Shown piece by piece: positions 1 to 64,000 of a DNA stretch of 64,000 nucleotides. The DNA is taken from the NCBI GenBank assembly GCA_028703495.1, contig JAQVMT010000002.1, positions 149,177-213,176 on the forward strand, in the 5' to 3' direction. The stretch is from Clostridia bacterium. GTDB taxonomy: Bacteria > Bacillota > Clostridia > Christensenellales > CAG-314. The notes under the pieces were generated by a model. That model was not told where the DNA came from, ran no database searches, and saw only the letters and a program-made list of their open reading frames with translations. The first letter of the stretch is position 1. Every line of letters begins with the position of its first letter. Both the position numbers and the translations under genes were made by a program.

Positions 1-26
1 TACTGCAAGTAATTATCGGAGCGAAT

Positions 27-746
27 ATGATAGAGTTTATAAATGTTACAAAAAGATACGGCAATAATGGAACAAATGCCGTTGAAAGGCTTAATTTAAA
101 AGTAAACGATGGTGAAATATTCGGTTTTTTAGGTCCCAACGGAGCAGGAAAATCTACCACCATTAAAATGGCTACCGGAATACTAGACATTTCGGAGGGC
201 GATATTCTTGTAAACGGATTTAGCATCAAAACCGATGCAGAGAAAGCGAAGCTCAATATCGGATATGTTTCGGACAATCACGCAGTTTATGACAAGCTCA
301 CGGGTAACGAATACTTAAGCTTCATGGGTGCCATGTATCGAGTTCCAATCGAAGACATTGAAATGAGGGCCTCTCGTTTTTCGGAGATGTTTTCTTTGAC
401 TAATTCGCTTAACGATAGAATCAGCTCCTATTCGCATGGAATGAAGCAGAAAATTGCCGTTATCGGCGCACTCATTCATAATCCTAGGGTATGGATATTG
501 GATGAACCCTTAACGGGATTGGATCCCCAAAGCGCATATGAACTCAAAACTCTAATGCACGAACACGCAGAAAGGGGAAACGCCGTGTTCTTCAGCTCTC
601 ACGTTATCGACGTTGTGGAAAAAGTGTGCGACAGAGTGGGAATAATCGACAACGGAAAGCTAGTCCTTTTGGGTAGATTGGAGGAGCTGAAAGCCAACAG
701 CACAGAATCTCTCGAACAGATATTTTTGGATATTACAAAGAGGTAA
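27..746 (+). CDS. ABC transporter ATP-binding protein (ABC-2 export type)
   Basis: This is the cytoplasmic ATPase of a two-gene ABC exporter. The 239-residue protein shows Walker A GPNGAGKST at 36-44, a variant signature YSHGMKQK at 135-142, Walker B ending ILDEP at about 157-161 and the H-loop histidine at about 192. A D replaces the usual Gln/Glu in the Q-loop region (about residue 83). The length is typical for single-domain ABC-2 ATPases. The start has the upstream SD-like CGGAG about 5 bases away. The permease gene begins 3 bases after its stop, so the two are almost certainly co-translated. The substrate cannot be told from sequence; lipid, peptide or drug export are all possible. Confidence 0.93.
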   Translation: MIEFINVTKRYGNNGTNAVERLNLKVNDGEIFGFLGPNGAGKSTTIKMATGILDISEGDILVNGFSIKTDAEKAKLNIGYVSDNHAVYDKLTGNEYLSFMGAMYRVPIEDIEMRASRFSEMFSLTNSLNDRISSYSHGMKQKIAVIGALIHNPRVWILDEPLTGLDPQSAYELKTLMHEHAERGNAVFFSSHVIDVVEKVCDRVGIIDNGKLVLLGRLEELKANSTESLEQIFLDITKR

Positions 747-749
747 GCA

Positions 750-2411
750 ATGGATAGATTATACTCACTTCTCAAAGTGTTCCTCTTGGATAAATTCAGA
801 ATTTCTGGCTTGAGAACAAGCAACAACAAAAAATACATTATGATTGCCGTATTGCTTGTCGTGTGCTTTGCCCCGATAATCATCGGCATTATCGGTTTGA
901 TGTACTATTTAGGCGGAATTGCTATCGAAAATGGAATTGCCGACAAGGTTGTTTCCACCGTTATTACCGCCACTCAATTTGTTTCACTCGTTCTGGGTTT
1001 GGTGTATTTTATCAACACAGTTTATATGGGTAAGGACAATGAAATAACGTCCTATCTCCCGGTAAAAAGCTCGACTGTGTTTGCCGCGAAGCTGATTGTT
1101 GTATACCTTTCGGAATTTGCCGCCTGCGTGCTTTTATTCCTTTTAACCTTGATTCCCTTTGGAATGGGCGCAGGCATGGGATTTGCGTACCACACAATGA
1201 TTATCCCGGTAATGGTGATTGCGCCGATTTTTCCGCTGTCCGTTGCCGCGATTATTGCTGTTCCTTTTATGTACCTAATTTCTCTTTTTAAGAATAAGGG
1301 TGTGCTTTCTACCGTTCTACTGTGTGTGCTGTTTGCTGCAGTATTTATCGGATATTACTTCTTTATATTTAGCATTCAAGGTAATAATCCGTCCGATAGT
1401 ATTGCAGAAATTGCAGTTATTTTCGAACGATATGTGTCTAAAATAGGAAGCGCGTTGCCCTTTAATCTGTGGATTGCACGTGCGGTGTGCGCTACTGATA
1501 TCCTTTCTGGACTAGGTTACTTCGGACTGTCTATAGGCTGCAACGCGCTTATGCTTGCTGTCACGTGTCTACTATCCTCCTTGGTATACGGAAAAAGTCA
1601 AAGGAGCCGTTTAGAGTTTTCCAATTCAAAGGGTAGCGACAAAGGGCATGTACGCGGTGGCTCTGTTGTCAAGATGCTTATTGAAAAAGATGCAAAAACA
1701 ATCCTACGATTTCCGTCTTTAGGACTGGCTTGCTTCATGCAAATTGTGGTATCGGTCGTACTGCCGATTATTTTAGTTATGGGCAATAACGGCAGTCAGG
1801 CATCTGTGTTTGCTACAATCGAAAGTTATATCGGGACATTGATTATACCCGCTGTCGGCGTGGTTGGCGCATTTTCTGCTTCGAGCAATGTTGTTGCTTA
1901 TTCCGCAATATCACGCGAAGGCGAAGAGTACACGTTTATGAAGCTTATTCCCGTCGATATTAAAACCCAACTAAAGGCAAAAGCCATCTTGGCGCACTCA
2001 TTTAATCTTGTATCAATTGCCCTTTTCTATATCGTCTTGGCGTTTGTCGGGTTACGTTTGTCTTACGCACTACCCGCATTTGTTATAAGCATCCTTTTCG
2101 GAATACCACTGACATACTTCCAAATTCATTTCGATTTCGGAAAGCCGAGATTACACTGGAACGTGATTTCGCAAGCAACTAAAAACAACCCGAGTTCGCT
2201 TGCGGGACTGCTCGCGTATGCGGTAACACTTCTGGCTATGGGAATAGTCATAGTAGCATGTATGTTCTTAAATAATGCTACTCCATACGTAGGCTCTGTT
2301 ATCGCTTGCTCCGTTGCCGTTGCTTTGCCTGTAGCGCTTACCCTTGTGTTACGCGCAAAGCTTATGAGAGATTCACAAAAATTACTTTTGAATTTGGGAA
2401 ATATCGGATAA
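750..2411 (+). CDS. ABC transporter permease, partner of the upstream ATPase
   Basis: This is a 553-residue integral membrane protein with many hydrophobic segments, roughly ten to twelve, split by a hydrophilic loop near residues 275-310. It has no recognisable catalytic motif. The length and the position immediately after an ABC-2-type ATPase make it the membrane subunit of that exporter. Its stop codon lies in the loop of a hairpin (ATATCGGA/TCCGATAT, 2401-2421) that lacks a U-run. I cannot name the family beyond ABC-2-like permease. Confidence 0.85.
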   Translation: MDRLYSLLKVFLLDKFRISGLRTSNNKKYIMIAVLLVVCFAPIIIGIIGLMYYLGGIAIENGIADKVVSTVITATQFVSLVLGLVYFINTVYMGKDNEITSYLPVKSSTVFAAKLIVVYLSEFAACVLLFLLTLIPFGMGAGMGFAYHTMIIPVMVIAPIFPLSVAAIIAVPFMYLISLFKNKGVLSTVLLCVLFAAVFIGYYFFIFSIQGNNPSDSIAEIAVIFERYVSKIGSALPFNLWIARAVCATDILSGLGYFGLSIGCNALMLAVTCLLSSLVYGKSQRSRLEFSNSKGSDKGHVRGGSVVKMLIEKDAKTILRFPSLGLACFMQIVVSVVLPIILVMGNNGSQASVFATIESYIGTLIIPAVGVVGAFSASSNVVAYSAISREGEEYTFMKLIPVDIKTQLKAKAILAHSFNLVSIALFYIVLAFVGLRLSYALPAFVISILFGIPLTYFQIHFDFGKPRLHWNVISQATKNNPSSLAGLLAYAVTLLAMGIVIVACMFLNNATPYVGSVIACSVAVALPVALTLVLRAKLMRDSQKLLLNLGNIG

Positions 2412-2445
2412 TTTCCGATATAATGTTTCATGTGGAAGGAAGTAT

Positions 2446-2529
2446 AAATATTTTAGGATTACCGATACAGCATTGTATCTGCTACATCAATCGGCGCAGT
2501 TGATGCTTGTCAACCTATCCAAAATATTT
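2446..2529 (+). promoter_or_regulatory. Multi-stem structured element in the leader of the HAD gene
   Basis: An outer stem pairs 2446-2459 with 2517-2529 (13 pairs, one bulged A). It encloses hairpin 2464-2479 (GATACA, loop GCAT, TGTATC) and hairpin 2485-2505 (CATCAA/TTGATG). An alternative stem GTTGA/TCAAC (2499-2503 with 2510-2514) would compete with the second hairpin. The element ends 44 bases before the HAD start codon. It could be a cis-acting RNA, or a small AT-rich inverted-repeat element (MITE-like). No known riboswitch class is recognised. Confidence 0.4.
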
Positions 2530-2573
2530 TTCTGTAGATTCATATAGAAAAGACTAAGGGGATTACGGATAAA

Positions 2574-3269
2574 ATGTTGGAAATACGAAAATACGAGTGC
2601 ATTCTGTTAGATTCGGACGATACATTGTTGAATTTCTACTCGGCTCAGGTCAATGCGATCAGAAAAACTTTGGAGCATTTGGGCATTGTTCCAACGACAT
2701 CTTTAGAAAGGCTGTACGATGGAATCAATCGCGCCGCTTGGGTGGAGTTCGAGAATGGTTTACTGTCCAAAGAAGAAGTTCTTACCGTGAGATTCGATAG
2801 GCTTTTCGACGCGTTAGGCATAAAGGCAAACAGCTTGCAAATAGAGTCTTTTTATATGCGTAACCTCGAAGAGGGTCACAGACTTAATTCACACTCGAAG
2901 GAAGTTTGTGAACGATTGAGCAAGTATTTTCGGCTATTCATTATTACTAACGGCGTCAGCAGAACTCAAAAAATCAGGCTGGGAAGCTGTGGCATACTTA
3001 AATACATTGAAAAAGTCTTTATTAGCGAGGATTGTGGAATCAGCAAACCGCATAAGGAGTATTTTGACATTGTTCTCAACGATATTCGCTGCTCGAGAAG
3101 CAATGCGCTTGTCGTGGGAGATTCGCTTACGAGTGATATTCTAGGCGCAAACAACTCGGACTTGGATTCGGTTTGGTATAATCCCAAGAAAAAAACGCTT
3201 ACGGGAGCGGCAATGCCCACCTACACAATATCCGACTTGAGAGAGCTTTATGACATCGTCGGTGGCTAA
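2574..3269 (+). CDS. HAD-family hydrolase, YjjG-like nucleotidase
   Basis: This is a cytosolic haloacid-dehalogenase phosphatase, most like the YjjG non-canonical pyrimidine nucleotidases that dephosphorylate nucleoside monophosphates. Motif I is D13-S-D-D-T17 followed by LLNF as in YjjG, motif II is T125-N-G, the motif III lysine is K158 and motif IV is GDSLTSD at 182-188. A helical C1 cap fills residues 20-110. The 231-residue length fits YjjG. An AAGGGG precedes the ATG by about 12 bases. It lies downstream of a structured leader and a hairpin after the ABC permease, so it may be transcribed separately. The exact substrate is inferred from family only. Confidence 0.85.
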   Translation: MLEIRKYECILLDSDDTLLNFYSAQVNAIRKTLEHLGIVPTTSLERLYDGINRAAWVEFENGLLSKEEVLTVRFDRLFDALGIKANSLQIESFYMRNLEEGHRLNSHSKEVCERLSKYFRLFIITNGVSRTQKIRLGSCGILKYIEKVFISEDCGISKPHKEYFDIVLNDIRCSRSNALVVGDSLTSDILGANNSDLDSVWYNPKKKTLTGAAMPTYTISDLRELYDIVGG

Positions 3270-3362
3270 TTCGAATCGCGATACTTTTTAATCGGACTCA
3301 TTAGTTTCATAATTAAAATCGAAAATATGAGGCTCCTGCGTTCCTTTTATTTTGATAAAAAA

Positions 3363-3386
3363 ATGCTTAATGTTTAAGCATCTTTT
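3363..3386. terminator. Bidirectional terminator between the HAD gene and rpmB
   Basis: Stem ATGCTTAA/TTAAGCAT (3363-3370 and 3374-3381) with a 3-base loop. A T-rich tail follows on the plus side (CTTTTG), and a longer T-run on the minus side is formed by the A-rich stretch just before the stem. It lies between convergent genes. Confidence 0.65.
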
Positions 3387-3428
3387 GTATATAATACTGT
3401 TAACCTTGAACAAACTTTATTAGAACAC

Positions 3429-3451
3429 AAAAAACCCACCGAAAGGCGGGT
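3429..3451 (-). terminator. Rho-independent terminator downstream of rpmB
   Basis: Read on the minus strand, ACCCGCC and GGTGGGT pair (one G-U) around a TTTC loop and are followed by six T. It sits about 100 bases after the rpmB stop codon. Confidence 0.75.
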
Positions 3452-3553
3452 GTAAATGTGTATCCGATAAATAGACGCCAAAAAAGCAATACCTCGCAAA
3501 ACAAGTTAATGCGACAAAAGACAAATTAAACGCCCAAAGTCAGAAATACAGGA

Positions 3554-3742
3554 TTATTTAGCGGCTTTATTCGCCGTTCTGATGCAACGGGTACAAACGT
3601 ACTCGGTAGATTCTTTACCGTTTACTTCAATCTTAACTCTCTGAACGTTAGCGTGATACGTTCTGGGCGTTTTACGGTTGGAATGGCTCACTTGATTACC
3701 GGACATTTTTCCTTTTCCGCATATTGCACATACTCTTGACAT
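3554..3742 (-). CDS. rpmB: 50S ribosomal protein L28
   Basis: This is a 62-residue L28 of the large ribosomal subunit. The sequence begins MSRVCAICGKG and has a second Cys pair CTRC near residue 50, so it is the zinc-binding form. The basic central part (SHSNRKTPR) matches the family. The ATG at 3742 is chosen because a GGAGG lies 8 bases upstream; the GTG three codons earlier would overlap that ribosome binding site. It is a monocistronic gene with its own promoter and terminator. Confidence 0.97.
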   Translation of the reverse strand: MSRVCAICGKGKMSGNQVSHSNRKTPRTYHANVQRVKIEVNGKESTEYVCTRCIRTANKAAK

Positions 3743-4220
3743 TTTATTCACCTCCGAACAAGTTATTGCATTTAACCGATAACGGTCTGTATATTTTTAC
3801 AGCCTTAATATAGTACCACTTTTTCGAAAAAGATGCAAACGTTTTTAACCAGATTTTACAAAATACTTTTTCATAATATAGATTAGTTTTATTGCTAAGT
3901 ATGTCCCATAAAATTAGTCGGTTGTGAAAGTAACCTTGCATGAAGTTGTAGTGGAAGTTGATATGGATATCTACCTCTTAATCAGTTGCTTTAAATAATA
4001 ATTGACTTTGCATAAACGAGGTAAATTTCCATCATGAAAGAAAACTAGAATGAGATTAGAACCCATATTGACTTTCTTGAAAACAGAGCAAAAATGAAGA
4101 ATCGATAACTAAATTTGTCACTTTATTAAATTACGCATTTCGGCGAACTTTAGATTATCAGTGATTTAGCTATCTATTCTTCATCTATCTTGCAACAATT
4201 ACTCCATGCTGCCAAGGCGT
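3743..4220. other. Intergenic region upstream of rpmB
   Basis: It holds the rpmB promoter (3810-3838) and otherwise AT-rich DNA with no ORF preceded by a ribosome binding site. The short open frame across 3744-3941 has no start signal and runs through the promoter. Confidence 0.6.
3810..3838 (-). promoter_or_regulatory. rpmB promoter
   Basis: On the minus strand there is TTGCAT (3833-3838), a 17-base spacer and TACTAT (3810-3815), about 68 bases before the rpmB start. Confidence 0.6.
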
Positions 4221-6878
4221 TTATTGCCAATACAGCTTCATGCTTCCGTTCTCAATAATCCAAACGTTTTCGGAATTCTTTTTCGTATCGTCAATAGATA
4301 CAAATTCGCCGAAATGATACTCGCCGAACACCTTTTCTTTTTCAAATTCTCCGTACACTCCAACGTTTTCCACCGCATAATTTGACGATTTTTGCGGTGT
4401 GGAGATGTTGTTGCTATTGCCAAAACAATTCGGCTGCACACTGAAGCAGTCCTTAATAGTGCCTGTAGAATAGCTATTATCAGTTGTTCCCCCAAGTATT
4501 CCACCTGAATATGAGCTTACGTTTTCTGGAGTCGCGCCGAGCGTCTGCCCCCATGTTTTGGCATCTGCCCAACAATTGCTGATTGTTCCTGCGTACATTG
4601 TTCCTGCGATCCCTCCCTTAAATGCGTAACGCAGTTCGGTTTGATCGCTGATTACATACGAATACAACTCACCCATATAGTAGCAGTTTCTTACTGTTGA
4701 GCCGAATTTAATCCAACTCTCCGATGAATATGCACCGACGTATGCAATTAAACCACCTATAAAGCAATCACCTTCGGCCTTCACCGTGATAATACCAGTT
4801 GAGTAACTGTTTTCCACAAGCGAGCCGTATGTACAGCCTATCAAGCCACCCACATATCCACTGCCGCTACCACCGTTAACTGTCATTTTTATGTATTCTG
4901 CGGTGACATTCACCGTTGAATAGCAATTTCTTACAATTCCTTGGTAATTGAGATTTCCCACAAGACCGCCGAAGCATGAACGAACGCCAAATGAATTGAT
5001 GGTAAGCGACAAACTACCATCGGTATGGCAGCCCTCAATTATGGATTTACCCTTTCCTGTGGAGGACCTTGCAACTACTCCGGCAAAAGCACCGCACCAG
5101 TCACCTGTGTTACCATCGATAACAAAATTACTTACGGAACACTTATGCAACTCTGTGTCGGCATAGTTCACTCTTTCACCATTTTCGTCATATACACCCG
5201 TTAGGTTCGTGCCCCAGCTTAAAATTCTGCCCGCAAAGCCGCCACAATACACATACGGATATGATCTGTTTTCGTCCTTTATCGGTGTTTTTATGGTCAC
5301 GCCCTCGATTATAAGGTCGTTAGCATAGCCATTGAAGGTGTCAAACAATCCACAGAAAACAGTCGACGTTTGATTAGGATTATCCGCAAAGTAATTTGAA
5401 TAATCGATTGTGACATTCTTTACTTTATGGTTATTGCCTGCAATAACGCCATAGAACACCTGCGGAATCCACTCAACGCCCATAAGATCAATATCCGCCT
5501 CCAATAGAACACACTTCAGCCCTCGGCTCTGTTCGCCGATCTTTGCAAATTCTTCCTGTGTATAGATAGCCGAAATGCTCCATCTATCCGCGTCTATCGT
5601 GGCGCAACGCGTAGGTAGCCAAGTTGCATAAAGCTTGCAATCGCTGTATATGCTTGCGTAAGAATCCCTAAATTTGTCGGTACTCTGCACCAAAACGTCA
5701 TTGTATTTGGTCTTCCATCCGTAAAAAATAAAGCCTTCACGCGAAGGCGTAGGGAGCGGACGATCTGCGCCCTCTTCGATAAGAAGCTCGGTTTCATCAA
5801 GAGGGTCCCCACCATTTACATCGAGGGTTACTTTGTATAATGGTAAAGGGATAGCAAATGAAGCGTAGTATGTTCCGTCATTTTCAATAGTAACGACGAA
5901 GGTATAAACAGAAAGCTTCGACACCTCATTTCCATTGCCGTCATACCAGCATTCAAAGGTGTAGCCTTCCTTTGCTGTTGCGGTGAGCGTCACAGTGTCG
6001 CCTATGCGGTACATTCCGCCGCCCGATACGGTACCTCTTACGGTGTCGCAATACACCGCAATCTCACCCTCTGCCAAGGTACTATCCTTGGTTAGAGTAA
6101 GTGTAAATATGCCGTTAATTTGCTCAAGCGAAATGCCTATTGTGTCGGAGGTTCTCATCCAGAAATACATTCCCTCGCCATAACTACCTACAAAGTCTAC
6201 CATAGACAGCGATGCCCCAACCTCTGCAAGGGTCTTGCCCGCTAAAAAAACTACATCGACCGCATAGTATACTCCGCCTTCAAGCTCGCCGACACGCGCG
6301 TTGGAGAATTCCGCAATTAAACAGTTGTCCCCAAACGAAAAAGAGTTCATGCCAATAAATTCTGCAATAGCAGCTTCAACTCCCTCTCGAGAGCTGTCTA
6401 AGCCTTCCACCGCTTCAACCACTGCAAAAAAGGAAAAACTGCTTGTTTCAAAGGCTATCGTTCCGTTGTTGCAGGTCGCGACTAGTTTTTCGACAACATT
6501 GTCGTCCCTGATATGGAATATAAGATAATTATTTACGCTTTCATTAGGAGCGGGCAAAGTGATCTTAACATTCCCGTTCGGCTGTACCTTGGTACCATCC
6601 TTTACAACATATATGTCATAAACGTAGTGCTTTGCTGTCTTGTCGTATTCCTGCATTGCCAGAGCGGTTATAACCTCGGCTACCGTTTCTGCTTTGCCGA
6701 CTGTGGTTGCGGATAATTCGCAGCCCTTGGAAAAACTACCACCTTCAACCGTAATGCCGTTTTTAGTCAAAGACTCAATAGTATTATTCCAATCTTTAAG
6801 ACATACCACAAGCACTATGCACGCAATAATTACCACGGCTACAGACACTATTATTAAACTAATTTTTTTATTACTCAT
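4221..6878 (-). CDS. Large membrane-anchored extracellular protein with InlB-type and GLUG repeats
   Basis: This is an 885-residue surface protein. After MSNKK comes one N-terminal hydrophobic segment (about residues 5-27), probably an uncleaved anchor or signal. An extracellular beta-rich domain follows to about residue 240. Then come two InlB B-repeat-like modules, the first with AKEGYTFECWYDG and the second with PSREGFIFYGW and a closing LYATW. The long C-terminal half has repeated GLUG-type signatures (GGFAGR, GGLVGNL, GGLIGCTYGS, GGIAGT) typical of beta-solenoid adhesins. There is no LPXTG or other C-terminal anchor. The start at 6878 is supported by TGAGG upstream; an in-frame ATG 15 codons earlier has no SD. 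Adhesion is inferred from the domains only. Confidence 0.85.
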   Translation of the reverse strand: MSNKKISLIIVSVAVVIIACIVLVVCLKDWNNTIESLTKNGITVEGGSFSKGCELSATTVGKAETVAEVITALAMQEYDKTAKHYVYDIYVVKDGTKVQPNGNVKITLPAPNESVNNYLIFHIRDDNVVEKLVATCNNGTIAFETSSFSFFAVVEAVEGLDSSREGVEAAIAEFIGMNSFSFGDNCLIAEFSNARVGELEGGVYYAVDVVFLAGKTLAEVGASLSMVDFVGSYGEGMYFWMRTSDTIGISLEQINGIFTLTLTKDSTLAEGEIAVYCDTVRGTVSGGGMYRIGDTVTLTATAKEGYTFECWYDGNGNEVSKLSVYTFVVTIENDGTYYASFAIPLPLYKVTLDVNGGDPLDETELLIEEGADRPLPTPSREGFIFYGWKTKYNDVLVQSTDKFRDSYASIYSDCKLYATWLPTRCATIDADRWSISAIYTQEEFAKIGEQSRGLKCVLLEADIDLMGVEWIPQVFYGVIAGNNHKVKNVTIDYSNYFADNPNQTSTVFCGLFDTFNGYANDLIIEGVTIKTPIKDENRSYPYVYCGGFAGRILSWGTNLTGVYDENGERVNYADTELHKCSVSNFVIDGNTGDWCGAFAGVVARSSTGKGKSIIEGCHTDGSLSLTINSFGVRSCFGGLVGNLNYQGIVRNCYSTVNVTAEYIKMTVNGGSGSGYVGGLIGCTYGSLVENSYSTGIITVKAEGDCFIGGLIAYVGAYSSESWIKFGSTVRNCYYMGELYSYVISDQTELRYAFKGGIAGTMYAGTISNCWADAKTWGQTLGATPENVSSYSGGILGGTTDNSYSTGTIKDCFSVQPNCFGNSNNISTPQKSSNYAVENVGVYGEFEKEKVFGEYHFGEFVSIDDTKKNSENVWIIENGSMKLYWQ

Positions 6879-7235
6879 TTTTTCAGCCTCACTTATTATC
6901 AAATGAAAATGACACTTGATCAATTTTTTATCTTAATTAGAGCAGATATATCTTAACCAAAAGCGTTATGTCCAACATAGCAGAAAACTTGAACGATGAA
7001 AACTATACTTTTTTTACGATGTACGTCGGTCAATACAATTACTCATCTATTAAAAGTCAATAATTATTACCAACAACATATTGCGAAGTTTACCGATTAG
7101 GCATGTAAAATAAAACAACCCACCGAGTAAATTCTACTAGTTTTTTATGTGTCCGCAATGCTTTAGTTTCTTGTCGCGCTACCGATTAAGATACATTCAA
7201 AGAATTTTAGTATAAATATTAGAATTTGTATATGC

Positions 7236-7282
7236 CGTAAGTGCGCCAATATCGAAAAATTTGAGGTCGTAAGTGCGCCAAT
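7236..7282. repeat. 15-bp direct repeat, two copies
   Basis: CGTAAGTGCGCCAAT occurs at 7236-7250 and again at 7268-7282, 32 bases apart start to start. No function can be assigned. Confidence 0.7.
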
Positions 7283-7393
7283 TGAAATTTAAGCATATAA
7301 TAATGCCTTCTTGTGCTTTACCGTTTTCTTATTACAGTTTACTATTCTCAAATTGAAACTAATCCTCCCCGAAAAACATTGGCATTTTCGCGG

Positions 7394-7426
7394 TAAAAAA
7401 AGCTCGTACGAAACCGGTACGAGCTT
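7394..7426 (-). terminator. Rho-independent terminator after the lipoprotein pseudogenes
   Basis: A ten-base stem AAGCTCGTAC/GTACGAGCTT (7400-7426) is followed on the minus strand by seven T. It lies about 180 bases downstream of the last lipoprotein stop. Confidence 0.8.
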
Positions 7427-7607
7427 GAGCAAAAATAACAAACCTTAATAAACTTACGTTAATAAACTGCTTTATATTCCACCTGCATAGAAGTTGGGAG
7501 AAAAAGCACCGATCAAGGTATATTAGACTACGTTAAGTTTGGCACACGAAAGTATCAATATTAAGTGTTCAGCTTGTAAAACTCACATTTTTGGCAGTTA
7601 CTTTGCA

Positions 7608-8393
7608 TTACAACAAAATATAATTTGCTATGCAATAGTCTATAATAGCCTGCTCATATTCTGCATCAAATTCGGTTTCTCCGTCGTTATAGATAAACTG
7701 CACGCGAAATAATGTGGTTTGCTTGTGCTCGCTCTGCTTATCCTCGGGAATCTCAAAGTATATTCTAATGGATCTTGCATCAAAGAGTTGCTCAGGAAGC
7801 TGTGCGAGTTCCGCCGACATTTGCTCCATTTCACCCTCTTTTTGAATGTTGTACTTAATCACTTTATCCTTAAATACTTCGTCGACTACTCCACAGTAGT
7901 ACGACAGGTATTCAAGATAAACCACCTCGTATTCATATCCTTCGGTGCTAACCTCTCACGAATACTTCGGAAGATCCGAACAATATGATTGTATCAAAAC
8001 GAACTGCATGGTCGAATTTTCGACATGATAAATATCTGTTATCGAAGACACCCTTCCTTCACTACAATCGGGACGATTTGCATCCATAGTTTTGGTGTTC
8101 GCCATTGGAATTTTGGATATTAGCATACTGAAAGTGCCGACACCGACACCCTCCAAACGCCCCAAGTCAATAAGTGGATAGCAATATGCCCATTCCTCGC
8201 CATCGGCGGTGTAATTATCTCGGATGCCGTCAACCTTGTCTCTTAGACATTCGAATCTGCTTTCATATGTAGTATAAAATAAGTTGACATCTGTGGGTAT
8301 ATCCCAAAGATTGTTGATACAGCTGACTAAGTTGGGCAATAAAACAACAATCGAAGTAAATACGGCAATAAAAGTAATAAATTTCTTATTCAT
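7608..8393 (-). pseudogene. Lipoprotein gene broken by one in-frame TGA (paralogue of the upstream gene)
   Basis: One reading frame runs from ATG 8393 (preceded by GGAGG) to 7608 and is interrupted once, by TGA at 7956-7958. The N-terminal product has a signal peptide with lipobox LVSC and about 145 residues. After the stop the same frame continues for 115 codons with no further stop. The second part (CGVVDEVF ... EFDAEYEQAIIDYC) aligns with the C-terminus of the preceding gene (CGTVNEVF ... TFDVELEQAVIEFC). Across the stop the two proteins align without gaps, with Phe in the paralogue at the TGA position. A nonsense mutation is the simplest reading. The family is unknown; an extracytoplasmic lipoprotein is inferred. 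Confidence 0.75.
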
Positions 8394-8407
8394 CGTTATT
8401 CCTCCAA

Positions 8408-9196
8408 TTACACGATTTCGTAATTTTTGACACAAAACTCGATAACAGCCTGTTCCAACTCAACATCAAAGGTGGTATCGCCTTCTGCATAAATAAACTG
8501 AATGGTAAACAAGGTTTTCTTCCTGTACTCATCCATTCTGTCGGTTCTGTCGGTTGCGGGATCATCGAGTATTTCATAATAGAAATGCACGTTGCGCGCA
8601 TCGAAACGCTGCTCGATAGCTTCTGCAGAAACTGAATTGTAGCTTTGCGAATCAAATATCAAGCCGCCCATAAACACCTCATTCACTGTTCCGCAATGCT
8701 CCGACTTGTATTCCATAGACGATATACTCTGTTCGACAGACTCATACAATATGTCAAAATCCTTTTTTGCCAAAATTTTATACGGAGCAATGATTTTTAC
8801 AAATAACAACGTGGAACTTGTTACCGCATATAGATTGCATAGCTCATTGACGGCAGTAACGCTTTGAGGAAGAGGATACTCCTTATCCAACGGTTGCACC
8901 GCGCTTGTTTGCATAAAAAGATTAAGCGAGTACGCAGTTGCGCCGAAGTTTTCAAAGCTCGTAAGATCCGGAATAACTCCGCTATATGCACAGACCTTGT
9001 CATCTTCGAACTCGATAACGCTTTTGATAGCTTCCACGCATTTATCCAAGCTTTCATTTCATCCATCGAATGAAGTATAGAATTAGTCGACACCCTTTAC
9101 CGACATCGTATTCGATTTGCCACAAGCCGAAAGCCCAAAACACATAAGCATCACAGTGATTATTGCTAGCGAAATCAAAATATACCTAGTTTTCAT
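8408..9196 (-). pseudogene. Lipoprotein gene broken by in-frame TAA and TGA near the N-terminus
   Basis: An ATG at 9196 with a GGGAGG site begins a lipoprotein signal peptide (hydrophobic core, lipobox LSAC, then GKSN). The same frame hits TAA at codon 38 and TGA at codon 46, then stays open for 213 codons to the TAA at 8408. Between the two stops the peptide FYTSFDG matches FYTTYES in the downstream paralogue, so the frame is preserved and only point changes made the stops. The next gene starts 14 bases later. It may be a recently inactivated tandem pair. Translation from the internal TTG at 9049 would give a cytoplasmic fragment without a signal and has no good SD. Confidence 0.75.
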
Positions 9197-9582
9197 ATAA
9201 TACCTCCCGATTAAAAAAAATGATTGTGCTTTTTTGCACCTCATGTTTATATATTATCAAGTATTGGTAATATATATCAACTAAAATTGAACAATTTTTT
9301 AAAATATGAAAAAAACACATTGGTACACTTCAGTTGTTATTTTACTCGGAAATTAATGACGCCGCAAAAAAATGCGGCGTCATATAATTGAGTTTAAGAA
9401 TGTTTTCGCTTGTCGCTTTTGATGATTTGTGGCACAAATCCAAGCGGTACGGAATGGTCAATATTATTACCGAATGAGAAAAGCGAGGAGTAACCCGATT
9501 GAAATACTATTCAAACGCTTTCTCGATTATTTCTAATCAGCTATACCTTCGTAACATACCAAACAAGACAAATGTAGTAATA
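9197..9582. other. Intergenic region with terminator hairpin
   Basis: No gene is seen. It contains the hairpin at 9356-9383 that probably ends the ABC exporter operon, and AT-rich DNA that should carry the promoter of the lipoprotein genes. Confidence 0.55.
9356..9383. terminator. Terminator-like hairpin after the ABC exporter operon
   Basis: A perfect 11-base stem ATGACGCCGCA/TGCGGCGTCAT with a 6-A loop. The U-run is weak on both sides, so it may act as a processing or stabilising hairpin instead. Confidence 0.55.
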
Positions 9583-11496
9583 TCAACTCAATTCGAAAAG
9601 TCCCGTATAAAGGGAGTAGTACTTGCCCTGTTGTTTAATCAATTCCTCATGGTCTCCGCGCTCGATGATTTTGCCGTGTTCAAGCACCATAATTGCATCT
9701 GCGTTTCTTACCGTGCTTAGCCTGTGAGCGATAACAAACACGGTTTTATTTGCCATAAGCTTGTTCATACCCTGCTCGATCAAGCTTTCGGTTCGAGTAT
9801 CGACCGAACTAGTCGCCTCGTCAAGTATCAAAACGGGAGGATTATTGACGGTAGCGCGTGCAATACTAATCAACTGCCTTTGTCCTTGCGATAGGTTTGC
9901 ACCGTCGGCTGTCAATACCGTATCATAACCATTGGGAAGGTGAGAAATAAAGAAGTGCGCGTTTGCAATCTTTGCGGCTTCCTCCACTTCCTCGTCGGTT
10001 GCGTCGAGCTTTCCGTAACGAATGTTCTCCCTGACAGTCCCCGTAAACAAGTGCGTGTCCTGCAGAACCATAGCTAAGGATCGCCTCAAATGGTATTTTC
10101 TCATCTGCTTAATCGGAATACCGTCGTAGGTTATTTCGCCTTTATCGATATCGTAGAACCGATTAATCAGGTTTGTAATAGTTGTTTTACCTGCGCCGGT
10201 CGAGCCTACAAATGCAATCTTTTGTCCGGGTTTGGCGTACAGAGAAATGTTATCGAGTACAGTCTGATCTGGCTCGTAGCCGAATGAAACGTCTTTAAAT
10301 CGGACGTCGCCGCGAAGCTGCACCAAATCAAAGCCTTTACCATTGGGAATCTTCCAAGCCCAAGTGCCGGTTCTTTCCTCACATTCGCAGAGCTTATTGT
10401 CGCATATTTTTGCGTTAACTAAAGTAACATTGCCATCGTCGGTTTCTGCCGGTTCGTCAAGCACGCTAAAAATGCGTTCTCCGCCTGCAAGTGCGGTCAA
10501 AATACCTGTAATTTGTTGCGACAGGTTATTAATAGGCATTGAAATCGAGCGAGTGAAAAGCAGAATACTTACAAGTGTACCAACTTCGATAGCTCCGACA
10601 TTTTTCACGGAGAGCAAAGCCCCAACTACTGCGATAGTCGCATACATCAAATAGCTTAAGTTGCCCATCATAGGCATCAAAATATTTGCGTAGGTATGTG
10701 CTTTTGTTCCTGCAACACATAAATCGGCATTAATGCTTTGAAAGCTTTCGATGCTTTTTTGTTCCCTGTTGAACACCTTGACAACCTTTTGTCCATCGAT
10801 TAATTCTTCGATATAGCCGTTAACCTTACCTAATTGCTTTTGGTTAGCGACGAAATATCTTCCGCTTTTTCCGCCAACTACCTTTGCAGTAAATACCATA
10901 AGCACAATAATAACCGCAGCAACTAATGTTAGTTGCCAACTTAATGTAAGCATAACGGTAAACACGGCAATAATGGTTACGACCGAGCTTATCGCGGACG
11001 GTATTCCTTGGCTTATCATCTGTCTGATAGCATCCACATCGTTGGTAAATCTACTCATAAGCTCACCATGGACATGCTGATCAAAGTATCTAATTGGCAA
11101 AGCTTGCATTTTTGCGAAAAGCTCATTCCTCATTTTCTGCAAGCTGTTGCTCATTACATATATCATAAGACGCGTTTGAATATACGCACATGCTACACCC
11201 AAAAGGTAAATGAACACCATAAGCGCAAGAGTCTTGAAAAACGGAGTAAAGTCGGGATCAACCTGTCCTTTAAGCCCTTCGATAAAGTTATCGATAAGAG
11301 GCTTTACGAAGTAGGTACCCGCAATGCTGACTCCCGCCGAGAAAATCAGACAAACAACAACCATTATTAAGGCAACCTTATAATCTTTTAGATATCGCAG
11401 TATTCTACCAAGCGTTTTTTTGGCGTCTTTTGGCTTTGCAGGCATTCTACGATTTCCGGGACCGCCTATTTGAACGTTTTTTTCCTTCATCGCCAT
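9583..11496 (-). CDS. Heterodimeric ABC exporter, half with the catalytic ATPase site (BmrD/LmrD-like)
   Basis: This is a 637-residue half-transporter with an N-terminal six-helix type I exporter domain (about 20-330) and a C-terminal ATPase. Walker A is GSTGAGKTT, Walker B ends LILDEATSSVD with the catalytic Glu present, the switch His is in VIAHRLS, and the signature is the variant LSQGQ. With the adjacent half-transporter it should form one consensus and one degenerate ATP site, as in BmrCD, LmrCD and TM287/288. The ATG at 11496 has GGAGG just upstream and overlaps the end of the previous gene by spacing (TGA-T-ATG). Efflux of drugs or lipids is likely; the substrate is unknown. A roughly 35-residue charged insert follows the linker. 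Confidence 0.93.
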   Translation of the reverse strand: MAMKEKNVQIGGPGNRRMPAKPKDAKKTLGRILRYLKDYKVALIMVVVCLIFSAGVSIAGTYFVKPLIDNFIEGLKGQVDPDFTPFFKTLALMVFIYLLGVACAYIQTRLMIYVMSNSLQKMRNELFAKMQALPIRYFDQHVHGELMSRFTNDVDAIRQMISQGIPSAISSVVTIIAVFTVMLTLSWQLTLVAAVIIVLMVFTAKVVGGKSGRYFVANQKQLGKVNGYIEELIDGQKVVKVFNREQKSIESFQSINADLCVAGTKAHTYANILMPMMGNLSYLMYATIAVVGALLSVKNVGAIEVGTLVSILLFTRSISMPINNLSQQITGILTALAGGERIFSVLDEPAETDDGNVTLVNAKICDNKLCECEERTGTWAWKIPNGKGFDLVQLRGDVRFKDVSFGYEPDQTVLDNISLYAKPGQKIAFVGSTGAGKTTITNLINRFYDIDKGEITYDGIPIKQMRKYHLRRSLAMVLQDTHLFTGTVRENIRYGKLDATDEEVEEAAKIANAHFFISHLPNGYDTVLTADGANLSQGQRQLISIARATVNNPPVLILDEATSSVDTRTESLIEQGMNKLMANKTVFVIAHRLSTVRNADAIMVLEHGKIIERGDHEELIKQQGKYYSLYTGLFELS

Positions 11497-11497
11497 A

Positions 11498-13345
11498 TCA
11501 CACCTCCTCCAAAGCATTATTTTGAGAGCTAAAGACTTCTTTATAAATATCGTTGTCCTCTAATAGTTGCTCATGCGTTCCGACCGCATTGATTTTGCCT
11601 TCGTCAAGCACGACTATCTTGTCTGCGTGCATTAAAGAATTCAATCTTTGTGCAATCACCAAAACGGTCATTCCCTTCATTTCGTTCCTTAATGCTTCAC
11701 GAAGTTTTTTATCCGTTGCAGTATCTACCGCAGAAGTAGAGTCGTCTAAAATCAATATCTTAGGCTGTTTAAGCAAGGCTCGCGCTATACAAAGTCTTTG
11801 TTTTTGACCGCCGCTTACATTAACGCCGCCTTGCTCCAAACGAGTATCATATCCGTCCGGGAAGCTCATGATAAAGTCGTGGGCCTGCGCAATCTTACAC
11901 GCGTGCTCCATTTGTTCTTGCGTGGCATTCTCATTGCCCCACCTTAGGTTCTCTGCAATGGTACCCGAAAACAACGTGTTTTTTTGCAATACGACAGCTA
12001 CAGCATCCCTCAAGTTGTGTATTTTGTAATTCTTTACACTCTCGCCACCGACAGTCAAATCTCCATCAATGATGTCGTATAGCCTTGGAATAAGCTGAAC
12101 TAGTGAGCTCTTTCCGCTTCCCGTACTTCCGATAATACCGACAGATTCTCCTGCCTTTATGCTGAAATCGATATCCGAAAGCGTGAGATTGTTCTTGTTC
12201 TTGGAATAACTGAAGTCAACGTGCTTGAATTCAATCGCGCCGTCCTTGACTTTTAAGTCATTATTTGTATCACTATCTGTTATGTCAATCTTTTCGTTTA
12301 ATACTTCCTTAATACGGTTAACGCTAGCACGGGATATAAGCAGCATTACGAATATCATACTTATCATCATAAGTGAATTCAATATTTGTCCCACCATACT
12401 TAACGCGCTTGTAAGTTGACCGCTGGTCATCTCGCCTAAGCTGATCTTGTAGCCGCTAATACCATAAAGAGCGATCATACATCCGTACATCGCAAACTGC
12501 ATGATCGGGTTGTTCCATGCAACCATTTTTTCCGCCTTAACCTGTGCTTCCTTTAATTCCTCTGTGCGCTTACGGAATTTTTCGGTTTCGTGGTCCTCTC
12601 TGACATAAGCCTTCACAACTCTGATACTAATTAAGTTTTCTTGAACGGCAAGGTTCATATCATCATATCTGTAGAACATTTGCTTGAAATACTTCATAGC
12701 CTTAGATACAACAATACCCAAACCGAGTGCGATAACGGGTGCGGCAATGAGAAATACCCAAGCCAAATCCTTTACGGTTTGAAACACCATAAACATAGCA
12801 AATATCAGCATTATCGGCGAGCGGAAGCACACACGTATCACCATTTGAAACGCCTGTTGAACATTAGTTATATCGGCAGTTGAGCGCGTAACAAGGCTTG
12901 CAGTGCTAAATTTGTCCACATTGGCAAACGAAAAGTCTTGCACCTTCACGAATATTGCTTCTCTCAAATTCTTTGCAAACCCATTTCCCGCTTGAGCAGC
13001 AAACATACCGCTTAGTATTCCAAACACCATCGCAAGTATCGCACAAGTAACCATTATCAGACCGACGCATACGACAATACCCAATCTGTCTTGAGCTGCA
13101 ATCTGTATATAGTTGGCATAAATCTGCGAATCACCACCGACGACACCCCAAGAGCTCAATTGCGTTAACACAAAGACAGAAAGCTTCGATGCGTTTGTAA
13201 CAGGATCCATCATTATTCCAAAGTCTACAATAATTGACATTAGGTAAGGTATAAAAACCTCAAATATGACCTCGACAACAATCGTTAACGGCGCAAGTAT
13301 CGTCTGCGCAATATAGCCCTTGGAATATTTCATTAAACTTAACAT
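11498..13345 (-). CDS. Heterodimeric ABC exporter, half with the degenerate ATPase site (BmrC/LmrC-like)
   Basis: This is a 615-residue half-transporter. Membrane helices occupy about 10-320. Walker A GSTGSGKS is near 406 and the canonical signature VSGGQ near 510. At the Walker B end, LILDDSTS has Asp (about 535) instead of the catalytic Glu, and the switch His is replaced by Gln in VIAQRLN. These two changes mark the degenerate subunit of heterodimeric exporters. An AAGGA site precedes the ATG by 6 bases. It lies 9 bases after marR and directly before its partner, giving a marR-ABC-ABC operon. Confidence 0.93.
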   Translation of the reverse strand: MLSLMKYSKGYIAQTILAPLTIVVEVIFEVFIPYLMSIIVDFGIMMDPVTNASKLSVFVLTQLSSWGVVGGDSQIYANYIQIAAQDRLGIVVCVGLIMVTCAILAMVFGILSGMFAAQAGNGFAKNLREAIFVKVQDFSFANVDKFSTASLVTRSTADITNVQQAFQMVIRVCFRSPIMLIFAMFMVFQTVKDLAWVFLIAAPVIALGLGIVVSKAMKYFKQMFYRYDDMNLAVQENLISIRVVKAYVREDHETEKFRKRTEELKEAQVKAEKMVAWNNPIMQFAMYGCMIALYGISGYKISLGEMTSGQLTSALSMVGQILNSLMMISMIFVMLLISRASVNRIKEVLNEKIDITDSDTNNDLKVKDGAIEFKHVDFSYSKNKNNLTLSDIDFSIKAGESVGIIGSTGSGKSSLVQLIPRLYDIIDGDLTVGGESVKNYKIHNLRDAVAVVLQKNTLFSGTIAENLRWGNENATQEQMEHACKIAQAHDFIMSFPDGYDTRLEQGGVNVSGGQKQRLCIARALLKQPKILILDDSTSAVDTATDKKLREALRNEMKGMTVLVIAQRLNSLMHADKIVVLDEGKINAVGTHEQLLEDNDIYKEVFSSQNNALEEV

Positions 13346-13354
13346 ATATTTTCC

Positions 13355-13816
13355 TTAACCCCTATTGTTGTTGCGTTCACCCATCTTAACCAATATTTCC
13401 GTAACAATATTCGTGCCTTCACGGAGCCTTTCTACATCTTCTGTGCTTAACTCTTCAAATTGGGGCAGTATCAACTCCAAGGTCTGACGTCTGCTCTCAT
13501 CAAGCGCATTTCTTCCTTCATCCGTGATATGAATCAACACCGACCTACGATTAGCTTCGTTAACAACACGGTCAATATAACCCAATCTAACCAATCCGTC
13601 TACAAGTCCCGTTAATTGAGAACCACTCACTCCAACCTTGTTCGCCATAGCTCCCATAGAGTGTTCTCCCTTGTCATATAGAACCGATAACACGAAAAAT
13701 TGCGTCTTGCTGATTCCGTCTAAATGTCTGGGACCCGGAAACGTCACCGCTTTTCTGATCAGCACATTAATGTTCAGCAATCCGTTCACTACATCATAAT
13801 ATTCACTTTTATTCAT
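13355..13816 (-). CDS. MarR family transcriptional regulator
   Basis: This is a 153-residue winged-helix repressor. The helix-turn-helix lies around residues 55-85 (MGAMANKVGVSGSQLTGLVD), followed by the wing with RRSVLIHIT and flanking helices for dimerisation. The ATG at 13816 follows GGAGG. As the first gene of the operon with the exporter pair, it probably represses its own transcription and that of the exporter, as MarR proteins commonly do. A strong promoter lies just upstream. Confidence 0.93.
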   Translation of the reverse strand: MNKSEYYDVVNGLLNINVLIRKAVTFPGPRHLDGISKTQFFVLSVLYDKGEHSMGAMANKVGVSGSQLTGLVDGLVRLGYIDRVVNEANRRSVLIHITDEGRNALDESRRQTLELILPQFEELSTEDVERLREGTNIVTEILVKMGERNNNRG

Positions 13817-13866
13817 AATTTTTCCTCCATTTAATTTATACCGCATCCGATATCTTTGGTGTATGT

Positions 13867-13895
13867 ATGATAACAAAATGCACTTAAGTTGTCAA
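13867..13895 (-). promoter_or_regulatory. marR-exporter operon promoter
   Basis: Minus-strand TTGACA (13890-13895), a 17-base spacer and TATCAT (13867-13872), about 50 bases before the marR ATG. It is close to the vegetative consensus. Confidence 0.75.
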
Positions 13896-13985
13896 TCGTT
13901 TGAATCGATAAATATTTAATATTGGTACTTTTTTTTATGTTAATATTACCTGAAAAAGCATATCGTTAAAATATTATTAATTTAG

Positions 13986-14015
13986 TAATAACACAGTAAT
14001 AACACAATAATAACG
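13986..14015. repeat. Three helically phased 11-bp repeats
   Basis: TAATAACACA occurs twice and TAATAACG once more, at 13986, 13997 and 14008, an exact 11-base period. It may be a simple repeat or a protein-binding array upstream of the marR promoter. Confidence 0.6.
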
Positions 14016-14201
14016 TTAGCAGTTTGACAAAAATCGAGCTTCTTCAAGGCTCAAATTTAAAAGAATGTTTATACGGATAACATTATATTCTATATAAAAA
14101 ATCAGTAAAAGAAAAGCACCCACAGCAATCATATAGATATAGACACAATTCTGCGCTTGCAATGCAAGATTTGAGCTGTAGGCAAAAAATATAATAAGGA
14201 G

Positions 14202-14612
14202 TTATTTGTTCAGCATTTCTCGAATTTTATTTCTTACCGAGGAGACCTGTTCACTATCTTTTCTCCCGAATACACATTCATTTGCAAAGTGTTCGCAGTT
14301 GTAATGTATAATGTCATAGCCGCCTTGTCCGAGCTTACTCAAGGCATAATTAACGATGTCTTCATCGCTTCGCTTGAGCTTCAACTCGGATTTCGAGTAC
14401 TGTCTAACCTCCACAAATCTACCTCCCGAAAAATCAGCAACGGAAACTTTGTCGACCGTAATATTATCCGACGGTCTTGTTACATTATCGGCGGCTCCGA
14501 ACTCAATAACCTCATCACTCCCTAAAAAAATCCCGTAATGGTAATATCCGCCCATGTTGACTCGAATTTGGGCACCCTTCTCGGCATTGGTAAGCTTCCA
14601 TTTGGTTTGCAT
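14202..14612 (-). CDS. LRAT/NlpC-like cysteine acyltransferase or hydrolase
   Basis: This is a 136-residue protein of the LRAT (H-rev107/NC) branch of the NlpC/P60 fold. The motif YYHYGIFLG places the catalytic His at 25, and HYNCEHFANE places the nucleophilic Cys at 106. The second His seen in mammalian family members is Glu here (EVIEFG). Family members hydrolyse or transfer acyl chains of phospholipids, or act as amidases. AGGAG precedes the ATG by 7 bases. It is the last gene of the lipid cluster, 156 bases after the carrier protein gene. No signal peptide is seen, so it is probably cytosolic or at the inner membrane face. Confidence 0.75.
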   Translation of the reverse strand: MQTKWKLTNAEKGAQIRVNMGGYYHYGIFLGSDEVIEFGAADNVTRPSDNITVDKVSVADFSGGRFVEVRQYSKSELKLKRSDEDIVNYALSKLGQGGYDIIHYNCEHFANECVFGRKDSEQVSSVRNKIREMLNK

Positions 14613-14768
14613 ATAAACACTCCTGACATCGTCGGCACAATTTGTCCATGGATGTACATAAAATGACGATCGATGATACTACTATCAAGAGCAATTTCCC
14701 GACTTTAACCCTGAGGCAGACACTTCGATGACTATAAAAAAAATGTCGATAAACCGCTCGTGAAAAAC

Positions 14769-15026
14769 CTAAGCCTTTTCCTTGCGATAGACATCATTCA
14801 AGTAGTTATAGACATCGCCTACTGTCTTAAAACTGTTGACGTTGAGGTTAGTCAATTCTATTTTAAACTCCTCCTCGATAGCAATCGCAAGATAAAGCAT
14901 ATTGATAGAGCTCAATCCCATATCTTGAGAAAGTGTTGTTTCTGCAGTGATTTTGTCGGGATCCAACTTCACTCCAATCACCAATTCGAATATTTTTGTT
15001 ATTTTTTCAATTACTATGTCCGACAT
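14769..15026 (-). CDS. Acyl carrier protein
   Basis: This is an 85-residue carrier with four-helix ACP spacing and the attachment motif DMGLSSI, where Ser40 should carry phosphopantetheine. It is acidic (IEEEF in helix II). AGGTGAG lies upstream of the ATG. It follows the acyl-ligase gene by 37 bases. No fatty acid synthase genes are nearby, so this is a dedicated carrier that probably works with the neighbouring ligase and acyltransferases, and not the housekeeping ACP. Confidence 0.88.
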   Translation of the reverse strand: MSDIVIEKITKIFELVIGVKLDPDKITAETTLSQDMGLSSINMLYLAIAIEEEFKIELTNLNVNSFKTVGDVYNYLNDVYRKEKA

Positions 15027-15063
15027 ATTATTTAATACTCACCTTTTAATATCTTATATACCA

Positions 15064-16581
15064 CTAAAAATCATTCTTTGGACGAACGATTTTCATACTT
15101 GGGCTACGAGCAAAATCTTGCGTTCGGATTTTGATATTGTCGATTTTTACGTAATTAACCGAGCCTTCGACATTTGCGACCTCACGCTTAGTATAGGTTA
15201 AAAAGTCTGTAACCCCTCTTGACTGCAATAATGCGACTTTTGGCAAAATTTCAAGAGCAAGGACAGGTTGTCCGAAGCTGTTTTTTTCCACATAGACCAA
15301 GCAGTCGGAAACAAAGTCAAGGTCGTTTACCGCTTTTTCAATTTCCTCGGGGTAGATATTCTCACCGTCGGGCATAATAATTACGTTTTTACTACGTCCA
15401 ATTATGTACAAAAAGCCCTCATCGTCGAACTTTGCTAGGTCGCCGGTTTTGAAAAATCCATCGCAAAAGGCTTTTTTGTTTTCCTCGTCATCGTTATAAT
15501 AGCCCGACATAATGTTCTCGCCTTTGAGCCAAAGCTCCCCATCAACAAGCTTCAATTCCTGCAACGGGAAGGGAATACCGACAGAATCGGGTTTTTTTAC
15601 GAATTCGGGATTACCGCTCACCAAATTAGAGCTTTCCGTAAGTCCGTAGCCCGGGTAGAGACTAACTCCCAATTTGTAATACCCCATTACAAGGTTTTTG
15701 GGAACGACTGCACCACCGCAAATAATTACTTTCAATGAACCTCCGGTTGCGGTGATGCCGGACGATTCGCAAACTCTTAATATCAGTGCTGCAAGAGCAG
15801 GTACAAGCACGAGAATGTCGGGTTTTACTACTGCCATTTCCTTGAACATAGCTTGCATGTTTTGAGCAAAGTACAGACTTCCTCCGGATATAAGGCAGGT
15901 TAGTAAGTTCCTTATTAGACCGAAAACATGAGTCATCGGCATTAAGGAGTAATATGTCAAGCCGAAGGGTTGGACAATTCCGTAAAGTCCGTTGACTGCG
16001 CCTACAAGAAGGTTATTATGCGAAAGGACCGCTCCTTTGGGCTTGCCCGTCGTTCCCCCCGTTAAGATGATGCAAGCAGGCGTGAACCTATCAAGTACGG
16101 GCAGGTGTGCGTTATCCTTACCGATGCATTCATTTGATGCAAAAAACGGTATAGAAAGCAAATTATGGGCAAATCCGACTTTTTCCTTCAGTTCCTCTTG
16201 ATAAATTAATGCTTGGCAGTCAAATTTTAGTAATAACCCGTAAAGGCTTTTTTCATCAAGCATAGGAGGAATTAAAACGGCTACCCTGCCGCTTGCCATA
16301 ACCGAAAGAGCAATCCTCACAAACTCGCAATTATTGCCAATGAAAATTCCGATGTTCTTCTTACCAAGATTATTCTCGTCTAAAAATCCGACAGTATTGC
16401 ATACTGCATCGTATAATTTGGCGTAGGTTAAAGCTTTGGTGTCGAAAACTGCAACCTTGTCCGAATAATCGCGTTTTCCGACCTCAAGCATCTCGCCTAT
16501 GGTTCTTATATGATTTTTTTCTTCGACTTTTGCATATACGCAGTCGCTTGTTTCCTTCCTAAAGCGTTCGATCGAATTCAT
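15064..16581 (-). CDS. AMP-binding acyl-CoA/acyl-ACP synthetase
   Basis: This is a 505-residue ANL-superfamily adenylating enzyme. Motifs seen are the P-loop TGGTTGKPKG near 175, YGLTES near 325, FKTGDLAKF near 385, GRSKNVIIMPDGENIYPEEIE in the hinge, and the C-terminal catalytic Lys in SMKIVR near the end. It should activate a carboxylic acid with ATP and load it onto a thiol; the next gene, an ACP, is the obvious acceptor. AGGAGGAG lies upstream of the ATG. Chain specificity cannot be read. It corresponds to the ligase half of E. coli Aas. Confidence 0.9.
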   Translation of the reverse strand: MNSIERFRKETSDCVYAKVEEKNHIRTIGEMLEVGKRDYSDKVAVFDTKALTYAKLYDAVCNTVGFLDENNLGKKNIGIFIGNNCEFVRIALSVMASGRVAVLIPPMLDEKSLYGLLLKFDCQALIYQEELKEKVGFAHNLLSIPFFASNECIGKDNAHLPVLDRFTPACIILTGGTTGKPKGAVLSHNNLLVGAVNGLYGIVQPFGLTYYSLMPMTHVFGLIRNLLTCLISGGSLYFAQNMQAMFKEMAVVKPDILVLVPALAALILRVCESSGITATGGSLKVIICGGAVVPKNLVMGYYKLGVSLYPGYGLTESSNLVSGNPEFVKKPDSVGIPFPLQELKLVDGELWLKGENIMSGYYNDDEENKKAFCDGFFKTGDLAKFDDEGFLYIIGRSKNVIIMPDGENIYPEEIEKAVNDLDFVSDCLVYVEKNSFGQPVLALEILPKVALLQSRGVTDFLTYTKREVANVEGSVNYVKIDNIKIRTQDFARSPSMKIVRPKNDF

Positions 16582-16664
16582 TTGACTCCTCCTGTTGAAT
16601 AATTGTATGCGTCCAAAATCAGACGGCTTTTTATAATAACTCCGCGCGTTTCAAGTAGCGATAA

Positions 16665-17300
16665 TCAGTCGATAAGGCTTTTTAATATATTCTCTTTCTC
16701 GTACAATACGCGTCCTATCTGCTCAATCTCTTTTCCCGTAGGCATTCTGCCCGCAATATATTTTTGGCAATCGATAGGCTCACCGATTGCGACCTTACGC
16801 TTCTTACCTTTATGCGCTTCATCAATATAAAAGGGTGTGATAGGGACCTTCGCCATAGCAGCCATAAGTATGCAGCCCGATTTAAACGGAGCGATATCGT
16901 TGGTTTTATTTAATGCTCCCTCGGGAAAAACAACGAGAAGTTCGTCATTTTTCAACACTTCGATACCCTTTTTCACCGCTTCGAAGTCGAATATATTTCT
17001 GTCGATTCTAATACAGCCCAAGCCGCGCATCAATGTCGATCGAAAAGGCTTGTTCATAACCGATTCTGCAACGAAGTATCTTAACCGTCTTCGCCAAAGT
17101 GCAACAGATATCACTATCGGATCCTTAAAGGTCCTGTGATTTGATATGACAACTGCTCCGCCTTTAATCAACAAATTGCTTTTTTTACCATTCTCGTAAT
17201 ACTTTTTCGTTTGGTAAAACAGCAGAAAAAACATTCCGCAAACTCTTGCAATATCACCTGCGAACTTCCGCAGGGAATATCCTTTCTTTTCCTTTCTCAT
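16665..17300 (-). CDS. PlsC-type lysophospholipid acyltransferase
   Basis: This is a 211-residue membrane-associated acyltransferase with the NHRTFKD motif (Asn54-Asp60) and the FPEG motif at 125-128. A hydrophobic N-terminal stretch at about 20-30 could anchor it. It should transfer an acyl group to a lysolipid or glycerol-phosphate acceptor. Its start overlaps the end of the upstream paralogous acyltransferase by 47 bases, with AAAGG as the likely SD, so the pair is translationally coupled. Confidence 0.9.
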   Translation of the reverse strand: MRKEKKGYSLRKFAGDIARVCGMFFLLFYQTKKYYENGKKSNLLIKGGAVVISNHRTFKDPIVISVALWRRRLRYFVAESVMNKPFRSTLMRGLGCIRIDRNIFDFEAVKKGIEVLKNDELLVVFPEGALNKTNDIAPFKSGCILMAAMAKVPITPFYIDEAHKGKKRKVAIGEPIDCQKYIAGRMPTGKEIEQIGRVLYEKENILKSLID

Positions 17301-17961
17301 TTATGCCTTTATTCTTCTTCGAGTCCGATTTGCTTTTTTTAAGGTTATCCAAGCATTTCCCAAGCTCGATTACCTTCTGCCGAGCTTTTTCCGACAGATC
17401 GAGCAAGTCGTCTTTTGACAAGCTTTGACACTCTGTCAAGTCATTTATATAGAAGCTTTCACCTATAACAACATTCACTCTTTTAAATATTCCGTAATTA
17501 CCATCGATATAAATTGGCACGATCGGAGCTTCCGATTCATCGGCAATCGTAATCAAGCTGGTTTTAAACTCATGAATCTTGCCATCGGTAGATATTTTAC
17601 TTTCAGGAAAAATACCCAAAACGCCGCCCTTGTCTAGAATTTCCACGCTCTTGCCGATGAATCCAAAGTCTGACGAAAACCTTTCGACCTTTACGCCGCC
17701 GATACATTTAAGCACAAAGCGCATAAATCTTCCCTTGTTGTAAATCACTTCCGCAATTAAAAATCTAATGTTTCGCAACGGGAACAGGAACATAATCAGC
17801 ATTAAATCCTTAATGCTTGAATGATTGGCAATGATTATTGCATTTCCGTTTAATCTTGGTTTTTTCTGCTTTTTATCGCTGCGCCAAATCTTCCATTTAA
17901 AATATGGAATAGCTGCAAACGCACCTGTAATTTTTATAAAAGCATATGTAAACCAATTCAT
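17254..17961 (-). CDS. PlsC-type lysophospholipid acyltransferase (second paralogue)
   Basis: This is a 235-residue acyltransferase with NHSSIKD (Asn46-Asp52) and FPESK in place of FPEG near 117. The N-terminus has a hydrophobic segment followed by a very basic linker. The C-terminal 40 residues are Lys/Asp rich. Two acyltransferases side by side suggest different acceptor positions or acceptors. It starts 43 bases after the transporter gene, with AAGG 9 bases before ATG. Confidence 0.88.
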   Translation of the reverse strand: MNWFTYAFIKITGAFAAIPYFKWKIWRSDKKQKKPRLNGNAIIIANHSSIKDLMLIMFLFPLRNIRFLIAEVIYNKGRFMRFVLKCIGGVKVERFSSDFGFIGKSVEILDKGGVLGIFPESKISTDGKIHEFKTSLITIADESEAPIVPIYIDGNYGIFKRVNVVIGESFYINDLTECQSLSKDDLLDLSEKARQKVIELGKCLDNLKKSKSDSKKNKGINEKGKERIFPAEVRR

Positions 17962-18004
17962 ATTCTTAAGCCTTCTGTGATCTTGTCTTACCTTTGTTAC
18001 CGGC

Positions 18005-19837
18005 TTATGCTACCGTAATGCCTGCTTCCGCATTTGCCTTTTCTTTGCATTCTAGCGCATACACCTCGGCGAATCTGTTCAAGTCCTTTTGATAAAGGAT
18101 GCAAACAAAGAAGTGTAGGAACAAACAGCAAAGAATGAAATAAAGAATTGATTTGTCTTTAATTTCGATGTTCTTCTCTTTGCCTTTTTCTACTGCAAGC
18201 TTTGCGTTCTTATAAAACCAAAACGCGGCGAAAAATGGTATGAAAGACATCAAAAGCCAATCAACAACCGCCTTCCTTTTTCGTTCAAACAACAACCTGC
18301 TCTTATTTGCGATGGTTGCAAGCCATATGAACACGAAAAGGAATCCTGACAATATCGAAAGAACGATATTTACAAAAATCGTTTCCTTCTCGAAAAGAGG
18401 CTTGTACTCGACTGTTGCATCCGGCTTGTCGATGTGGTTTTGAAGCTTTAACGCCTTAGCGACGGCAGCAGTAGTATAATCCTTGGGCATCAAGAAACAG
18501 AGGAAGAATCCCCCTATGCAGAAAATCGACACAATCAACGGCACAAGAGAAACGCCGCATTTGATCGCACCCTCCGCGACCACACCGTTCACCACCGCAT
18601 CCTTCGTCCACATTTTAAGATTCTCATAGACCAAACCGCTTGACACGGCTCCTACAATCGAAGTCAAAACAGCTTGTATCGCAAAATACATAGCGGCGTG
18701 GTTCTTACCCGTCAGCCTTTCTTCTTCGGCAGCAATCTGCGTCGGAATAAGATATGGCATCATAAAAAACGCACCGATTGCCCAGCTTCCGATAATGCCG
18801 CCGATCGCACCTATTACCAGCTTTGGCAAATAGCTGTCGCCCCAGAAATAGCTTCCCGCAAAATTGAAACACAATATGCATAAACCAAAGCTCAAAAGAC
18901 AGGATTGATACGTAAATCTTATTCCCTTCTTCTTTTTAAGCTTGTTAAACAAGTAAAGCATCATTGGAACGGGAGCAAAAGCAAAGGTATTCAAAATCGC
19001 CGCGCTTCCCGCACCCAATCCCATAACACCCGAAATCAAGGTGTTCTGCGCAGTTAAAAACATTTGCAGTCCGAAAAATGCGCAACAGTTTGGCAACATC
19101 CAACGCATAAACATTTTGTTGCCAAGCGTAAGCTTGAGGCTTTCCCAAAAGCCTACCCGCTTTTCGTTTTCAGCTTTTGCCGTGGTGTACTTGGCACCCT
19201 CTTTAATGAGAAACAGAGGGATTATCATTGTAACCATTAGCGGAATACAATACAAAGCAAGCTTGTCGATGCTTAAGTTGAGCAATCTAAGCATTGCAGG
19301 CAAAAGCGCGTAAACGACACAGTAGCTTATTGTATCGAAAAAGGACTTATAACTAGACACTCTAAGTCTTTGTCCTTCATCCGTGCATACGGTTGACAAA
19401 CTGCCGTAGAAGGCAATTAGGCACATGGTGTAAGCCGCAAAAAACACGACTGCCCAGCATATAATCCATGCAGTATTTCCCGCTTGCGAGAATGAAGGAA
19501 GCCATAATAAAAAGTAGCTTATTACCATCGGCAGAAAGGCGATTGCTATCGGAGTTCTGCGCCTTCCGAATTTGGATTTAATACTATCCGTCAAGCTCGC
19601 AAGAGGCACGTCAATAATACCGTCGAATGCTTTTGCCGCAGTCCAAAGGATACTGAACAAAGGCATCACGACCAACACTTTTCCGTTGATGCTCCAAAGG
19701 TTGATGTCCGCCGCCAGCCCGACGGGGTTTACCGCATCGGTAAAGTACGCAACCAATAATACCATCAAAAGATTCGGACCGAATCCTGACATTGCAAAAA
19801 CGATTTCCTTCCATTTTTTGTCTAAACTTCTTACCAC
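18005..19837 (-). CDS. GPH/MelB-like MFS transporter with extra C-terminal membrane region
   Basis: This is a 610-residue membrane protein. The first 480 residues look like the glycoside-pentoside-hexuronide branch of the MFS, with the loop motif KSKFGRRRTPIAI near residue 85 and twelve predicted helices. This branch includes sugar symporters and the animal lysolipid carrier MFSD2A. The last 120 residues add about three hydrophobic segments not usual for MelB. The start is GTG with a GGCGG-like site, and no better start is visible nearby. Placement between an acyl-ligase and two acyltransferases argues for a lysolipid or lipid-precursor substrate and not sugar, but that is inference. Confidence 0.85.
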   Translation of the reverse strand: MVRSLDKKWKEIVFAMSGFGPNLLMVLLVAYFTDAVNPVGLAADINLWSINGKVLVVMPLFSILWTAAKAFDGIIDVPLASLTDSIKSKFGRRRTPIAIAFLPMVISYFLLWLPSFSQAGNTAWIICWAVVFFAAYTMCLIAFYGSLSTVCTDEGQRLRVSSYKSFFDTISYCVVYALLPAMLRLLNLSIDKLALYCIPLMVTMIIPLFLIKEGAKYTTAKAENEKRVGFWESLKLTLGNKMFMRWMLPNCCAFFGLQMFLTAQNTLISGVMGLGAGSAAILNTFAFAPVPMMLYLFNKLKKKKGIRFTYQSCLLSFGLCILCFNFAGSYFWGDSYLPKLVIGAIGGIIGSWAIGAFFMMPYLIPTQIAAEEERLTGKNHAAMYFAIQAVLTSIVGAVSSGLVYENLKMWTKDAVVNGVVAEGAIKCGVSLVPLIVSIFCIGGFFLCFLMPKDYTTAAVAKALKLQNHIDKPDATVEYKPLFEKETIFVNIVLSILSGFLFVFIWLATIANKSRLLFERKRKAVVDWLLMSFIPFFAAFWFYKNAKLAVEKGKEKNIEIKDKSILYFILCCLFLHFFVCILYQKDLNRFAEVYALECKEKANAEAGITVA

Positions 19838-20095
19838 CCTGTATTACCGCCTTTTGTGTTTTGATACTAATACCTTTTGCCTTCTCACGCTATAACCGAG
19901 GATAACACTTATAACTACTTTGAATCGTTATTTCGGTTCATACATTGCTCTACTAATTTTATACCGATTTACGAATAGCTAATGATGCTAGAAGCAATAA
20001 GGCATAAAACAGGAAAGCCGTCCAAATTGATCAATAACTTGGCTTTTGCATATATCGTTATTAGGCAATTACTCTAATTCGAGAGCTGTGGATCT

Positions 20096-22036
20096 CTACA
20101 CATTGTTGCATATAAACTCACAAAACTCGTCTACGGTATAGTTGATTCTGTAATCAAGTCGTGCGAGTGTGACGCCGAATTCTTTTTCTATGAGGTTCAA
20201 AAGAGTAAAATACTCCAAACTATTTCCACCCAAATCCTGCACAAAGTAAGCGTTGCTTGCTATCTCATTTTCTGGTTTTCCCAAAACCTCTGCAAACAGC
20301 TTCACTAATACGCATCGAATCTCATCCCGACCATCCGTTCCCTTATCGATATTTTCGTTTCTATACTCCGAAAACGGTATCAAGCGCACTTTACCGCTTT
20401 CAATCCATTTGAGTAGTTGCTTTCTTCCCGGTTTGATCGCGTTTTTAAGCGCAGTCGAATCGTTCGTGAAGAAAATCTTTTCCACCATATACAGCTTCGG
20501 AAGCGCATTGTTTTGCTTGATAATCTGAGCTTTTAATTTTTGTATCTGCAAATCGTACAATTTGCTGCTGACTTCAACAATCAAACAAAGCGAGGTTTGT
20601 TTATTGTCACTCAATCCCAATACCGTGAAGTTTTTGGCATAGTCCAACTCGAAAGCATTTTCCACAACATCCGGACTGATATTCTCGCCTGTTTGAGAAA
20701 TAACCACGTCCGAGCTTCGTCCTTCGATGTAGTAACGACCGCTTTGGTCACTGTTCGCAATATCGCCCGTAATATAGTAGCCATCCTCGGTAAAGCTTTC
20801 CGTGGCGTTGGAATAGATATGCTTACACAAGGTACTACCCTTAACCGCTAGTATTCGCTTACCCTTAACGTTTACAAGCTTATAAGAAACGGTTTGAAGC
20901 GGTTTCCCCACAGAGTTAAGATTCCTGACTTTGGGAGATTTGCTTAATTCCACCGATGTAATACCGATTTCCGTCATTCCGTATCCGTTATAAAGCGGAA
21001 TCCCTATTCCGTTTAAAAGATATAGCGCATCCTCGCTCAAATAACTGCCACCCGAAATGCAAAAGCGTACCGAATTCCCGAATAGCTTAGAATGAACTTC
21101 CTTGAAAGCACGTCTTGCCAATGGCTCGAATAATTGAGCACATAATCCCTGCAATAAGGTAAAAAGCTTCACGCTTTTGTAAAACCGCTTAACTGTCTTG
21201 GCATCTCTTTGAAATATTTGCTTTTTAAGCTCTTTTGCCATGCTGTTCCAGAGTAATGGTGTCGCAAAAATATGCGTAACCCCGTGTTTGCGACAGGTTT
21301 GCATAATAGTATCGCCGCTGTAATCCTTCAAAAATACAAAAGTTCTTCCAAAAAACCCAAACCACAAGAGATTTGTCATTAAACCGAATATATGATAAAA
21401 GGGTAAAAATGCCAACAACTTAATGCAGCCGTTATAATGTTGCTTAAATCGATTGTTTTGCCTTAAAATATCTTTGCTTGTCAATATTTGTTCGCAAATT
21501 TCGTTGCCGCAATAGACGCAAAGCTTTATATCCAAGCTAGTCCCCGAGGACATTAACGCCAATTCGTCCGCCCATGCACCGCTATAACCATAGGGAGCAA
21601 TCTCCTTGAGATTGTCGACGGATAAGCCTTTCTTCCCGTATTGCTCTCCGTTACCGATTATGTAATTTACACTAACCTTATTAAGTGCGCTACAAATGAC
21701 CGCCGGAATCAAGCGGGTATTTATCAGCAAAGGCTTGAAGCCAGCCATCAAAATGCCCCAAAAACACCAAATCCACTCGGGAGAGTTATCCAAAGCAAGT
21801 CCAATAAAACTACCCTTTTCTTCGTGTTCAAGCAACCGCTCCAGCGAATACGCGCAAGAAACGCTACTATCCTTAATTTTTCTATATGAAAACCTGATAG
21901 TATGAAAACCGTCGGTTGACTCGGTCATCGTATTATCCGGCATATCGAACATTATCTCAAAAACATCTTGAAACCGTCGCTTGCTTTTAATCAGCTTCGA
22001 AATCTGCATATTGACGGTCTTATCGAGATTCTCCAT
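20096..22036 (-). CDS. ANL acyl-activating enzyme fused to a C-terminal acyl carrier domain
   Basis: This is a 646-residue fusion. Residues 1 to about 540 are an AMP-binding enzyme: YNGYGMTEIG near 340, YYITGDIA near 420, and GRSSDVVISQTGENISPD in the hinge. The phosphate loop is degenerate (SSGTSLDIK) but keeps the Lys. A linker leads to a carrier domain at about 570-646 with DLGGNSLEYF, Ser606 being the phosphopantetheine site. It can therefore activate an acid and hold it on itself. It is the first gene of the lipid cluster. GCGGAG precedes the ATG by about 9 bases. Domain order resembles a minimal NRPS/PKS loading module, which is the main alternative. Confidence 0.88.
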   Translation of the reverse strand: MENLDKTVNMQISKLIKSKRRFQDVFEIMFDMPDNTMTESTDGFHTIRFSYRKIKDSSVSCAYSLERLLEHEEKGSFIGLALDNSPEWIWCFWGILMAGFKPLLINTRLIPAVICSALNKVSVNYIIGNGEQYGKKGLSVDNLKEIAPYGYSGAWADELALMSSGTSLDIKLCVYCGNEICEQILTSKDILRQNNRFKQHYNGCIKLLAFLPFYHIFGLMTNLLWFGFFGRTFVFLKDYSGDTIMQTCRKHGVTHIFATPLLWNSMAKELKKQIFQRDAKTVKRFYKSVKLFTLLQGLCAQLFEPLARRAFKEVHSKLFGNSVRFCISGGSYLSEDALYLLNGIGIPLYNGYGMTEIGITSVELSKSPKVRNLNSVGKPLQTVSYKLVNVKGKRILAVKGSTLCKHIYSNATESFTEDGYYITGDIANSDQSGRYYIEGRSSDVVISQTGENISPDVVENAFELDYAKNFTVLGLSDNKQTSLCLIVEVSSKLYDLQIQKLKAQIIKQNNALPKLYMVEKIFFTNDSTALKNAIKPGRKQLLKWIESGKVRLIPFSEYRNENIDKGTDGRDEIRCVLVKLFAEVLGKPENEIASNAYFVQDLGGNSLEYFTLLNLIEKEFGVTLARLDYRINYTVDEFCEFICNNV

Positions 22037-22562
22037 TAACGCAACTCCGCATTGTTTTCGGCGGAAACTCCCTTTTGCTCTGCTATTTCGTATAAGATAT
22101 CCTATTTTTTACAATATTATGACATCTGCAAATATTTTACAATATTCGACACCTTTTGTCAACCATTATGTAGTCAACACGCAAATTATCATTATGCAAA
22201 AGGTATGGAATATTAACCAATCAGATCTTTCTTATTATATCTGTGCAAATATGCGACCGATAGCCGTACGTATACAATATACGAATATTACAACCATGAA
22301 TTGTTGCCATAATAGGCTAGCGGTAGTTGCGGAATATTGGCTTATAAGACGTCATAGCCACACCCAATAAGGAATATCATCGGTATAACGGCAACTAGAA
22401 GTTTATTTTCCAAATTAAAACTATAAGCATAGCGCAAATGATTTGCGTGTGCCGTTGTCGCAATTATGTCGGTAAGCCGACAAAGAAACAACAAAGCTTA
22501 ACAGATACATTAAGCATATGATCTTTAAAGTCGGAAAAGGGCACATGCAGTTCGCTTAATAC
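22037..22562. other. Intergenic region upstream of the lipid cluster
   Basis: No gene is seen. It holds two copies of an operator-like repeat (22107-22151) upstream of the ANL-carrier fusion. The remaining sequence to 22562 is AT-rich without a clear hairpin. Confidence 0.55.
22107..22151 (-). promoter_or_regulatory. Duplicated operator-like motif upstream of the lipid cluster
   Basis: AATATTGTAAAA (minus strand) occurs at 22107-22118 and 22135-22146, each preceded on the minus strand by TGTC one or two bases away. The period is 28 bases and the copies lie 70-115 bases before the ANL-carrier ATG. This looks like a pair of regulator-binding sites; the regulator is unknown. Confidence 0.4.
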
Positions 22563-23438
22563 TTATTCTATAGTTACGTCGACTTTTCGCCTTTTATTCT
22601 CATACATAATATTTACGATAACCGCGCCGAGGATCAGTACCGCGCCGACAATCGAAACGGTATCGGGTAACTCATTAGCAAATATCGCAACCCAGAGCGG
22701 AAGCAAAACCACCTCCACCGTTGCGATAAGCGACGAAGAAAACTCCGAGCAGTACTTAATGCCCGATGCAAACAGAACGTAAGCCAATCCGATTTGGAAA
22801 AATCCCATTACAGCCAGCACTAGCCAGCCTCTAACATCTACATCTACAATGCCGTTGATGAAAAAGGCTCCCACAATTATGCTAATAATATATCCAAAGC
22901 AGGTCGCATCCAGTGTACTTGCACCTTCCTGCTTGTTTATGTAGAAAACTCCGCTGAACGCAAGACCGGCTAGAAGAGCAAAAGCATTACCGATAAGACT
23001 TCCACCGCCCTTTAGTATATCCTGCATAAAAATACAGACAATTCCGATAAATGCGATAGCAACCACGGTAAACTGAATTAAAGACGGTCTTTTCTTTTTA
23101 AAAATCCACATTTCCAATAATACTAAAATTGGCGCTGTATACTGTAGCACAACCGCGTTTGCGGCAGTCGTCATCTTTAATGCGATAAAGTACGCTATGT
23201 TTGTGACGGCAAAACAAATCGCGCCGATAGCGATTTGTTTGTTTATTTTAAGCTTGAATCTCAAAAAGGGCAAAGTAAATGCCAACGCAAAAACGCACCT
23301 TAATCCATTCATAAGTACGGGATTAATGCTCAATTGCTTGCTTAAGATGGCACTCAAGCTCCAAAGTGCTGCTGCTAAAAACACCGTCAGCTCACCTTTT
23401 ACGATACTATGCTTCCCAGAACTATTGATTTTTTTCAT
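22563..23438 (-). CDS. EamA/DMT family transporter
   Basis: This is a 291-residue drug/metabolite transporter with ten hydrophobic helices in two homologous EamA halves (about 15-140 and 150-285). AALWSLSAILSK is the typical first-helix motif and PLWVAIFANE lies in helix 9. ATG 23438 is preferred over the GTG three codons earlier because of GGTAGGG upstream. The likely role is export of a metabolite or amino acid; the substrate is unknown. It stands alone. Confidence 0.9.
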   Translation of the reverse strand: MKKINSSGKHSIVKGELTVFLAAALWSLSAILSKQLSINPVLMNGLRCVFALAFTLPFLRFKLKINKQIAIGAICFAVTNIAYFIALKMTTAANAVVLQYTAPILVLLEMWIFKKKRPSLIQFTVVAIAFIGIVCIFMQDILKGGGSLIGNAFALLAGLAFSGVFYINKQEGASTLDATCFGYIISIIVGAFFINGIVDVDVRGWLVLAVMGFFQIGLAYVLFASGIKYCSEFSSSLIATVEVVLLPLWVAIFANELPDTVSIVGAVLILGAVIVNIMYENKRRKVDVTIE

Positions 23439-23706
23439 CCAATACACCCTACCTGTAAAAATTTATCATAAGCAAACCGACAACGCCTAGAGCCAGCCAT
23501 TAGCATTTTGATTCGAACCAATTCCTTTTTGCCATCGATAAAGCATAAAGCCCACTCATTCGTTCAACCATCAAAACAATTGTACGATTTTGCCTTTGTT
23601 TTGTCAACATAAAAACGTCCCAAGCGAAAAGAGTAGAATTTATTATTTATTTATGAGCAATTCGGAGAGCAAATTTCTATAAGAAGGAAATATACTACGA
23701 TTATAT

Positions 23707-23735
23707 TTGCTTTTATCTGAAAATAACGTTATAAT
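23707..23735 (+). promoter_or_regulatory. Promoter giving a probably leaderless transcript
   Basis: TTGCTT (23707-23712), a 17-base spacer and perfect TATAAT (23730-23735). The ATG of the next gene is only 7 bases after the -10 box, so transcription would begin at or next to the start codon. Confidence 0.7.
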
Positions 23736-23742
23736 ATAAAGC

Positions 23743-24471
23743 ATGAATGAATTTTTGAAGTATTTATTTTTATTTTTTATTGGAGCGACCTCGGGGTGGT
23801 GTATCGAGCTGGTGTATCGTCGTTTTTTTTCGCCTGCAAAAAAGTGGATTAATCCGGGGTTTTTAAACGGTCCCTACCTACCGCTTTACGGATTCGGGGT
23901 ATGCATTATGTACTTTATTTGTTCATTTAATCTCGCATTCTACTATGAAATGATACTCTTTTGTGTTCTTATGACCCTGATCGAGTATGTTGCGGGTATC
24001 ATTTTCATAAATGGTATGGGAATAAAGCTTTGGGACTACTCCAAAAGGTGGCTCAATTATAAGGGGATTATATGTCCGCTTTTTTCACTTTTTTGGACTG
24101 CACTGGGAGAAGTATTCAGCTTTTTCATCTATCCATATTTGCAAACTGCGGTATCTTGGCTGTCGAACAATTTAGCATTCTCTTTCATTGTCGGTCTGTT
24201 TTACGGCGTAATGCTTGTAGACTTCGGCATAACCTTGCACCTTTCCGCCAAGATACGTCAACACGCAAAGAAAATCAAAGAAATTGTTGCTTATGAAAGA
24301 TTGAAGGATTACATACATTCGGAAGGCGTCCTACATCAAGAAAAACGTTCCTTTTTATTCCCCTTTAAATCCAAACTCTCAATAGGCGATATTTTGACGG
24401 GCTTCTTTAATCAAAGGAAAGAGAAAAACGATGAAGCAAGCCGAGGTAAGGATATAACTAATAAAAAATAG
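23743..24471 (+). CDS. CmpB-type putative ABC transporter membrane protein (PF06541-like)
   Basis: This is a 242-residue protein with about five or six membrane helices. It begins with FFIGATSGWCIELVYRRFF and continues with WINPGFLNGPYLPLYGFG, the signature of the CmpB-like family, annotated as type IV ABC transporter membrane protein but of unknown function. The C-terminal 60 residues are cytosolic and Lys-rich. There is no SD; the promoter is so close that the message may be leaderless. It is the only plus-strand gene between 3.3 and 34 kb. Confidence 0.85.
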   Translation: MNEFLKYLFLFFIGATSGWCIELVYRRFFSPAKKWINPGFLNGPYLPLYGFGVCIMYFICSFNLAFYYEMILFCVLMTLIEYVAGIIFINGMGIKLWDYSKRWLNYKGIICPLFSLFWTALGEVFSFFIYPYLQTAVSWLSNNLAFSFIVGLFYGVMLVDFGITLHLSAKIRQHAKKIKEIVAYERLKDYIHSEGVLHQEKRSFLFPFKSKLSIGDILTGFFNQRKEKNDEASRGKDITNKK

Positions 24472-24621
24472 TATTATCGAGATTAATAGCTATTAGGTTG
24501 ATTTTTTCTTTACAGGTCGCCTAAAAAATGATAGAGCACATATACATTTGAAGAGCTATAAAAAAACAACCAATCTAAGCGCCATATATTCCTTAAAATA
24601 GGGCGTTGTTTTGTGCGCTAA

Positions 24622-24650
24622 ACAGCCGCCGAGTGTGCCTCGACGGCTGT
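24622..24650. terminator. Possible bidirectional terminator between convergent genes
   Basis: The hairpin ACAGCCG/CGGCTGT with an inner CGAG/CTCG stem and one mismatch lies between the convergent CmpB-like and VWA genes. There is no good U-run, so the assignment rests on position and stem stability. Confidence 0.35.
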
Positions 24651-24729
24651 CGCATATATATTCAAACCTTCTTACTCATCTGAACATACGGGTAAGGTTA
24701 ACCACTTGTGATTTGTGCGGACTTTTGCG

Positions 24730-25428
24730 TTATATTTTGGATTCCATGCCCTGAGCTTGCGTTGAACTAGTCTGCATCGGTTCTTGCTCATGCAAATCCT
24801 TTTCTTTGGTCTTTTTAAACAGATTATCTAAGTCGGGAGACTCAAAGTCGCGCATCCTTTTGGATGCTTCGCAAACTTCAATGAAACAAAGACCTATGCC
24901 TTCGGAATCTGCTCTTATATTGATAGCTCGATTTCTCGGTATTCCATAGCGGCGTGCGGTTTCCACCGCGTCAATATTTGCGCCCATAAAAATAAATTCC
25001 CAACCATTTTCGGCTTTCTTTTGCTCGATTTTGAGTTTAATTGTATCCGAAGTGAAACTTCTGCTCGAATTTTCCTCTCCGTCTGTTATGATTACGAATA
25101 ACACCTTGCCCGCACGATATTCCTCGGCTACGCTGTTTTGCACCCGTTCTATTTTCTGTATGGCAAATCCTATCGCATCTAATAACGCCGTTCCGCCACC
25201 AACCCTGTAGTCTTTATCTGTTATCGGGCTTATCGCTTGAATGTCCACCCTGTCGTGCAACAGCTCGTAGGTTGAATTGAATAATACCGTAGTTATTCTA
25301 CATTCGCCCTCCAATAATTTTTGCTTTTCCATGGTCGAATTGAAACCACCGATTGTGTCTTTTTCAAGCCCGCTCATGGATCCGCTTTTGTCTAATATTA
25401 ATACAAGCTCCGCTAAATCTTTTCTCAT
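24730..25428 (-). CDS. VWA-domain protein with intact MIDAS
   Basis: This is a 232-residue single-domain von Willebrand A protein. The metal-binding MIDAS is complete: DKSGSMS at 13-19, GGGTALLDAI near 89 and ITDGEEN near 124. There is no signal peptide or membrane segment, so it is cytosolic. The C-terminal 40 residues are charged and probably disordered. AAGGAGGAAGG precedes the ATG. Similar cytosolic VWA proteins occur in tellurite/stress (Ter-type) and AAA-chaperone modules. Its only close neighbour upstream is the macro-domain/HTH gene, 375 bases away. Confidence 0.88.
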   Translation of the reverse strand: MRKDLAELVLILDKSGSMSGLEKDTIGGFNSTMEKQKLLEGECRITTVLFNSTYELLHDRVDIQAISPITDKDYRVGGGTALLDAIGFAIQKIERVQNSVAEEYRAGKVLFVIITDGEENSSRSFTSDTIKLKIEQKKAENGWEFIFMGANIDAVETARRYGIPRNRAINIRADSEGIGLCFIEVCEASKRMRDFESPDLDNLFKKTKEKDLHEQEPMQTSSTQAQGMESKI

Positions 25429-25803
25429 AATCCTTCCTCCTTGTTTTGGGCTTCGTTATATTTGTATTACGCTTCTTTATCATGACTAAAGCAAGCACAG
25501 TGCTCCAATCGACATTACGCATCGCGAATAAATATAAAGTACTTGCTGGCGTAAAAAGGCGTAATATTTACGTCGCTACCCTTAATAACAATATTCTATC
25601 ACACCGAACAAAAGCAAAGGTCGCTTAAAAAGCGACATTTACAACGCTTTACTAATTCCGAAAATGCTTTTAAACACGCCGACTTAAAAAAATTAATTTA
25701 TTTGAAACGCGTTTGATACAATTAGATTTAAGAAAAATGCATTACACGTACCCGAACACAATATGCGTTTGTGAATACGCAATAACCAAGCCTGACATAT
25801 TTG
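25429..25803. other. Intergenic region between the macro-domain and VWA genes
   Basis: It contains a terminator for the macro gene (25610-25636). The remaining 180 bases should carry the VWA promoter; no gene is seen. Confidence 0.5.
25610..25636 (-). terminator. Terminator after the macro-domain gene
   Basis: Stem GTCGCTT/AAGCGAC with a 3-base loop (25620-25636), followed on the minus strand by CTTTGCTTTT. It lies about 170 bases past the macro gene stop. Confidence 0.5.
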
Positions 25804-26928
25804 TCAATATCCTAAAAGGGGTTGATCGTATTCGAACAAGGCTTCGTTTATCTCGAAAATATCGTATTTTTTGTTGATAATAAAATACTCGACAATTACA
25901 TCGAATTGCTTAGCGTGTGATAGCGCATACCCTGCCTGAGTAAGCAATGCTTGTGTTTCCGAAAGATTCAGCTTTAATGCTATTGCCAGTGCCAAAACCG
26001 TGCGTTTACTCGGAGTGTAATCCTTTTGAGTTTTAATTTTGGAAAAGAGCTTGCGATCAATGTTGGCTTTCTTATAAACATTGGTTTCCTTCGCGCCCTT
26101 CTGATCGATTAGCCAAATCAAAGTCACAGCGAATGGCTCGTCCATGCTTTCTATAGTCTCCGCAAGCGACATCGAACGGCTGTGCGGCATACTATCTAGT
26201 TGTGACTTAGAAGTATATGCATCGAATATAACCTTGTTTTCAACAGATTCCGACCTATCGGAGAAAACTTCGTCGGTAGATGACAATTCCTTCAACGCAG
26301 ATGGTTTTGCTCTTATTTTAATGTTTTCGACAGAATGCCTCTTCAACAGCTTACCTTGAGAATAGGGGCAATAACTCATCTGAAGATTGGGTTCTTGGTC
26401 AAGCAATTGATTCAAGTATTCCTTTACGCCTGCAATCAAAGGCTTGTCTGCTTCAAAGCTCGATTTATCCAAGAAGGTCAAGTACACGTCCATATCGCAC
26501 GATTGCAGAAATTCATTTATCGCGGTTACGGCGACTTCTAACGCTTCTCCCTTAGGATAGCCGTAGATTCCCCCAGAAATCAAGGGAAATGCCACGCTCT
26601 CGCAGCTGTTCTCATGTGCTAGTCGCAAGGACTCAATATAAGCCGAGCGCAGTAGTCTTCGGCAGTTTTCTGCATCCTGATAGCTATACATAGGACCAAC
26701 CGCATGAATTATGTACTTACTCGGTAGGTTGAATCCCGAAGTAATCGCTGCCATTCCCGTTTCTACCGGCGCAATTTTATGACAAGCCGCACTTAGCTCA
26801 TCGGCTCCCGCCGCTTCGAATATTGCACCGCAAACGCCTCCCCCCATCGTCAAATACGCGTTGGCTGCGTTAACAATGGCATCAACTTTTATAGTGGTTA
26901 TGTTCTTGCATACAAAATAAAAGGGCAT
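25804..26928 (-). CDS. Macro-domain (ADP-ribose hydrolase-like) protein with C-terminal HTH domain
   Basis: This is a 374-residue two-domain protein. Residues 1-170 are a macro domain with NAANAYLTMGGGVCGAIF near 24, VGPMYSYQDAENC and LISGGIYGYPKG near 130, as in MacroD/YmdB de-ADP-ribosylating or O-acetyl-ADP-ribose deacetylating enzymes. A 100-residue linker follows. Residues about 265-374 form a helical HTH-like region (TPSKRTVLALAIALKLNLSE, ending YDIFEINEALF). The ATG at 26928 follows GGAGG. The combination suggests an ADP-ribose-responsive nucleic-acid or protein-binding role. Activity is inferred from motifs only. Confidence 0.88.
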   Translation of the reverse strand: MPFYFVCKNITTIKVDAIVNAANAYLTMGGGVCGAIFEAAGADELSAACHKIAPVETGMAAITSGFNLPSKYIIHAVGPMYSYQDAENCRRLLRSAYIESLRLAHENSCESVAFPLISGGIYGYPKGEALEVAVTAINEFLQSCDMDVYLTFLDKSSFEADKPLIAGVKEYLNQLLDQEPNLQMSYCPYSQGKLLKRHSVENIKIRAKPSALKELSSTDEVFSDRSESVENKVIFDAYTSKSQLDSMPHSRSMSLAETIESMDEPFAVTLIWLIDQKGAKETNVYKKANIDRKLFSKIKTQKDYTPSKRTVLALAIALKLNLSETQALLTQAGYALSHAKQFDVIVEYFIINKKYDIFEINEALFEYDQPLLGY

Positions 26929-27229
26929 TATTTCCTCCGTAAAAAAGGACGACAAGTCGAAAAGTCATTTATTTCAATTCGCCCATAATAATCTCTAATA
27001 AATTATTAAGCAAACGAGTCAAAACTCCTTTTTTATGTCGTCCAATTTATTTTTTTCGATATACTTGTTTCGAAATGTGCATATCGAAAGTATTCAGTAC
27101 TGCCCGACGAATAAATACCCTCAAAGCCAAATAGATTATGGCTTGATTCAATTTTCGCGAACCTTTAGTTTTACTAAAGGCTATTCGTCCGATAATCGCA
27201 TTTACTTTTTCTTCGTCCGATAATCGCAT
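26929..27229. other. Intergenic region with a tandem repeat and hairpin
   Basis: Downstream of the ornithine aminotransferase. It holds the hairpin CCTTTAGT/ACTAAAGG (27162-27180) and one of two copies of a 28-bp tandem duplication. A 60-codon open frame here is built from the duplication and has no ribosome binding site. Confidence 0.6.
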
Positions 27230-27239
27230 TTACTTTTTC
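27184..27239. repeat. Exact 28-bp tandem duplication over the aminotransferase stop codon
   Basis: Two identical adjacent 28-base units, 27184-27211 and 27212-27239. The second contains the last codons and TAA of the aminotransferase, and the first is a downstream copy of the same segment. Identity is complete, so the event is recent. Confidence 0.9.
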
Positions 27240-28423
27240 AACGCGATTCTTATTCCTTCCAAAGCCTTATCCATTTCCTCATAAGTAATGGTAATCGGAG
27301 GAGCAAAACGAATGGTTCTTTCGTGAGTTTCTTTAGCCAATATACCGTTTGCGATCAATTTCTTGACATACTCGTAAGCGGGAACCGAAAACTCGACGCC
27401 GACCAAAAGTCCTTTTCCGCGAATGTCGATAATCTCATCATTTTTGATGGTTCTCAACGCGTTCATAAAATAATCGCCCTTTTCCTTCGCCATTTGAGGG
27501 TAGTTATCTCTGACCAGTATTTCCATCGCCTTTATCGCAACGGCGCAAGCAAGAGGATTTCCGCCGAAAGTGCTTCCGTGAGAGCCCGGCTCAAATACCT
27601 CCAAAATGTCGCTATTCGCGGCAATTGCGGAAACAGGCATAACTCCGCCGCCTAAAGCCTTTCCAAGCACATAAATATCTGGTTCGACGTCCTCGTGCTT
27701 GCAAGCGAACATCTTGCCCGTTCTGGCAAAGCCCGTCTGCACCTCGTCTGCGATGAACAGAATATTCTTATTTGTACATATCTCCCTTACCTTCTTTAAA
27801 TATCCTTCAGGAGGTACGATAATGCCTGCCTCTCCCTGAATCGGCTCTGCTATAAACGCAACCGTATTCTCATTAATTGCATTTTCCATCGCCTGTGCAT
27901 CTCCGTAAGGAACAATGACAAAGCCGGGCGTTTCGGGCATATATCCCGCTCTTGCCGTAGGATCCGTGCTCATGGAAATTATGGATATGGTTCTTCCGTG
28001 AAAGTTGTTTTCGCAACATATGATCTCTTGCTTTCCCTCGGGTACCTTTTTTATGAAATTACCCCAACGGCGAGCGGTCTTGAGCGCGGTTTCCACAGCC
28101 TCGGCTCCCGTATTCATCGGAAGTATCATATTCTTTCCCGTTAATTCGCAAAGCTTCTCAAAAAACTCACACAGTAAATCGTTGTGAAATGCGCGAGATG
28201 TCAAAGTTACCTTGTCAAGTTGATCCTTTGCCGCTTGTATAATCTCGGGATGACAATGTCCGAAATTCAACGCCGAATAGGCAGATAACATATCGAAATA
28301 GTTTTCTCCCTCCGGAGTGGTTACGATAGATCCTTTTGCCTTACATATTACGACATCCTTAGGATGGTAATTGTGCGCACCGAGTTTATCGGTTTTCGCA
28401 ATAATTTCTTTTGATGATAGCAT
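27230..28423 (-). CDS. rocD: Ornithine aminotransferase
   Basis: This is a 397-residue class III PLP aminotransferase that converts ornithine and 2-oxoglutarate to glutamate semialdehyde and glutamate. It has NTGAEAVETALKTAR near 100, the ADEVQTGFARTG motif near 230, PLP-lysine in LGKALGGG near 255 and GSHGSTFGGNPLA near 285, all matching ornithine aminotransferases. The ATG at 28423 follows AAGGTAGG; a farther ATG has no SD. It stands as a single gene. Acetylornithine aminotransferase is the main alternative, but the N-terminal LGAHNYHPKDVV supports RocD. Confidence 0.93.
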   Translation of the reverse strand: MLSSKEIIAKTDKLGAHNYHPKDVVICKAKGSIVTTPEGENYFDMLSAYSALNFGHCHPEIIQAAKDQLDKVTLTSRAFHNDLLCEFFEKLCELTGKNMILPMNTGAEAVETALKTARRWGNFIKKVPEGKQEIICCENNFHGRTISIISMSTDPTARAGYMPETPGFVIVPYGDAQAMENAINENTVAFIAEPIQGEAGIIVPPEGYLKKVREICTNKNILFIADEVQTGFARTGKMFACKHEDVEPDIYVLGKALGGGVMPVSAIAANSDILEVFEPGSHGSTFGGNPLACAVAIKAMEILVRDNYPQMAKEKGDYFMNALRTIKNDEIIDIRGKGLLVGVEFSVPAYEYVKKLIANGILAKETHERTIRFAPPITITYEEMDKALEGIRIALKK

Positions 28424-28710
28424 AACATTTCCTACCTTATGTATATATTTCATTGCGGTATTTTCTACCGCTCATATCTACTACTATTGCATTATATGAT
28501 TTTTACCGCGCTTTGTAAAGGATTATGTATAAATATAAAATAAATTTATTTTATTTCAATTTATCACTTTACTACGGATTTGCCTATACTGCCTGCCCAT
28601 TGCCATTTTACCATAAGGATAATAAGGCAATTACTTTACCGCTTCATTAAATAGCATCGGTTTCTTACACCGACAATTATCTACAGAAAATTAAAGCAAT
28701 TCTTTGGACT

Positions 28711-29880
28711 TTATTTCTGCATAAGCTCTTGAATCATTGTAAACAATTCTTGTTTGGCTCCCGTAAACTTCAAAATATCGCCGACTTCGGCTATTGCTTG
28801 TTCGTCGATCTTATCCGAACTTTTCACACACCTAAGCATTATATTTTTAGGAGAATGTTCAAAATCCACAAACTCGATCACGTCAACTTTATACCCCAAG
28901 GCACGCAAAAGCTTAACTCGAATTGCATCAGTCATCAACGAGGAAAACCTCTCCTTTATCAATCCGTCCGACAGCATAAGATCGAGATTTCCGCAAGTCT
29001 TAACCGAAGCATTTAACTGATGTTGACAACACGGAACGCAAAAAACATATTTTACCCTTCCCTTTACGGCGTTAAAAAGAGCGAGGTCCGTTGCTATATC
29101 ACAAGCGTGCAAGCTTACGACAATGTCCGTCCCTTCTCTTACGGCATCCGAATCGGCAATGTTTTTAACCTCGAAACGCAACCCGTCGTATTGGTATTTT
29201 TCGGCAAGCTTGTTGCAATTCTCGACAACGTCGGATTTTAGGTCATATCCGATAATATCCACATTCTTTTTAATGATATGTGTGAAATAGTAGTACAAAA
29301 CGAAGGATAAGTAGGACTTTCCGCAACCGTAATCGGTTATTCTCAAGTTGTCCTCGCATTTTGCTACCACATCATTAACAATCTCCACAAAACGGTTAAT
29401 CTGCTTGAATTTATCGTATTTGCTTTTCACAACCCTAAAGTCTGTAGTAAATACGCCCAAGTCGACTAATGCACCTATCTCCATTCCCTCGTTTATCACA
29501 TAGTTTTTCTCCCGATCGTGAGATAGAGCGGGAGCGCATACATTGTTTGGCGAAGTAATTACCGTAACCTTTCCATTTATTGAGCTCATCAATGTCAAAG
29601 TATTGCCCTCGGTCAAGATATTGACATTTTTATAACATTCGATAAGCGATAGTATATAATTGCCGTCAATGGTTTCTCTATAGGAATGAAAGACCTTTTG
29701 ACCGCGATAACTTTCCACGATAAACTTGTACTCACCTTTCACAATTGTAGGACGAATTACAACCCTTGCTGCGGAGTTTTTTTGTTTTGGAGAGCTTACG
29801 ACGATTCGATTTAAGTCGTTTCTTCCGATTAGCTCCATTGCTTTTTCAATCGCCGATTCCTTCTCGTTTATATTATTCAA
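28711..29880 (-). CDS. SAM-dependent methyltransferase of the Methyltransf_32 type
   Basis: This is a 389-residue protein. Residues 1-150 form an uncharacterised N-terminal domain. Residues 160-330 are a Rossmann methyltransferase with ITDYGCGKSYLSF near 175, an acidic IIGYDLKS strand, VVSLHACDIATD near 250 and the Cys-rich FCVPCCQHQLN. This matches the family often annotated only as SAM-dependent methyltransferase, probably acting on RNA. The start is a TTG with GAGGTG 8 bases before it; the nearest ATG is 14 codons later without an SD. The substrate is unknown. Confidence 0.82.
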   Translation of the reverse strand: MNNINEKESAIEKAMELIGRNDLNRIVVSSPKQKNSAARVVIRPTIVKGEYKFIVESYRGQKVFHSYRETIDGNYILSLIECYKNVNILTEGNTLTLMSSINGKVTVITSPNNVCAPALSHDREKNYVINEGMEIGALVDLGVFTTDFRVVKSKYDKFKQINRFVEIVNDVVAKCEDNLRITDYGCGKSYLSFVLYYYFTHIIKKNVDIIGYDLKSDVVENCNKLAEKYQYDGLRFEVKNIADSDAVREGTDIVVSLHACDIATDLALFNAVKGRVKYVFCVPCCQHQLNASVKTCGNLDLMLSDGLIKERFSSLMTDAIRVKLLRALGYKVDVIEFVDFEHSPKNIMLRCVKSSDKIDEQAIAEVGDILKFTGAKQELFTMIQELMQK

Positions 29881-30037
29881 TTCTTATCACCTCACCACAC
29901 CGACGTGCTTTAACATTTTTGATACACGGCAATGACTTGCCGCCGAATGTTTACTTATCGCCTTTATATATTGCTAAAATACATCCAAACTTTATTTATT
30001 CACTTTCTACTGAAGAAAGACTCTCGCATTCATCGCT

Positions 30038-31984
30038 TCAGTCGCTAATATTATTCAATTCCTCGCGCAAATTCCTCAATCGAATATATGATGTATCGAA
30101 AATACGCAATAAAGCTTCATTGCTTATGTCGGGAACCGCCATGGATGCAAGTATACAGCGTGCAGTGTCTTTGTGCGCAGGCTTATTATAAAGCAATTTG
30201 CGTTTTTCAAGGAGATTGGTTAGCTCGACATTCGCAGCACAAAGCCGTTCAAGTAGATATTCATCATCGACAAATCCTCTCACACTCATCGCACATGCCA
30301 CTTCGCAAGCCGTTTTATAGATTTTATCATCGTAATGCCTTTCATTGTTCGGTATACGCATATACTTAAGCTTGTGGTGCGCTTCAAAGGGTAATCTTTC
30401 TCCCCTAAAAAAGATAAAAGATGCACACAAAAGACTTTCGATATTCACCTTTAAAAAATGACTGCAAAGCAAGTAATCCTTTATAAATGACTCGCACTTG
30501 CCTTCGACATCGTTTTGCAGAATTTCTTTCAAATCGATGTTAGCCGAATCCTTCAAAGCAGATGCCAATTTTTCAAATAATTTCGCTTCTGTATAATTTG
30601 TTTTTAAATCCCCCACAAAAACGCTGCACTTATACTTGTACTGCACTCTTTTGTGAACTTTTTTCCTTATTTCTTTTAAAATAACGGACTTAACGGAATA
30701 ATTCACTGCGGAATATCTGTTGACTTGAATCGACAAATTGATATAAGCCAAAGCGGTTTCGAGCTTTCCGATATATAGGTACAGCATAGAAAGCTGTCTC
30801 CATATCGCTTTTCGACAATCATTAACCACTCTAAGCCTATACTTAATTAATCCGATCGCCTCCTCGAACAGCTCCATAGCTGCTACAACCTCTATGCAAT
30901 CCATAAAGTCTTCGTAATCTTCAATGCCTTCAATTACCTCGACAAGCTTCTCTTTTCTCAATGAACGATCGGCTTCGTTTTCTGCGCGAAAAACCTCGAA
31001 ACACAGCTTCCTTGTCGTAAAAAGAAAGAAGTCACCCGAATGTTCGGTTACGGCATTTGTAAGCCTTTCTACCCAATCGGGACATTCAAGACAAAGCTCT
31101 AAATCCAAATCGATGAGAGCGTTCTCAATGTCCTCGTCATATTCGGCTAAAACGCAGGGATTGCCTATGATCCAAAGGATCTTATAAAAAGAGTCGGCGG
31201 CAAGATTAAACTTACCGTCATCCATTTCCTCAATGCAATCGGCGACATACCCTAACAACCTGCCTTTGTAATCAATGGGAATTATGTGCGTGCCGATCGT
31301 TTCGTTTTCAAGCATTTCCTTTAGCAAAGCTTCTGCTTCTTCCCTTTTTTTACCTCTCCTGTCCTTAAGCGTTGTTTTAAGCGGATTCAGGTAACAAAAA
31401 TCGGAATTTATCATAAAATCGGAGCCATGTTCTTCCGCCTCACTTTCGGCGGTATCGTCATCGAACAAAAGAGTCATATTGTAATATAGGTCTTTTTCGA
31501 TTTGCGTATTCAACACGGCTTCCGATTTTTGCACGGTTGCGTCGTCCGTTTCTGCATTGGATGCAGCTTCAAAATAACTCATCAAAGCACTAAAGGGTGT
31601 GTTGTTGCATTTAATCATATAGAAATAGTAGAGCAAATGCTCGATGTTGCTCGACATGGATTCTACATAAGAAGCAATAGAATCTATGCCATAAAAATTA
31701 GCCTGCGTAGTAGATTCGATTAATTTCAAGTTTTTTAACCAAATGATCGACTTTTTGTGCTCGGGATCAATTATTAATGCTTTGTAAAAATGAATGCGTG
31801 CCTCGTCGAGAAGACTCAACCGAAGTAATAGTATGCCATAAGTGAACTCGACATCCGCATTGGGACCATTCGATATCGCTTGACTGAGCACATCGAACGC
31901 TGAAACAATGTCGTTTTCGGAAAATAACTTCTCAGCCAAATCCGATACGCTTATGTTAGGTTCTTTGTTTAAAGATTTTATCAT
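30038..31984 (-). CDS. Large helical (TPR-like) protein of unknown function
   Basis: This is a soluble, acidic, mostly helical protein of about 648 residues. The N-terminal 120 residues contain TPR-like pairs (SVSDLAEKLFSENDIVSAFDVLSQAI, then DEARIHFYKALIIDPEHKK), and another near residue 420 (YLYIGKLETALAYINLSI). The C-terminal 80 residues look compact and are Leu/Arg rich. It has no membrane segments or catalytic motif. GGAGG lies 14 bases before the ATG at 31984 and only 2 before the ATG at 31996, so the start is uncertain. The C-terminal region resembles a protease- or XRE-associated helical domain, but I do not recognise a family. Confidence 0.72.
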   Translation of the reverse strand: MIKSLNKEPNISVSDLAEKLFSENDIVSAFDVLSQAISNGPNADVEFTYGILLLRLSLLDEARIHFYKALIIDPEHKKSIIWLKNLKLIESTTQANFYGIDSIASYVESMSSNIEHLLYYFYMIKCNNTPFSALMSYFEAASNAETDDATVQKSEAVLNTQIEKDLYYNMTLLFDDDTAESEAEEHGSDFMINSDFCYLNPLKTTLKDRRGKKREEAEALLKEMLENETIGTHIIPIDYKGRLLGYVADCIEEMDDGKFNLAADSFYKILWIIGNPCVLAEYDEDIENALIDLDLELCLECPDWVERLTNAVTEHSGDFFLFTTRKLCFEVFRAENEADRSLRKEKLVEVIEGIEDYEDFMDCIEVVAAMELFEEAIGLIKYRLRVVNDCRKAIWRQLSMLYLYIGKLETALAYINLSIQVNRYSAVNYSVKSVILKEIRKKVHKRVQYKYKCSVFVGDLKTNYTEAKLFEKLASALKDSANIDLKEILQNDVEGKCESFIKDYLLCSHFLKVNIESLLCASFIFFRGERLPFEAHHKLKYMRIPNNERHYDDKIYKTACEVACAMSVRGFVDDEYLLERLCAANVELTNLLEKRKLLYNKPAHKDTARCILASMAVPDISNEALLRIFDTSYIRLRNLREELNNISD

Positions 31985-32178
31985 AATGATACTCATGACC
32001 TCCGTCACAATAACTACTTGAAAGGATGAGTGGTGATGGTTCTTACAGTCGGGTTTTGAGTGCGACAGGAGGGTACTTAAACGTACGAAACTTAGCCCGA
32101 GTAAACCAACGCAGTCCGAAGCTGTGCCGCTATATTCTTCCAAGTTTTCCCTCTTCTATTGCAGATACAGTCCTATAT

Positions 32179-33075
32179 TTACTTTAACTTAGCGGATGAA
32201 CGTTTCACGGCGTTATCTAATAACGCGGACAATTCTTCGGAGCAAAAATGATAGTTTTTATTGCAAAAAGCGCAGTTTATATCCGCACTTCCTTCCCTTC
32301 TTATCATATCCTCAATCTCGGCACTGCCCATCGAAATCAAAACCCTTTCGATTTTCTTTCGATTACAGTCGCATCTGAATTGACAAACGATCCTGTCCGT
32401 ATAGACAATCTCGAAATCTTTAAAATGATTATCGATGTAATCCTTGAGCTTGCCCTTTTTTAAATTAAAACTGACGTTGCTTAATGTAGGGAGAATTTTG
32501 TCCAGCTTCTCCAAGACTTCCTTTTCACAATAAGGCAAAACCTGTACGAATACCCCTGCGGCGTTTGCGCAGCTCCCGTCGGTATCGATTAATACACCCA
32601 GCGATACCGCCGAAAGTACCTGCTCGCTGTGATAGAAATAATTAGCAAAATCCTCGGCTATCTCACCGCTGACTAACGGAGACGTTCCGTAATATGCTTC
32701 TTTCAGCCCCATATCCTTAATTAACCGCAGTTTACCTTCCTTTCCGACGGCGCGACCGACGTCCAACTTTCCCGCTTCGGTAGAATAGGTTGTACAGTCG
32801 GGATTGTCTACATACCCTTTGACATATCCGTTAGAGTGAGCGGTTACGGTAATCTTACCCAACTCGCCACCACCGTTTATTATTGCAGTTAAGCTATCAT
32901 TTTTATTTTTCAAAGTCGTCCCCAACATACTGCACATCGTAAGCGTACGTCCTAATGCCGCCGATGCGACAGGCGTGGTATGGTGACAAAGAATTGCTTT
33001 ATTCACAATGTCCGTACTGCTGATTACGCTTATAGATATTTGCTTATCCAATAATGCTTTTATAATTACAGCCAT
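32179..33075 (-). CDS. hslO: Hsp33 redox-regulated chaperone
   Basis: This is a 298-residue cytosolic holdase activated by oxidation. The C-terminal zinc site is present as CDC near 240 and CAFC near 272, the four cysteines that form disulfides under oxidative stress. The N-terminal domain has TVAHSNGYVKGYVDNP, typical for Hsp33. GAGGAATT precedes the ATG. It is close downstream of a methyltransferase gene, in the same direction. Confidence 0.95.
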   Translation of the reverse strand: MAVIIKALLDKQISISVISSTDIVNKAILCHHTTPVASAALGRTLTMCSMLGTTLKNKNDSLTAIINGGGELGKITVTAHSNGYVKGYVDNPDCTTYSTEAGKLDVGRAVGKEGKLRLIKDMGLKEAYYGTSPLVSGEIAEDFANYFYHSEQVLSAVSLGVLIDTDGSCANAAGVFVQVLPYCEKEVLEKLDKILPTLSNVSFNLKKGKLKDYIDNHFKDFEIVYTDRIVCQFRCDCNRKKIERVLISMGSAEIEDMIRREGSADINCAFCNKNYHFCSEELSALLDNAVKRSSAKLK

Positions 33076-33180
33076 AATTCCTCACATATATAGATTTTTT
33101 AGCTCTCGTTGGTCATTTGGGCGAACACAATCATCAGCTACCTCTTAATGAAACTCGTTTATCTAAAAATAAAGAGTTGC

Positions 33181-33897
33181 TCATTTTGCGGTAAATTGTA
33201 TTCGTGTATCCTTTGCCTCGGGTTTTCGTTGCGTACAAAAGCCGTAACAATCCACGCTTGAAAAGCCAGCCGAAGACAGAGAAGAGATTACTCGATCCAC
33301 GTTATGGATATACTGCTTTTGCTTGTCAGTATGCAAGCTATATTCGCTTGATTTGGTCTTGGAGTAGAAGTGAAGCTCCATTTCGATGCAGCCACCAAAA
33401 GCATCATCAACCAAATCGTTAAGCCAATACATATTCACTTCGTCCCCTAAGTTATAAAAAACGTTGGATCCGATGATATTCTTCAGCTTATATTCCGACG
33501 AAATATCAAAGGCAAACATGCCTCCGTTGGTCAACTTTGCCCGCACCTTAGTAAAAAACGAGGTTAAGCCATCTTGTTTTATGTAGTTCACACCATCACA
33601 ACAACAAGTAATAAAGTCATATTCGCCGCTAATATTAAGATTTTCCATGTTGCCGAGGAAAAACCTAGTTCGTGGCAGCTTCTTTCTGGCAATCGACAAC
33701 ATATCCGCCGAAATATCCAAACCTGTCACTGCCTTTCCTTTGTCAACAAACTCTTTAGTGATGTTTCCCGTTCCGCAAGCAAGATCCAATCCGCGTTTGC
33801 GGTCTCCGATAAAGGCAAGCACATAATCCGCCCACTCACGATAATTATAATCCTCTTTCATTAACTTGTCGTAATATTTGGCTAGTATGTTATACAT
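33181..33897 (-). CDS. Class I SAM-dependent methyltransferase
   Basis: This is a 238-residue small-molecule-type methyltransferase with the usual opening MYNILAKYYDKLM, motif I LDLACGTGNITKEF near 45 and MFAFDISSEYK near 145. AAGGAG lies 3 bases before the ATG at 33897; upstream ATG codons extend the frame without homology. The substrate is unknown. It is transcribed toward hslO. Confidence 0.85.
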   Translation of the reverse strand: MYNILAKYYDKLMKEDYNYREWADYVLAFIGDRKRGLDLACGTGNITKEFVDKGKAVTGLDISADMLSIARKKLPRTRFFLGNMENLNISGEYDFITCCCDGVNYIKQDGLTSFFTKVRAKLTNGGMFAFDISSEYKLKNIIGSNVFYNLGDEVNMYWLNDLVDDAFGGCIEMELHFYSKTKSSEYSLHTDKQKQYIHNVDRVISSLSSAGFSSVDCYGFCTQRKPEAKDTRIQFTAK

Positions 33898-34096
33898 AAA
33901 CTCCTTGTCGTTGTATCGCGATTCACATTTGAGGCGGTAGGCAGCCATTTTATATCTCAATAAGAGATGCAACACATAATCTATTGCCTGCACTTTAGTG
34001 TAGCTAAACTTTTTGCAATTACTAATAATATTGTAGCGTTCACCTTAATCGGTCAAAAAAATATAAGGAAAATTATCCTTAACCCTATTAAATCAA

Positions 34097-34125
34097 TTGA
34101 CAAATGCCTTCCGTTCTTGTATTAT
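34097..34125 (+). promoter_or_regulatory. tRNA-Leu promoter
   Basis: TTGACA (34097-34102), a 17-base spacer and TATTAT (34120-34125); transcription should start just before the tRNA at 34136. Confidence 0.8.
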
Positions 34126-34135
34126 ATCAATGCTT

Positions 34136-34218
34136 GCGACGGTGGCGGAATCGGCAGACGCGTACGTTTAAGGGGCGTATGGGAGACCGTATGGGTTCAA
34201 GTCCCATTCGTCGCACCA
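34136..34218 (+). tRNA. tRNA-Leu, anticodon AAG
   Basis: The tRNA is 83 bases long with encoded CCA. Acceptor stem GCGACGG pairs with TCGTCGC (one G-U) and the discriminator is A. The D-arm GCGGAATCGGCAGACGC is leucine-type. Anticodon stem TACGT/GCGTA encloses loop TTAAGGG, so the anticodon is AAG. It has a class II variable arm and T-arm ATGGG-TTCAAGT-CCCAT. AAG reads CUU and, if A34 is deaminated to inosine, CUC and CUA. It has its own promoter and terminator. Confidence 0.93.
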
Positions 34219-34243
34219 AAGAGGGATTATTCCCTCTTTTTTT
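34219..34243 (+). terminator. Terminator of the tRNA-Leu transcript
   Basis: AAGAGGGA/TCCCTCTT stem with TTAT loop followed by a run of seven or more T, immediately after the CCA end. Confidence 0.88.
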
Positions 34244-34246
34244 GTG

Positions 34247-34418
34247 CTCTTTTGGTTATTTGATTCAACTACAACTCTGTGTTATCTGTTTTAATCTTGC
34301 CTACCTTCTCAAATATCCTTTTTAGATTTTGTTCTCTTTTGGTTGATAATTCAACTTCGGCTCTGTCTTACCTGTCTTAATCGTGCTTTCCTTCTCAAAT
34401 ATCCTTTTTAGGTATTGA
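34247..34418. repeat. Imperfect 86/87-bp tandem duplication at the uvrA 3' end
   Basis: Copy 1 (34247-34333) and copy 2 (34334 to about 34418) share CTCTTTTGGTT, CTCTGT, the CCTTCTCAAATATCC block and more, with scattered substitutions and one indel. Copy 2 encodes the UvrA C-terminus and copy 1 lies beyond its stop. Read in the old frame, copy 1 encodes KRIFEKVGKIKT and DNTEL and then its own stop, the probable ancestral C-terminus. Confidence 0.8.
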
Positions 34419-37210
34419 CCTGTATAGCTTGCTCCACATTCGGCAATCGCTTCTGGTGTACCGGTTGCCACGATAGTGCCACCCTCATCGCCGCCCTCGA
34501 CACCTAAATCGATGATATAGTCCGCAACCTTTATGACATCAAGGTTATGTTCGATTACGACCACGGTATTTCCCGAACTTACAAGCCTTTGCAATATCTT
34601 CAAAAGAACGGCAATGTCCGCCGAGTGCAGTCCCGTTGTAGGCTCGTCCAAAAGGTAAAATGTTTTGCCTGTGCTGCGCCTGGACAGCTCGGAAGCGAGC
34701 TTGATCCTTTGGGCTTCTCCGCCGCTTAGCGTAGTCGCACTCTGTCCCAACCTTATATATCCCAAGCCTACATCATATATGGTCTGCATCTTGTTTCTAA
34801 TCGAAGGGACATTTTCAAAGAAGGAAACGGCTTCTTCCACCGTCATATCCAACACGTCGGAGATGCTTTTCCCTTTATATTTAACTTCTAAAGTTTCTCT
34901 GTTGTACCGTTTTCCGTGGCAAACCTCGCACGGGACGAAAACATCGGGCAAAAAGTTCATTTCGATCTTCTTAATTCCGTCTCCCGAACAGTTTTCGCAT
35001 CTTCCGCCCTTTACATTGAAACTGAATCTACCCGCAGTATATCCTCTTTCCTTGGCGTCCGAAGTCATCGCAAACAGTTCTCTTATCTGCGTAAACACTC
35101 CCGTATATGTCGCAGGGTTGCTTCTTGGGGTTCTGCCGATTGGGCTTTGATCTATACTAATAATCTTGTCAAGTTTATCATATCCCTCAATCTGGTCACA
35201 CATAACCTCTTTAAATCGCGCTCTGTTAAGCTTATTCTCTAAAAACGGCTTAACAATTTCATTCAGTAGGCTGCTTTTACCGCTTCCGGAAACGCCTGTA
35301 ACCGCGGTAAAGACGCTCAAAGGTATGTCAACATCAATGTTTTTCAGGTTGTTTTTCTTTGCACCTTTAACGCGTAAGAATCCGTCGAGTGGCGGCGTTC
35401 GTCTGACATCGGGAATTGCAATACGAAGCTTTCCCGATAAATATCGCCCTGTCATTGATTCGTCGCAATTCATTATGTCTTGCGGAGAGCCTTTTGCGAC
35501 AACATTGCCGCCGTGTACTCCTGCGCCCGGTCCTATATCCAAAATGAAGTCGGCATTCATTATAGTTTCCTCGTCGTGCTCCACAACAATAACCGTATTG
35601 CCGTAATCCCTTAATCCTTTGAGCGTTTGAATCAGTTTGGCGTTGTCACGTTGGTGCAAGCCGATACTAGGCTCATCCAATATATACATAACTCCCGTTA
35701 AGCCACTGCCGATTTGAGTGGCGAGTCTTATTCTTTGCGATTCTCCTCCGCTCAATGTCGCGCTTTCTCTCCACAGAGTCAAATAGCCCAATCCAACATT
35801 TAATAAGAATGTTAATCTGGGTTTTATTTCCTTAAGAATCACTGCCGCAATCATTTCCTCCGACGGAGAAAGTACCAAGTTTTCAAAAAAATCGTGAGCT
35901 TCAATAATGTTGAGATTGCATAGCTCGTAAATATTCAGTCCGCCCACCGTTACAGACAACGATTCCTTCTTAAGTTTTTTGCCACCGCAGGTTTCACAAG
36001 GTACGAGCTTCATATAATTCTCGTACTCTCTTTTCATATAGTCGCTGTTCGTTTCTTTGTATCGTCTTTTGAGCATTGGAATAATGCCTTCCCAAGCTCT
36101 TTTGTACTTCATCTCGAAGCGCGGCGATTTATAAGTGGCGGACATCTGCTCTCCGCCGTTTCCGTAAAGTAATAAATTAATATACTTTTGATCGAGATCC
36201 TCTATCGGAACGTCCAAGGGTAAGCTGTACTTTTTATTTAGCATGCGAATTATCGAGTCAGTGTGCGCACTAGCTTCGATATTAAATCCCATAAGCTTAA
36301 TCGCGCCCTGATTAATGCTTTTTGTTTTGTCTCCGATGATGAGATCTTCATCGAATTCCATCTTAAATCCCAATCCGGTACAGTCGGGGCAGGCACCGAA
36401 GGGGCTGTTGAAGCTGAAGCTTCTTGGTTCCATTTCCTCTATATTTACATCGCAATTCGGACAAGCGTATTTTCCGGAGAACAAGCTGTCAATACCATCG
36501 GCATTGACAATAACCAGATCATCAGCAAGCTTCATACTGTTGTCGATAGCTTCGCTAAGCCGCGCCGTACAATCCTCGCTTACCACAAGTCTGTCAATAA
36601 TTACATTAATATTATGCTTTTCGTTTTTGTTTATAGGAATTTCTTCGTCTAAATAATAGGTAATCCCGTCAACTTCTGTGCGGGTATATCCGCTTTTTTG
36701 CAGTTTTTCGAATAGTTTGACATATTCACCCTTCCTGCCCCTTATCAAGGGCGCTTTAATGGTAATACGCGTATTTAACGGATGTTCCATTACTTGGTCC
36801 ACGATTTGGTCGACGGTTTGTTTAGCAATTTCCCTTCCACATATCGGACAGTGCGGTTTTCCGACTCTGGCAAAAAGCAACCTAAGATAATCGTAGATCT
36901 CGGTTACCGTTCCCACAGTGGAACGCGGGTTGGTATTCGTAGTTTTTTGGTCGATACTAATCGACGGACTCAACCCCTCGATGCTTTCTACGTCTGGTTT
37001 ATCCAGTTGTCCCAAAAACTGCCTGGCGTATGCCGACAAGCTCTCTACATAACGTCTTTGTCCCTCTGCGAAAAGTGTGTCAAATGCCAAACTACTCTTT
37101 CCGCTTCCACTGATTCCGGTAAAAACCACTAGCTTATCTCTAGGAATTTCCACACTAATGCTTTTTAAGTTGTTTTCCTTGGCGTTCTTAATTATTATCT
37201 TATCGTTCAT
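34322..37210 (-). CDS. uvrA: Excinuclease ABC subunit A
   Basis: This is a 962-residue damage-recognition ATPase of nucleotide excision repair. It has two ABC cassettes with Walker A GISGSGKSS near 32 and GVSGSGKSS near 640, signatures LSGGESQRIRLA and LSGGEAQRIKLA, and zinc modules CPNC...CPDC and CENC...CEVC. The last 25 residues (after YLKRIFEKE) are unlike other UvrA tails and come from a tandem duplication at the gene end. The ATG has only a poor SD. It follows uvrB by 30 bases, the usual uvrBA operon. Confidence 0.97.
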   Translation of the reverse strand: MNDKIIIKNAKENNLKSISVEIPRDKLVVFTGISGSGKSSLAFDTLFAEGQRRYVESLSAYARQFLGQLDKPDVESIEGLSPSISIDQKTTNTNPRSTVGTVTEIYDYLRLLFARVGKPHCPICGREIAKQTVDQIVDQVMEHPLNTRITIKAPLIRGRKGEYVKLFEKLQKSGYTRTEVDGITYYLDEEIPINKNEKHNINVIIDRLVVSEDCTARLSEAIDNSMKLADDLVIVNADGIDSLFSGKYACPNCDVNIEEMEPRSFSFNSPFGACPDCTGLGFKMEFDEDLIIGDKTKSINQGAIKLMGFNIEASAHTDSIIRMLNKKYSLPLDVPIEDLDQKYINLLLYGNGGEQMSATYKSPRFEMKYKRAWEGIIPMLKRRYKETNSDYMKREYENYMKLVPCETCGGKKLKKESLSVTVGGLNIYELCNLNIIEAHDFFENLVLSPSEEMIAAVILKEIKPRLTFLLNVGLGYLTLWRESATLSGGESQRIRLATQIGSGLTGVMYILDEPSIGLHQRDNAKLIQTLKGLRDYGNTVIVVEHDEETIMNADFILDIGPGAGVHGGNVVAKGSPQDIMNCDESMTGRYLSGKLRIAIPDVRRTPPLDGFLRVKGAKKNNLKNIDVDIPLSVFTAVTGVSGSGKSSLLNEIVKPFLENKLNRARFKEVMCDQIEGYDKLDKIISIDQSPIGRTPRSNPATYTGVFTQIRELFAMTSDAKERGYTAGRFSFNVKGGRCENCSGDGIKKIEMNFLPDVFVPCEVCHGKRYNRETLEVKYKGKSISDVLDMTVEEAVSFFENVPSIRNKMQTIYDVGLGYIRLGQSATTLSGGEAQRIKLASELSRRSTGKTFYLLDEPTTGLHSADIAVLLKILQRLVSSGNTVVVIEHNLDVIKVADYIIDLGVEGGDEGGTIVATGTPEAIAECGASYTGQYLKRIFEKESTIKTGKTEPKLNYQPKENKI

Positions 37211-37240
37211 ATAATTATCGGCTTTATGCCGTTTCCCGTG

Positions 37241-39220
37241 TCATGAATTACCGTGCTTCTTCTTGGAATACGCAGCAAGCTTCCTTTTATGCTCGTTAAT
37301 CCTTTCCCGTAATTCGATTGCTTTTTCAAAATCCAATGAACTTGCCGCCAACTTCATCGAAGCAGTCAATCTGCTGATTTCCTTGGTTATTTCATTGAGG
37401 CTCAACTCTCCCGATTCTTTTTTTGCGATAATCAGAGTATTGGATACCTTGTGCTCGATGGTTTTTGGAATTATTCCATGTTCCTTGTTGTATTCGTCCT
37501 GCACGCTTCTACGACGTTCTGTTTCGCCGATAGCGCGTCGCATACTTCCCGTCATAGTGTCCGCATACATAATTACTCGTCCGTCAACGTTTCTTGCGGC
37601 ACGCCCTATCGTTTGAATCAATGCGGACTCACTTCTCAAAAAGCCTTCCTTGTCCGCATCTAAAATCGCAATCAACTGAACGGACGGCAAGTCCAATCCC
37701 TCACGCAGAAGATTGATTCCCACCAGTACGTCGAAAGCATCGTTCTTTAATGCCGAGATGATCTCGATCCTTTCTAACGTATCGATTTCACTATGCATAT
37801 AGCGTACGCGAATACCTCTGTCGTTAAGGTAAGAAGTCAGCATCTCCGCCATTCTTTTGGTTAATGTGGTAACCAGAATTTTACCCTTTTTTGCGGTTGT
37901 AGCATTGATTTCGCCGATCAAGTCATCGATCTGCCCCTCTGTTTTTCTAACCTCGATTTTTGGATCCAATAAGCCCGTCGGACGGATAAGCTGCTCCACC
38001 ACCTGTCCCGCCTGCTCCAGCTCGTAAGGCGCGGGAGTTGCGGAAACACAAACAATTTGTCCCACTCTTTGGTCGAATTCATCAAAGGTCAAAGGTCTGT
38101 TGTCGTATGCGGCGTGCAACCTAAAGCCATAATCTACCAGATTTTGCTTTCTTGCGCGATCTCCGTTATACATTCCTCTTATCTGCGGAATGGTCATATG
38201 GCTTTCGTCAATGAAGGTGATAAAACCATGTGGAAAATAGTCTAATAGCGTGTACGGCGGATCGCCCTTCTTCCTGCCGTCGAAGTATCTTGAATAATTT
38301 TCGATCCCGGAGCAATACCCAATCTCTTGAATCATTTCGCAATCATAGCTTACCCTCTGCTTTAGCCTTTGCGCCTCAACCAGCTTGCCCATGTCCTCAA
38401 ACGCCTGTGTTTCGTCTACCAAGTCCTGCCTTATAACCTTGAGAGCGGATTGAGCGGTTACTCCCCCCACGACATAGTGCGTTGCGGGGAAAATCATCGC
38501 ATGCAATAACGTGCTTATTCTCCTGCCCGATACTACTTCAATTTCGGAGATTCTCTCGATCGTGTCACCGAAGAACTCCACCCTTATCGCCATATCGTCA
38601 CTTCTTGCGGGAAATACTTCTACCGTGTCGCCCTGAACCCGAAAGCATCCCCTTTGAAAATCCATATCGTTTCTGGCGTATTGAATCTCGATCAGTCGTT
38701 TGATCAGCTCCTTCCTACTCATTTCCATATTCGGTCTTATGGAAATACTCATCTTGTAATACTCGCCCGGTGCCCCCAATCCGAAAATACACGAAACAGA
38801 AGCCACGACAATAACGTCCTGTCTTTCAAACAGTGAAGCCGTAGCCGAATGTCGTAGCTTGTCTATTTCATTATTGATATCAAGTTCCTTTTCGATATAT
38901 AAATCTCTGCTGGGAATGTAAGATTCGGGCATATAATAATCGTAATAGCTTACAAAAAACTCAACCCTGTTTTTCGGAAAAAACTCCCTAAACTCATTGC
39001 ATAGCTGCGCAGCAAGCGTTTTATTGTGTGATATTACCAAAGCAGGTCGGTTCAAACGGCTTATTATGTTAGCCATAGTAAACGTTTTTCCGCTTCCCGT
39101 AACACCATGAAGCACTTGGGTTCGCAGTCCGTTCTCGATTCCTTCAACCAGCTTATCGATTGCTTGCGGTTGATCTCCCATAGGATTAAAATGGCTCTTT
39201 AGTTCGAAGTTTTTACTCAT
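37241..39220 (-). CDS. uvrB: Excinuclease ABC subunit B
   Basis: This is a 659-residue helicase-like subunit that receives DNA damage from UvrA and recruits UvrC. It has Walker [10 protein letters not shown] near 40, the beta-hairpin region [10 protein letters not shown] near 93, DESH motif near 340, [15 protein letters not shown] in motif V and a C-terminal UVR coiled coil ([17 protein letters not shown]). The length is standard. There is no strong SD before the ATG. The gap to coaX upstream is 115 bases. Confidence 0.97.
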
Positions 39221-39335
39221 TATTTATTAGTTTGCCGATTATCGGCTCGAATATGTTTACACTCTTTTGCAGTCCAAGGGTACATGCCGTTGCCATAGCA
39301 CTTACCGCTGAAAATAAATATAGGAAAAGGCAAGA

Positions 39336-40115
39336 CTACATGGCACCATCCGCGCAATTTAAGTAATACAGATACTTAAGTCCGTCCAAGGATAACCCTC
39401 TGTCCACAACGTCGATGTCGCAATCGTCGAGGAATAACTCGCTAAGTCCGCCTGTCGCGACGACTGTAGCATCCGGAGCGTTGATCTCTTGTCGTATCTT
39501 CTTGATTATGGCGTTAACCTGACCGACAACGCTGAAATACAATCCGTTTTGAATGTTCTTAACCGTAGTTTTGCCGATAGCCGTACTGCAACGCATCAGC
39601 TCGACGCGCGGGAGCTTGGCTGTGGAATTGGCAAGAGCTTCCACCGACGACTTGACGCCCAAGGTAATGCAACCACCGGCAAACTCACCATCGCCGTTAA
39701 TAACATTGTAGGTCGTAGCAGTTCCGAAGTCCACCACGATACACGGTGCGCCGTATTTTTTGACACAAGCTACGCTATTGACGATACGATCCGATCCAAG
39801 TTCTTTGGGATTTTCGTATTTAATATTTAAACCCGTTTTAATTCCTGCGCCTACTGTAAGCGGTCGAATATTGAAGTGATAACTCAACATATGCTCTATA
39901 GTATAATTTAACTGCGGGATTACCGAGGACAAAATACCACCTTTAATCGATTCGGGCGAGACATTTCTGTCAGCCAATAGATTTTTAAGCGTAACTCCGT
40001 ATTCGTCGGCGGTTTTACTGACATCGGTCGCCATTCTCCAGCTGTTTTTCAATATCTCGCCGTCGTAAACGCCGATTTTAATATTCGTATTTCCTATATC
40101 TATTACTATAATCAT
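39336..40115 (-). CDS. coaX: Type III pantothenate kinase
   Basis: This is a 259-residue kinase for the first step of CoA synthesis. The motifs are IDIGNTNIKIGVYDG at the N-terminus, GSDRIVNSVA near 108 and DFGTATTYNVI near 129, followed by GGCITLGVK, all diagnostic of CoaX. Type III enzymes are insensitive to CoA feedback. The gene for an ECF-type substrate-binding membrane protein lies 88 bases upstream in the same direction, suggesting joint uptake and phosphorylation of pantothenate. The SD is AGGA at a long spacing. Confidence 0.95.
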   Translation of the reverse strand: MIIVIDIGNTNIKIGVYDGEILKNSWRMATDVSKTADEYGVTLKNLLADRNVSPESIKGGILSSVIPQLNYTIEHMLSYHFNIRPLTVGAGIKTGLNIKYENPKELGSDRIVNSVACVKKYGAPCIVVDFGTATTYNVINGDGEFAGGCITLGVKSSVEALANSTAKLPRVELMRCSTAIGKTTVKNIQNGLYFSVVGQVNAIIKKIRQEINAPDATVVATGGLSELFLDDCDIDVVDRGLSLDGLKYLYYLNCADGAM

Positions 40116-40203
40116 TTCTTAAATTTCCTAAGTTTATTCCACTTCTGTTGTCAGAAGAATAAGTAGTATTTCTCTTTGATATAATCGTATGCTATCTAAA
40201 CGC

Positions 40204-40827
40204 CTATTCAATCGGTACATCCTTAATCGGAGTCGGTCTGTAATTATACGGTATTCCGCACACATTTATTCTGCGAGCCTTCGCAACACCGAACACCACC
40301 AACGGAGTTAGTATTACCGAAAGCAAAAACTCGGGTAAGGCATTCGTTAAAAGCACAGTACTGACAAGATAAAAGTAACCCTTTGTGTAATTCGTAAACA
40401 GGCATATCGCGCCCAAAACCAAAGCCGTGTTGAGCAAGGCACCCAATCCACAGGAAACTGCACAAATTATTCTGCGCTTTACCTTCGGATTCTTGGAAGG
40501 AATCTTATTAAGCGCATGGTAAATCAAAAATACCAATACGCAAACGATTATTCTCGGCAATATAGATATTAACGGATTCTTAAAGTTCTGACCGAAAAAC
40601 GTCTGATAAATCCAACTAAGCGTAAAGCTGGACAATCCGAATAAGAATCCGACGATAGCCGCCTGCCATACCTTTTGTTGTAGCATTACCAACGATATAC
40701 CGATGATAATGGTTAAATACGCCATATTAATCGGTAGAGCGCTCGATAACGCCTGATCCAACGTTCGCGCAACAATAAGTAACGCAAAGCTCATAGCGTA
40801 ATCCGCTATCCTATTTGATGTGATCAT
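40204..40827 (-). CDS. ECF transporter S component, possibly for pantothenate
   Basis: This is a 207-residue membrane protein with six hydrophobic helices and a short charged C-terminal tail, the size and layout of an energy-coupling-factor S component. GGAG lies 6 bases before ATG 40827, so the TTG four codons earlier is rejected. The coaX gene downstream suggests that pantothenate is the ligand (PanT-like), but the binding residues cannot be judged by eye. The shared ECF A/T module is not in this window. Confidence 0.78.
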   Translation of the reverse strand: MITSNRIADYAMSFALLIVARTLDQALSSALPINMAYLTIIIGISLVMLQQKVWQAAIVGFLFGLSSFTLSWIYQTFFGQNFKNPLISILPRIIVCVLVFLIYHALNKIPSKNPKVKRRIICAVSCGLGALLNTALVLGAICLFTNYTKGYFYLVSTVLLTNALPEFLLSVILTPLVVFGVAKARRINVCGIPYNYRPTPIKDVPIE

Positions 40828-41146
40828 CTCTTTCTCCAATCTGTTTCGGCACCCGCCGTTTTATTTGCCACCAAGATCCACTCACTTAAACGCATATGCC
40901 TTTCATCGTCAGATTATTCTCATAAGTGGCAAATATCATTCCGCACACGTAATAATCTTAACGCCATATGCACTTCACCGGCCAATAAATCTCCATGTCA
41001 AAATTCGGAAGTAGCTCGATAACAGTTGAGTTTTGCTAAACTCACTAAAAACAGTCTTGTTCTTTCGATACAAGCTATTAATTATTTTAGCATATTTACC
41101 CGATAATGTTAAGTGATTTTAACGGTTATTATAAAAAAACCTATGT

Positions 41147-41174
41147 TTGTGAACAAATATTTTGTTTATTACAA
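41147..41174. promoter_or_regulatory. Inverted repeat, possible redox regulator site
   Basis: TGAACAAA (41150-41157) and TTTGTTTA (41161-41168) match at 7 of 8 positions, flanked by TTG and CAA. This resembles Rex or CRP/FNR-family operators in general form but not exactly. It lies about 260 bases upstream of the mapped -10, so its target is unclear. Confidence 0.3.
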
Positions 41175-41431
41175 TAGACCACGCAGAATAAACCAAAAAT
41201 AAGGAATCCTCATTTGCTCTTATCCATGTTTTATTGTAAATCAAACTAGAAAACGAAGCAAATCTAATTCAAATAGACTTTATTTTACTTTATAACGTAG
41301 ATACTTTTAACTAAAGCGCAAATACCAAAATAGTACAACGCCTATAAACTCCCAAGATATAGATTGAACAAAATGCGTCTCAAATTGTTCGAAATAATAT
41401 GTAAATAAAAGAAACAATGTTTGGTAGAATG

Positions 41432-41440
41432 TGATATAAT
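41432..41440 (+). promoter_or_regulatory. Extended -10 promoter of the flavodiiron gene
   Basis: TGATATAAT is a perfect TGN-extended -10. No good -35 is seen. It leaves a leader of about 45 bases with AAGGAGGAAG before the ATG. Confidence 0.65.
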
Positions 41441-41491
41441 CTATGCAAGAAGCTCGTCAATACGCAAGCTTGCGATGACAAGGAGGAAGCT

Positions 41492-43282
41492 ATGAAAATT
41501 ACAAACAGTATTAAATATGTAGGGGTTAACGATAGGCAAATCGACCTTTTCGAAGGACAATACGCTGTTCCCAACGGAATGTCTTACAATTCTTATGTGA
41601 TACTCGATGATAAAATTGCCGTTATGGATACGGTAGACGTAAACTTTACGCATGAATGGTTGGATAATATTGCGGCTGTACTTGATGGAAGAAAGCCCGA
41701 TTACTTGATTGTTCAGCATATGGAGCCGGACCATTCGGCGAATATCGGAAGGTTTATGAAGGTTTACCCAGACACCATTGTTGTGGGTAACGTCAAAACC
41801 TTCAATATGATGAAGAACTTTTTTGAGAAGGAGTTTAAGTGGGAAACTATAACCGTCGAAAACGGGGAGAGTCTCAATCTCGGAATGCACAACCTAACGT
41901 TTGTATTTGCGCCTATGGTTCACTGGCCGGAGGTTATGGTTACGTACGAAAGCACGGAAAAGGTCCTCTTCTCGGCTGACGGCTTCGGCAAATTCGGAGC
42001 ATTGGACGCTGAAGAAGACTGGGTAGACGAGGCACGTCGTTACTACATCGGCATCGTCGGAAAATACGGCGCACAGGTGCAGAATCTGCTAAAAAAAGCA
42101 ACCGAACTTAACATCGATATGATATGCCCCTTGCACGGTCCGATTTTGACCGATAATTTGGGATACTATATTAATCTTTATCAAACCTGGTCTTCTTATT
42201 TGGTTGAAAGCGAGGGCGTGGTAATTGCATATACATCCGTCTATGGTCACACCAAAAGCGCGGTTGAGTTGCTTGGCAAAGAGCTGCACCTAAACGGTTG
42301 TCCAAAGGTTGTCGTTCATGACCTTGCGCGCACCGATATGTCTCTTGCCGTTGCCGATGCTTTCCGTTACGGCAAGCTCGTACTCGCGACGACCACCTAT
42401 AACGCAGACGTCTTTCCGTATATGAAGCAGTTTATCGACCATTTGACAGAACGCAACTTCCAAGGACGTACTGTTGGTATGATCGAAAACGGCTCGTGGG
42501 CGCCTCTTGCCGCAAAGATAATTAAAGACAAGCTATCGGCGTGCAAGAATATCACGTTTACCGAGCCCGTCGTTAAAATTTTGTCCGCCGTAAATCAAGG
42601 AAATATCGACCAAATCAAAGCTTTGGCAAAGGAGCTATGTCGCGATTATGTCGCAAGGAGCGCGGACATCGCTGACAAAAACGATATGACCGCACTTTTC
42701 AAGCTTGGTTACGGCTTGTATGTTATTACTTCCAACGACGGCAAACAGGACAACGGAATGATATGCAACACCGTTTCTCAAGTTGCAGACAATCCTCAAC
42801 GTATAGCAGTTACCATTAACAAAGCAAATTATACCTACCATATAGTAAAACAGAAAGGTATTATGAACGTAAACTGTCTTTCTGTCGAGGCTCCGTTCAA
42901 GGTTTTCGAGGCTTTCGGGTTCAGAAGCGGGCGAAATGTCAATAAATTCGAAAACTGCAACCCTGTTCGCTCTGACAATGGCTTAGTTATCTTACCCAAA
43001 TATATCAACGCAGCGATCTCCCTTAAGGTTGAGCAGTATGTTGATTTGGGCTCACATGGGATGTTTATTTGCAGTATTACCGAATCGAGGGTAATGAGCA
43101 ACAAAGACACAATGACATATACTTATTATCAGAATAACGTTAAGCCCAAGCCCAAAACCGAAGGCAAAAAAGGATTTGTATGTAAAATATGCGGCTATAT
43201 TTACGAGGGCGATGAGCTTCCCGAGGATTTTATTTGCCCGCTATGCAAACACGGAGCAATCGACTTCGAGCCGATTAAGTAG
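41492..43282 (+). CDS. Flavodiiron protein fused to flavin reductase and rubredoxin domains
   Basis: This is a 596-residue oxygen or NO reductase. Residues 1-250 are a beta-lactamase-like diiron domain with all ligands: H76, E78, D80, H144, D163 and H215. Residues 255-395 are a flavodoxin domain (TSVYGHTKSAVELL). Residues 405-550 are a flavin reductase-like domain (GYGLYVITSNDG). Residues 562-596 are a rubredoxin with C564, C567, C582 and C585. In Moorella the last two domains form a separate partner protein, Hrb; here the whole electron chain is in one polypeptide. The SD AAGGAGGAAG is strong. It protects an anaerobe against oxygen or nitric oxide. Confidence 0.95.
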   Translation: MKITNSIKYVGVNDRQIDLFEGQYAVPNGMSYNSYVILDDKIAVMDTVDVNFTHEWLDNIAAVLDGRKPDYLIVQHMEPDHSANIGRFMKVYPDTIVVGNVKTFNMMKNFFEKEFKWETITVENGESLNLGMHNLTFVFAPMVHWPEVMVTYESTEKVLFSADGFGKFGALDAEEDWVDEARRYYIGIVGKYGAQVQNLLKKATELNIDMICPLHGPILTDNLGYYINLYQTWSSYLVESEGVVIAYTSVYGHTKSAVELLGKELHLNGCPKVVVHDLARTDMSLAVADAFRYGKLVLATTTYNADVFPYMKQFIDHLTERNFQGRTVGMIENGSWAPLAAKIIKDKLSACKNITFTEPVVKILSAVNQGNIDQIKALAKELCRDYVARSADIADKNDMTALFKLGYGLYVITSNDGKQDNGMICNTVSQVADNPQRIAVTINKANYTYHIVKQKGIMNVNCLSVEAPFKVFEAFGFRSGRNVNKFENCNPVRSDNGLVILPKYINAAISLKVEQYVDLGSHGMFICSITESRVMSNKDTMTYTYYQNNVKPKPKTEGKKGFVCKICGYIYEGDELPEDFICPLCKHGAIDFEPIK

Positions 43283-43692
43283 GCTTATCAAACAGTGTTT
43301 TTGACCGCCGATCCGATTGGTAAAGCTTATGCCCTTAAAATTGCCTCCGATAGGTTGCAATATTTACTTAGATAATCCCACCGATCGATTGCTCTGTTGC
43401 ATAATTTGACGCACACAAAACGATTGCTAGATTAATTATTTAGTTCGAATCAAATAACCGATTATATAAAAAGGGGGCTGTCAAAAAAATAGACAGCCCC
43501 TAAGCTTCTTTATTTACAGGAATAGTCTCACATAAAGTAAAGTAAACAAACCGATATCGTGCGAAAATCGACGGTCAATAAAGCAGGAAATATTTGATTG
43601 TGTAGCAGCCCCCAAAGGTTGGGCACTTATCGGAGCTGCATATAATACTTATGCGCTACATGTAAAAATCGCGATATTATGCGATACTTGCT
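43283..43692. other. Intergenic region between the flavodiiron and HIT genes
   Basis: The genes are convergent. It contains a terminator (43474-43500) and, nearer the HIT gene, a hairpin in which GCAGCCCC (43605-43612) pairs with GGAGCTGC (43632-43639), of unknown role. No gene is seen. Confidence 0.55.
43474..43500. terminator. Terminator between convergent flavodiiron and HIT genes
   Basis: Nine-base stem GGGGCTGTC/GACAGCCCC with an A-rich loop. Five T follow on the minus strand and a weaker T-rich tail on the plus strand; probably bidirectional. Confidence 0.7.
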
Positions 43693-44037
43693 TCAACACT
43701 TAAAGTCCAAGGGCTGTCCCGCAAGGATATGAATATGAAGGTGGAGAACGGTTTGGCCCGCATCCTCACCTTGGTTGATAACCAACCTATATCCGTTTTC
43801 TAGATGAAGCAGCTCGCTAAGCTCGGGAATGCGTCTAATCGATCTCATAAGCATTTCGGCTTCTTCATCGTTCATCTGCCCGATTGTAGGGTAATGCTGT
43901 TTGGGTATTAGCAAATAATGATATTTGGCAATCGGATGCAAATCCTCGATAATAATACAATCATCGTCTTGGTATATAGTCTTAGATGGTATTTCTCCCC
44001 TGATAATCTTGCAAAATATGCAGGTAGCGTCAGTCAT
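43693..44037 (-). CDS. HIT family nucleotide hydrolase/transferase
   Basis: This is a 114-residue histidine-triad protein with HLHIHILAG at the C-terminus and CIFCKIIRGEIP at the N-terminus, as in HinT-type adenosine phosphoramidases; the two Cys may bind zinc. ATG 44037 has GGAGG 9 bases before it, and the earlier in-frame start has none. It follows mtaB by 101 bases, a common Clostridia arrangement. Confidence 0.95.
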   Translation of the reverse strand: MTDATCIFCKIIRGEIPSKTIYQDDDCIIIEDLHPIAKYHYLLIPKQHYPTIGQMNDEEAEMLMRSIRRIPELSELLHLENGYRLVINQGEDAGQTVLHLHIHILAGQPLDFKC

Positions 44038-44138
44038 TAGATAGTCCTCCAAAAGTCCGAGCGCGCAATCTTTCCCGCTTCGACCTACGTAAACGAGAAT
44101 TTTTAAACTCATAATCGGCATCGCCCTTCATTATCATT

Positions 44139-45554
44139 TTACAACTTTGCTTCAAGTCCGTCAAGTTTTTTGCCCGTAAGTTTGACATTTACAAACTTGT
44201 TTTCCAAGCTTATTTCGTTGTTTCTTAGGCTTTCGCAATTTAAGTAAACTCCGATATAATTATCCGTATGCCCAAACATATATGATCCTTTCCTTTCCTC
44301 AAAAATAACTCGGGCTGTTTGACCGATGGATTTTTCGATGAAGCTCTCTTTGGCTTGACGCTTCACCTCGTTCAACTTTTCGATCCTTTCTAGCTTGACG
44401 TTCCCGTCGACCTGCTCCATAGAATAGGCACGCGTACCTTTGCGCCTGCTGTATTTGAAAATGTGAATATCTGAGAAGCCGACCTTTTCTGCAAACCTTA
44501 AGGTTTGATCAAATTCCTCATCACTTTCCTCCGGAAATCCCACAATAATATCGGTCGCGATAAAACTGTCGGGAAAGTAATTTTTGATGCGTTGAGTAAG
44601 CCGATAAAATTCGTCCGCGGTATAATGTCTGTTCATACGTTTCAAAACACCGTCGCTTCCGCTTTGCAAAGACAGGTGAAAATGCGGACAGAAGTACTCA
44701 CTTTGCATCTCGATAAGCAATTCATCACTAATCAAGCTTGTTTCTATGCTTCCTAGCCGAACACGAATTTGCGCGTTGTTCTTACTCAACGCAAGCTTTA
44801 TAGCTTTCACAAGCTCCAACAGGCTGGTTCCTATATCCAAGCCATACGAGCTTATGTCGATTCCAATCAGAACAACCTCGCGGCGATATTGCGCGCACTT
44901 AAGAACCTCCTCCACCACACGTTCGATAGGCTTGCTCCGCGAGCGTCCTCTTACATACGGCACAAGACAATATGAACAGAAATTGTTGCATCCGTCACAT
45001 ATTTTTACCGATGCTCTGGTTTTCATTACCTCGGCTTCGTCCGTCGCATAATCCTCAAATTCCAATGGCAATTCTAATACGCAGGCATTTTCTGCTTTGT
45101 CGCCGCCAACGGCATGCAGATTCGAATCAGTTCTATAAATATCGCTAAAAATACTATCGGCAAGCTTCTTCCTTTGGCTTAAATCCGACTGCTCGAACGC
45201 TCCGCCTTCATAGAGCCTTACCGCTAACTGTGCTAAAAGCGATTTACCTGCCACACCGATTATCGCAAGAACATTGGGGTAATCGGAAAACTGCGCATAG
45301 GAGTTTTGCGATGCGCAACCGCAAATAATAACGCCCGCGTTTTCGTTGTACTTCAACACCCTAGCCACGGCTTGCCTCGACTTCTTTTCGGCTTCTCCTG
45401 TGACGGCGCAAGTATTAATTATATATAAATCGGCTTTTTTCGGTTCGCAGAAAGCATCGAATCCACTTTTTATAAGCGCACCGACGATACTCTCTGACTC
45501 ATTTTGATTTACCTTGCAGCCTAAACAGAACACACATACTCTAAGCCGATCCAT
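44139..45554 (-). CDS. mtaB: tRNA ms2t6A37 methylthiotransferase
   Basis: This is a 471-residue radical-SAM enzyme that adds a methylthio group to t6A37 of ANN-decoding tRNAs. The N-terminal UPF0004 domain has CLGCKVNQNESE, NTCAVT and CGCASQ for the auxiliary cluster. The radical-SAM motif is CDGCNNFCSYC near 185 with VPYVRGRSRS. A C-terminal TRAM domain is present. MtaB is distinguished from MiaB by the CKVNQ sequence and by context. GGAGGAAG precedes ATG. Confidence 0.95.
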   Translation of the reverse strand: MDRLRVCVFCLGCKVNQNESESIVGALIKSGFDAFCEPKKADLYIINTCAVTGEAEKKSRQAVARVLKYNENAGVIICGCASQNSYAQFSDYPNVLAIIGVAGKSLLAQLAVRLYEGGAFEQSDLSQRKKLADSIFSDIYRTDSNLHAVGGDKAENACVLELPLEFEDYATDEAEVMKTRASVKICDGCNNFCSYCLVPYVRGRSRSKPIERVVEEVLKCAQYRREVVLIGIDISSYGLDIGTSLLELVKAIKLALSKNNAQIRVRLGSIETSLISDELLIEMQSEYFCPHFHLSLQSGSDGVLKRMNRHYTADEFYRLTQRIKNYFPDSFIATDIIVGFPEESDEEFDQTLRFAEKVGFSDIHIFKYSRRKGTRAYSMEQVDGNVKLERIEKLNEVKRQAKESFIEKSIGQTARVIFEERKGSYMFGHTDNYIGVYLNCESLRNNEISLENKFVNVKLTGKKLDGLEAKL

Positions 45555-45764
45555 TCTTCCTCCAATCTGTTTTCCTATACCATAACAGCTTCAATTTCCG
45601 CAAAACAAGATACTTCTGCATTAAGTAATGAAGTTTCCCTAACACATAGTAGCATCCAAAATAAACCACATATGCTTTTTATTAGCCGCAAATCATCTTA
45701 TAAACCCATATTAGGCGAGCTGGATAATATTAAAACTCAATATAATATTCTCGATAAATTGCTG

Positions 45765-46502
45765 TTATAATGCGCCCGAATCGGCTTCGAAAAACGCGTT
45801 GATCACCGACAACGCGCAGACCGAAGCGGTATCCGCCCTCAAAATGCGCCTTCCCAACGAAACCGAAACCGATATTTGTTTAAGCTTACTCTCTTCGTCC
45901 TCGGTAAAACCGCCCTCGCAGCCTACAACGACGGCCAAAGAAGTACATCCTCGCACCTGCGCCAAGCCCTTCAGCAAGTTCATATTCCTTTCCCGTTCAT
46001 TGCAAAACAAAACAGCTTCGTATTCGCTTAACGCAACAAGCGCGTTATCGAAGGATTGTGTGGGCGTTACCTCGGGGATGAACGCTCTGCCGCACTGTTT
46101 GCCTGATTCTACGACGATTTTGTTAAGCCGTACAATGTTTTCACCCTTTGCTACTGTAAATCTACTCTCAAAGGGGATGATTTTGCGAACGCCGGACTCG
46201 GTAGCTTTCTGAACGACGTAATCCATTTTGCCTTTGATGACCGCCTGAAAAAGTGTAACATCAATTGAAGTTTCGGTTTGATTTTCACAACACTCCACCA
46301 CTCGCAACAAAACTGAATCCTCTGCAAAGCCTTCTATCAAACAAACATAATCCTTGCCATCGCCGTTGCATAAAATCAACCTTTCGCCGGCTCTCATTCT
46401 AAGAACTTTTTTAAGGTGGTAACACTCGTCACCCTCCAGTCGTGCCTCCGAGCCCCGCAACAACGGGGCACCCACACAAAAAAACCTTTTATAATTACTC
46501 AT
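45765..46502 (-). CDS. rsmE: 16S rRNA m3U1498 methyltransferase
   Basis: This is a 245-residue SPOUT methyltransferase for U1498 of 16S rRNA. It shows HLKKVLRMRAGE at the N-terminal PUA-like part and VVGCEGGFTEDE near 205 and LGRRILRADTASV near 225 in the knot. It follows prmA by 83 bases, the standard order prmA-rsmE-mtaB. The SD is weak (GGGAA). Confidence 0.95.
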   Translation of the reverse strand: MSNYKRFFCVGAPLLRGSEARLEGDECYHLKKVLRMRAGERLILCNGDGKDYVCLIEGFAEDSVLLRVVECCENQTETSIDVTLFQAVIKGKMDYVVQKATESGVRKIIPFESRFTVAKGENIVRLNKIVVESGKQCGRAFIPEVTPTQSFDNALVALSEYEAVLFCNERERNMNLLKGLAQVRGCTSLAVVVGCEGGFTEDEESKLKQISVSVSLGRRILRADTASVCALSVINAFFEADSGAL

Positions 46503-46585
46503 AAAATTCCCGATTACTTACGTAACATTCTTTATTTTTGCATTCAACATATTTTCAATACCGAACCAAGTAGCGATATAATAAC

Positions 46586-47536
46586 TCACATTTTCGGCTC
46601 TAGCCGCATTATTATCGCGTTCCACTCACCCTTGTTTTGCGATTCAATTAAGACAAAGCCAGCCATTTTATATGCGGTCAGAACCTGTTCAATCTTGGAG
46701 TTGATTATACCGCTCATCAAAATCACGGCTTGTTCCTTTAAACAATCTTTCACTCCTTCGACCAAAAGCAACAGAATATCTGCAGTCAGATTGGCAAAGG
46801 CAATGTCGTATTTCCTCATCGCATTATCGGTCAGGTTGGCTTTTTGAACCTCGACACCATCATCGATTGCGATTGCATTTAGCGAAAGGTTCTTACTTGT
46901 AGCCTCAACTGCCTGTTCATCGTTGTCGATAAAGGTTACCGAGTTCGCACCCAAAACCCTTGCAGTAATGCCTAAAATACCGCTTCCGCAACCGATGTCG
47001 ACCACTTCCTTTCCATCATAGTCAAAACTCTGCATAAGTGTCAGTATCATATCGGTGGTTTCGTGTTCACCCGTCCCGAATGCAAGTCCCGGATCGATTC
47101 TCACGACATATTCATCGTCGCGAGGAATATAGTTTTCCCACTCGGGACAAATTACGACGTTGCCGTGCTTAACAGGCTTAAAGCTTTTCTTCCAAACGTC
47201 GCGCCATTTGTCATCGTCAACCAACTTGGTTTCGATCTTCAAAGTGCCGTAGTCAACACCTTCTCTTTCGCAAAAATCCTTCAACTTCTCTATTCTGCGC
47301 TCAATTCTGTCCAACGATGCGGAGTCGCGAACGGCAATATAACCTTTTACCGTAACCTCGCCATCTCTGCCGTATACAGCCGTCGCCGATTCATCGATAT
47401 AGTCCCAAGTTTTATTCCTATATAAATCGGCAGAATCGTAAATAATCACGCCATGCACACTCATTTCCATCAAAATATCGGCGAGCAGCTCACTACCTTC
47501 GGAATTTGTGCTCACACTGACTTCTCTCTGCTTCAA
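46586..47536 (-). CDS. prmA: Ribosomal protein L11 methyltransferase
   Basis: This is a 316-residue enzyme that trimethylates L11. The N-terminal substrate-binding domain occupies about 1-110. The Rossmann domain has DPGLAFGTGEHETT near 150, DIGCGSGILGI near 182 and the NPP-like FANLTADIL near 250. The start is TTG with GGAGG 5 bases upstream. It follows the padR gene by only 11 bases. Confidence 0.93.
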   Translation of the reverse strand: MKQREVSVSTNSEGSELLADILMEMSVHGVIIYDSADLYRNKTWDYIDESATAVYGRDGEVTVKGYIAVRDSASLDRIERRIEKLKDFCEREGVDYGTLKIETKLVDDDKWRDVWKKSFKPVKHGNVVICPEWENYIPRDDEYVVRIDPGLAFGTGEHETTDMILTLMQSFDYDGKEVVDIGCGSGILGITARVLGANSVTFIDNDEQAVEATSKNLSLNAIAIDDGVEVQKANLTDNAMRKYDIAFANLTADILLLLVEGVKDCLKEQAVILMSGIINSKIEQVLTAYKMAGFVLIESQNKGEWNAIIMRLEPKM

Positions 47537-47547
47537 ATTGTCCTCCG

Positions 47548-47907
47548 TTATACGATTAAAAGGTCGATAAGCCTTTTAGCCGTGTTCCATTCCTTTAGGT
47601 TGGACTCATACACCATTACTCCGTCGTTTGTAATAGTATAGTATTTTCGCGTTGCTCCTACATATTCGTTACCCCAAACCCCTTTAATCAGCCCTTTCTG
47701 TTCAAGCCTGTGAAAAGCGCTGTATAGTGACTGCTCATTCGGGTTGTACAGTCCGTTGGTTTTCGAATTTATTTCCTTCTTTATCTCTACTCCATATTTA
47801 TTGCCGTCTATCAACACTCGCAATATTATTGTGTCGATATGTCCGCGAAGCATATCTCCGGATAAAAGCTTCCTGTCTATGCTCCTTTTATTGCCGCCGT
47901 CAGCCAT
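47548..47907 (-). CDS. PadR family transcriptional regulator
   Basis: This is a 119-residue winged-helix protein with a PadR-type N-terminus (LSGDMLRGHIDTIILRVL, YGVEIKKEI) and wing around GATRKYYTIT. GGAGG lies 6 bases before ATG 47907. It leads a gene string with prmA and rsmE. PadR proteins usually control efflux or phenolic-acid genes, so this placement is unusual; no transporter is adjacent. Confidence 0.9.
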   Translation of the reverse strand: MADGGNKRSIDRKLLSGDMLRGHIDTIILRVLIDGNKYGVEIKKEINSKTNGLYNPNEQSLYSAFHRLEQKGLIKGVWGNEYVGATRKYYTITNDGVMVYESNLKEWNTAKRLIDLLIV

Positions 47908-48159
47908 CTTGCACCTCCGAATATAACTACTATGCGTATCATAGCATATTTTAAACAATAATACAACTCTTTTCAGCAGGAAAACAGAACAAAACTAAAA
48001 TTCACAGAATATAAAGACAAATGCCAAATGCAATTTTAATTATCTTAATTTGATATATATCGCGCTAAGCAAAAACGTTTCAACGAACTAGTATCAGATT
48101 AGATTACAGCCGATGGCATTTTCCGATTATAGCGAATGAAAGAAAGATTCTGTAGCTTA

Positions 48160-48828
48160 TTATGTCATCTTCAATCCGACATTTCCACCCTTGACCGCGC
48201 GTATAATTACGCGGGAAGGACGGAGGGGTTCGCCGAGGACGTGCAACTCTTTAGGCTCCAAGCCGTAGTTTTTCATTGTATAAAACAACTCGGCAAGTCT
48301 TTCGAACTGGTGTACGAGGTAAAGGCTGCCCTTACATTTCAATACATATGCTGCGGCGGAAATCAACTCTTCATGGTTAAGCAATATCTCATGCCGAGCC
48401 AGTGCCAAATGCGATTGCGATTGAACTTCACCGCTGTTTAATTTCCTGTAGGGAGGATTGGACACGACGATGTCAATAGACTCTTTTTTGAACAATAATT
48501 GCGCGTTTTTGACGTCTCCTTGAATGACATCAACGTTTTGAATATCATTGAGGCGCACACTCCGTGCAGACATTTCAGCCATATAGGAGTTTATTTCCAC
48601 TCCGTAGACAATTTTAGGATGTTTTTTATGAGCGATAAGGATCGAGATTATGCCGCTACCCGAACAGAAGTCCGCTACTGTTTTGCCGCGCGCATTACTG
48701 ACATAATTAGCCAGTTCAACCGCATCACAGGTGAAAAGATAATTATCGGGATTTTGTATGATAAAAAGACCATCCAACTGCAAGTCGTCTAGTCTTTCCT
48801 TTCCTTTTAGAGATACGTCATTATTCAT
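48160..48828 (-). CDS. TrmN6-like SAM methyltransferase (tRNA1(Val) A37 type)
   Basis: This is a 222-residue methyltransferase with DDLQLDGLFIIQNPDNYLFTCDAVELANY at the start, motif I VADFCSGSGIISILIA near 53 and the N6-adenine motif NPPYRK near 124. This is the Bacillota YabB/TrmN6 pattern. It starts 8 bases after greA without a good SD, so it is likely translationally coupled. Confidence 0.9.
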   Translation of the reverse strand: MNNDVSLKGKERLDDLQLDGLFIIQNPDNYLFTCDAVELANYVSNARGKTVADFCSGSGIISILIAHKKHPKIVYGVEINSYMAEMSARSVRLNDIQNVDVIQGDVKNAQLLFKKESIDIVVSNPPYRKLNSGEVQSQSHLALARHEILLNHEELISAAAYVLKCKGSLYLVHQFERLAELFYTMKNYGLEPKELHVLGEPLRPSRVIIRAVKGGNVGLKMT

Positions 48829-48836
48829 ATTGGCGA

Positions 48837-49307
48837 TTACATTTTATGAATCGAGAGCAGTTTCATAGTAATATCACCTGCAGGCGCATTTACGGTAATA
48901 GCATCGCCGATATTCTTACCCAAAACCGCTTTTCCCACCGGAGATTCGTTGCTAATACGACTCTCGTAAGGATTGCTTTCCGTGGATCCGACAATCTGAA
49001 AGCTTTCTTCCTTATTTGTATTATAATTAAACAAAACGACCTTGCAGCCGATAGTAACGACGCTTAAATCCTTTATATCCTCAATTATCTTTGCCGAACG
49101 GAGCTTGGTTTCAATCTCAAGTATTTCGCCTTCGACAGAAGCCTGCTCATCCTTAGCGGCATCGTACTCGGCATTTTCGGAAATATCGCCGAATTCTCTT
49201 GCCGTTTTAATCTTTTCGGTAACCTCGGCTCTGCGTACAGTCTTGAGATAATTAAGTTTTTCTTCCAGCTCTTGAAAGCCTTTTTCGGTTAAAAATACTT
49301 CTGCCAT
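48837..49307 (-). CDS. greA: Transcription elongation factor GreA
   Basis: This is a 156-residue factor that rescues backtracked RNA polymerase. The N-terminal coiled coil has the acidic tip DISENAEYDAAKDEQ near 43 and the C-terminal globular domain ends with NAPAGDITMKLLSI. ATG 49307 is chosen for the GGAGG 6 bases upstream. Confidence 0.97.
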   Translation of the reverse strand: MAEVFLTEKGFQELEEKLNYLKTVRRAEVTEKIKTAREFGDISENAEYDAAKDEQASVEGEILEIETKLRSAKIIEDIKDLSVVTIGCKVVLFNYNTNKEESFQIVGSTESNPYESRISNESPVGKAVLGKNIGDAITVNAPAGDITMKLLSIHKM

Positions 49308-49413
49308 AAAATTCCTCCGATTGTGCAAACAAAAGGTAACTAAGTTGCACGTTTATATTTTAACATAAGTTAAGCATTATGTCAAGCCATATTGCATAAA
49401 ATTAAATTTGGGC

Positions 49414-49436
49414 AAAAAAAACGGCGAGATTCGCCG
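49414..49436 (-). terminator. Terminator of the RNase P RNA transcript
   Basis: On the minus strand CGGCGA/TCGCCG stem with a 3-base loop, then eight T, five bases after the P1 3' strand. Confidence 0.85.
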
Positions 49437-49440
49437 TATT

Positions 49441-49764
49441 CGGAGTCCAATCTGTAAGCCGAGTTCTGTTAAAAGACGGTTATCTATCTGCGGCTCGCCG
49501 TTGCCGGAGAGCTCTAGCGAAATTGTCGGGGTTGTCGGGCAAACAACTTAATCCCTATCTTGCATCGAGTGGGGTTTACAGGAACAATCCGTCGCCGAAT
49601 TGTTTGTGAGCTCTTACCTCGCATTTCCATCCTTACAGCCTTGCGGCTGCGGTTTATTTCTGTTGCACTTTCCTTGAAGTCGCCTCCACCGGTAGTTAGC
49701 CGGCGCTCTGCCCTGTGATGCTCGGACTTTCCTCGTAATTAACGCAACCGTCCGATTGGCTCCG
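49441..49764 (-). ncRNA. rnpB: RNase P RNA, bacterial type A-like
   Basis: About 324 bases. The 5' strand CGGAGCCAATCGG pairs with the 3' strand GATTGGACTCCG to form P1. The conserved core GAGGAAAGTCCGAGC is followed by a CACAGGGCAG region, CCGGCTAACTACCGG, GGAAAGTGCAACAG and, at the 3' side, AGAACTCGGCTTACAG. This is the catalytic RNA that matures tRNA 5' ends. It has its own consensus promoter and terminator. The open frame across it on the same strand is spurious. Confidence 0.95.
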
Positions 49765-49770
49765 ATGAAT

Positions 49771-49799
49771 AATATAACATTATTTCTCGCTTTTGTCAA
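49771..49799 (-). promoter_or_regulatory. rnpB promoter
   Basis: Minus-strand TTGACA (49794-49799), a 17-base spacer and TATATT (49771-49776), with the RNA 5' end 7 bases downstream. Confidence 0.82.
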
Positions 49800-49925
49800 G
49801 TTATTTTACAACGTTTAATATCACTTCCGTTTGCCGCATCATCTTTTTGTACATGACCAACCGTTTATTTTTTTGGATAAAATCCATGTCACTATCTTTG
49901 ACTAAGCGTTCACGTCAATTAAGTA

Positions 49926-51014
49926 TTAATTCTCTTCTACCGCTCTAATAATATAATCGACTATATCGCGTTTAGCATCGATTTGAAATTCGGGTTTTTT
50001 AGGAATTGTAGCGATCGCTTTTTTTATCTCTGCAAGCAAGAGCTCTACCGATAGCTTTCCTTCCTCAATAACCGTTGCGTATCCTCTTTGCTCCAAAAAC
50101 GCCGCGTTCTGCTTCTGCTCGCCCCTGCTTTGCTTCTCCAATGGTATAAGAATAAGCCTTTTATTCAAAGCCAAAAGCTCAAACAAAGAGTTTGCTCCCG
50201 CCCTACATACCACAACGTCTGCGGCTAGATAAAGATCTTGAATTCGATCGGTAAACTCGACTTGACAAAAGCCTTTGCCGCATACTTCGCTCCGCTTGCC
50301 CTTTCCGCTTATTAGGCAAAAATCGTATTCGGCAGTTAAAGCTCCTATATTATCGGTGACAATGTTGTTGAGTGCTTTTGCGCCTAAACTGCCGCCCAAA
50401 ACCAAAACCAAAGGTCTTTTACCGCAAAAATAAATATTGCCCTTTTCACGGTCATCGATAGTATTTTGCTCTTTGTATAGAGATTGTAAATAAGAAACGC
50501 CTGCCTGTCGATCACCTTCATATATGCTCTTTCGTAAGGGTATTCCGACTGTCTGCGTTCCTTTTATTCCCGAAGGGAAAGCAGAGAAAACCTTTACCGC
50601 CTTCTTTGCAAGTAGCTTGTTTGCAAGTCCGAAAGAATAGTCACTTTCGTGGATAATCAAAGGGATATTCAACTCTAGTGCGGCGTATGAAACAGGAAAG
50701 CTTACATATCCCCCTTTCGAAAATACTGCAGATGGCTTGATTTGTGTCAGTTCCTTCTTGCACCGATTGATACACTTGATTAGCGAAAAGGGAAGCTTTA
50801 GATGACTAAAACTCAATTTCCTTACAAATCTTGGAGCTTGTATTGTAATATAACTTATATTCGAAGACTTCATATACGGCGCAAGCAGGTTTTTTTCCAT
50901 TCCTTCGCCTGCGATGTAGTAAATATTGTATTTCTTGCTTAGCTCCTCAATCAAAGCTATATTCGGCATAACGTGACCGGCTGTCCCTCCACCGGTAAAG
51001 ACCAAGTTTTTCAT
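49926..51014 (-). CDS. murG: UDP-GlcNAc transferase MurG (lipid II synthesis)
   Basis: This is a 362-residue glycosyltransferase that adds GlcNAc to lipid I at the inner membrane face. Glycine-rich TGGGTAGHVMPN is at residue 6, followed by FSKGGYVSFPV near 105, LVLGGSLGAKALN near 200 and a CRAGANSLFEL donor-site motif near 265. ATG 51014 has AAGGAG upstream. It is separated from other division and wall genes, and its leader contains two further copies of its own SD-start region. Confidence 0.95.
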   Translation of the reverse strand: MKNLVFTGGGTAGHVMPNIALIEELSKKYNIYYIAGEGMEKNLLAPYMKSSNISYITIQAPRFVRKLSFSHLKLPFSLIKCINRCKKELTQIKPSAVFSKGGYVSFPVSYAALELNIPLIIHESDYSFGLANKLLAKKAVKVFSAFPSGIKGTQTVGIPLRKSIYEGDRQAGVSYLQSLYKEQNTIDDREKGNIYFCGKRPLVLVLGGSLGAKALNNIVTDNIGALTAEYDFCLISGKGKRSEVCGKGFCQVEFTDRIQDLYLAADVVVCRAGANSLFELLALNKRLILIPLEKQSRGEQKQNAAFLEQRGYATVIEEGKLSVELLLAEIKKAIATIPKKPEFQIDAKRDIVDYIIRAVEEN

Positions 51015-51153
51015 AATCGCTCCTTGATATTTCTGCATAACTAATTCTTTGAGCGATTCGAAATAGTGTTTTTCATAATCGCCCCTTGTAACTCTGTCGT
51101 AACTAACTAATAGAAAGATATAGTATAGAGTTTTTCATGATTTCTCCTTTATA
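51006..51153 (-). repeat. Three 62-bp-period copies of the murG start region with two mini-ORFs
   Basis: GTTTTTCATAATCGC-type units start at 51006, 51068 and 51130 (plus-strand numbering). Each supplies on the minus strand an SD (AAGGAG, AGGGGCG or AAGGAG) and ATG AAA AAC at 51014, 51076 and 51138, exactly 62 bases apart. The two upstream starts open 11-codon frames, MKNSILYLSIS and MKNTISNRSKN, each ended by TAG. The third is murG itself. Confidence 0.85.
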
Positions 51154-51203
51154 CTTTAGCATTCTTTACTAGTTAAACGATGTAGGTTCGAGTTTTCCCT
51201 AAT

Positions 51204-51212
51204 AGTATACCA
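51204..51212 (-). promoter_or_regulatory. Candidate extended -10 promoter for murG
   Basis: Minus-strand TGG-TATACT, an extended -10 without a clear -35. It predicts a leader of roughly 180 bases carrying the two mini-ORFs. Confidence 0.45.
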
Positions 51213-51239
51213 TATTAACTGCGTTTTATTTTGCGGACA

Positions 51240-51262
51240 TAAAAACAGGGCTTGCGCCCCGT
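51240..51262 (-). terminator. Terminator after the small Cys-rich gene
   Basis: Minus-strand ACGGGGC/GCCCTGT stem (one G-U) with GCAA tetraloop and five T; 20 bases past the stop codon. Confidence 0.8.
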
Positions 51263-51282
51263 CTTCACTGCGGTTTTACTTT

Positions 51283-51492
51283 CTAGCAAGGACCGTTATC
51301 GATATGGATGCCGCCGCAAAGGAATGCTAGGGCAAGTATTGGAGCAAGCGTGCAAGGATTAACACAGAACTTCCAGTTTTTGTTCTTTCCACAGCCGCAT
51401 CCGCAGAAGCATATGAACAGAAGTATCAATATGATCCAAGTACAGTTGCATTTGCCCCCTTCGTGATTTGAGTTAAAAAGTCCTTCAAACAT
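51283..51492 (-). CDS. Small cysteine-rich membrane protein, unknown
   Basis: This is a 69-residue protein. The N-terminal 16 residues are polar with CNC, followed by a hydrophobic segment WIILILLFICF. Next come a C-G-C-G-C-G cluster, a short basic stretch, and a second hydrophobic segment ending in LCGG and a C-terminal Cys, eleven Cys-type positions in all by eye. GGAGG lies 7 bases before the ATG and a terminator follows the stop, so it is a real, monocistronic gene. I do not recognise the family; metal binding or a spore/envelope role are possible. Confidence 0.8.
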   Translation of the reverse strand: MFEGLFNSNHEGGKCNCTWIILILLFICFCGCGCGKNKNWKFCVNPCTLAPILALAFLCGGIHIDNGPC

Positions 51493-51629
51493 AAATACAC
51501 CTCCAAATGGGGTTATCCCCTACTGTACTATATACCAAAAAAACAAATTGTGTTACAAATCCAAAGCATCCGACATATCAATAAAACCGCGTCAAAATCC
51601 GTATCTGATACTGTTCAACGATTAAGGGC

Positions 51630-51669
51630 AAAAAAAAGCCGTACCCATTAATCCTAGCAGAATACGGCT
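51630..51669 (-). terminator. Terminator after the copper ATPase
   Basis: Minus-strand AGCCGTA/TACGGCT stem with a longer loop, followed by eight T; about 65 bases after the copA stop. Confidence 0.75.
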
Positions 51670-51735
51670 AAAAACTTCAAAACCACCTAATAAAAGTCTA
51701 TTGAAGCATTAATAATAATTAAAGCAAAAGCAGTA

Positions 51736-54366
51736 TTATTGAATGTGTAAAACCGTATAACCTGCGGAACGTATGGCTTCTTCGATTACACCCTCATTAA
51801 TGGATTTATTTACTGTGATTTCGGCTTTTTGTGAGTCAAGCTCGACGTTAGCTTGGATTATTCCGTCTATATTCATGAGCGCATCTCTAACGCGATTTGC
51901 GCAATGCATACACATCATGCCGCTTACAAAAACAGTTTTATGCACGCAAGCAACGTTATCCTCCTTCGTCTCAAACGCATTTTTAAGAGTATTCGTGGCT
52001 TTCGACTCAGTCGGCTTCTGCGTACTCGCGGCTTTCTGCTCTATCTGTGTTCCCTGCACATAGTCTTTTGCTTCAATGCGCGCATTGGAGTTATGCATTT
52101 GCTCGTGCGTGCTGCTTTGACGAGCGACATCATAGCTAGTCTTGCTTCTTTCCTCGGGAATATTCGCCGACAATACCGATTTTGCCGATTTGTCGCCATT
52201 AGTAACAAAGTAGGATTTGAATGCTGATATTCGTAGCGCGTTTACAACAACAAAAAGAGAGCTTAGACACATACAAGCAGCAGCTATTGAGGGAGTCAAA
52301 ACAACACCCAATGCAGACAGCGCGCCTGCCGCCACGGGTATAGCAATGACATTGTAGAAGAACGCCCAAAACAAATTGCCTTTAACTATGTGGTTAGACT
52401 TCTTACTTAAGGTAATCGCATCCAAAATTCCTTTCAAGCTTCCACCCGCGATAACAATGTCCGCGCTATCGATGGCGATATCGGTTCCTGTGCCGACAGC
52501 AATTCCTACGTCGGCAGACTTTATTGCGGGACTGTCGTTGATTCCGTCGCCCACCATAGCCACAAAGTTGCCCTTGTTTTTATATTCCTTTACAACATCA
52601 ACCTTTCCATCGGGCAGGACCTCGGCGACAAAATCGGCGATTCCGGCTTTTTTGGCGATTGCATTTGCTGCACCCTTATTATCGCCCGTTACCATAACTG
52701 TTTGGATTCCGTATTCGTTCAATGCCCTGACAGCTTCTACGCTGTCCGTCTTAATCGTGTCGGAAATCGCAAAAGCAGCCAATAACTCGTTATCGTTTGA
52801 CAGATATACGGTAGTGTAACCCTTATCGGAAAAGTCTTTCGCCAATCGACCCAAATCAAATGAGTTTGACTTTACAAGCTTATCGTTACCTAAAAAGTAC
52901 TCGACTCCATCAATCACGGCTACCGCGCCTTTTCCTGCAATATACGAATAACTTTCGCAAACAAAATCGCTCTCTCCTGCGTAATCTCTGATGCAAATTG
53001 CCAAAGGATGTGTGGACTTAGATTCAATTGCCGAGGCTATACTTTTAGCATGGTTTTCATCGGTATAATATACCGTTTCCACCACTTGCGGTTTTCCTTC
53101 TGTTATTGTCGCAGTTTTATCCAGCATGACACAATTAATGCTCTGCGCTTTTTGTATTGTTTCGGCGTCTTTATACAGAATTCCCAAAGCTGCTGCTTTA
53201 CCCGTGGTCGCCATGATAGCAACGGGCGTTGCAAGTCCCAGTGCGCACGGACAAGAAATGACGAGTACACTTAGTGCATAGTTGAAAGCAACGAAAATAT
53301 CCTTGGATATCGGCATCCATATAGCAAATGTAACAACCGCAAGAATGGCAACGACGGGTACGAACACTCCCGCGACATTATCGGCAAACTTCTGTACGGG
53401 GGCTTTGCTGGTGCCTGCGGCTCTGACAGATTCGATAATTTTGGAAAACAGAGTATCGTCGCCTACTTTTTTGGCAACCACCTCCACATATCCCGATACA
53501 ATAATACTTCCCGAAACAACTTCTTCGCCCTCGATTACTTCCACCGGCATACTTTCGCCAGTAATCGCCGCTTTGTCCACAAATGCGACGCCTTCTCGTG
53601 CAACTCCGTCTACGGCTACATAATCACCCGTTCTAAAGAGCAGTACATCTCCTATCTTCACCATCGATGTAGCAATTTCTCTTTCAATACCGTCAATTAA
53701 CACCGTGACCGTTTTCGGTACAAGCTTTGAAAGCTTCTCTATTTCCTTACCCGTTTTGCGTTTGGATTTATCTTCCAACCACTTGCCTAGAGTTACAAGA
53801 GTTACAACCATAGCGGCAGACTCGAAAAACAGGTGTCCAGAATAAGTAGCATTTACATAAAAAACGATACTAGCAACCAAGCTGAACAAGAAAGAACCAC
53901 CCGCACTCAAAGCAACCAAGGTGTCCATATTTGCGGATTTATTGCGTACCGCGTTAAATCCGTTTGTAAAAAAGCGGTAGTTGATTCCTAAAATCACAGA
54001 TGTCAACACAAACTGCACAGAGTAATTAATCAAGGTATTCGGCAAAGAAAATCCAAACATTCCACCCATTGAAAAATACATCAGAGGAATTAAAAGAATA
54101 AGAGAAGCAACAAACCTCATAAAGGGATTGTCGATAGATTTTTCCGTGAATTGCTCTCCGTATACGGAGGCGGTATAACCCAATTTATTTACGTTTTCGA
54201 TTATCTTATCGGAGTCGACGTACTTAGAGTCAAAGTCGACGACCATTGTTTCGGTCATCAGCGAAACTTCCGCATTTCTAATACCCGAAACTCTCATTAA
54301 GCTTTTTTCAATCCCGACGGCGCACGCCGAACAGGACATACCCTTGACGTTATATTTAACCTTCAT
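51736..54366 (-). CDS. copA: Copper-type P1B ATPase with N- and C-terminal metal-binding domains
   Basis: This is an 876-residue heavy-metal ATPase. An N-terminal HMA domain has GMSCSAC. Eight helices include the CPC metal site (ISCPCALGLATP) near 375; TGES, the HP motif (STHPLA), GDGINDSPA, and YN and MxxSS-type residues in the last helices indicate Cu(I). The phosphorylation motif reads DKTAT (Asp416, Ala419) where DKTGT is nearly invariant. After a polar linker of about 90 residues there is a second HMA domain with MMCMHC at the C-terminus, an unusual order. The promoter region has two inverted repeats. The ATPase is likely for copper export; the Ala change may weaken it. Confidence 0.93.
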   Translation of the reverse strand: MKVKYNVKGMSCSACAVGIEKSLMRVSGIRNAEVSLMTETMVVDFDSKYVDSDKIIENVNKLGYTASVYGEQFTEKSIDNPFMRFVASLILLIPLMYFSMGGMFGFSLPNTLINYSVQFVLTSVILGINYRFFTNGFNAVRNKSANMDTLVALSAGGSFLFSLVASIVFYVNATYSGHLFFESAAMVVTLVTLGKWLEDKSKRKTGKEIEKLSKLVPKTVTVLIDGIEREIATSMVKIGDVLLFRTGDYVAVDGVAREGVAFVDKAAITGESMPVEVIEGEEVVSGSIIVSGYVEVVAKKVGDDTLFSKIIESVRAAGTSKAPVQKFADNVAGVFVPVVAILAVVTFAIWMPISKDIFVAFNYALSVLVISCPCALGLATPVAIMATTGKAAALGILYKDAETIQKAQSINCVMLDKTATITEGKPQVVETVYYTDENHAKSIASAIESKSTHPLAICIRDYAGESDFVCESYSYIAGKGAVAVIDGVEYFLGNDKLVKSNSFDLGRLAKDFSDKGYTTVYLSNDNELLAAFAISDTIKTDSVEAVRALNEYGIQTVMVTGDNKGAANAIAKKAGIADFVAEVLPDGKVDVVKEYKNKGNFVAMVGDGINDSPAIKSADVGIAVGTGTDIAIDSADIVIAGGSLKGILDAITLSKKSNHIVKGNLFWAFFYNVIAIPVAAGALSALGVVLTPSIAAACMCLSSLFVVVNALRISAFKSYFVTNGDKSAKSVLSANIPEERSKTSYDVARQSSTHEQMHNSNARIEAKDYVQGTQIEQKAASTQKPTESKATNTLKNAFETKEDNVACVHKTVFVSGMMCMHCANRVRDALMNIDGIIQANVELDSQKAEITVNKSINEGVIEEAIRSAGYTVLHIQ

Positions 54367-54397
54367 ATTTACCTCTAACCAATTGCCACTACTGTTG

Positions 54398-54432
54398 TTC
54401 TAATAATTAGAAGTACTATGTGTGAAATAGTA
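54398..54432. promoter_or_regulatory. Two adjacent inverted repeats upstream of copA
   Basis: The perfect 15-bp palindrome TTCTAATAATTAGAA lies at 54398-54412, 31 bases before the copA start. A second repeat has TACTAT (54414-54419) and ATAGTA (54427-54432) around 7 bases. They are good candidates for a metal-sensor operator, though not the CopY consensus. Confidence 0.5.
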
Positions 54433-54508
54433 TGCTAAATAAATGAACAAGCTCGTGTTTATATATTGCGTTTAGAAGATACATCCAATACCGTATTGCA
54501 AATATGTT

Positions 54509-55774
54509 CTATTTTAGTTGCATCACCGCTCGCATAGCTCCGGCAAAATTCAGATTATCTCCGCCGATAAAGGTAAATTTGATGTCTTTATTTGATAAAA
54601 AGGCAGATAAATAGCCCTCTATATACCCGATCAAGCCTTCCATTTTAAAGAAGGTTGTTCCCTCGACAATGATAGCAAATTCCTTTCGATTATCCTTTGC
54701 GCGATGCAAAATTATCGATGCTAATACAATAGCAGCGATTTTAGCAGCACGCTTTATTACCGAAAAGCATATACTCTTTGCCGATTTTACGTCGGTGTCG
54801 GAATGGAATTTTGAATACAAATTGTTCATTTCTCCGCCCAAAAAGGCGTTAACGGTTCTCGTACTGAAATCTTTGACGTTCTCGGCAAGAAGGTCGCTTG
54901 CAATAACTTTGTTTCGAGTAGCTTCTACCAACGCTCTTATGATAATCTCGCCCAAATACCTACCGCTAATCATTTTTTCCAGTGGATAGGCACCATAATT
55001 CTCCGTGTGCTCATCCAATTCTATGTCGATTATGCCTCTTTTTAATCCGTCGAAGTTCCCTGCCTCAATGTTAATTATCATACTTGTGTACTTATAATTC
55101 CCTAACGGAGCACAAATACCCTCGACGTCCTCAATGTAGCAAGCATTTACACCGGTTCCATAAATAAAACCGATATAATCGTCGTAACGCTTTCTTAGGT
55201 CGATACTTAATCCGCCTAAAAGCGTAGCAACCGTATCGTTTAAAATCGCAATTCTTCTTTTTCGCGAATCGTGCTTTGCAACCGCTTCCAGTAACGAGCA
55301 TCCGACATACTTCCCGTCAGCCCCGATTACTTTTATCTCTTTAGTGAAATTAATTAGCTTTCCATCAACGCTGTCATCCATTTCAACAGGATAGGAAAAA
55401 CAAAATCCTATGTCATCGGCGATATTGAGCGCACTTCTCATAGACCTTGCAACAGAGGAATAAAACTGCTCCGCCGTCATTTTCCTGTCGATTGCGGGCA
55501 TTCTAGTTGTATAAAGCGACTTAATCACACATCCGCTTTTTTCATAGGTAGCAACAGCGCAACGCAGGTTGCTTCCGCCCGCATCGGCAACCGCAAAGGG
55601 TTTGCCGTAGACAATCTCCGAAAATGGAGATAGGTACGACGGCAGCATTTTCAACGAAGCTTCTCCTTTAAGCCCGTTGACTATCTGCCTTCCGAAATTC
55701 CCTATTGTTTCTTCGGCGCATATGCAACTTTCACTCAACCCATACTCAATTAAAAAGTCATCCAATTGTTGCAT
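54509..55774 (-). CDS. Eukaryotic-type hexokinase family sugar kinase
   Basis: This is a 421-residue kinase of the hexokinase (not ROK or GlcK) family. FAVADAGGSNLR near 60-71 is the phosphate-1 motif; FCFSYPVEM near 124 and NFTKEIKV near 142 match the sugar-binding loops. The catalytic Asp is in LNDTVAT (D180), and GFIYGTGVNACYIE near 202 is phosphate-2. It should phosphorylate glucose or a related hexose in the cytosol. Tandem DAGG in place of DLGG is a mild change. It stands alone between copA and an exonuclease gene. Confidence 0.88.
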   Translation of the reverse strand: MQQLDDFLIEYGLSESCICAEETIGNFGRQIVNGLKGEASLKMLPSYLSPFSEIVYGKPFAVADAGGSNLRCAVATYEKSGCVIKSLYTTRMPAIDRKMTAEQFYSSVARSMRSALNIADDIGFCFSYPVEMDDSVDGKLINFTKEIKVIGADGKYVGCSLLEAVAKHDSRKRRIAILNDTVATLLGGLSIDLRKRYDDYIGFIYGTGVNACYIEDVEGICAPLGNYKYTSMIINIEAGNFDGLKRGIIDIELDEHTENYGAYPLEKMISGRYLGEIIIRALVEATRNKVIASDLLAENVKDFSTRTVNAFLGGEMNNLYSKFHSDTDVKSAKSICFSVIKRAAKIAAIVLASIILHRAKDNRKEFAIIVEGTTFFKMEGLIGYIEGYLSAFLSNKDIKFTFIGGDNLNFAGAMRAVMQLK

Positions 55775-55997
55775 TATTCCACCGTCTCCACTTCTGCGTG
55801 TATCTATTGATAACTAAATATTTGATATATCGAATTCGCAAGAATAGCAATTGTTTGCACGAAGCTTGCAGAATTTTTTTTGGTTGATTTTATCAAAAAG
55901 CCAAGCTTGCTGTTATCCGCAAGTGAGCATATTAAAAAAATTGACGCCAAAAACTACCGATGTAATTGTTGTCATTATATGCGGTTTAATTTAGAGG

Positions 55998-56960
55998 CTA
56001 CTTAATTATCTGTAAGCCGTCCGGTTCGAAATCGGAACAATCGATCCAAAGCACCGAATCTCCGCTGTCCTGTCTTATGCGCAGGCACGCCTCACGCGAC
56101 TCGTCCGCCGGATTAGGATTCTCCTTATACAGATATACGTTGCATTTTCCTATTTTTGTAGTAAATACACCGCCGCGCTTGTGTATGTCTTTAAGCCAAC
56201 TCTTTACCTTTTCGGTTTCCAGCACCTCGACTTCACGAGATACAGCGACAACTACGCCATTAAGCTCTTTATTTTGCATTCTGCCCAAAGACTTAACGTA
56301 ATCGCAAAGTTCATTCTCCTTATCCTTGCGCATATTCTTCAAATTCTCGTCTTTAAGCATACTAACAGTTCTTTTTACGCAATAATTCTCGTTTTCTCCC
56401 ACGCTGATTTTATATTGCTCGATAAACTCGCCCAATGTCAATCCTGTTTGACTTAGTAAATACTTTAGTGTAAGCAAAGACATCAATGCATCTTCGTCGC
56501 TGGCGTGGTGATTGAACTCAATATGCAGATCATCGGCAATCTTGTTTAATGCTTTGATCTCTCTCTCATTCTTATAGAGCTTATACATAAGCTGTGTGCA
56601 TACATACTTATAGTTAATGGAGGGCAATCTGTAATGAATACAAGCCGCATTCAGCATATGGACATCACTTTCAACCGCATGTCCCATAACGACGTATTCC
56701 GGATCTTCAAGCAATGCTTTAATCTCTTCGTAAATATCGGGAAAGATGGGTGATTGCTTTAAAACTTCCTCGTCTAAGTGAAGATCGATGGAAATGTTTT
56801 TTCTTGTTCCGTTTAAGTTGTATTCAGTTTTCGGATTTATCAATACATTCCGCTTTGATAGTATATTGAAGTCTTCATCCGCCGTAACAATTCCTATACT
56901 GCATACGCTGTACGACTTGTAGCCGTTTGCAGCCTCTATGTCAAATGCCAAGTATTTCAT
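55998..56960 (-). CDS. DEDDh 3'-5' exonuclease
   Basis: This is a 320-residue exonuclease of the DnaQ/epsilon-like superfamily. The catalytic residues are visible: D7 and E9 (AFDIEA), D98 (GHAVESDVHML), and H151 and D156 (HHASDEDA). The C-terminal 120 residues contain a possible BRCT-like fold (VVVAVSREVEVL, VKSWLKDIHKRGGVF). It is not the replicative PolC, being a small separate protein probably for repair or RNA/DNA turnover. The direction is the same as neighbours, with no clear operon partner. Confidence 0.88.
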   Translation of the reverse strand: MKYLAFDIEAANGYKSYSVCSIGIVTADEDFNILSKRNVLINPKTEYNLNGTRKNISIDLHLDEEVLKQSPIFPDIYEEIKALLEDPEYVVMGHAVESDVHMLNAACIHYRLPSINYKYVCTQLMYKLYKNEREIKALNKIADDLHIEFNHHASDEDALMSLLTLKYLLSQTGLTLGEFIEQYKISVGENENYCVKRTVSMLKDENLKNMRKDKENELCDYVKSLGRMQNKELNGVVVAVSREVEVLETEKVKSWLKDIHKRGGVFTTKIGKCNVYLYKENPNPADESREACLRIRQDSGDSVLWIDCSDFEPDGLQIIK

Positions 56961-57146
56961 ATAGTTCCTTCCAAATATTAATTATGCCCAACTTATGATA
57001 ATTTTTTCGAAAAACCTAGCCATATAGACATTTCCTCGGCAAGTATTTATCGATATAAATGCCGTTTTGTCGAACAGCGATTGCCATTCGATTCGGCTAG
57101 GCGCGTTGAAATTATCGAACTTCGATAGAATACGCGCTGATAATTG

Positions 57147-58679
57147 CTATTCCCACTCAATGGTAGAGGGCGGCTTGCTTGTTATGTCATATACAATTCT
57201 GCTGATTCCTCGCACCTCGTTTACTATTCTGTTGGAGATATGTTCAAGGACGTTAAGCGGGATTTTTGCCCAATCGGCGGTCATTCCGTCAACGCTTTCC
57301 ACTCCTCTTAATGCCAAAACGTAATCGTATGTCCTAAAGTCGCCCATTACTCCTACCGTTCTTACATTGGTCAACACGGCAAAATACTGCCAAATAACGC
57401 TATCCAATCCGGCTTTTGCAATCTCCTCACGGAAAATAAAGTCCGCATCCCTCAAAATATCGAGTTTTTCCTGCGTTATCTCACCGATTATTCTTATAGC
57501 CAATCCCGGACCGGGGAAAGGTTGGCGCATAACGATTTTATCGTTCAGTCCTAACTGCTTGCCCAAACGTCGAACCTCGTCCTTGAATAAATCGCGCAAA
57601 GGCTCAATTAGCTTGTCGAATTTAACAACGGATGGCAGTCCGCCGACATTGTGGTGGGATTTGATAGTCGCTCCCGTTTTACTGCCGCTTTCGATTACAT
57701 CGGGATATATCGTACCTTGCGCCAAGAAATCCACGCTTCCTATGCGCGATGCCTCCCGTTCAAATACCTTGATGAACATACTCCCGATATGCTTTCTTTT
57801 GGTTTCGGGATCGCTTACTCCCTTGAGCTTGTCCAAAAATTCCCTTCGAGCGTCTACCATTATGAGATTTAGTCCGATACCGTCGATAAAGGTTTCCTTT
57901 ATTTCTTCGCTTTCGTTTTTGCGCATAAAACCGTGATCAACGTAAACACAGGTCAGCTGCTTTCCAACCGCTTTGTGAATAAGCGTCGCAACCACCGCGC
58001 TGTCCACGCCGCCACTAAGAGCGCATAGCACCTTTTTGTCACCGATTTCCTTTCTTAAATCGGCAATCAGCTTCTCGGCAACGTATGCAGGACTCCAACT
58101 CTTCTCGGAATGACATACCTTTTCCACAAAATTGTTTAAAATATCCATTCCATGCACAGTATGCACAACTTCGGGGTGGAATTGAACGCCATAAACGTCC
58201 TTCTCTCTGTTTTCAAAAGCCACAATTGAGCAGTTATCCGTGCTTGCCGTGACATTAAATCCATCGGGAGCAAGCGCAACATAATCAGTGTGACTCATCC
58301 AGCAATCGCTTATATCCGAAATGTTAGCGAATAAAGTAGAGTTCGTATCAAAACGAACGCTCTTTTTGCCGTATTCGCTAATTAAAGCGTTTTTTACACA
58401 TCCTCCGAAATGATCCGCAAGGTATTGAAAACCGTAGCAAATTCCCAAAATAGGCAATCCTAAATCGAAAATAGCGCAATCGGCTTTGGGCGCGTTTTCA
58501 GCATAAATGCTATTGGGTCCGCCCGAAAAAATCAATCCGATAGGATTGTTCGCTCGGATTTCCTCAATAGTTGCATCATATGGCAATAGTACGCTGTGTG
58601 TATTTAATTCTCTAATGCGGCGGGCAATCAATTGACTGTACTGCCCGCCAAAATCCAGTACGATAATGCTTTCCGTCAT
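57147..58679 (-). CDS. guaA: GMP synthase (glutamine-hydrolysing)
   Basis: This is a 510-residue enzyme converting XMP to GMP. The class I amidotransferase domain (1-190) has the nucleophile in GICYGFQ near 80 and the YGVQFHPE histidine. The ATP pyrophosphatase motif is SGGVDS near 223, and the dimer domain ends with TSKPPSTIEWE. GGAAAG precedes the ATG. It follows guaB by 49 bases. Confidence 0.97.
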   Translation of the reverse strand: MTESIIVLDFGGQYSQLIARRIRELNTHSVLLPYDATIEEIRANNPIGLIFSGGPNSIYAENAPKADCAIFDLGLPILGICYGFQYLADHFGGCVKNALISEYGKKSVRFDTNSTLFANISDISDCWMSHTDYVALAPDGFNVTASTDNCSIVAFENREKDVYGVQFHPEVVHTVHGMDILNNFVEKVCHSEKSWSPAYVAEKLIADLRKEIGDKKVLCALSGGVDSAVVATLIHKAVGKQLTCVYVDHGFMRKNESEEIKETFIDGIGLNLIMVDARREFLDKLKGVSDPETKRKHIGSMFIKVFEREASRIGSVDFLAQGTIYPDVIESGSKTGATIKSHHNVGGLPSVVKFDKLIEPLRDLFKDEVRRLGKQLGLNDKIVMRQPFPGPGLAIRIIGEITQEKLDILRDADFIFREEIAKAGLDSVIWQYFAVLTNVRTVGVMGDFRTYDYVLALRGVESVDGMTADWAKIPLNVLEHISNRIVNEVRGISRIVYDITSKPPSTIEWE

Positions 58680-58728
58680 ACTCTTTCCTTATCTCTTATG
58701 TCCGATAAACGGATATTCATCGCATCCG

Positions 58729-61339
<2,611 letters not shown>

Positions 61340-61392
61340 TTCGGATTTACCTCTTTATTAATTTAGCTTACCGATTACACGGTGCCAATATT

Positions 61393-63060
61393 TTACTTCA
61401 ATAAGGTCTTAACGCCCTCGATAACTTCGATAAACGCCTGCTCGTCAAAAGGACTCTTCAATCCGACATAATCGATCAACTCGGTATAAGACATAGACCC
61501 TGCACACGATACAAATTTCATGTACTTATTAAACGCGCCATCGAAATCCTTCAAACTTAATGCCAAAAACTGGAATGCGGTAAACTGTGCCAAACAGTAA
61601 TCGATATAATAGAAGGGCGATTCGTAAATATGCATCTGACGTTGCCAACGCCTTCCTTCGCTTACAAAGGGTAAATCGTCGAAAGACAGGTGCGGCAAAA
61701 ACTCATGCTCCATCTCCAACCACCTTTGATTCCTTTGAGCAGGCGTAGCTTCGGGATTTTCATATACCCAAGTCTGGAAGTAATCGACAATTGTGCCGTA
61801 CGGAATAAATGCCAATCCCGTTGCGATATGCTGAAACTTGAAATCATCGATCGCATCGCCAAAGAATAGCTCCATCCATGGATATGTTAAAAATTCCATA
61901 CTCATAGAGTGAACCTCGCAAGTTTCCATAGCAGGTTCCCTCTCATAAGAAGGATATTTAAAGGCTTTTTCGGCAGCTAAAGCGTGTCCGAACTCATGCG
62001 TAAGAACCTCAACATCGCCTGCTGAGCCATTGAAATTCGCCAAAATAAAGGGAGTCCGATAGCTATCAAGTGAAATACAATATCCGCCTCCAAACTTGCC
62101 TTTCTTCGGCAAAACATCGAAAGCCTTGTCCTTGCGCATTCTATCAAACAATTTAGAAGTTTCGGGGCTTAATTCAGCGTACATCTTCGATCCCTTGTCA
62201 AATATTTCCTCGGGCGTTCCGATCGGACGGGGTTCGCGTTCTGTATAAACATTATTGTCATAGGTATATATTTTGTCCCAACCGAACTTCTGCCGCAGCA
62301 TTTCCTTTATTTCGGCAACCGCAGGAACAATGTGCTTCTTTACGTTGTTACGGAACTTTTCAATGTCGTATTTATCATAAGAATTACGCTTCATCATCAA
62401 GTAACCCAATTCCACGAAATTATCCATATCGAGCTTCTTCGACATGCCCGTACGGATCTTTACCAAACGGTCGTATATCTCGTCTAATTGAGTCTTGACA
62501 CCGTTAAGAGCGTTTCCGTATGCAATACTCGCCTCGCGCCTGACATTTCTGTCATCGTTTGTAAAAAACTGTGCAATAGATGCCAGCGTATACTTCTCGC
62601 CGCGAAAATCCACCATAACGTTATTAATCAAATTAGTATATTCGGTAACAACCTTGTGGTTTTGCTGCATATCGGGAATAATTCTTTCGTCTATTCCATT
62701 AACAACCAATTCGAAATTCTTGATAACAACGGGCGGAAAATAGGTTTTAAGCTCATCAAAATACTTCGAACCCAAAAACGCCCTTGCAAATTCGACTTCA
62801 AGCATAGACAGCTCGGGCGAAGTATTGTTCCAAAACTCCTGTTCCTTGGCATAAAACTCATCGTTAGTATTCAACGAAAAACGTACGTACGATAAATTAA
62901 ACATAGTGTTAACGTCGCTGAGATACTCGAAGAAGCTATCCATAACGGCTTTTTGAGCCTTGGCACTCGTTGCTTGCTTAAAGCAGTCGATTAAATCCTT
63001 GCTTTTTGCTATAACCTGATCTTTGTTGATTCTCTGATACTTAATATCGGATATTATCAT
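61393..63060 (-). CDS. M3 family oligoendopeptidase (PepF-like)
   Basis: This is a 555-residue cytosolic zinc metallopeptidase. The HEFGH motif lies near residue 358 (VEVLTHEFGHALAAEKAF) with the third ligand Glu in METCEVHSMSMEF about 28 residues on. The family degrades short peptides. The start at 63060 is preferred because GGTG precedes it; another in-frame ATG lies 3 codons earlier. It is the first gene of the purine operon string. Confidence 0.93.
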   Translation of the reverse strand: MIISDIKYQRINKDQVIAKSKDLIDCFKQATSAKAQKAVMDSFFEYLSDVNTMFNLSYVRFSLNTNDEFYAKEQEFWNNTSPELSMLEVEFARAFLGSKYFDELKTYFPPVVIKNFELVVNGIDERIIPDMQQNHKVVTEYTNLINNVMVDFRGEKYTLASIAQFFTNDDRNVRREASIAYGNALNGVKTQLDEIYDRLVKIRTGMSKKLDMDNFVELGYLMMKRNSYDKYDIEKFRNNVKKHIVPAVAEIKEMLRQKFGWDKIYTYDNNVYTEREPRPIGTPEEIFDKGSKMYAELSPETSKLFDRMRKDKAFDVLPKKGKFGGGYCISLDSYRTPFILANFNGSAGDVEVLTHEFGHALAAEKAFKYPSYEREPAMETCEVHSMSMEFLTYPWMELFFGDAIDDFKFQHIATGLAFIPYGTIVDYFQTWVYENPEATPAQRNQRWLEMEHEFLPHLSFDDLPFVSEGRRWQRQMHIYESPFYYIDYCLAQFTAFQFLALSLKDFDGAFNKYMKFVSCAGSMSYTELIDYVGLKSPFDEQAFIEVIEGVKTLLK

Positions 63061-63862
63061 ATTCACCATCCTATATATTCTTAATTTGTTTTGTTATCAT
63101 CTTGACAGCGCTCACGCAAACTATATTATTACTCCAACATACCGTGGGTTTCGTGTAAATGCCACGCTAACGCCGAATCTGTCCCAAGCGCCGAGACATA
63201 GACTCAGCATCGCAATCGTTAACCATACATTTGCAAAACGCCACCCAATATAAACACTATCGTTATATATTAACTCAAATTGCCACCAAAGGTCAACCGT
63301 TATCATAGCTTTTTATTATTTTTTATATTTTTTTCGCGTAACATTTCTCAAATTTGCGCAATAGAATGCGGACACAAACCTGACGCCTCTATTTAGAATA
63401 TGTAAAACGTCCTCGCCGTTCGATATAATTCGAGTATCGACATATGCGCAGCCTCGGTATCTTTACTATACATATATCGACATCAATTGCGCATTGCTTT
63501 TCCCCCTCTGTTGCTTTCTAGTCGTCCTTGTCAATAGAAACCTCTTGCTTAGTCAGCTTGCTATTATAACGTCTTTTGCACTAGAGCGTACTCACACTAT
63601 CCGAAACTGTCACGTTAAAAGATTATTATTAGATAACAAGGAGTGAGAAGGGCGAAACTTCCGTATGTAACCGATGAGCAACACGGTTTGGCGGAAAATC
63701 AGTCGGAAGATGGCGTTTGAAAGGTTGCGTGAACGCACTCTAAACATACGATAATAGATATAGTCGAGTGAAACCATTTACATAAAGATAGATATACAAA
63801 AAAGCCGCAAGGGTTGATGTAATACAACCTTTGCGGCAACAAACTTAAGCATTTGCTATGCT
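63061..63862. other. 800-base region between rpsR and the oligopeptidase gene
   Basis: It holds the rpsR terminator at 63798-63837 and otherwise no credible gene. On the plus strand an out-of-frame pair of short open stretches (63643-63720 and 63710-63754) may be a decayed ORF. The rest is AT-rich and featureless by eye. Confidence 0.5.
63798..63837 (-). terminator. Terminator after rpsR
   Basis: A 13-base stem GCCGCAAAGGTTG/CAACCCTTGCGGC (minus strand, one G-U) followed by six T, 26 bases after the rpsR stop. Confidence 0.9.
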
Positions 63863-64000
63863 CTAATCTCCTACGTACGGAAGTAAAGCCATAATTCTGG
63901 CGCGTTTAACCGCAGCAGCCAACTCACGTTGGTGTTTAGCGCAAACGCCCGTCATTCTTCTGGGAAGCATTTTACCCTTTTCGGTAACGTACTTTCTCAA
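63863..64000 (-). CDS. rpsR: 30S ribosomal protein S18, C-terminal part (runs off the window)
   Basis: The 45 codons before the stop at 63863 read [18 protein letters not shown], then [20 protein letters not shown] and LLPYVGD, the conserved S18 C-terminus. The gene starts beyond position 64000. It is normally preceded by ssb and rpsF, which are not visible here. Confidence 0.96.

Follow-up and report, generated by a model that had tools for sequence, protein, structure and literature searches.

A conserved seven-gene operon of Clostridia as a candidate acyl-lipid salvage system in bacteria lacking ketoacyl synthase

An operon of seven genes, in which a transporter of the GPH superfamily lies among acid-activating enzymes, acyl carriers and acyltransferases, was found to recur in fixed order across divergent Clostridia that apparently have lost fatty-acid synthesis. 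It probably, though by no means certainly, serves these fatty-acid auxotrophs in acyl-lipid salvage, that is, in import, activation onto dedicated carriers and acylation, and would work much as LplT-Aas does with extra acyl-activation parts.

Organization of the operon

The window, meaning the whole stretch of DNA analyzed here, comprises 64,000 nt of contig JAQVMT010000002.1 from a Clostridia bacterium (GCA_028703495.1). Seven same-strand genes of named families had been reported by the original prediction at positions 14202–22036, and open reading frames and Pfam matches agree with it for all of them, with every gene on the minus strand and every Pfam assignment exceeding the curated cut-off. 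The first gene to be transcribed (20096–22036) encodes a 646-aa ANL-ACP fusion, which is an adenylating enzyme with a C-terminal carrier domain (PF00501 AMP-binding, 1.5e-34; PF00550 PP-binding, 1.4e-8). It is followed by a 610-aa transporter of the GPH superfamily (MFS_2) that is extended at its C-terminus by ~150 aa (18005–19837; PF13347, 9e-28), PlsC acyltransferase a (17254–17961; PF01553, 2.6e-19; H47-x4-D52 and P119-E120), PlsC acyltransferase b (16665–17300; PF01553, 8.8e-24; H55-x4-D60 and P126-E127-G128), and a stand-alone ANL enzyme of 505 aa (15064–16581; PF00501, 6.3e-53; P-loop T174-GGTTG-179, K182 and K497). The last two genes encode an 85-aa acyl carrier protein (ACP; 14769–15026; PF00550, 8.3e-10) with S40 as the predicted phosphopantetheine site, and a 136-aa LRAT/PLAAT-like acyltransferase domain (14202–14612; PF04970, 6.7e-20) that is without a C-terminal phosphopantetheinyl transferase (PPTase) domain.

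The two PlsC genes overlap by 47 bp, and the remaining intergenic gaps span 37–258 bp. A promoter-like site (TTGACA-17-TAAAAT, minus strand, 22134–22162) lies ~100 bp upstream of the first gene and agrees with the consensus at 11 of 12 positions, such matches being no evidence of function. Terminator-like sites were not more frequent than in shuffled sequence. An EamA transporter gene flanks the operon on one side and a MarR regulator and two ABC transporters on the other, none of which recurs as part of the unit in the loci of relatives. As originally noted, fatty-acid-synthase and NRPS genes were not seen in the region by ORF and Pfam checks, and Pfam placed no Fak gene in the operon. A link to phage was dropped because viral contigs held no relative of the ANL-ACP protein.

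Conservation across relatives

A transporter-based scan with one genome per species yielded 30 loci, mainly in Clostridia assembled from ruminant gut metagenomes, together with a few Bacilli. The original prediction had singled out gene order as the property to look for in related genomes, and all seven genes were found in the same order and orientation in 13 divergent loci beyond the window (L029, L042–L045, L048, L049, L051, L056, L059–L061 and L064, the first gene of L064 being truncated by a contig end). Six further loci (L040, L041, L047, L052, L053 and L055) keep the order without the 505-aa ligase at that place; the ACP is missing from L055 as well, and the LRAT gene of L052 is divergent or partial. 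The remaining loci are cut by contig ends or, in Bacilli, reduced to ANL-ACP-GPH(-PlsC). Full-length transporters of the relatives are only 45–52% identical to the window GPH protein, so the loci are not near-copies, and with the one-strand order recurring in 13 plus six loci the seven-gene arrangement is not due to chance. Additions downstream of the unit include a membrane-anchored alpha/beta hydrolase in seven loci and one to six zinc-ribbon membrane proteins in nine. The distribution of the operon is patchy, since a close copy of the transporter occurs in 3 of the 41 genomes of the window's own family. An 825-aa GPH-PlsC reading frame in L037 was not counted as strong evidence, as in the closely similar locus L039, whose PlsC is 98% identical, the genes are apart and the frame may reflect an indel or assembly error.

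Activating enzymes, carriers and acyltransferases

Residues expected of active enzymes are conserved throughout the set. The ANL-ACP protein, aligned with 23 relatives from this operon type and the Fak-linked type described below, has an unusual P-loop (SSGTSLDIKLC) and keeps T166, K171, E356, D425 and R440, with catalytic K535 and the carrier serine S606 invariant. The H-x4-D and PE motifs are conserved among 28 sequences of PlsC a and 25 of PlsC b, as are the P-loop and K497 of the stand-alone ANL enzyme and, among 20 sequences, D35 and S40 of the ACP. One more stand-alone carrier is encoded in the window's genome and is probably the housekeeping ACP.

When compared by BLASTP with E. coli Aas, the stand-alone ANL enzyme matched the synthetase half (3e-21, 26% identity over 352 columns), and PlsC a and PlsC b matched at 7e-8 and 8e-6, respectively. 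The window therefore shares with LplT-Aas the linkage of an MFS transporter to PlsC and to an ANL enzyme of the acyl-ACP-forming kind, with ANL and PlsC proteins detectably related to Aas. The two activities are encoded by separate genes in the window, but in one relative, L057, an ANL domain with its own ACP and two complete PlsC domains are joined in a single 1100-aa protein, directly followed by the GPH gene. This fusion, found in L057 only, looks like the assembled counterpart of what had been described as a disassembled Aas, and on sequence grounds it argues that the parts act together.

A sister operon linked to fatty-acid kinase

Through paralogues of the transporter, a second conserved unit was found that comprises FakB, FakA, GPH, sometimes ANL-ACP, PlsC and an alpha/beta hydrolase. 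Its FakB is a DegV protein, its FakA has Dak2 plus FakA-like middle and C-terminal domains, and its GPH protein is without the C-terminal extension. The unit is present in 17 loci and one split pair; L141 has no PlsC, and in L030 GPH-PlsC is divergent from FakB-FakA. The window-type operon is found as well in most genomes that have this sister operon. The positive-inside rule predicts that the alpha/beta hydrolase has its catalytic domain facing outward in window-type operons and inward in the Fak type, as if one enzyme were to release acyl groups outside the cell and the other after import.

Most hosts of the operon lack ketoacyl synthase

No match to ketoacyl synthase (PF00109) was found genome-wide in the window's genome, which is 92.8% complete, so that the original statement about fatty-acid-synthase genes extends, for this enzyme, beyond the region. 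PF00109 is absent in 37 of 41 genomes of the family, where the four matches comprise three weak partial ones and a strong one (G038), and in 29 of 31 operon carriers, the exceptions being one weak partial match and one full match (G050). Given that every genome is a draft assembly, an individual absence is weak evidence. In a class-wide sample, PF00109 was present in 297 of 391 genomes (24% absence); a close GPH homologue occurs in nine of these 391, of which eight are without ketoacyl synthase (Fisher p = 6e-5; p = 0.002 with high-quality genomes only). As an informal phylogenetic control, carriers in families f14, f20 and f45 are without ketoacyl synthase and other members of the same families have it, so shared ancestry alone fails to explain the link.

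Genes for lipid assembly are largely kept among 39 carriers (PlsY in 37, PlsX in 33 and FakA in 38). FakA is encoded elsewhere in the window's genome, outside the operon, and PlsX was not found in this draft. With PlsY, PlsX and FakA kept and ketoacyl synthase missing, carriers can assemble phospholipid and seem unable to make fatty acids. Among uncultured gut bacteria, RF39 is already known to have lost fatty-acid synthesis, and fatty-acid kinase has been invoked, by analogy, to explain how such bacteria build membranes (PMC6784871). The operon is not required for this mode of life, because only 3 of 41 family genomes carry it and nearly all 41 are without ketoacyl synthase; Fak-PlsX-PlsY may meet the need of auxotrophs on their own.

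A model for acyl-lipid salvage

In the salvage pathway favored here, the GPH transporter would use a cation gradient to import a single-chain lipid, most likely a lysophospholipid. Fatty acids, whether exogenous or released, would be adenylated by the two ANL enzymes and transferred to the two carriers of the operon; activation of these carriers would fall to the PPTase that in most relatives is fused to the LRAT protein. The two PlsC enzymes could then acylate the imported lipid from acyl-carrier to give diacyl membrane lipids, and the LRAT/PLAAT-like enzyme would most likely shift or remove acyl chains in the pool. The idea of lysophospholipid salvage put forward in the original prediction thus gains support as to function from co-conservation, Fak neighbors, hosts without ketoacyl synthase and the Aas-like chain of L057; that the substrate is a lysophospholipid, we infer. 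The accompanying term "remodelling" is probably too narrow, as in fatty-acid auxotrophs the system looks like one of membrane lipid supply.

Despite the likeness to LplT-Aas, the operon falls outside that system, since its transporter belongs to GPH (MFS_2) and not to the LplT family. Window-type operons differ further in adding their own carriers, a second ANL enzyme, a second PlsC, an LRAT domain and, in the fusion proteins of relatives, a PPTase, and their hosts are without ketoacyl synthase. The LplT-Aas lysophospholipid remodelling system is known only from Gram-negatives, and importers other than LplT are considered possible (PMC11416262); Gram-positive bacteria take up lysophospholipids by "unidentified transporters" (PMC6805115). 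The GPH protein is thus a concrete candidate for a Gram-positive lysolipid importer. The FakA-FakB pathway of Firmicutes likewise supplies phospholipid with acyl chains from outside, in the same genomes, and the sister operon joins FakA and FakB to the same transporter clade, PlsC and ANL-ACP. The window operon differs from that pathway in having no Fak gene, a dedicated transporter, and predicted adenylation onto carriers in place of phosphorylation.

The same salvage could also operate with another cargo, although this seems unlikely: the transporter would move either free fatty acid or a head group stripped of its acyl chains, for example glycerophosphocholine, and each PlsC would add one chain, so that a glycerophosphodiester and free fatty acids together yield the diacyl lipid. 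The constant pairing of two different PlsC enzymes would suit two successive acylations, and the FakA and FakB of the sister operon act on free fatty acids. A dedicated transporter is, however, not generally regarded as necessary for free fatty acids in Firmicutes. Two-step acylation of glycerophosphocholine has been proposed in streptococci, with transporters unidentified (PMC6805115), but a cation-coupled MFS transporter tied directly to acyltransferases is what the LplT-Aas analogy would lead one to expect of a lysolipid flippase (PMC11416262).

The LRAT/PLAAT-like protein and its fusion to PPTase

The LRAT protein retains H25 and C106, the latter in an NCEHF motif, both of which are invariant among relatives, and the folds nearest to its model are PLAAT2, PLAAT3 and PLAAT4 (best E 2.3e-7, HRASLS2). 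It thus resembles the LRAT/PLAAT (HRASLS) phospholipase-acyltransferases in fold, cysteine motif and first histidine. It differs at the position that we take to be that of the second histidine of the PLAAT triad, where the window protein has E37 and at least 90% of relatives have Q, as well as in its transporter-PlsC operon context and in the PPTase fusion. An identity as an NlpC/P60 peptidoglycan hydrolase is disfavored by the fold search, in which matches to that family appeared only at E > 0.3.

The LRAT protein of most relatives is longer, at ~333 aa, and has a PPTase domain at its C-terminus. This fusion is the sole PPTase detected in ~13 genomes, from which it follows that it also serves the housekeeping ACP there. 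Among genomes with the short LRAT protein, G000, G007 and G049 have a separate PPTase, and G063 gave no PPTase match. A literature search naming both domains found no description of a PLAAT-like domain paired with a PPTase, and the pairing is offered here for assay. One decidedly speculative possibility is that the fusion is a phospholipid:ACP transacylase, in which a cysteine of the PLAAT-like domain would capture, in thioester linkage, an acyl chain of an imported (lyso)phospholipid and hand it directly to a carrier activated by the protein's own PPTase domain. Fatty-acid auxotrophs would in that case obtain acyl-ACP from phospholipids of foreign origin, with no intermediate release of free fatty acid, and the supply would come through a GPH-superfamily importer of lysophospholipids in Gram-positive bacteria.

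Dedicated carriers and PPTases are common in secondary metabolism, and it is conceivable, if improbable, that the operon makes or handles a specialized acylated product (an unusual lipid, a lipid conjugate or a signal) and not bulk membrane lipid, with the GPH protein acting on the product or a precursor. Two ANL enzymes and two carriers exceed what Aas needs, and the unusual ANL-ACP P-loop and the occurrence in 3 of 41 family genomes would also fit such a role. However, the operon differs from NRPS/PKS or lipopeptide clusters in that the condensing enzyme, whether C domain or ketosynthase, is missing; condensing, tailoring and peptide-forming genes are not recurrent in or beside it, and PF00109 is absent in 29 of the 31 carriers. 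The service of the fused PPTase to the housekeeping ACP in ~13 genomes also counts against a specialized product, and the Fak-linked sister operon is hard to account for in that way.

The transporter clade

Alignment of the GPH proteins shows that the cation-site residues D72 and D76 (MelB D55 and D59) are invariant in both operon types, and that MelB D19, D124, W128, R149, W342 and K377 are replaced in every protein of both. The window transporter, which is thus without the GPH lysine (K377), shares the cation-site aspartates of MelB-type sugar symporters but has lost six of their sugar-site and lysine residues. In a tree built without MFSD2 sequences, each transporter type forms one group, and both types together with three further homologues form one group with support of 100/100. 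This clade lies apart, on a long branch, from the five E. coli GPH proteins MelB, UidB, YihO, YihP and YicJ; the clustering with sugar symporters that had been named as counting against a lipid role was thus not seen.

The description of the transporter as MFSD2-like gained no support. Its model (mean pLDDT 80) is equally close in fold to MelB (E 5.4e-9) and MFSD2A (1.3e-8), and sequence searches of the PDB, whether they started from the GPH protein alone or from a profile of one or the other GPH type, reached neither; the loss of the GPH lysine also fails to favor the description. It shares with MFSD2A, a sodium-lysolipid symporter, the GPH-superfamily fold and a conserved acidic cation site, but differs in being as near to MelB and in the missing sequence-level link in the PDB. 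The claim that it belongs to a different family from LplT was correct, with Pfam assigning MFS_2/GPH and BLASTP giving no match between LplT and the window transporter.

That the protein is a common symporter of sugars or glycosides, encoded in a lipid operon by accident, is very improbable: MFS_2 and a TIGR00792 match far below its cut-off do place it in the glycoside-pentoside-hexuronide superfamily, and its fold is as near MelB as MFSD2A, but it stands on a long separate branch, the MelB residues D124, W128, R149, W342 and K377 are all replaced, and no glycosidase or sugar kinase is recurrent beside the transporters in the loci of either operon type. Beyond the operons, L102 and L103 encode a relative, 45% identical, next to a ROK-type kinase and an amidohydrolase; this context would lend the sugar reading some support and cautions that the clade in its wider sense may be heterogeneous. 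The residue losses, as read from the alignment, speak against a melibiose-like sugar and leave room for an amphipathic ligand, with which lysolipid transport would be consistent. In two separate operons, this clade is tied to acyltransferases, acid-activating enzymes, carriers, fatty-acid kinase and hosts without ketoacyl synthase, which provides specific, testable genes and, if lysolipid import is true, suggests lysolipids as a culture supplement for such bacteria.

The GPH transporter carries a C-terminal extension in window-type operons

The GPH transporter of the window-type operon ends in a C-terminal extension of ~150 aa (window positions 18005-18430, minus strand). This extension, which is present in window-type GPH transporters and holds additional predicted helices, is absent from those of the sister, Fak-type operon, and had no match in Pfam. 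A GPH relative with 45% identity, found at locus L102 (8484-11890) and also at L103, is flanked by genes for a ROK-type kinase and an amidohydrolase. Because it sits between these two genes, its setting suggests that the substrate differs in this near clade.

Operon variants and neighboring genes

A partial window-type operon in genome G376 (L155, contig 29, 4202-8745) consists of PlsC b, ANL, ACP, LRAT-PPTase (LRAT fused to a phosphopantetheinyl transferase) and hydrolase genes, with no transporter gene adjoining; at a separate place, G376 also carries a Fak-type operon that includes a GPH gene. At L041, one of the loci without the stand-alone 505-aa ligase, a 755-aa HTH-cupin-AMP-binding fusion (5614-7878) is encoded directly before the ANL-ACP gene. 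A further PlsC-like protein, ~390-430 aa long and perhaps ending in a zinc ribbon, is encoded at L066 (6686-7975), where it adjoins ANL-ACP, and at L036 (9226-10386), where it adjoins a GPH gene. Directly downstream of the operon, three loci carry tandem arrays of three to six zinc-ribbon membrane paralogues, each ~180 aa: the full seven-gene locus L051 (13108-14708), L052 (15365-18943) and L053 (14764-17849).

Outside the operon, the window encodes on the minus strand a protein (25804-26955) in which a macro domain is followed by a C-terminal extension, and a hexokinase (54509-55774) that matches the two hexokinase domains of Pfam, PF00349 and PF03727. This two-domain type is more familiar in eukaryotes than in Clostridia.
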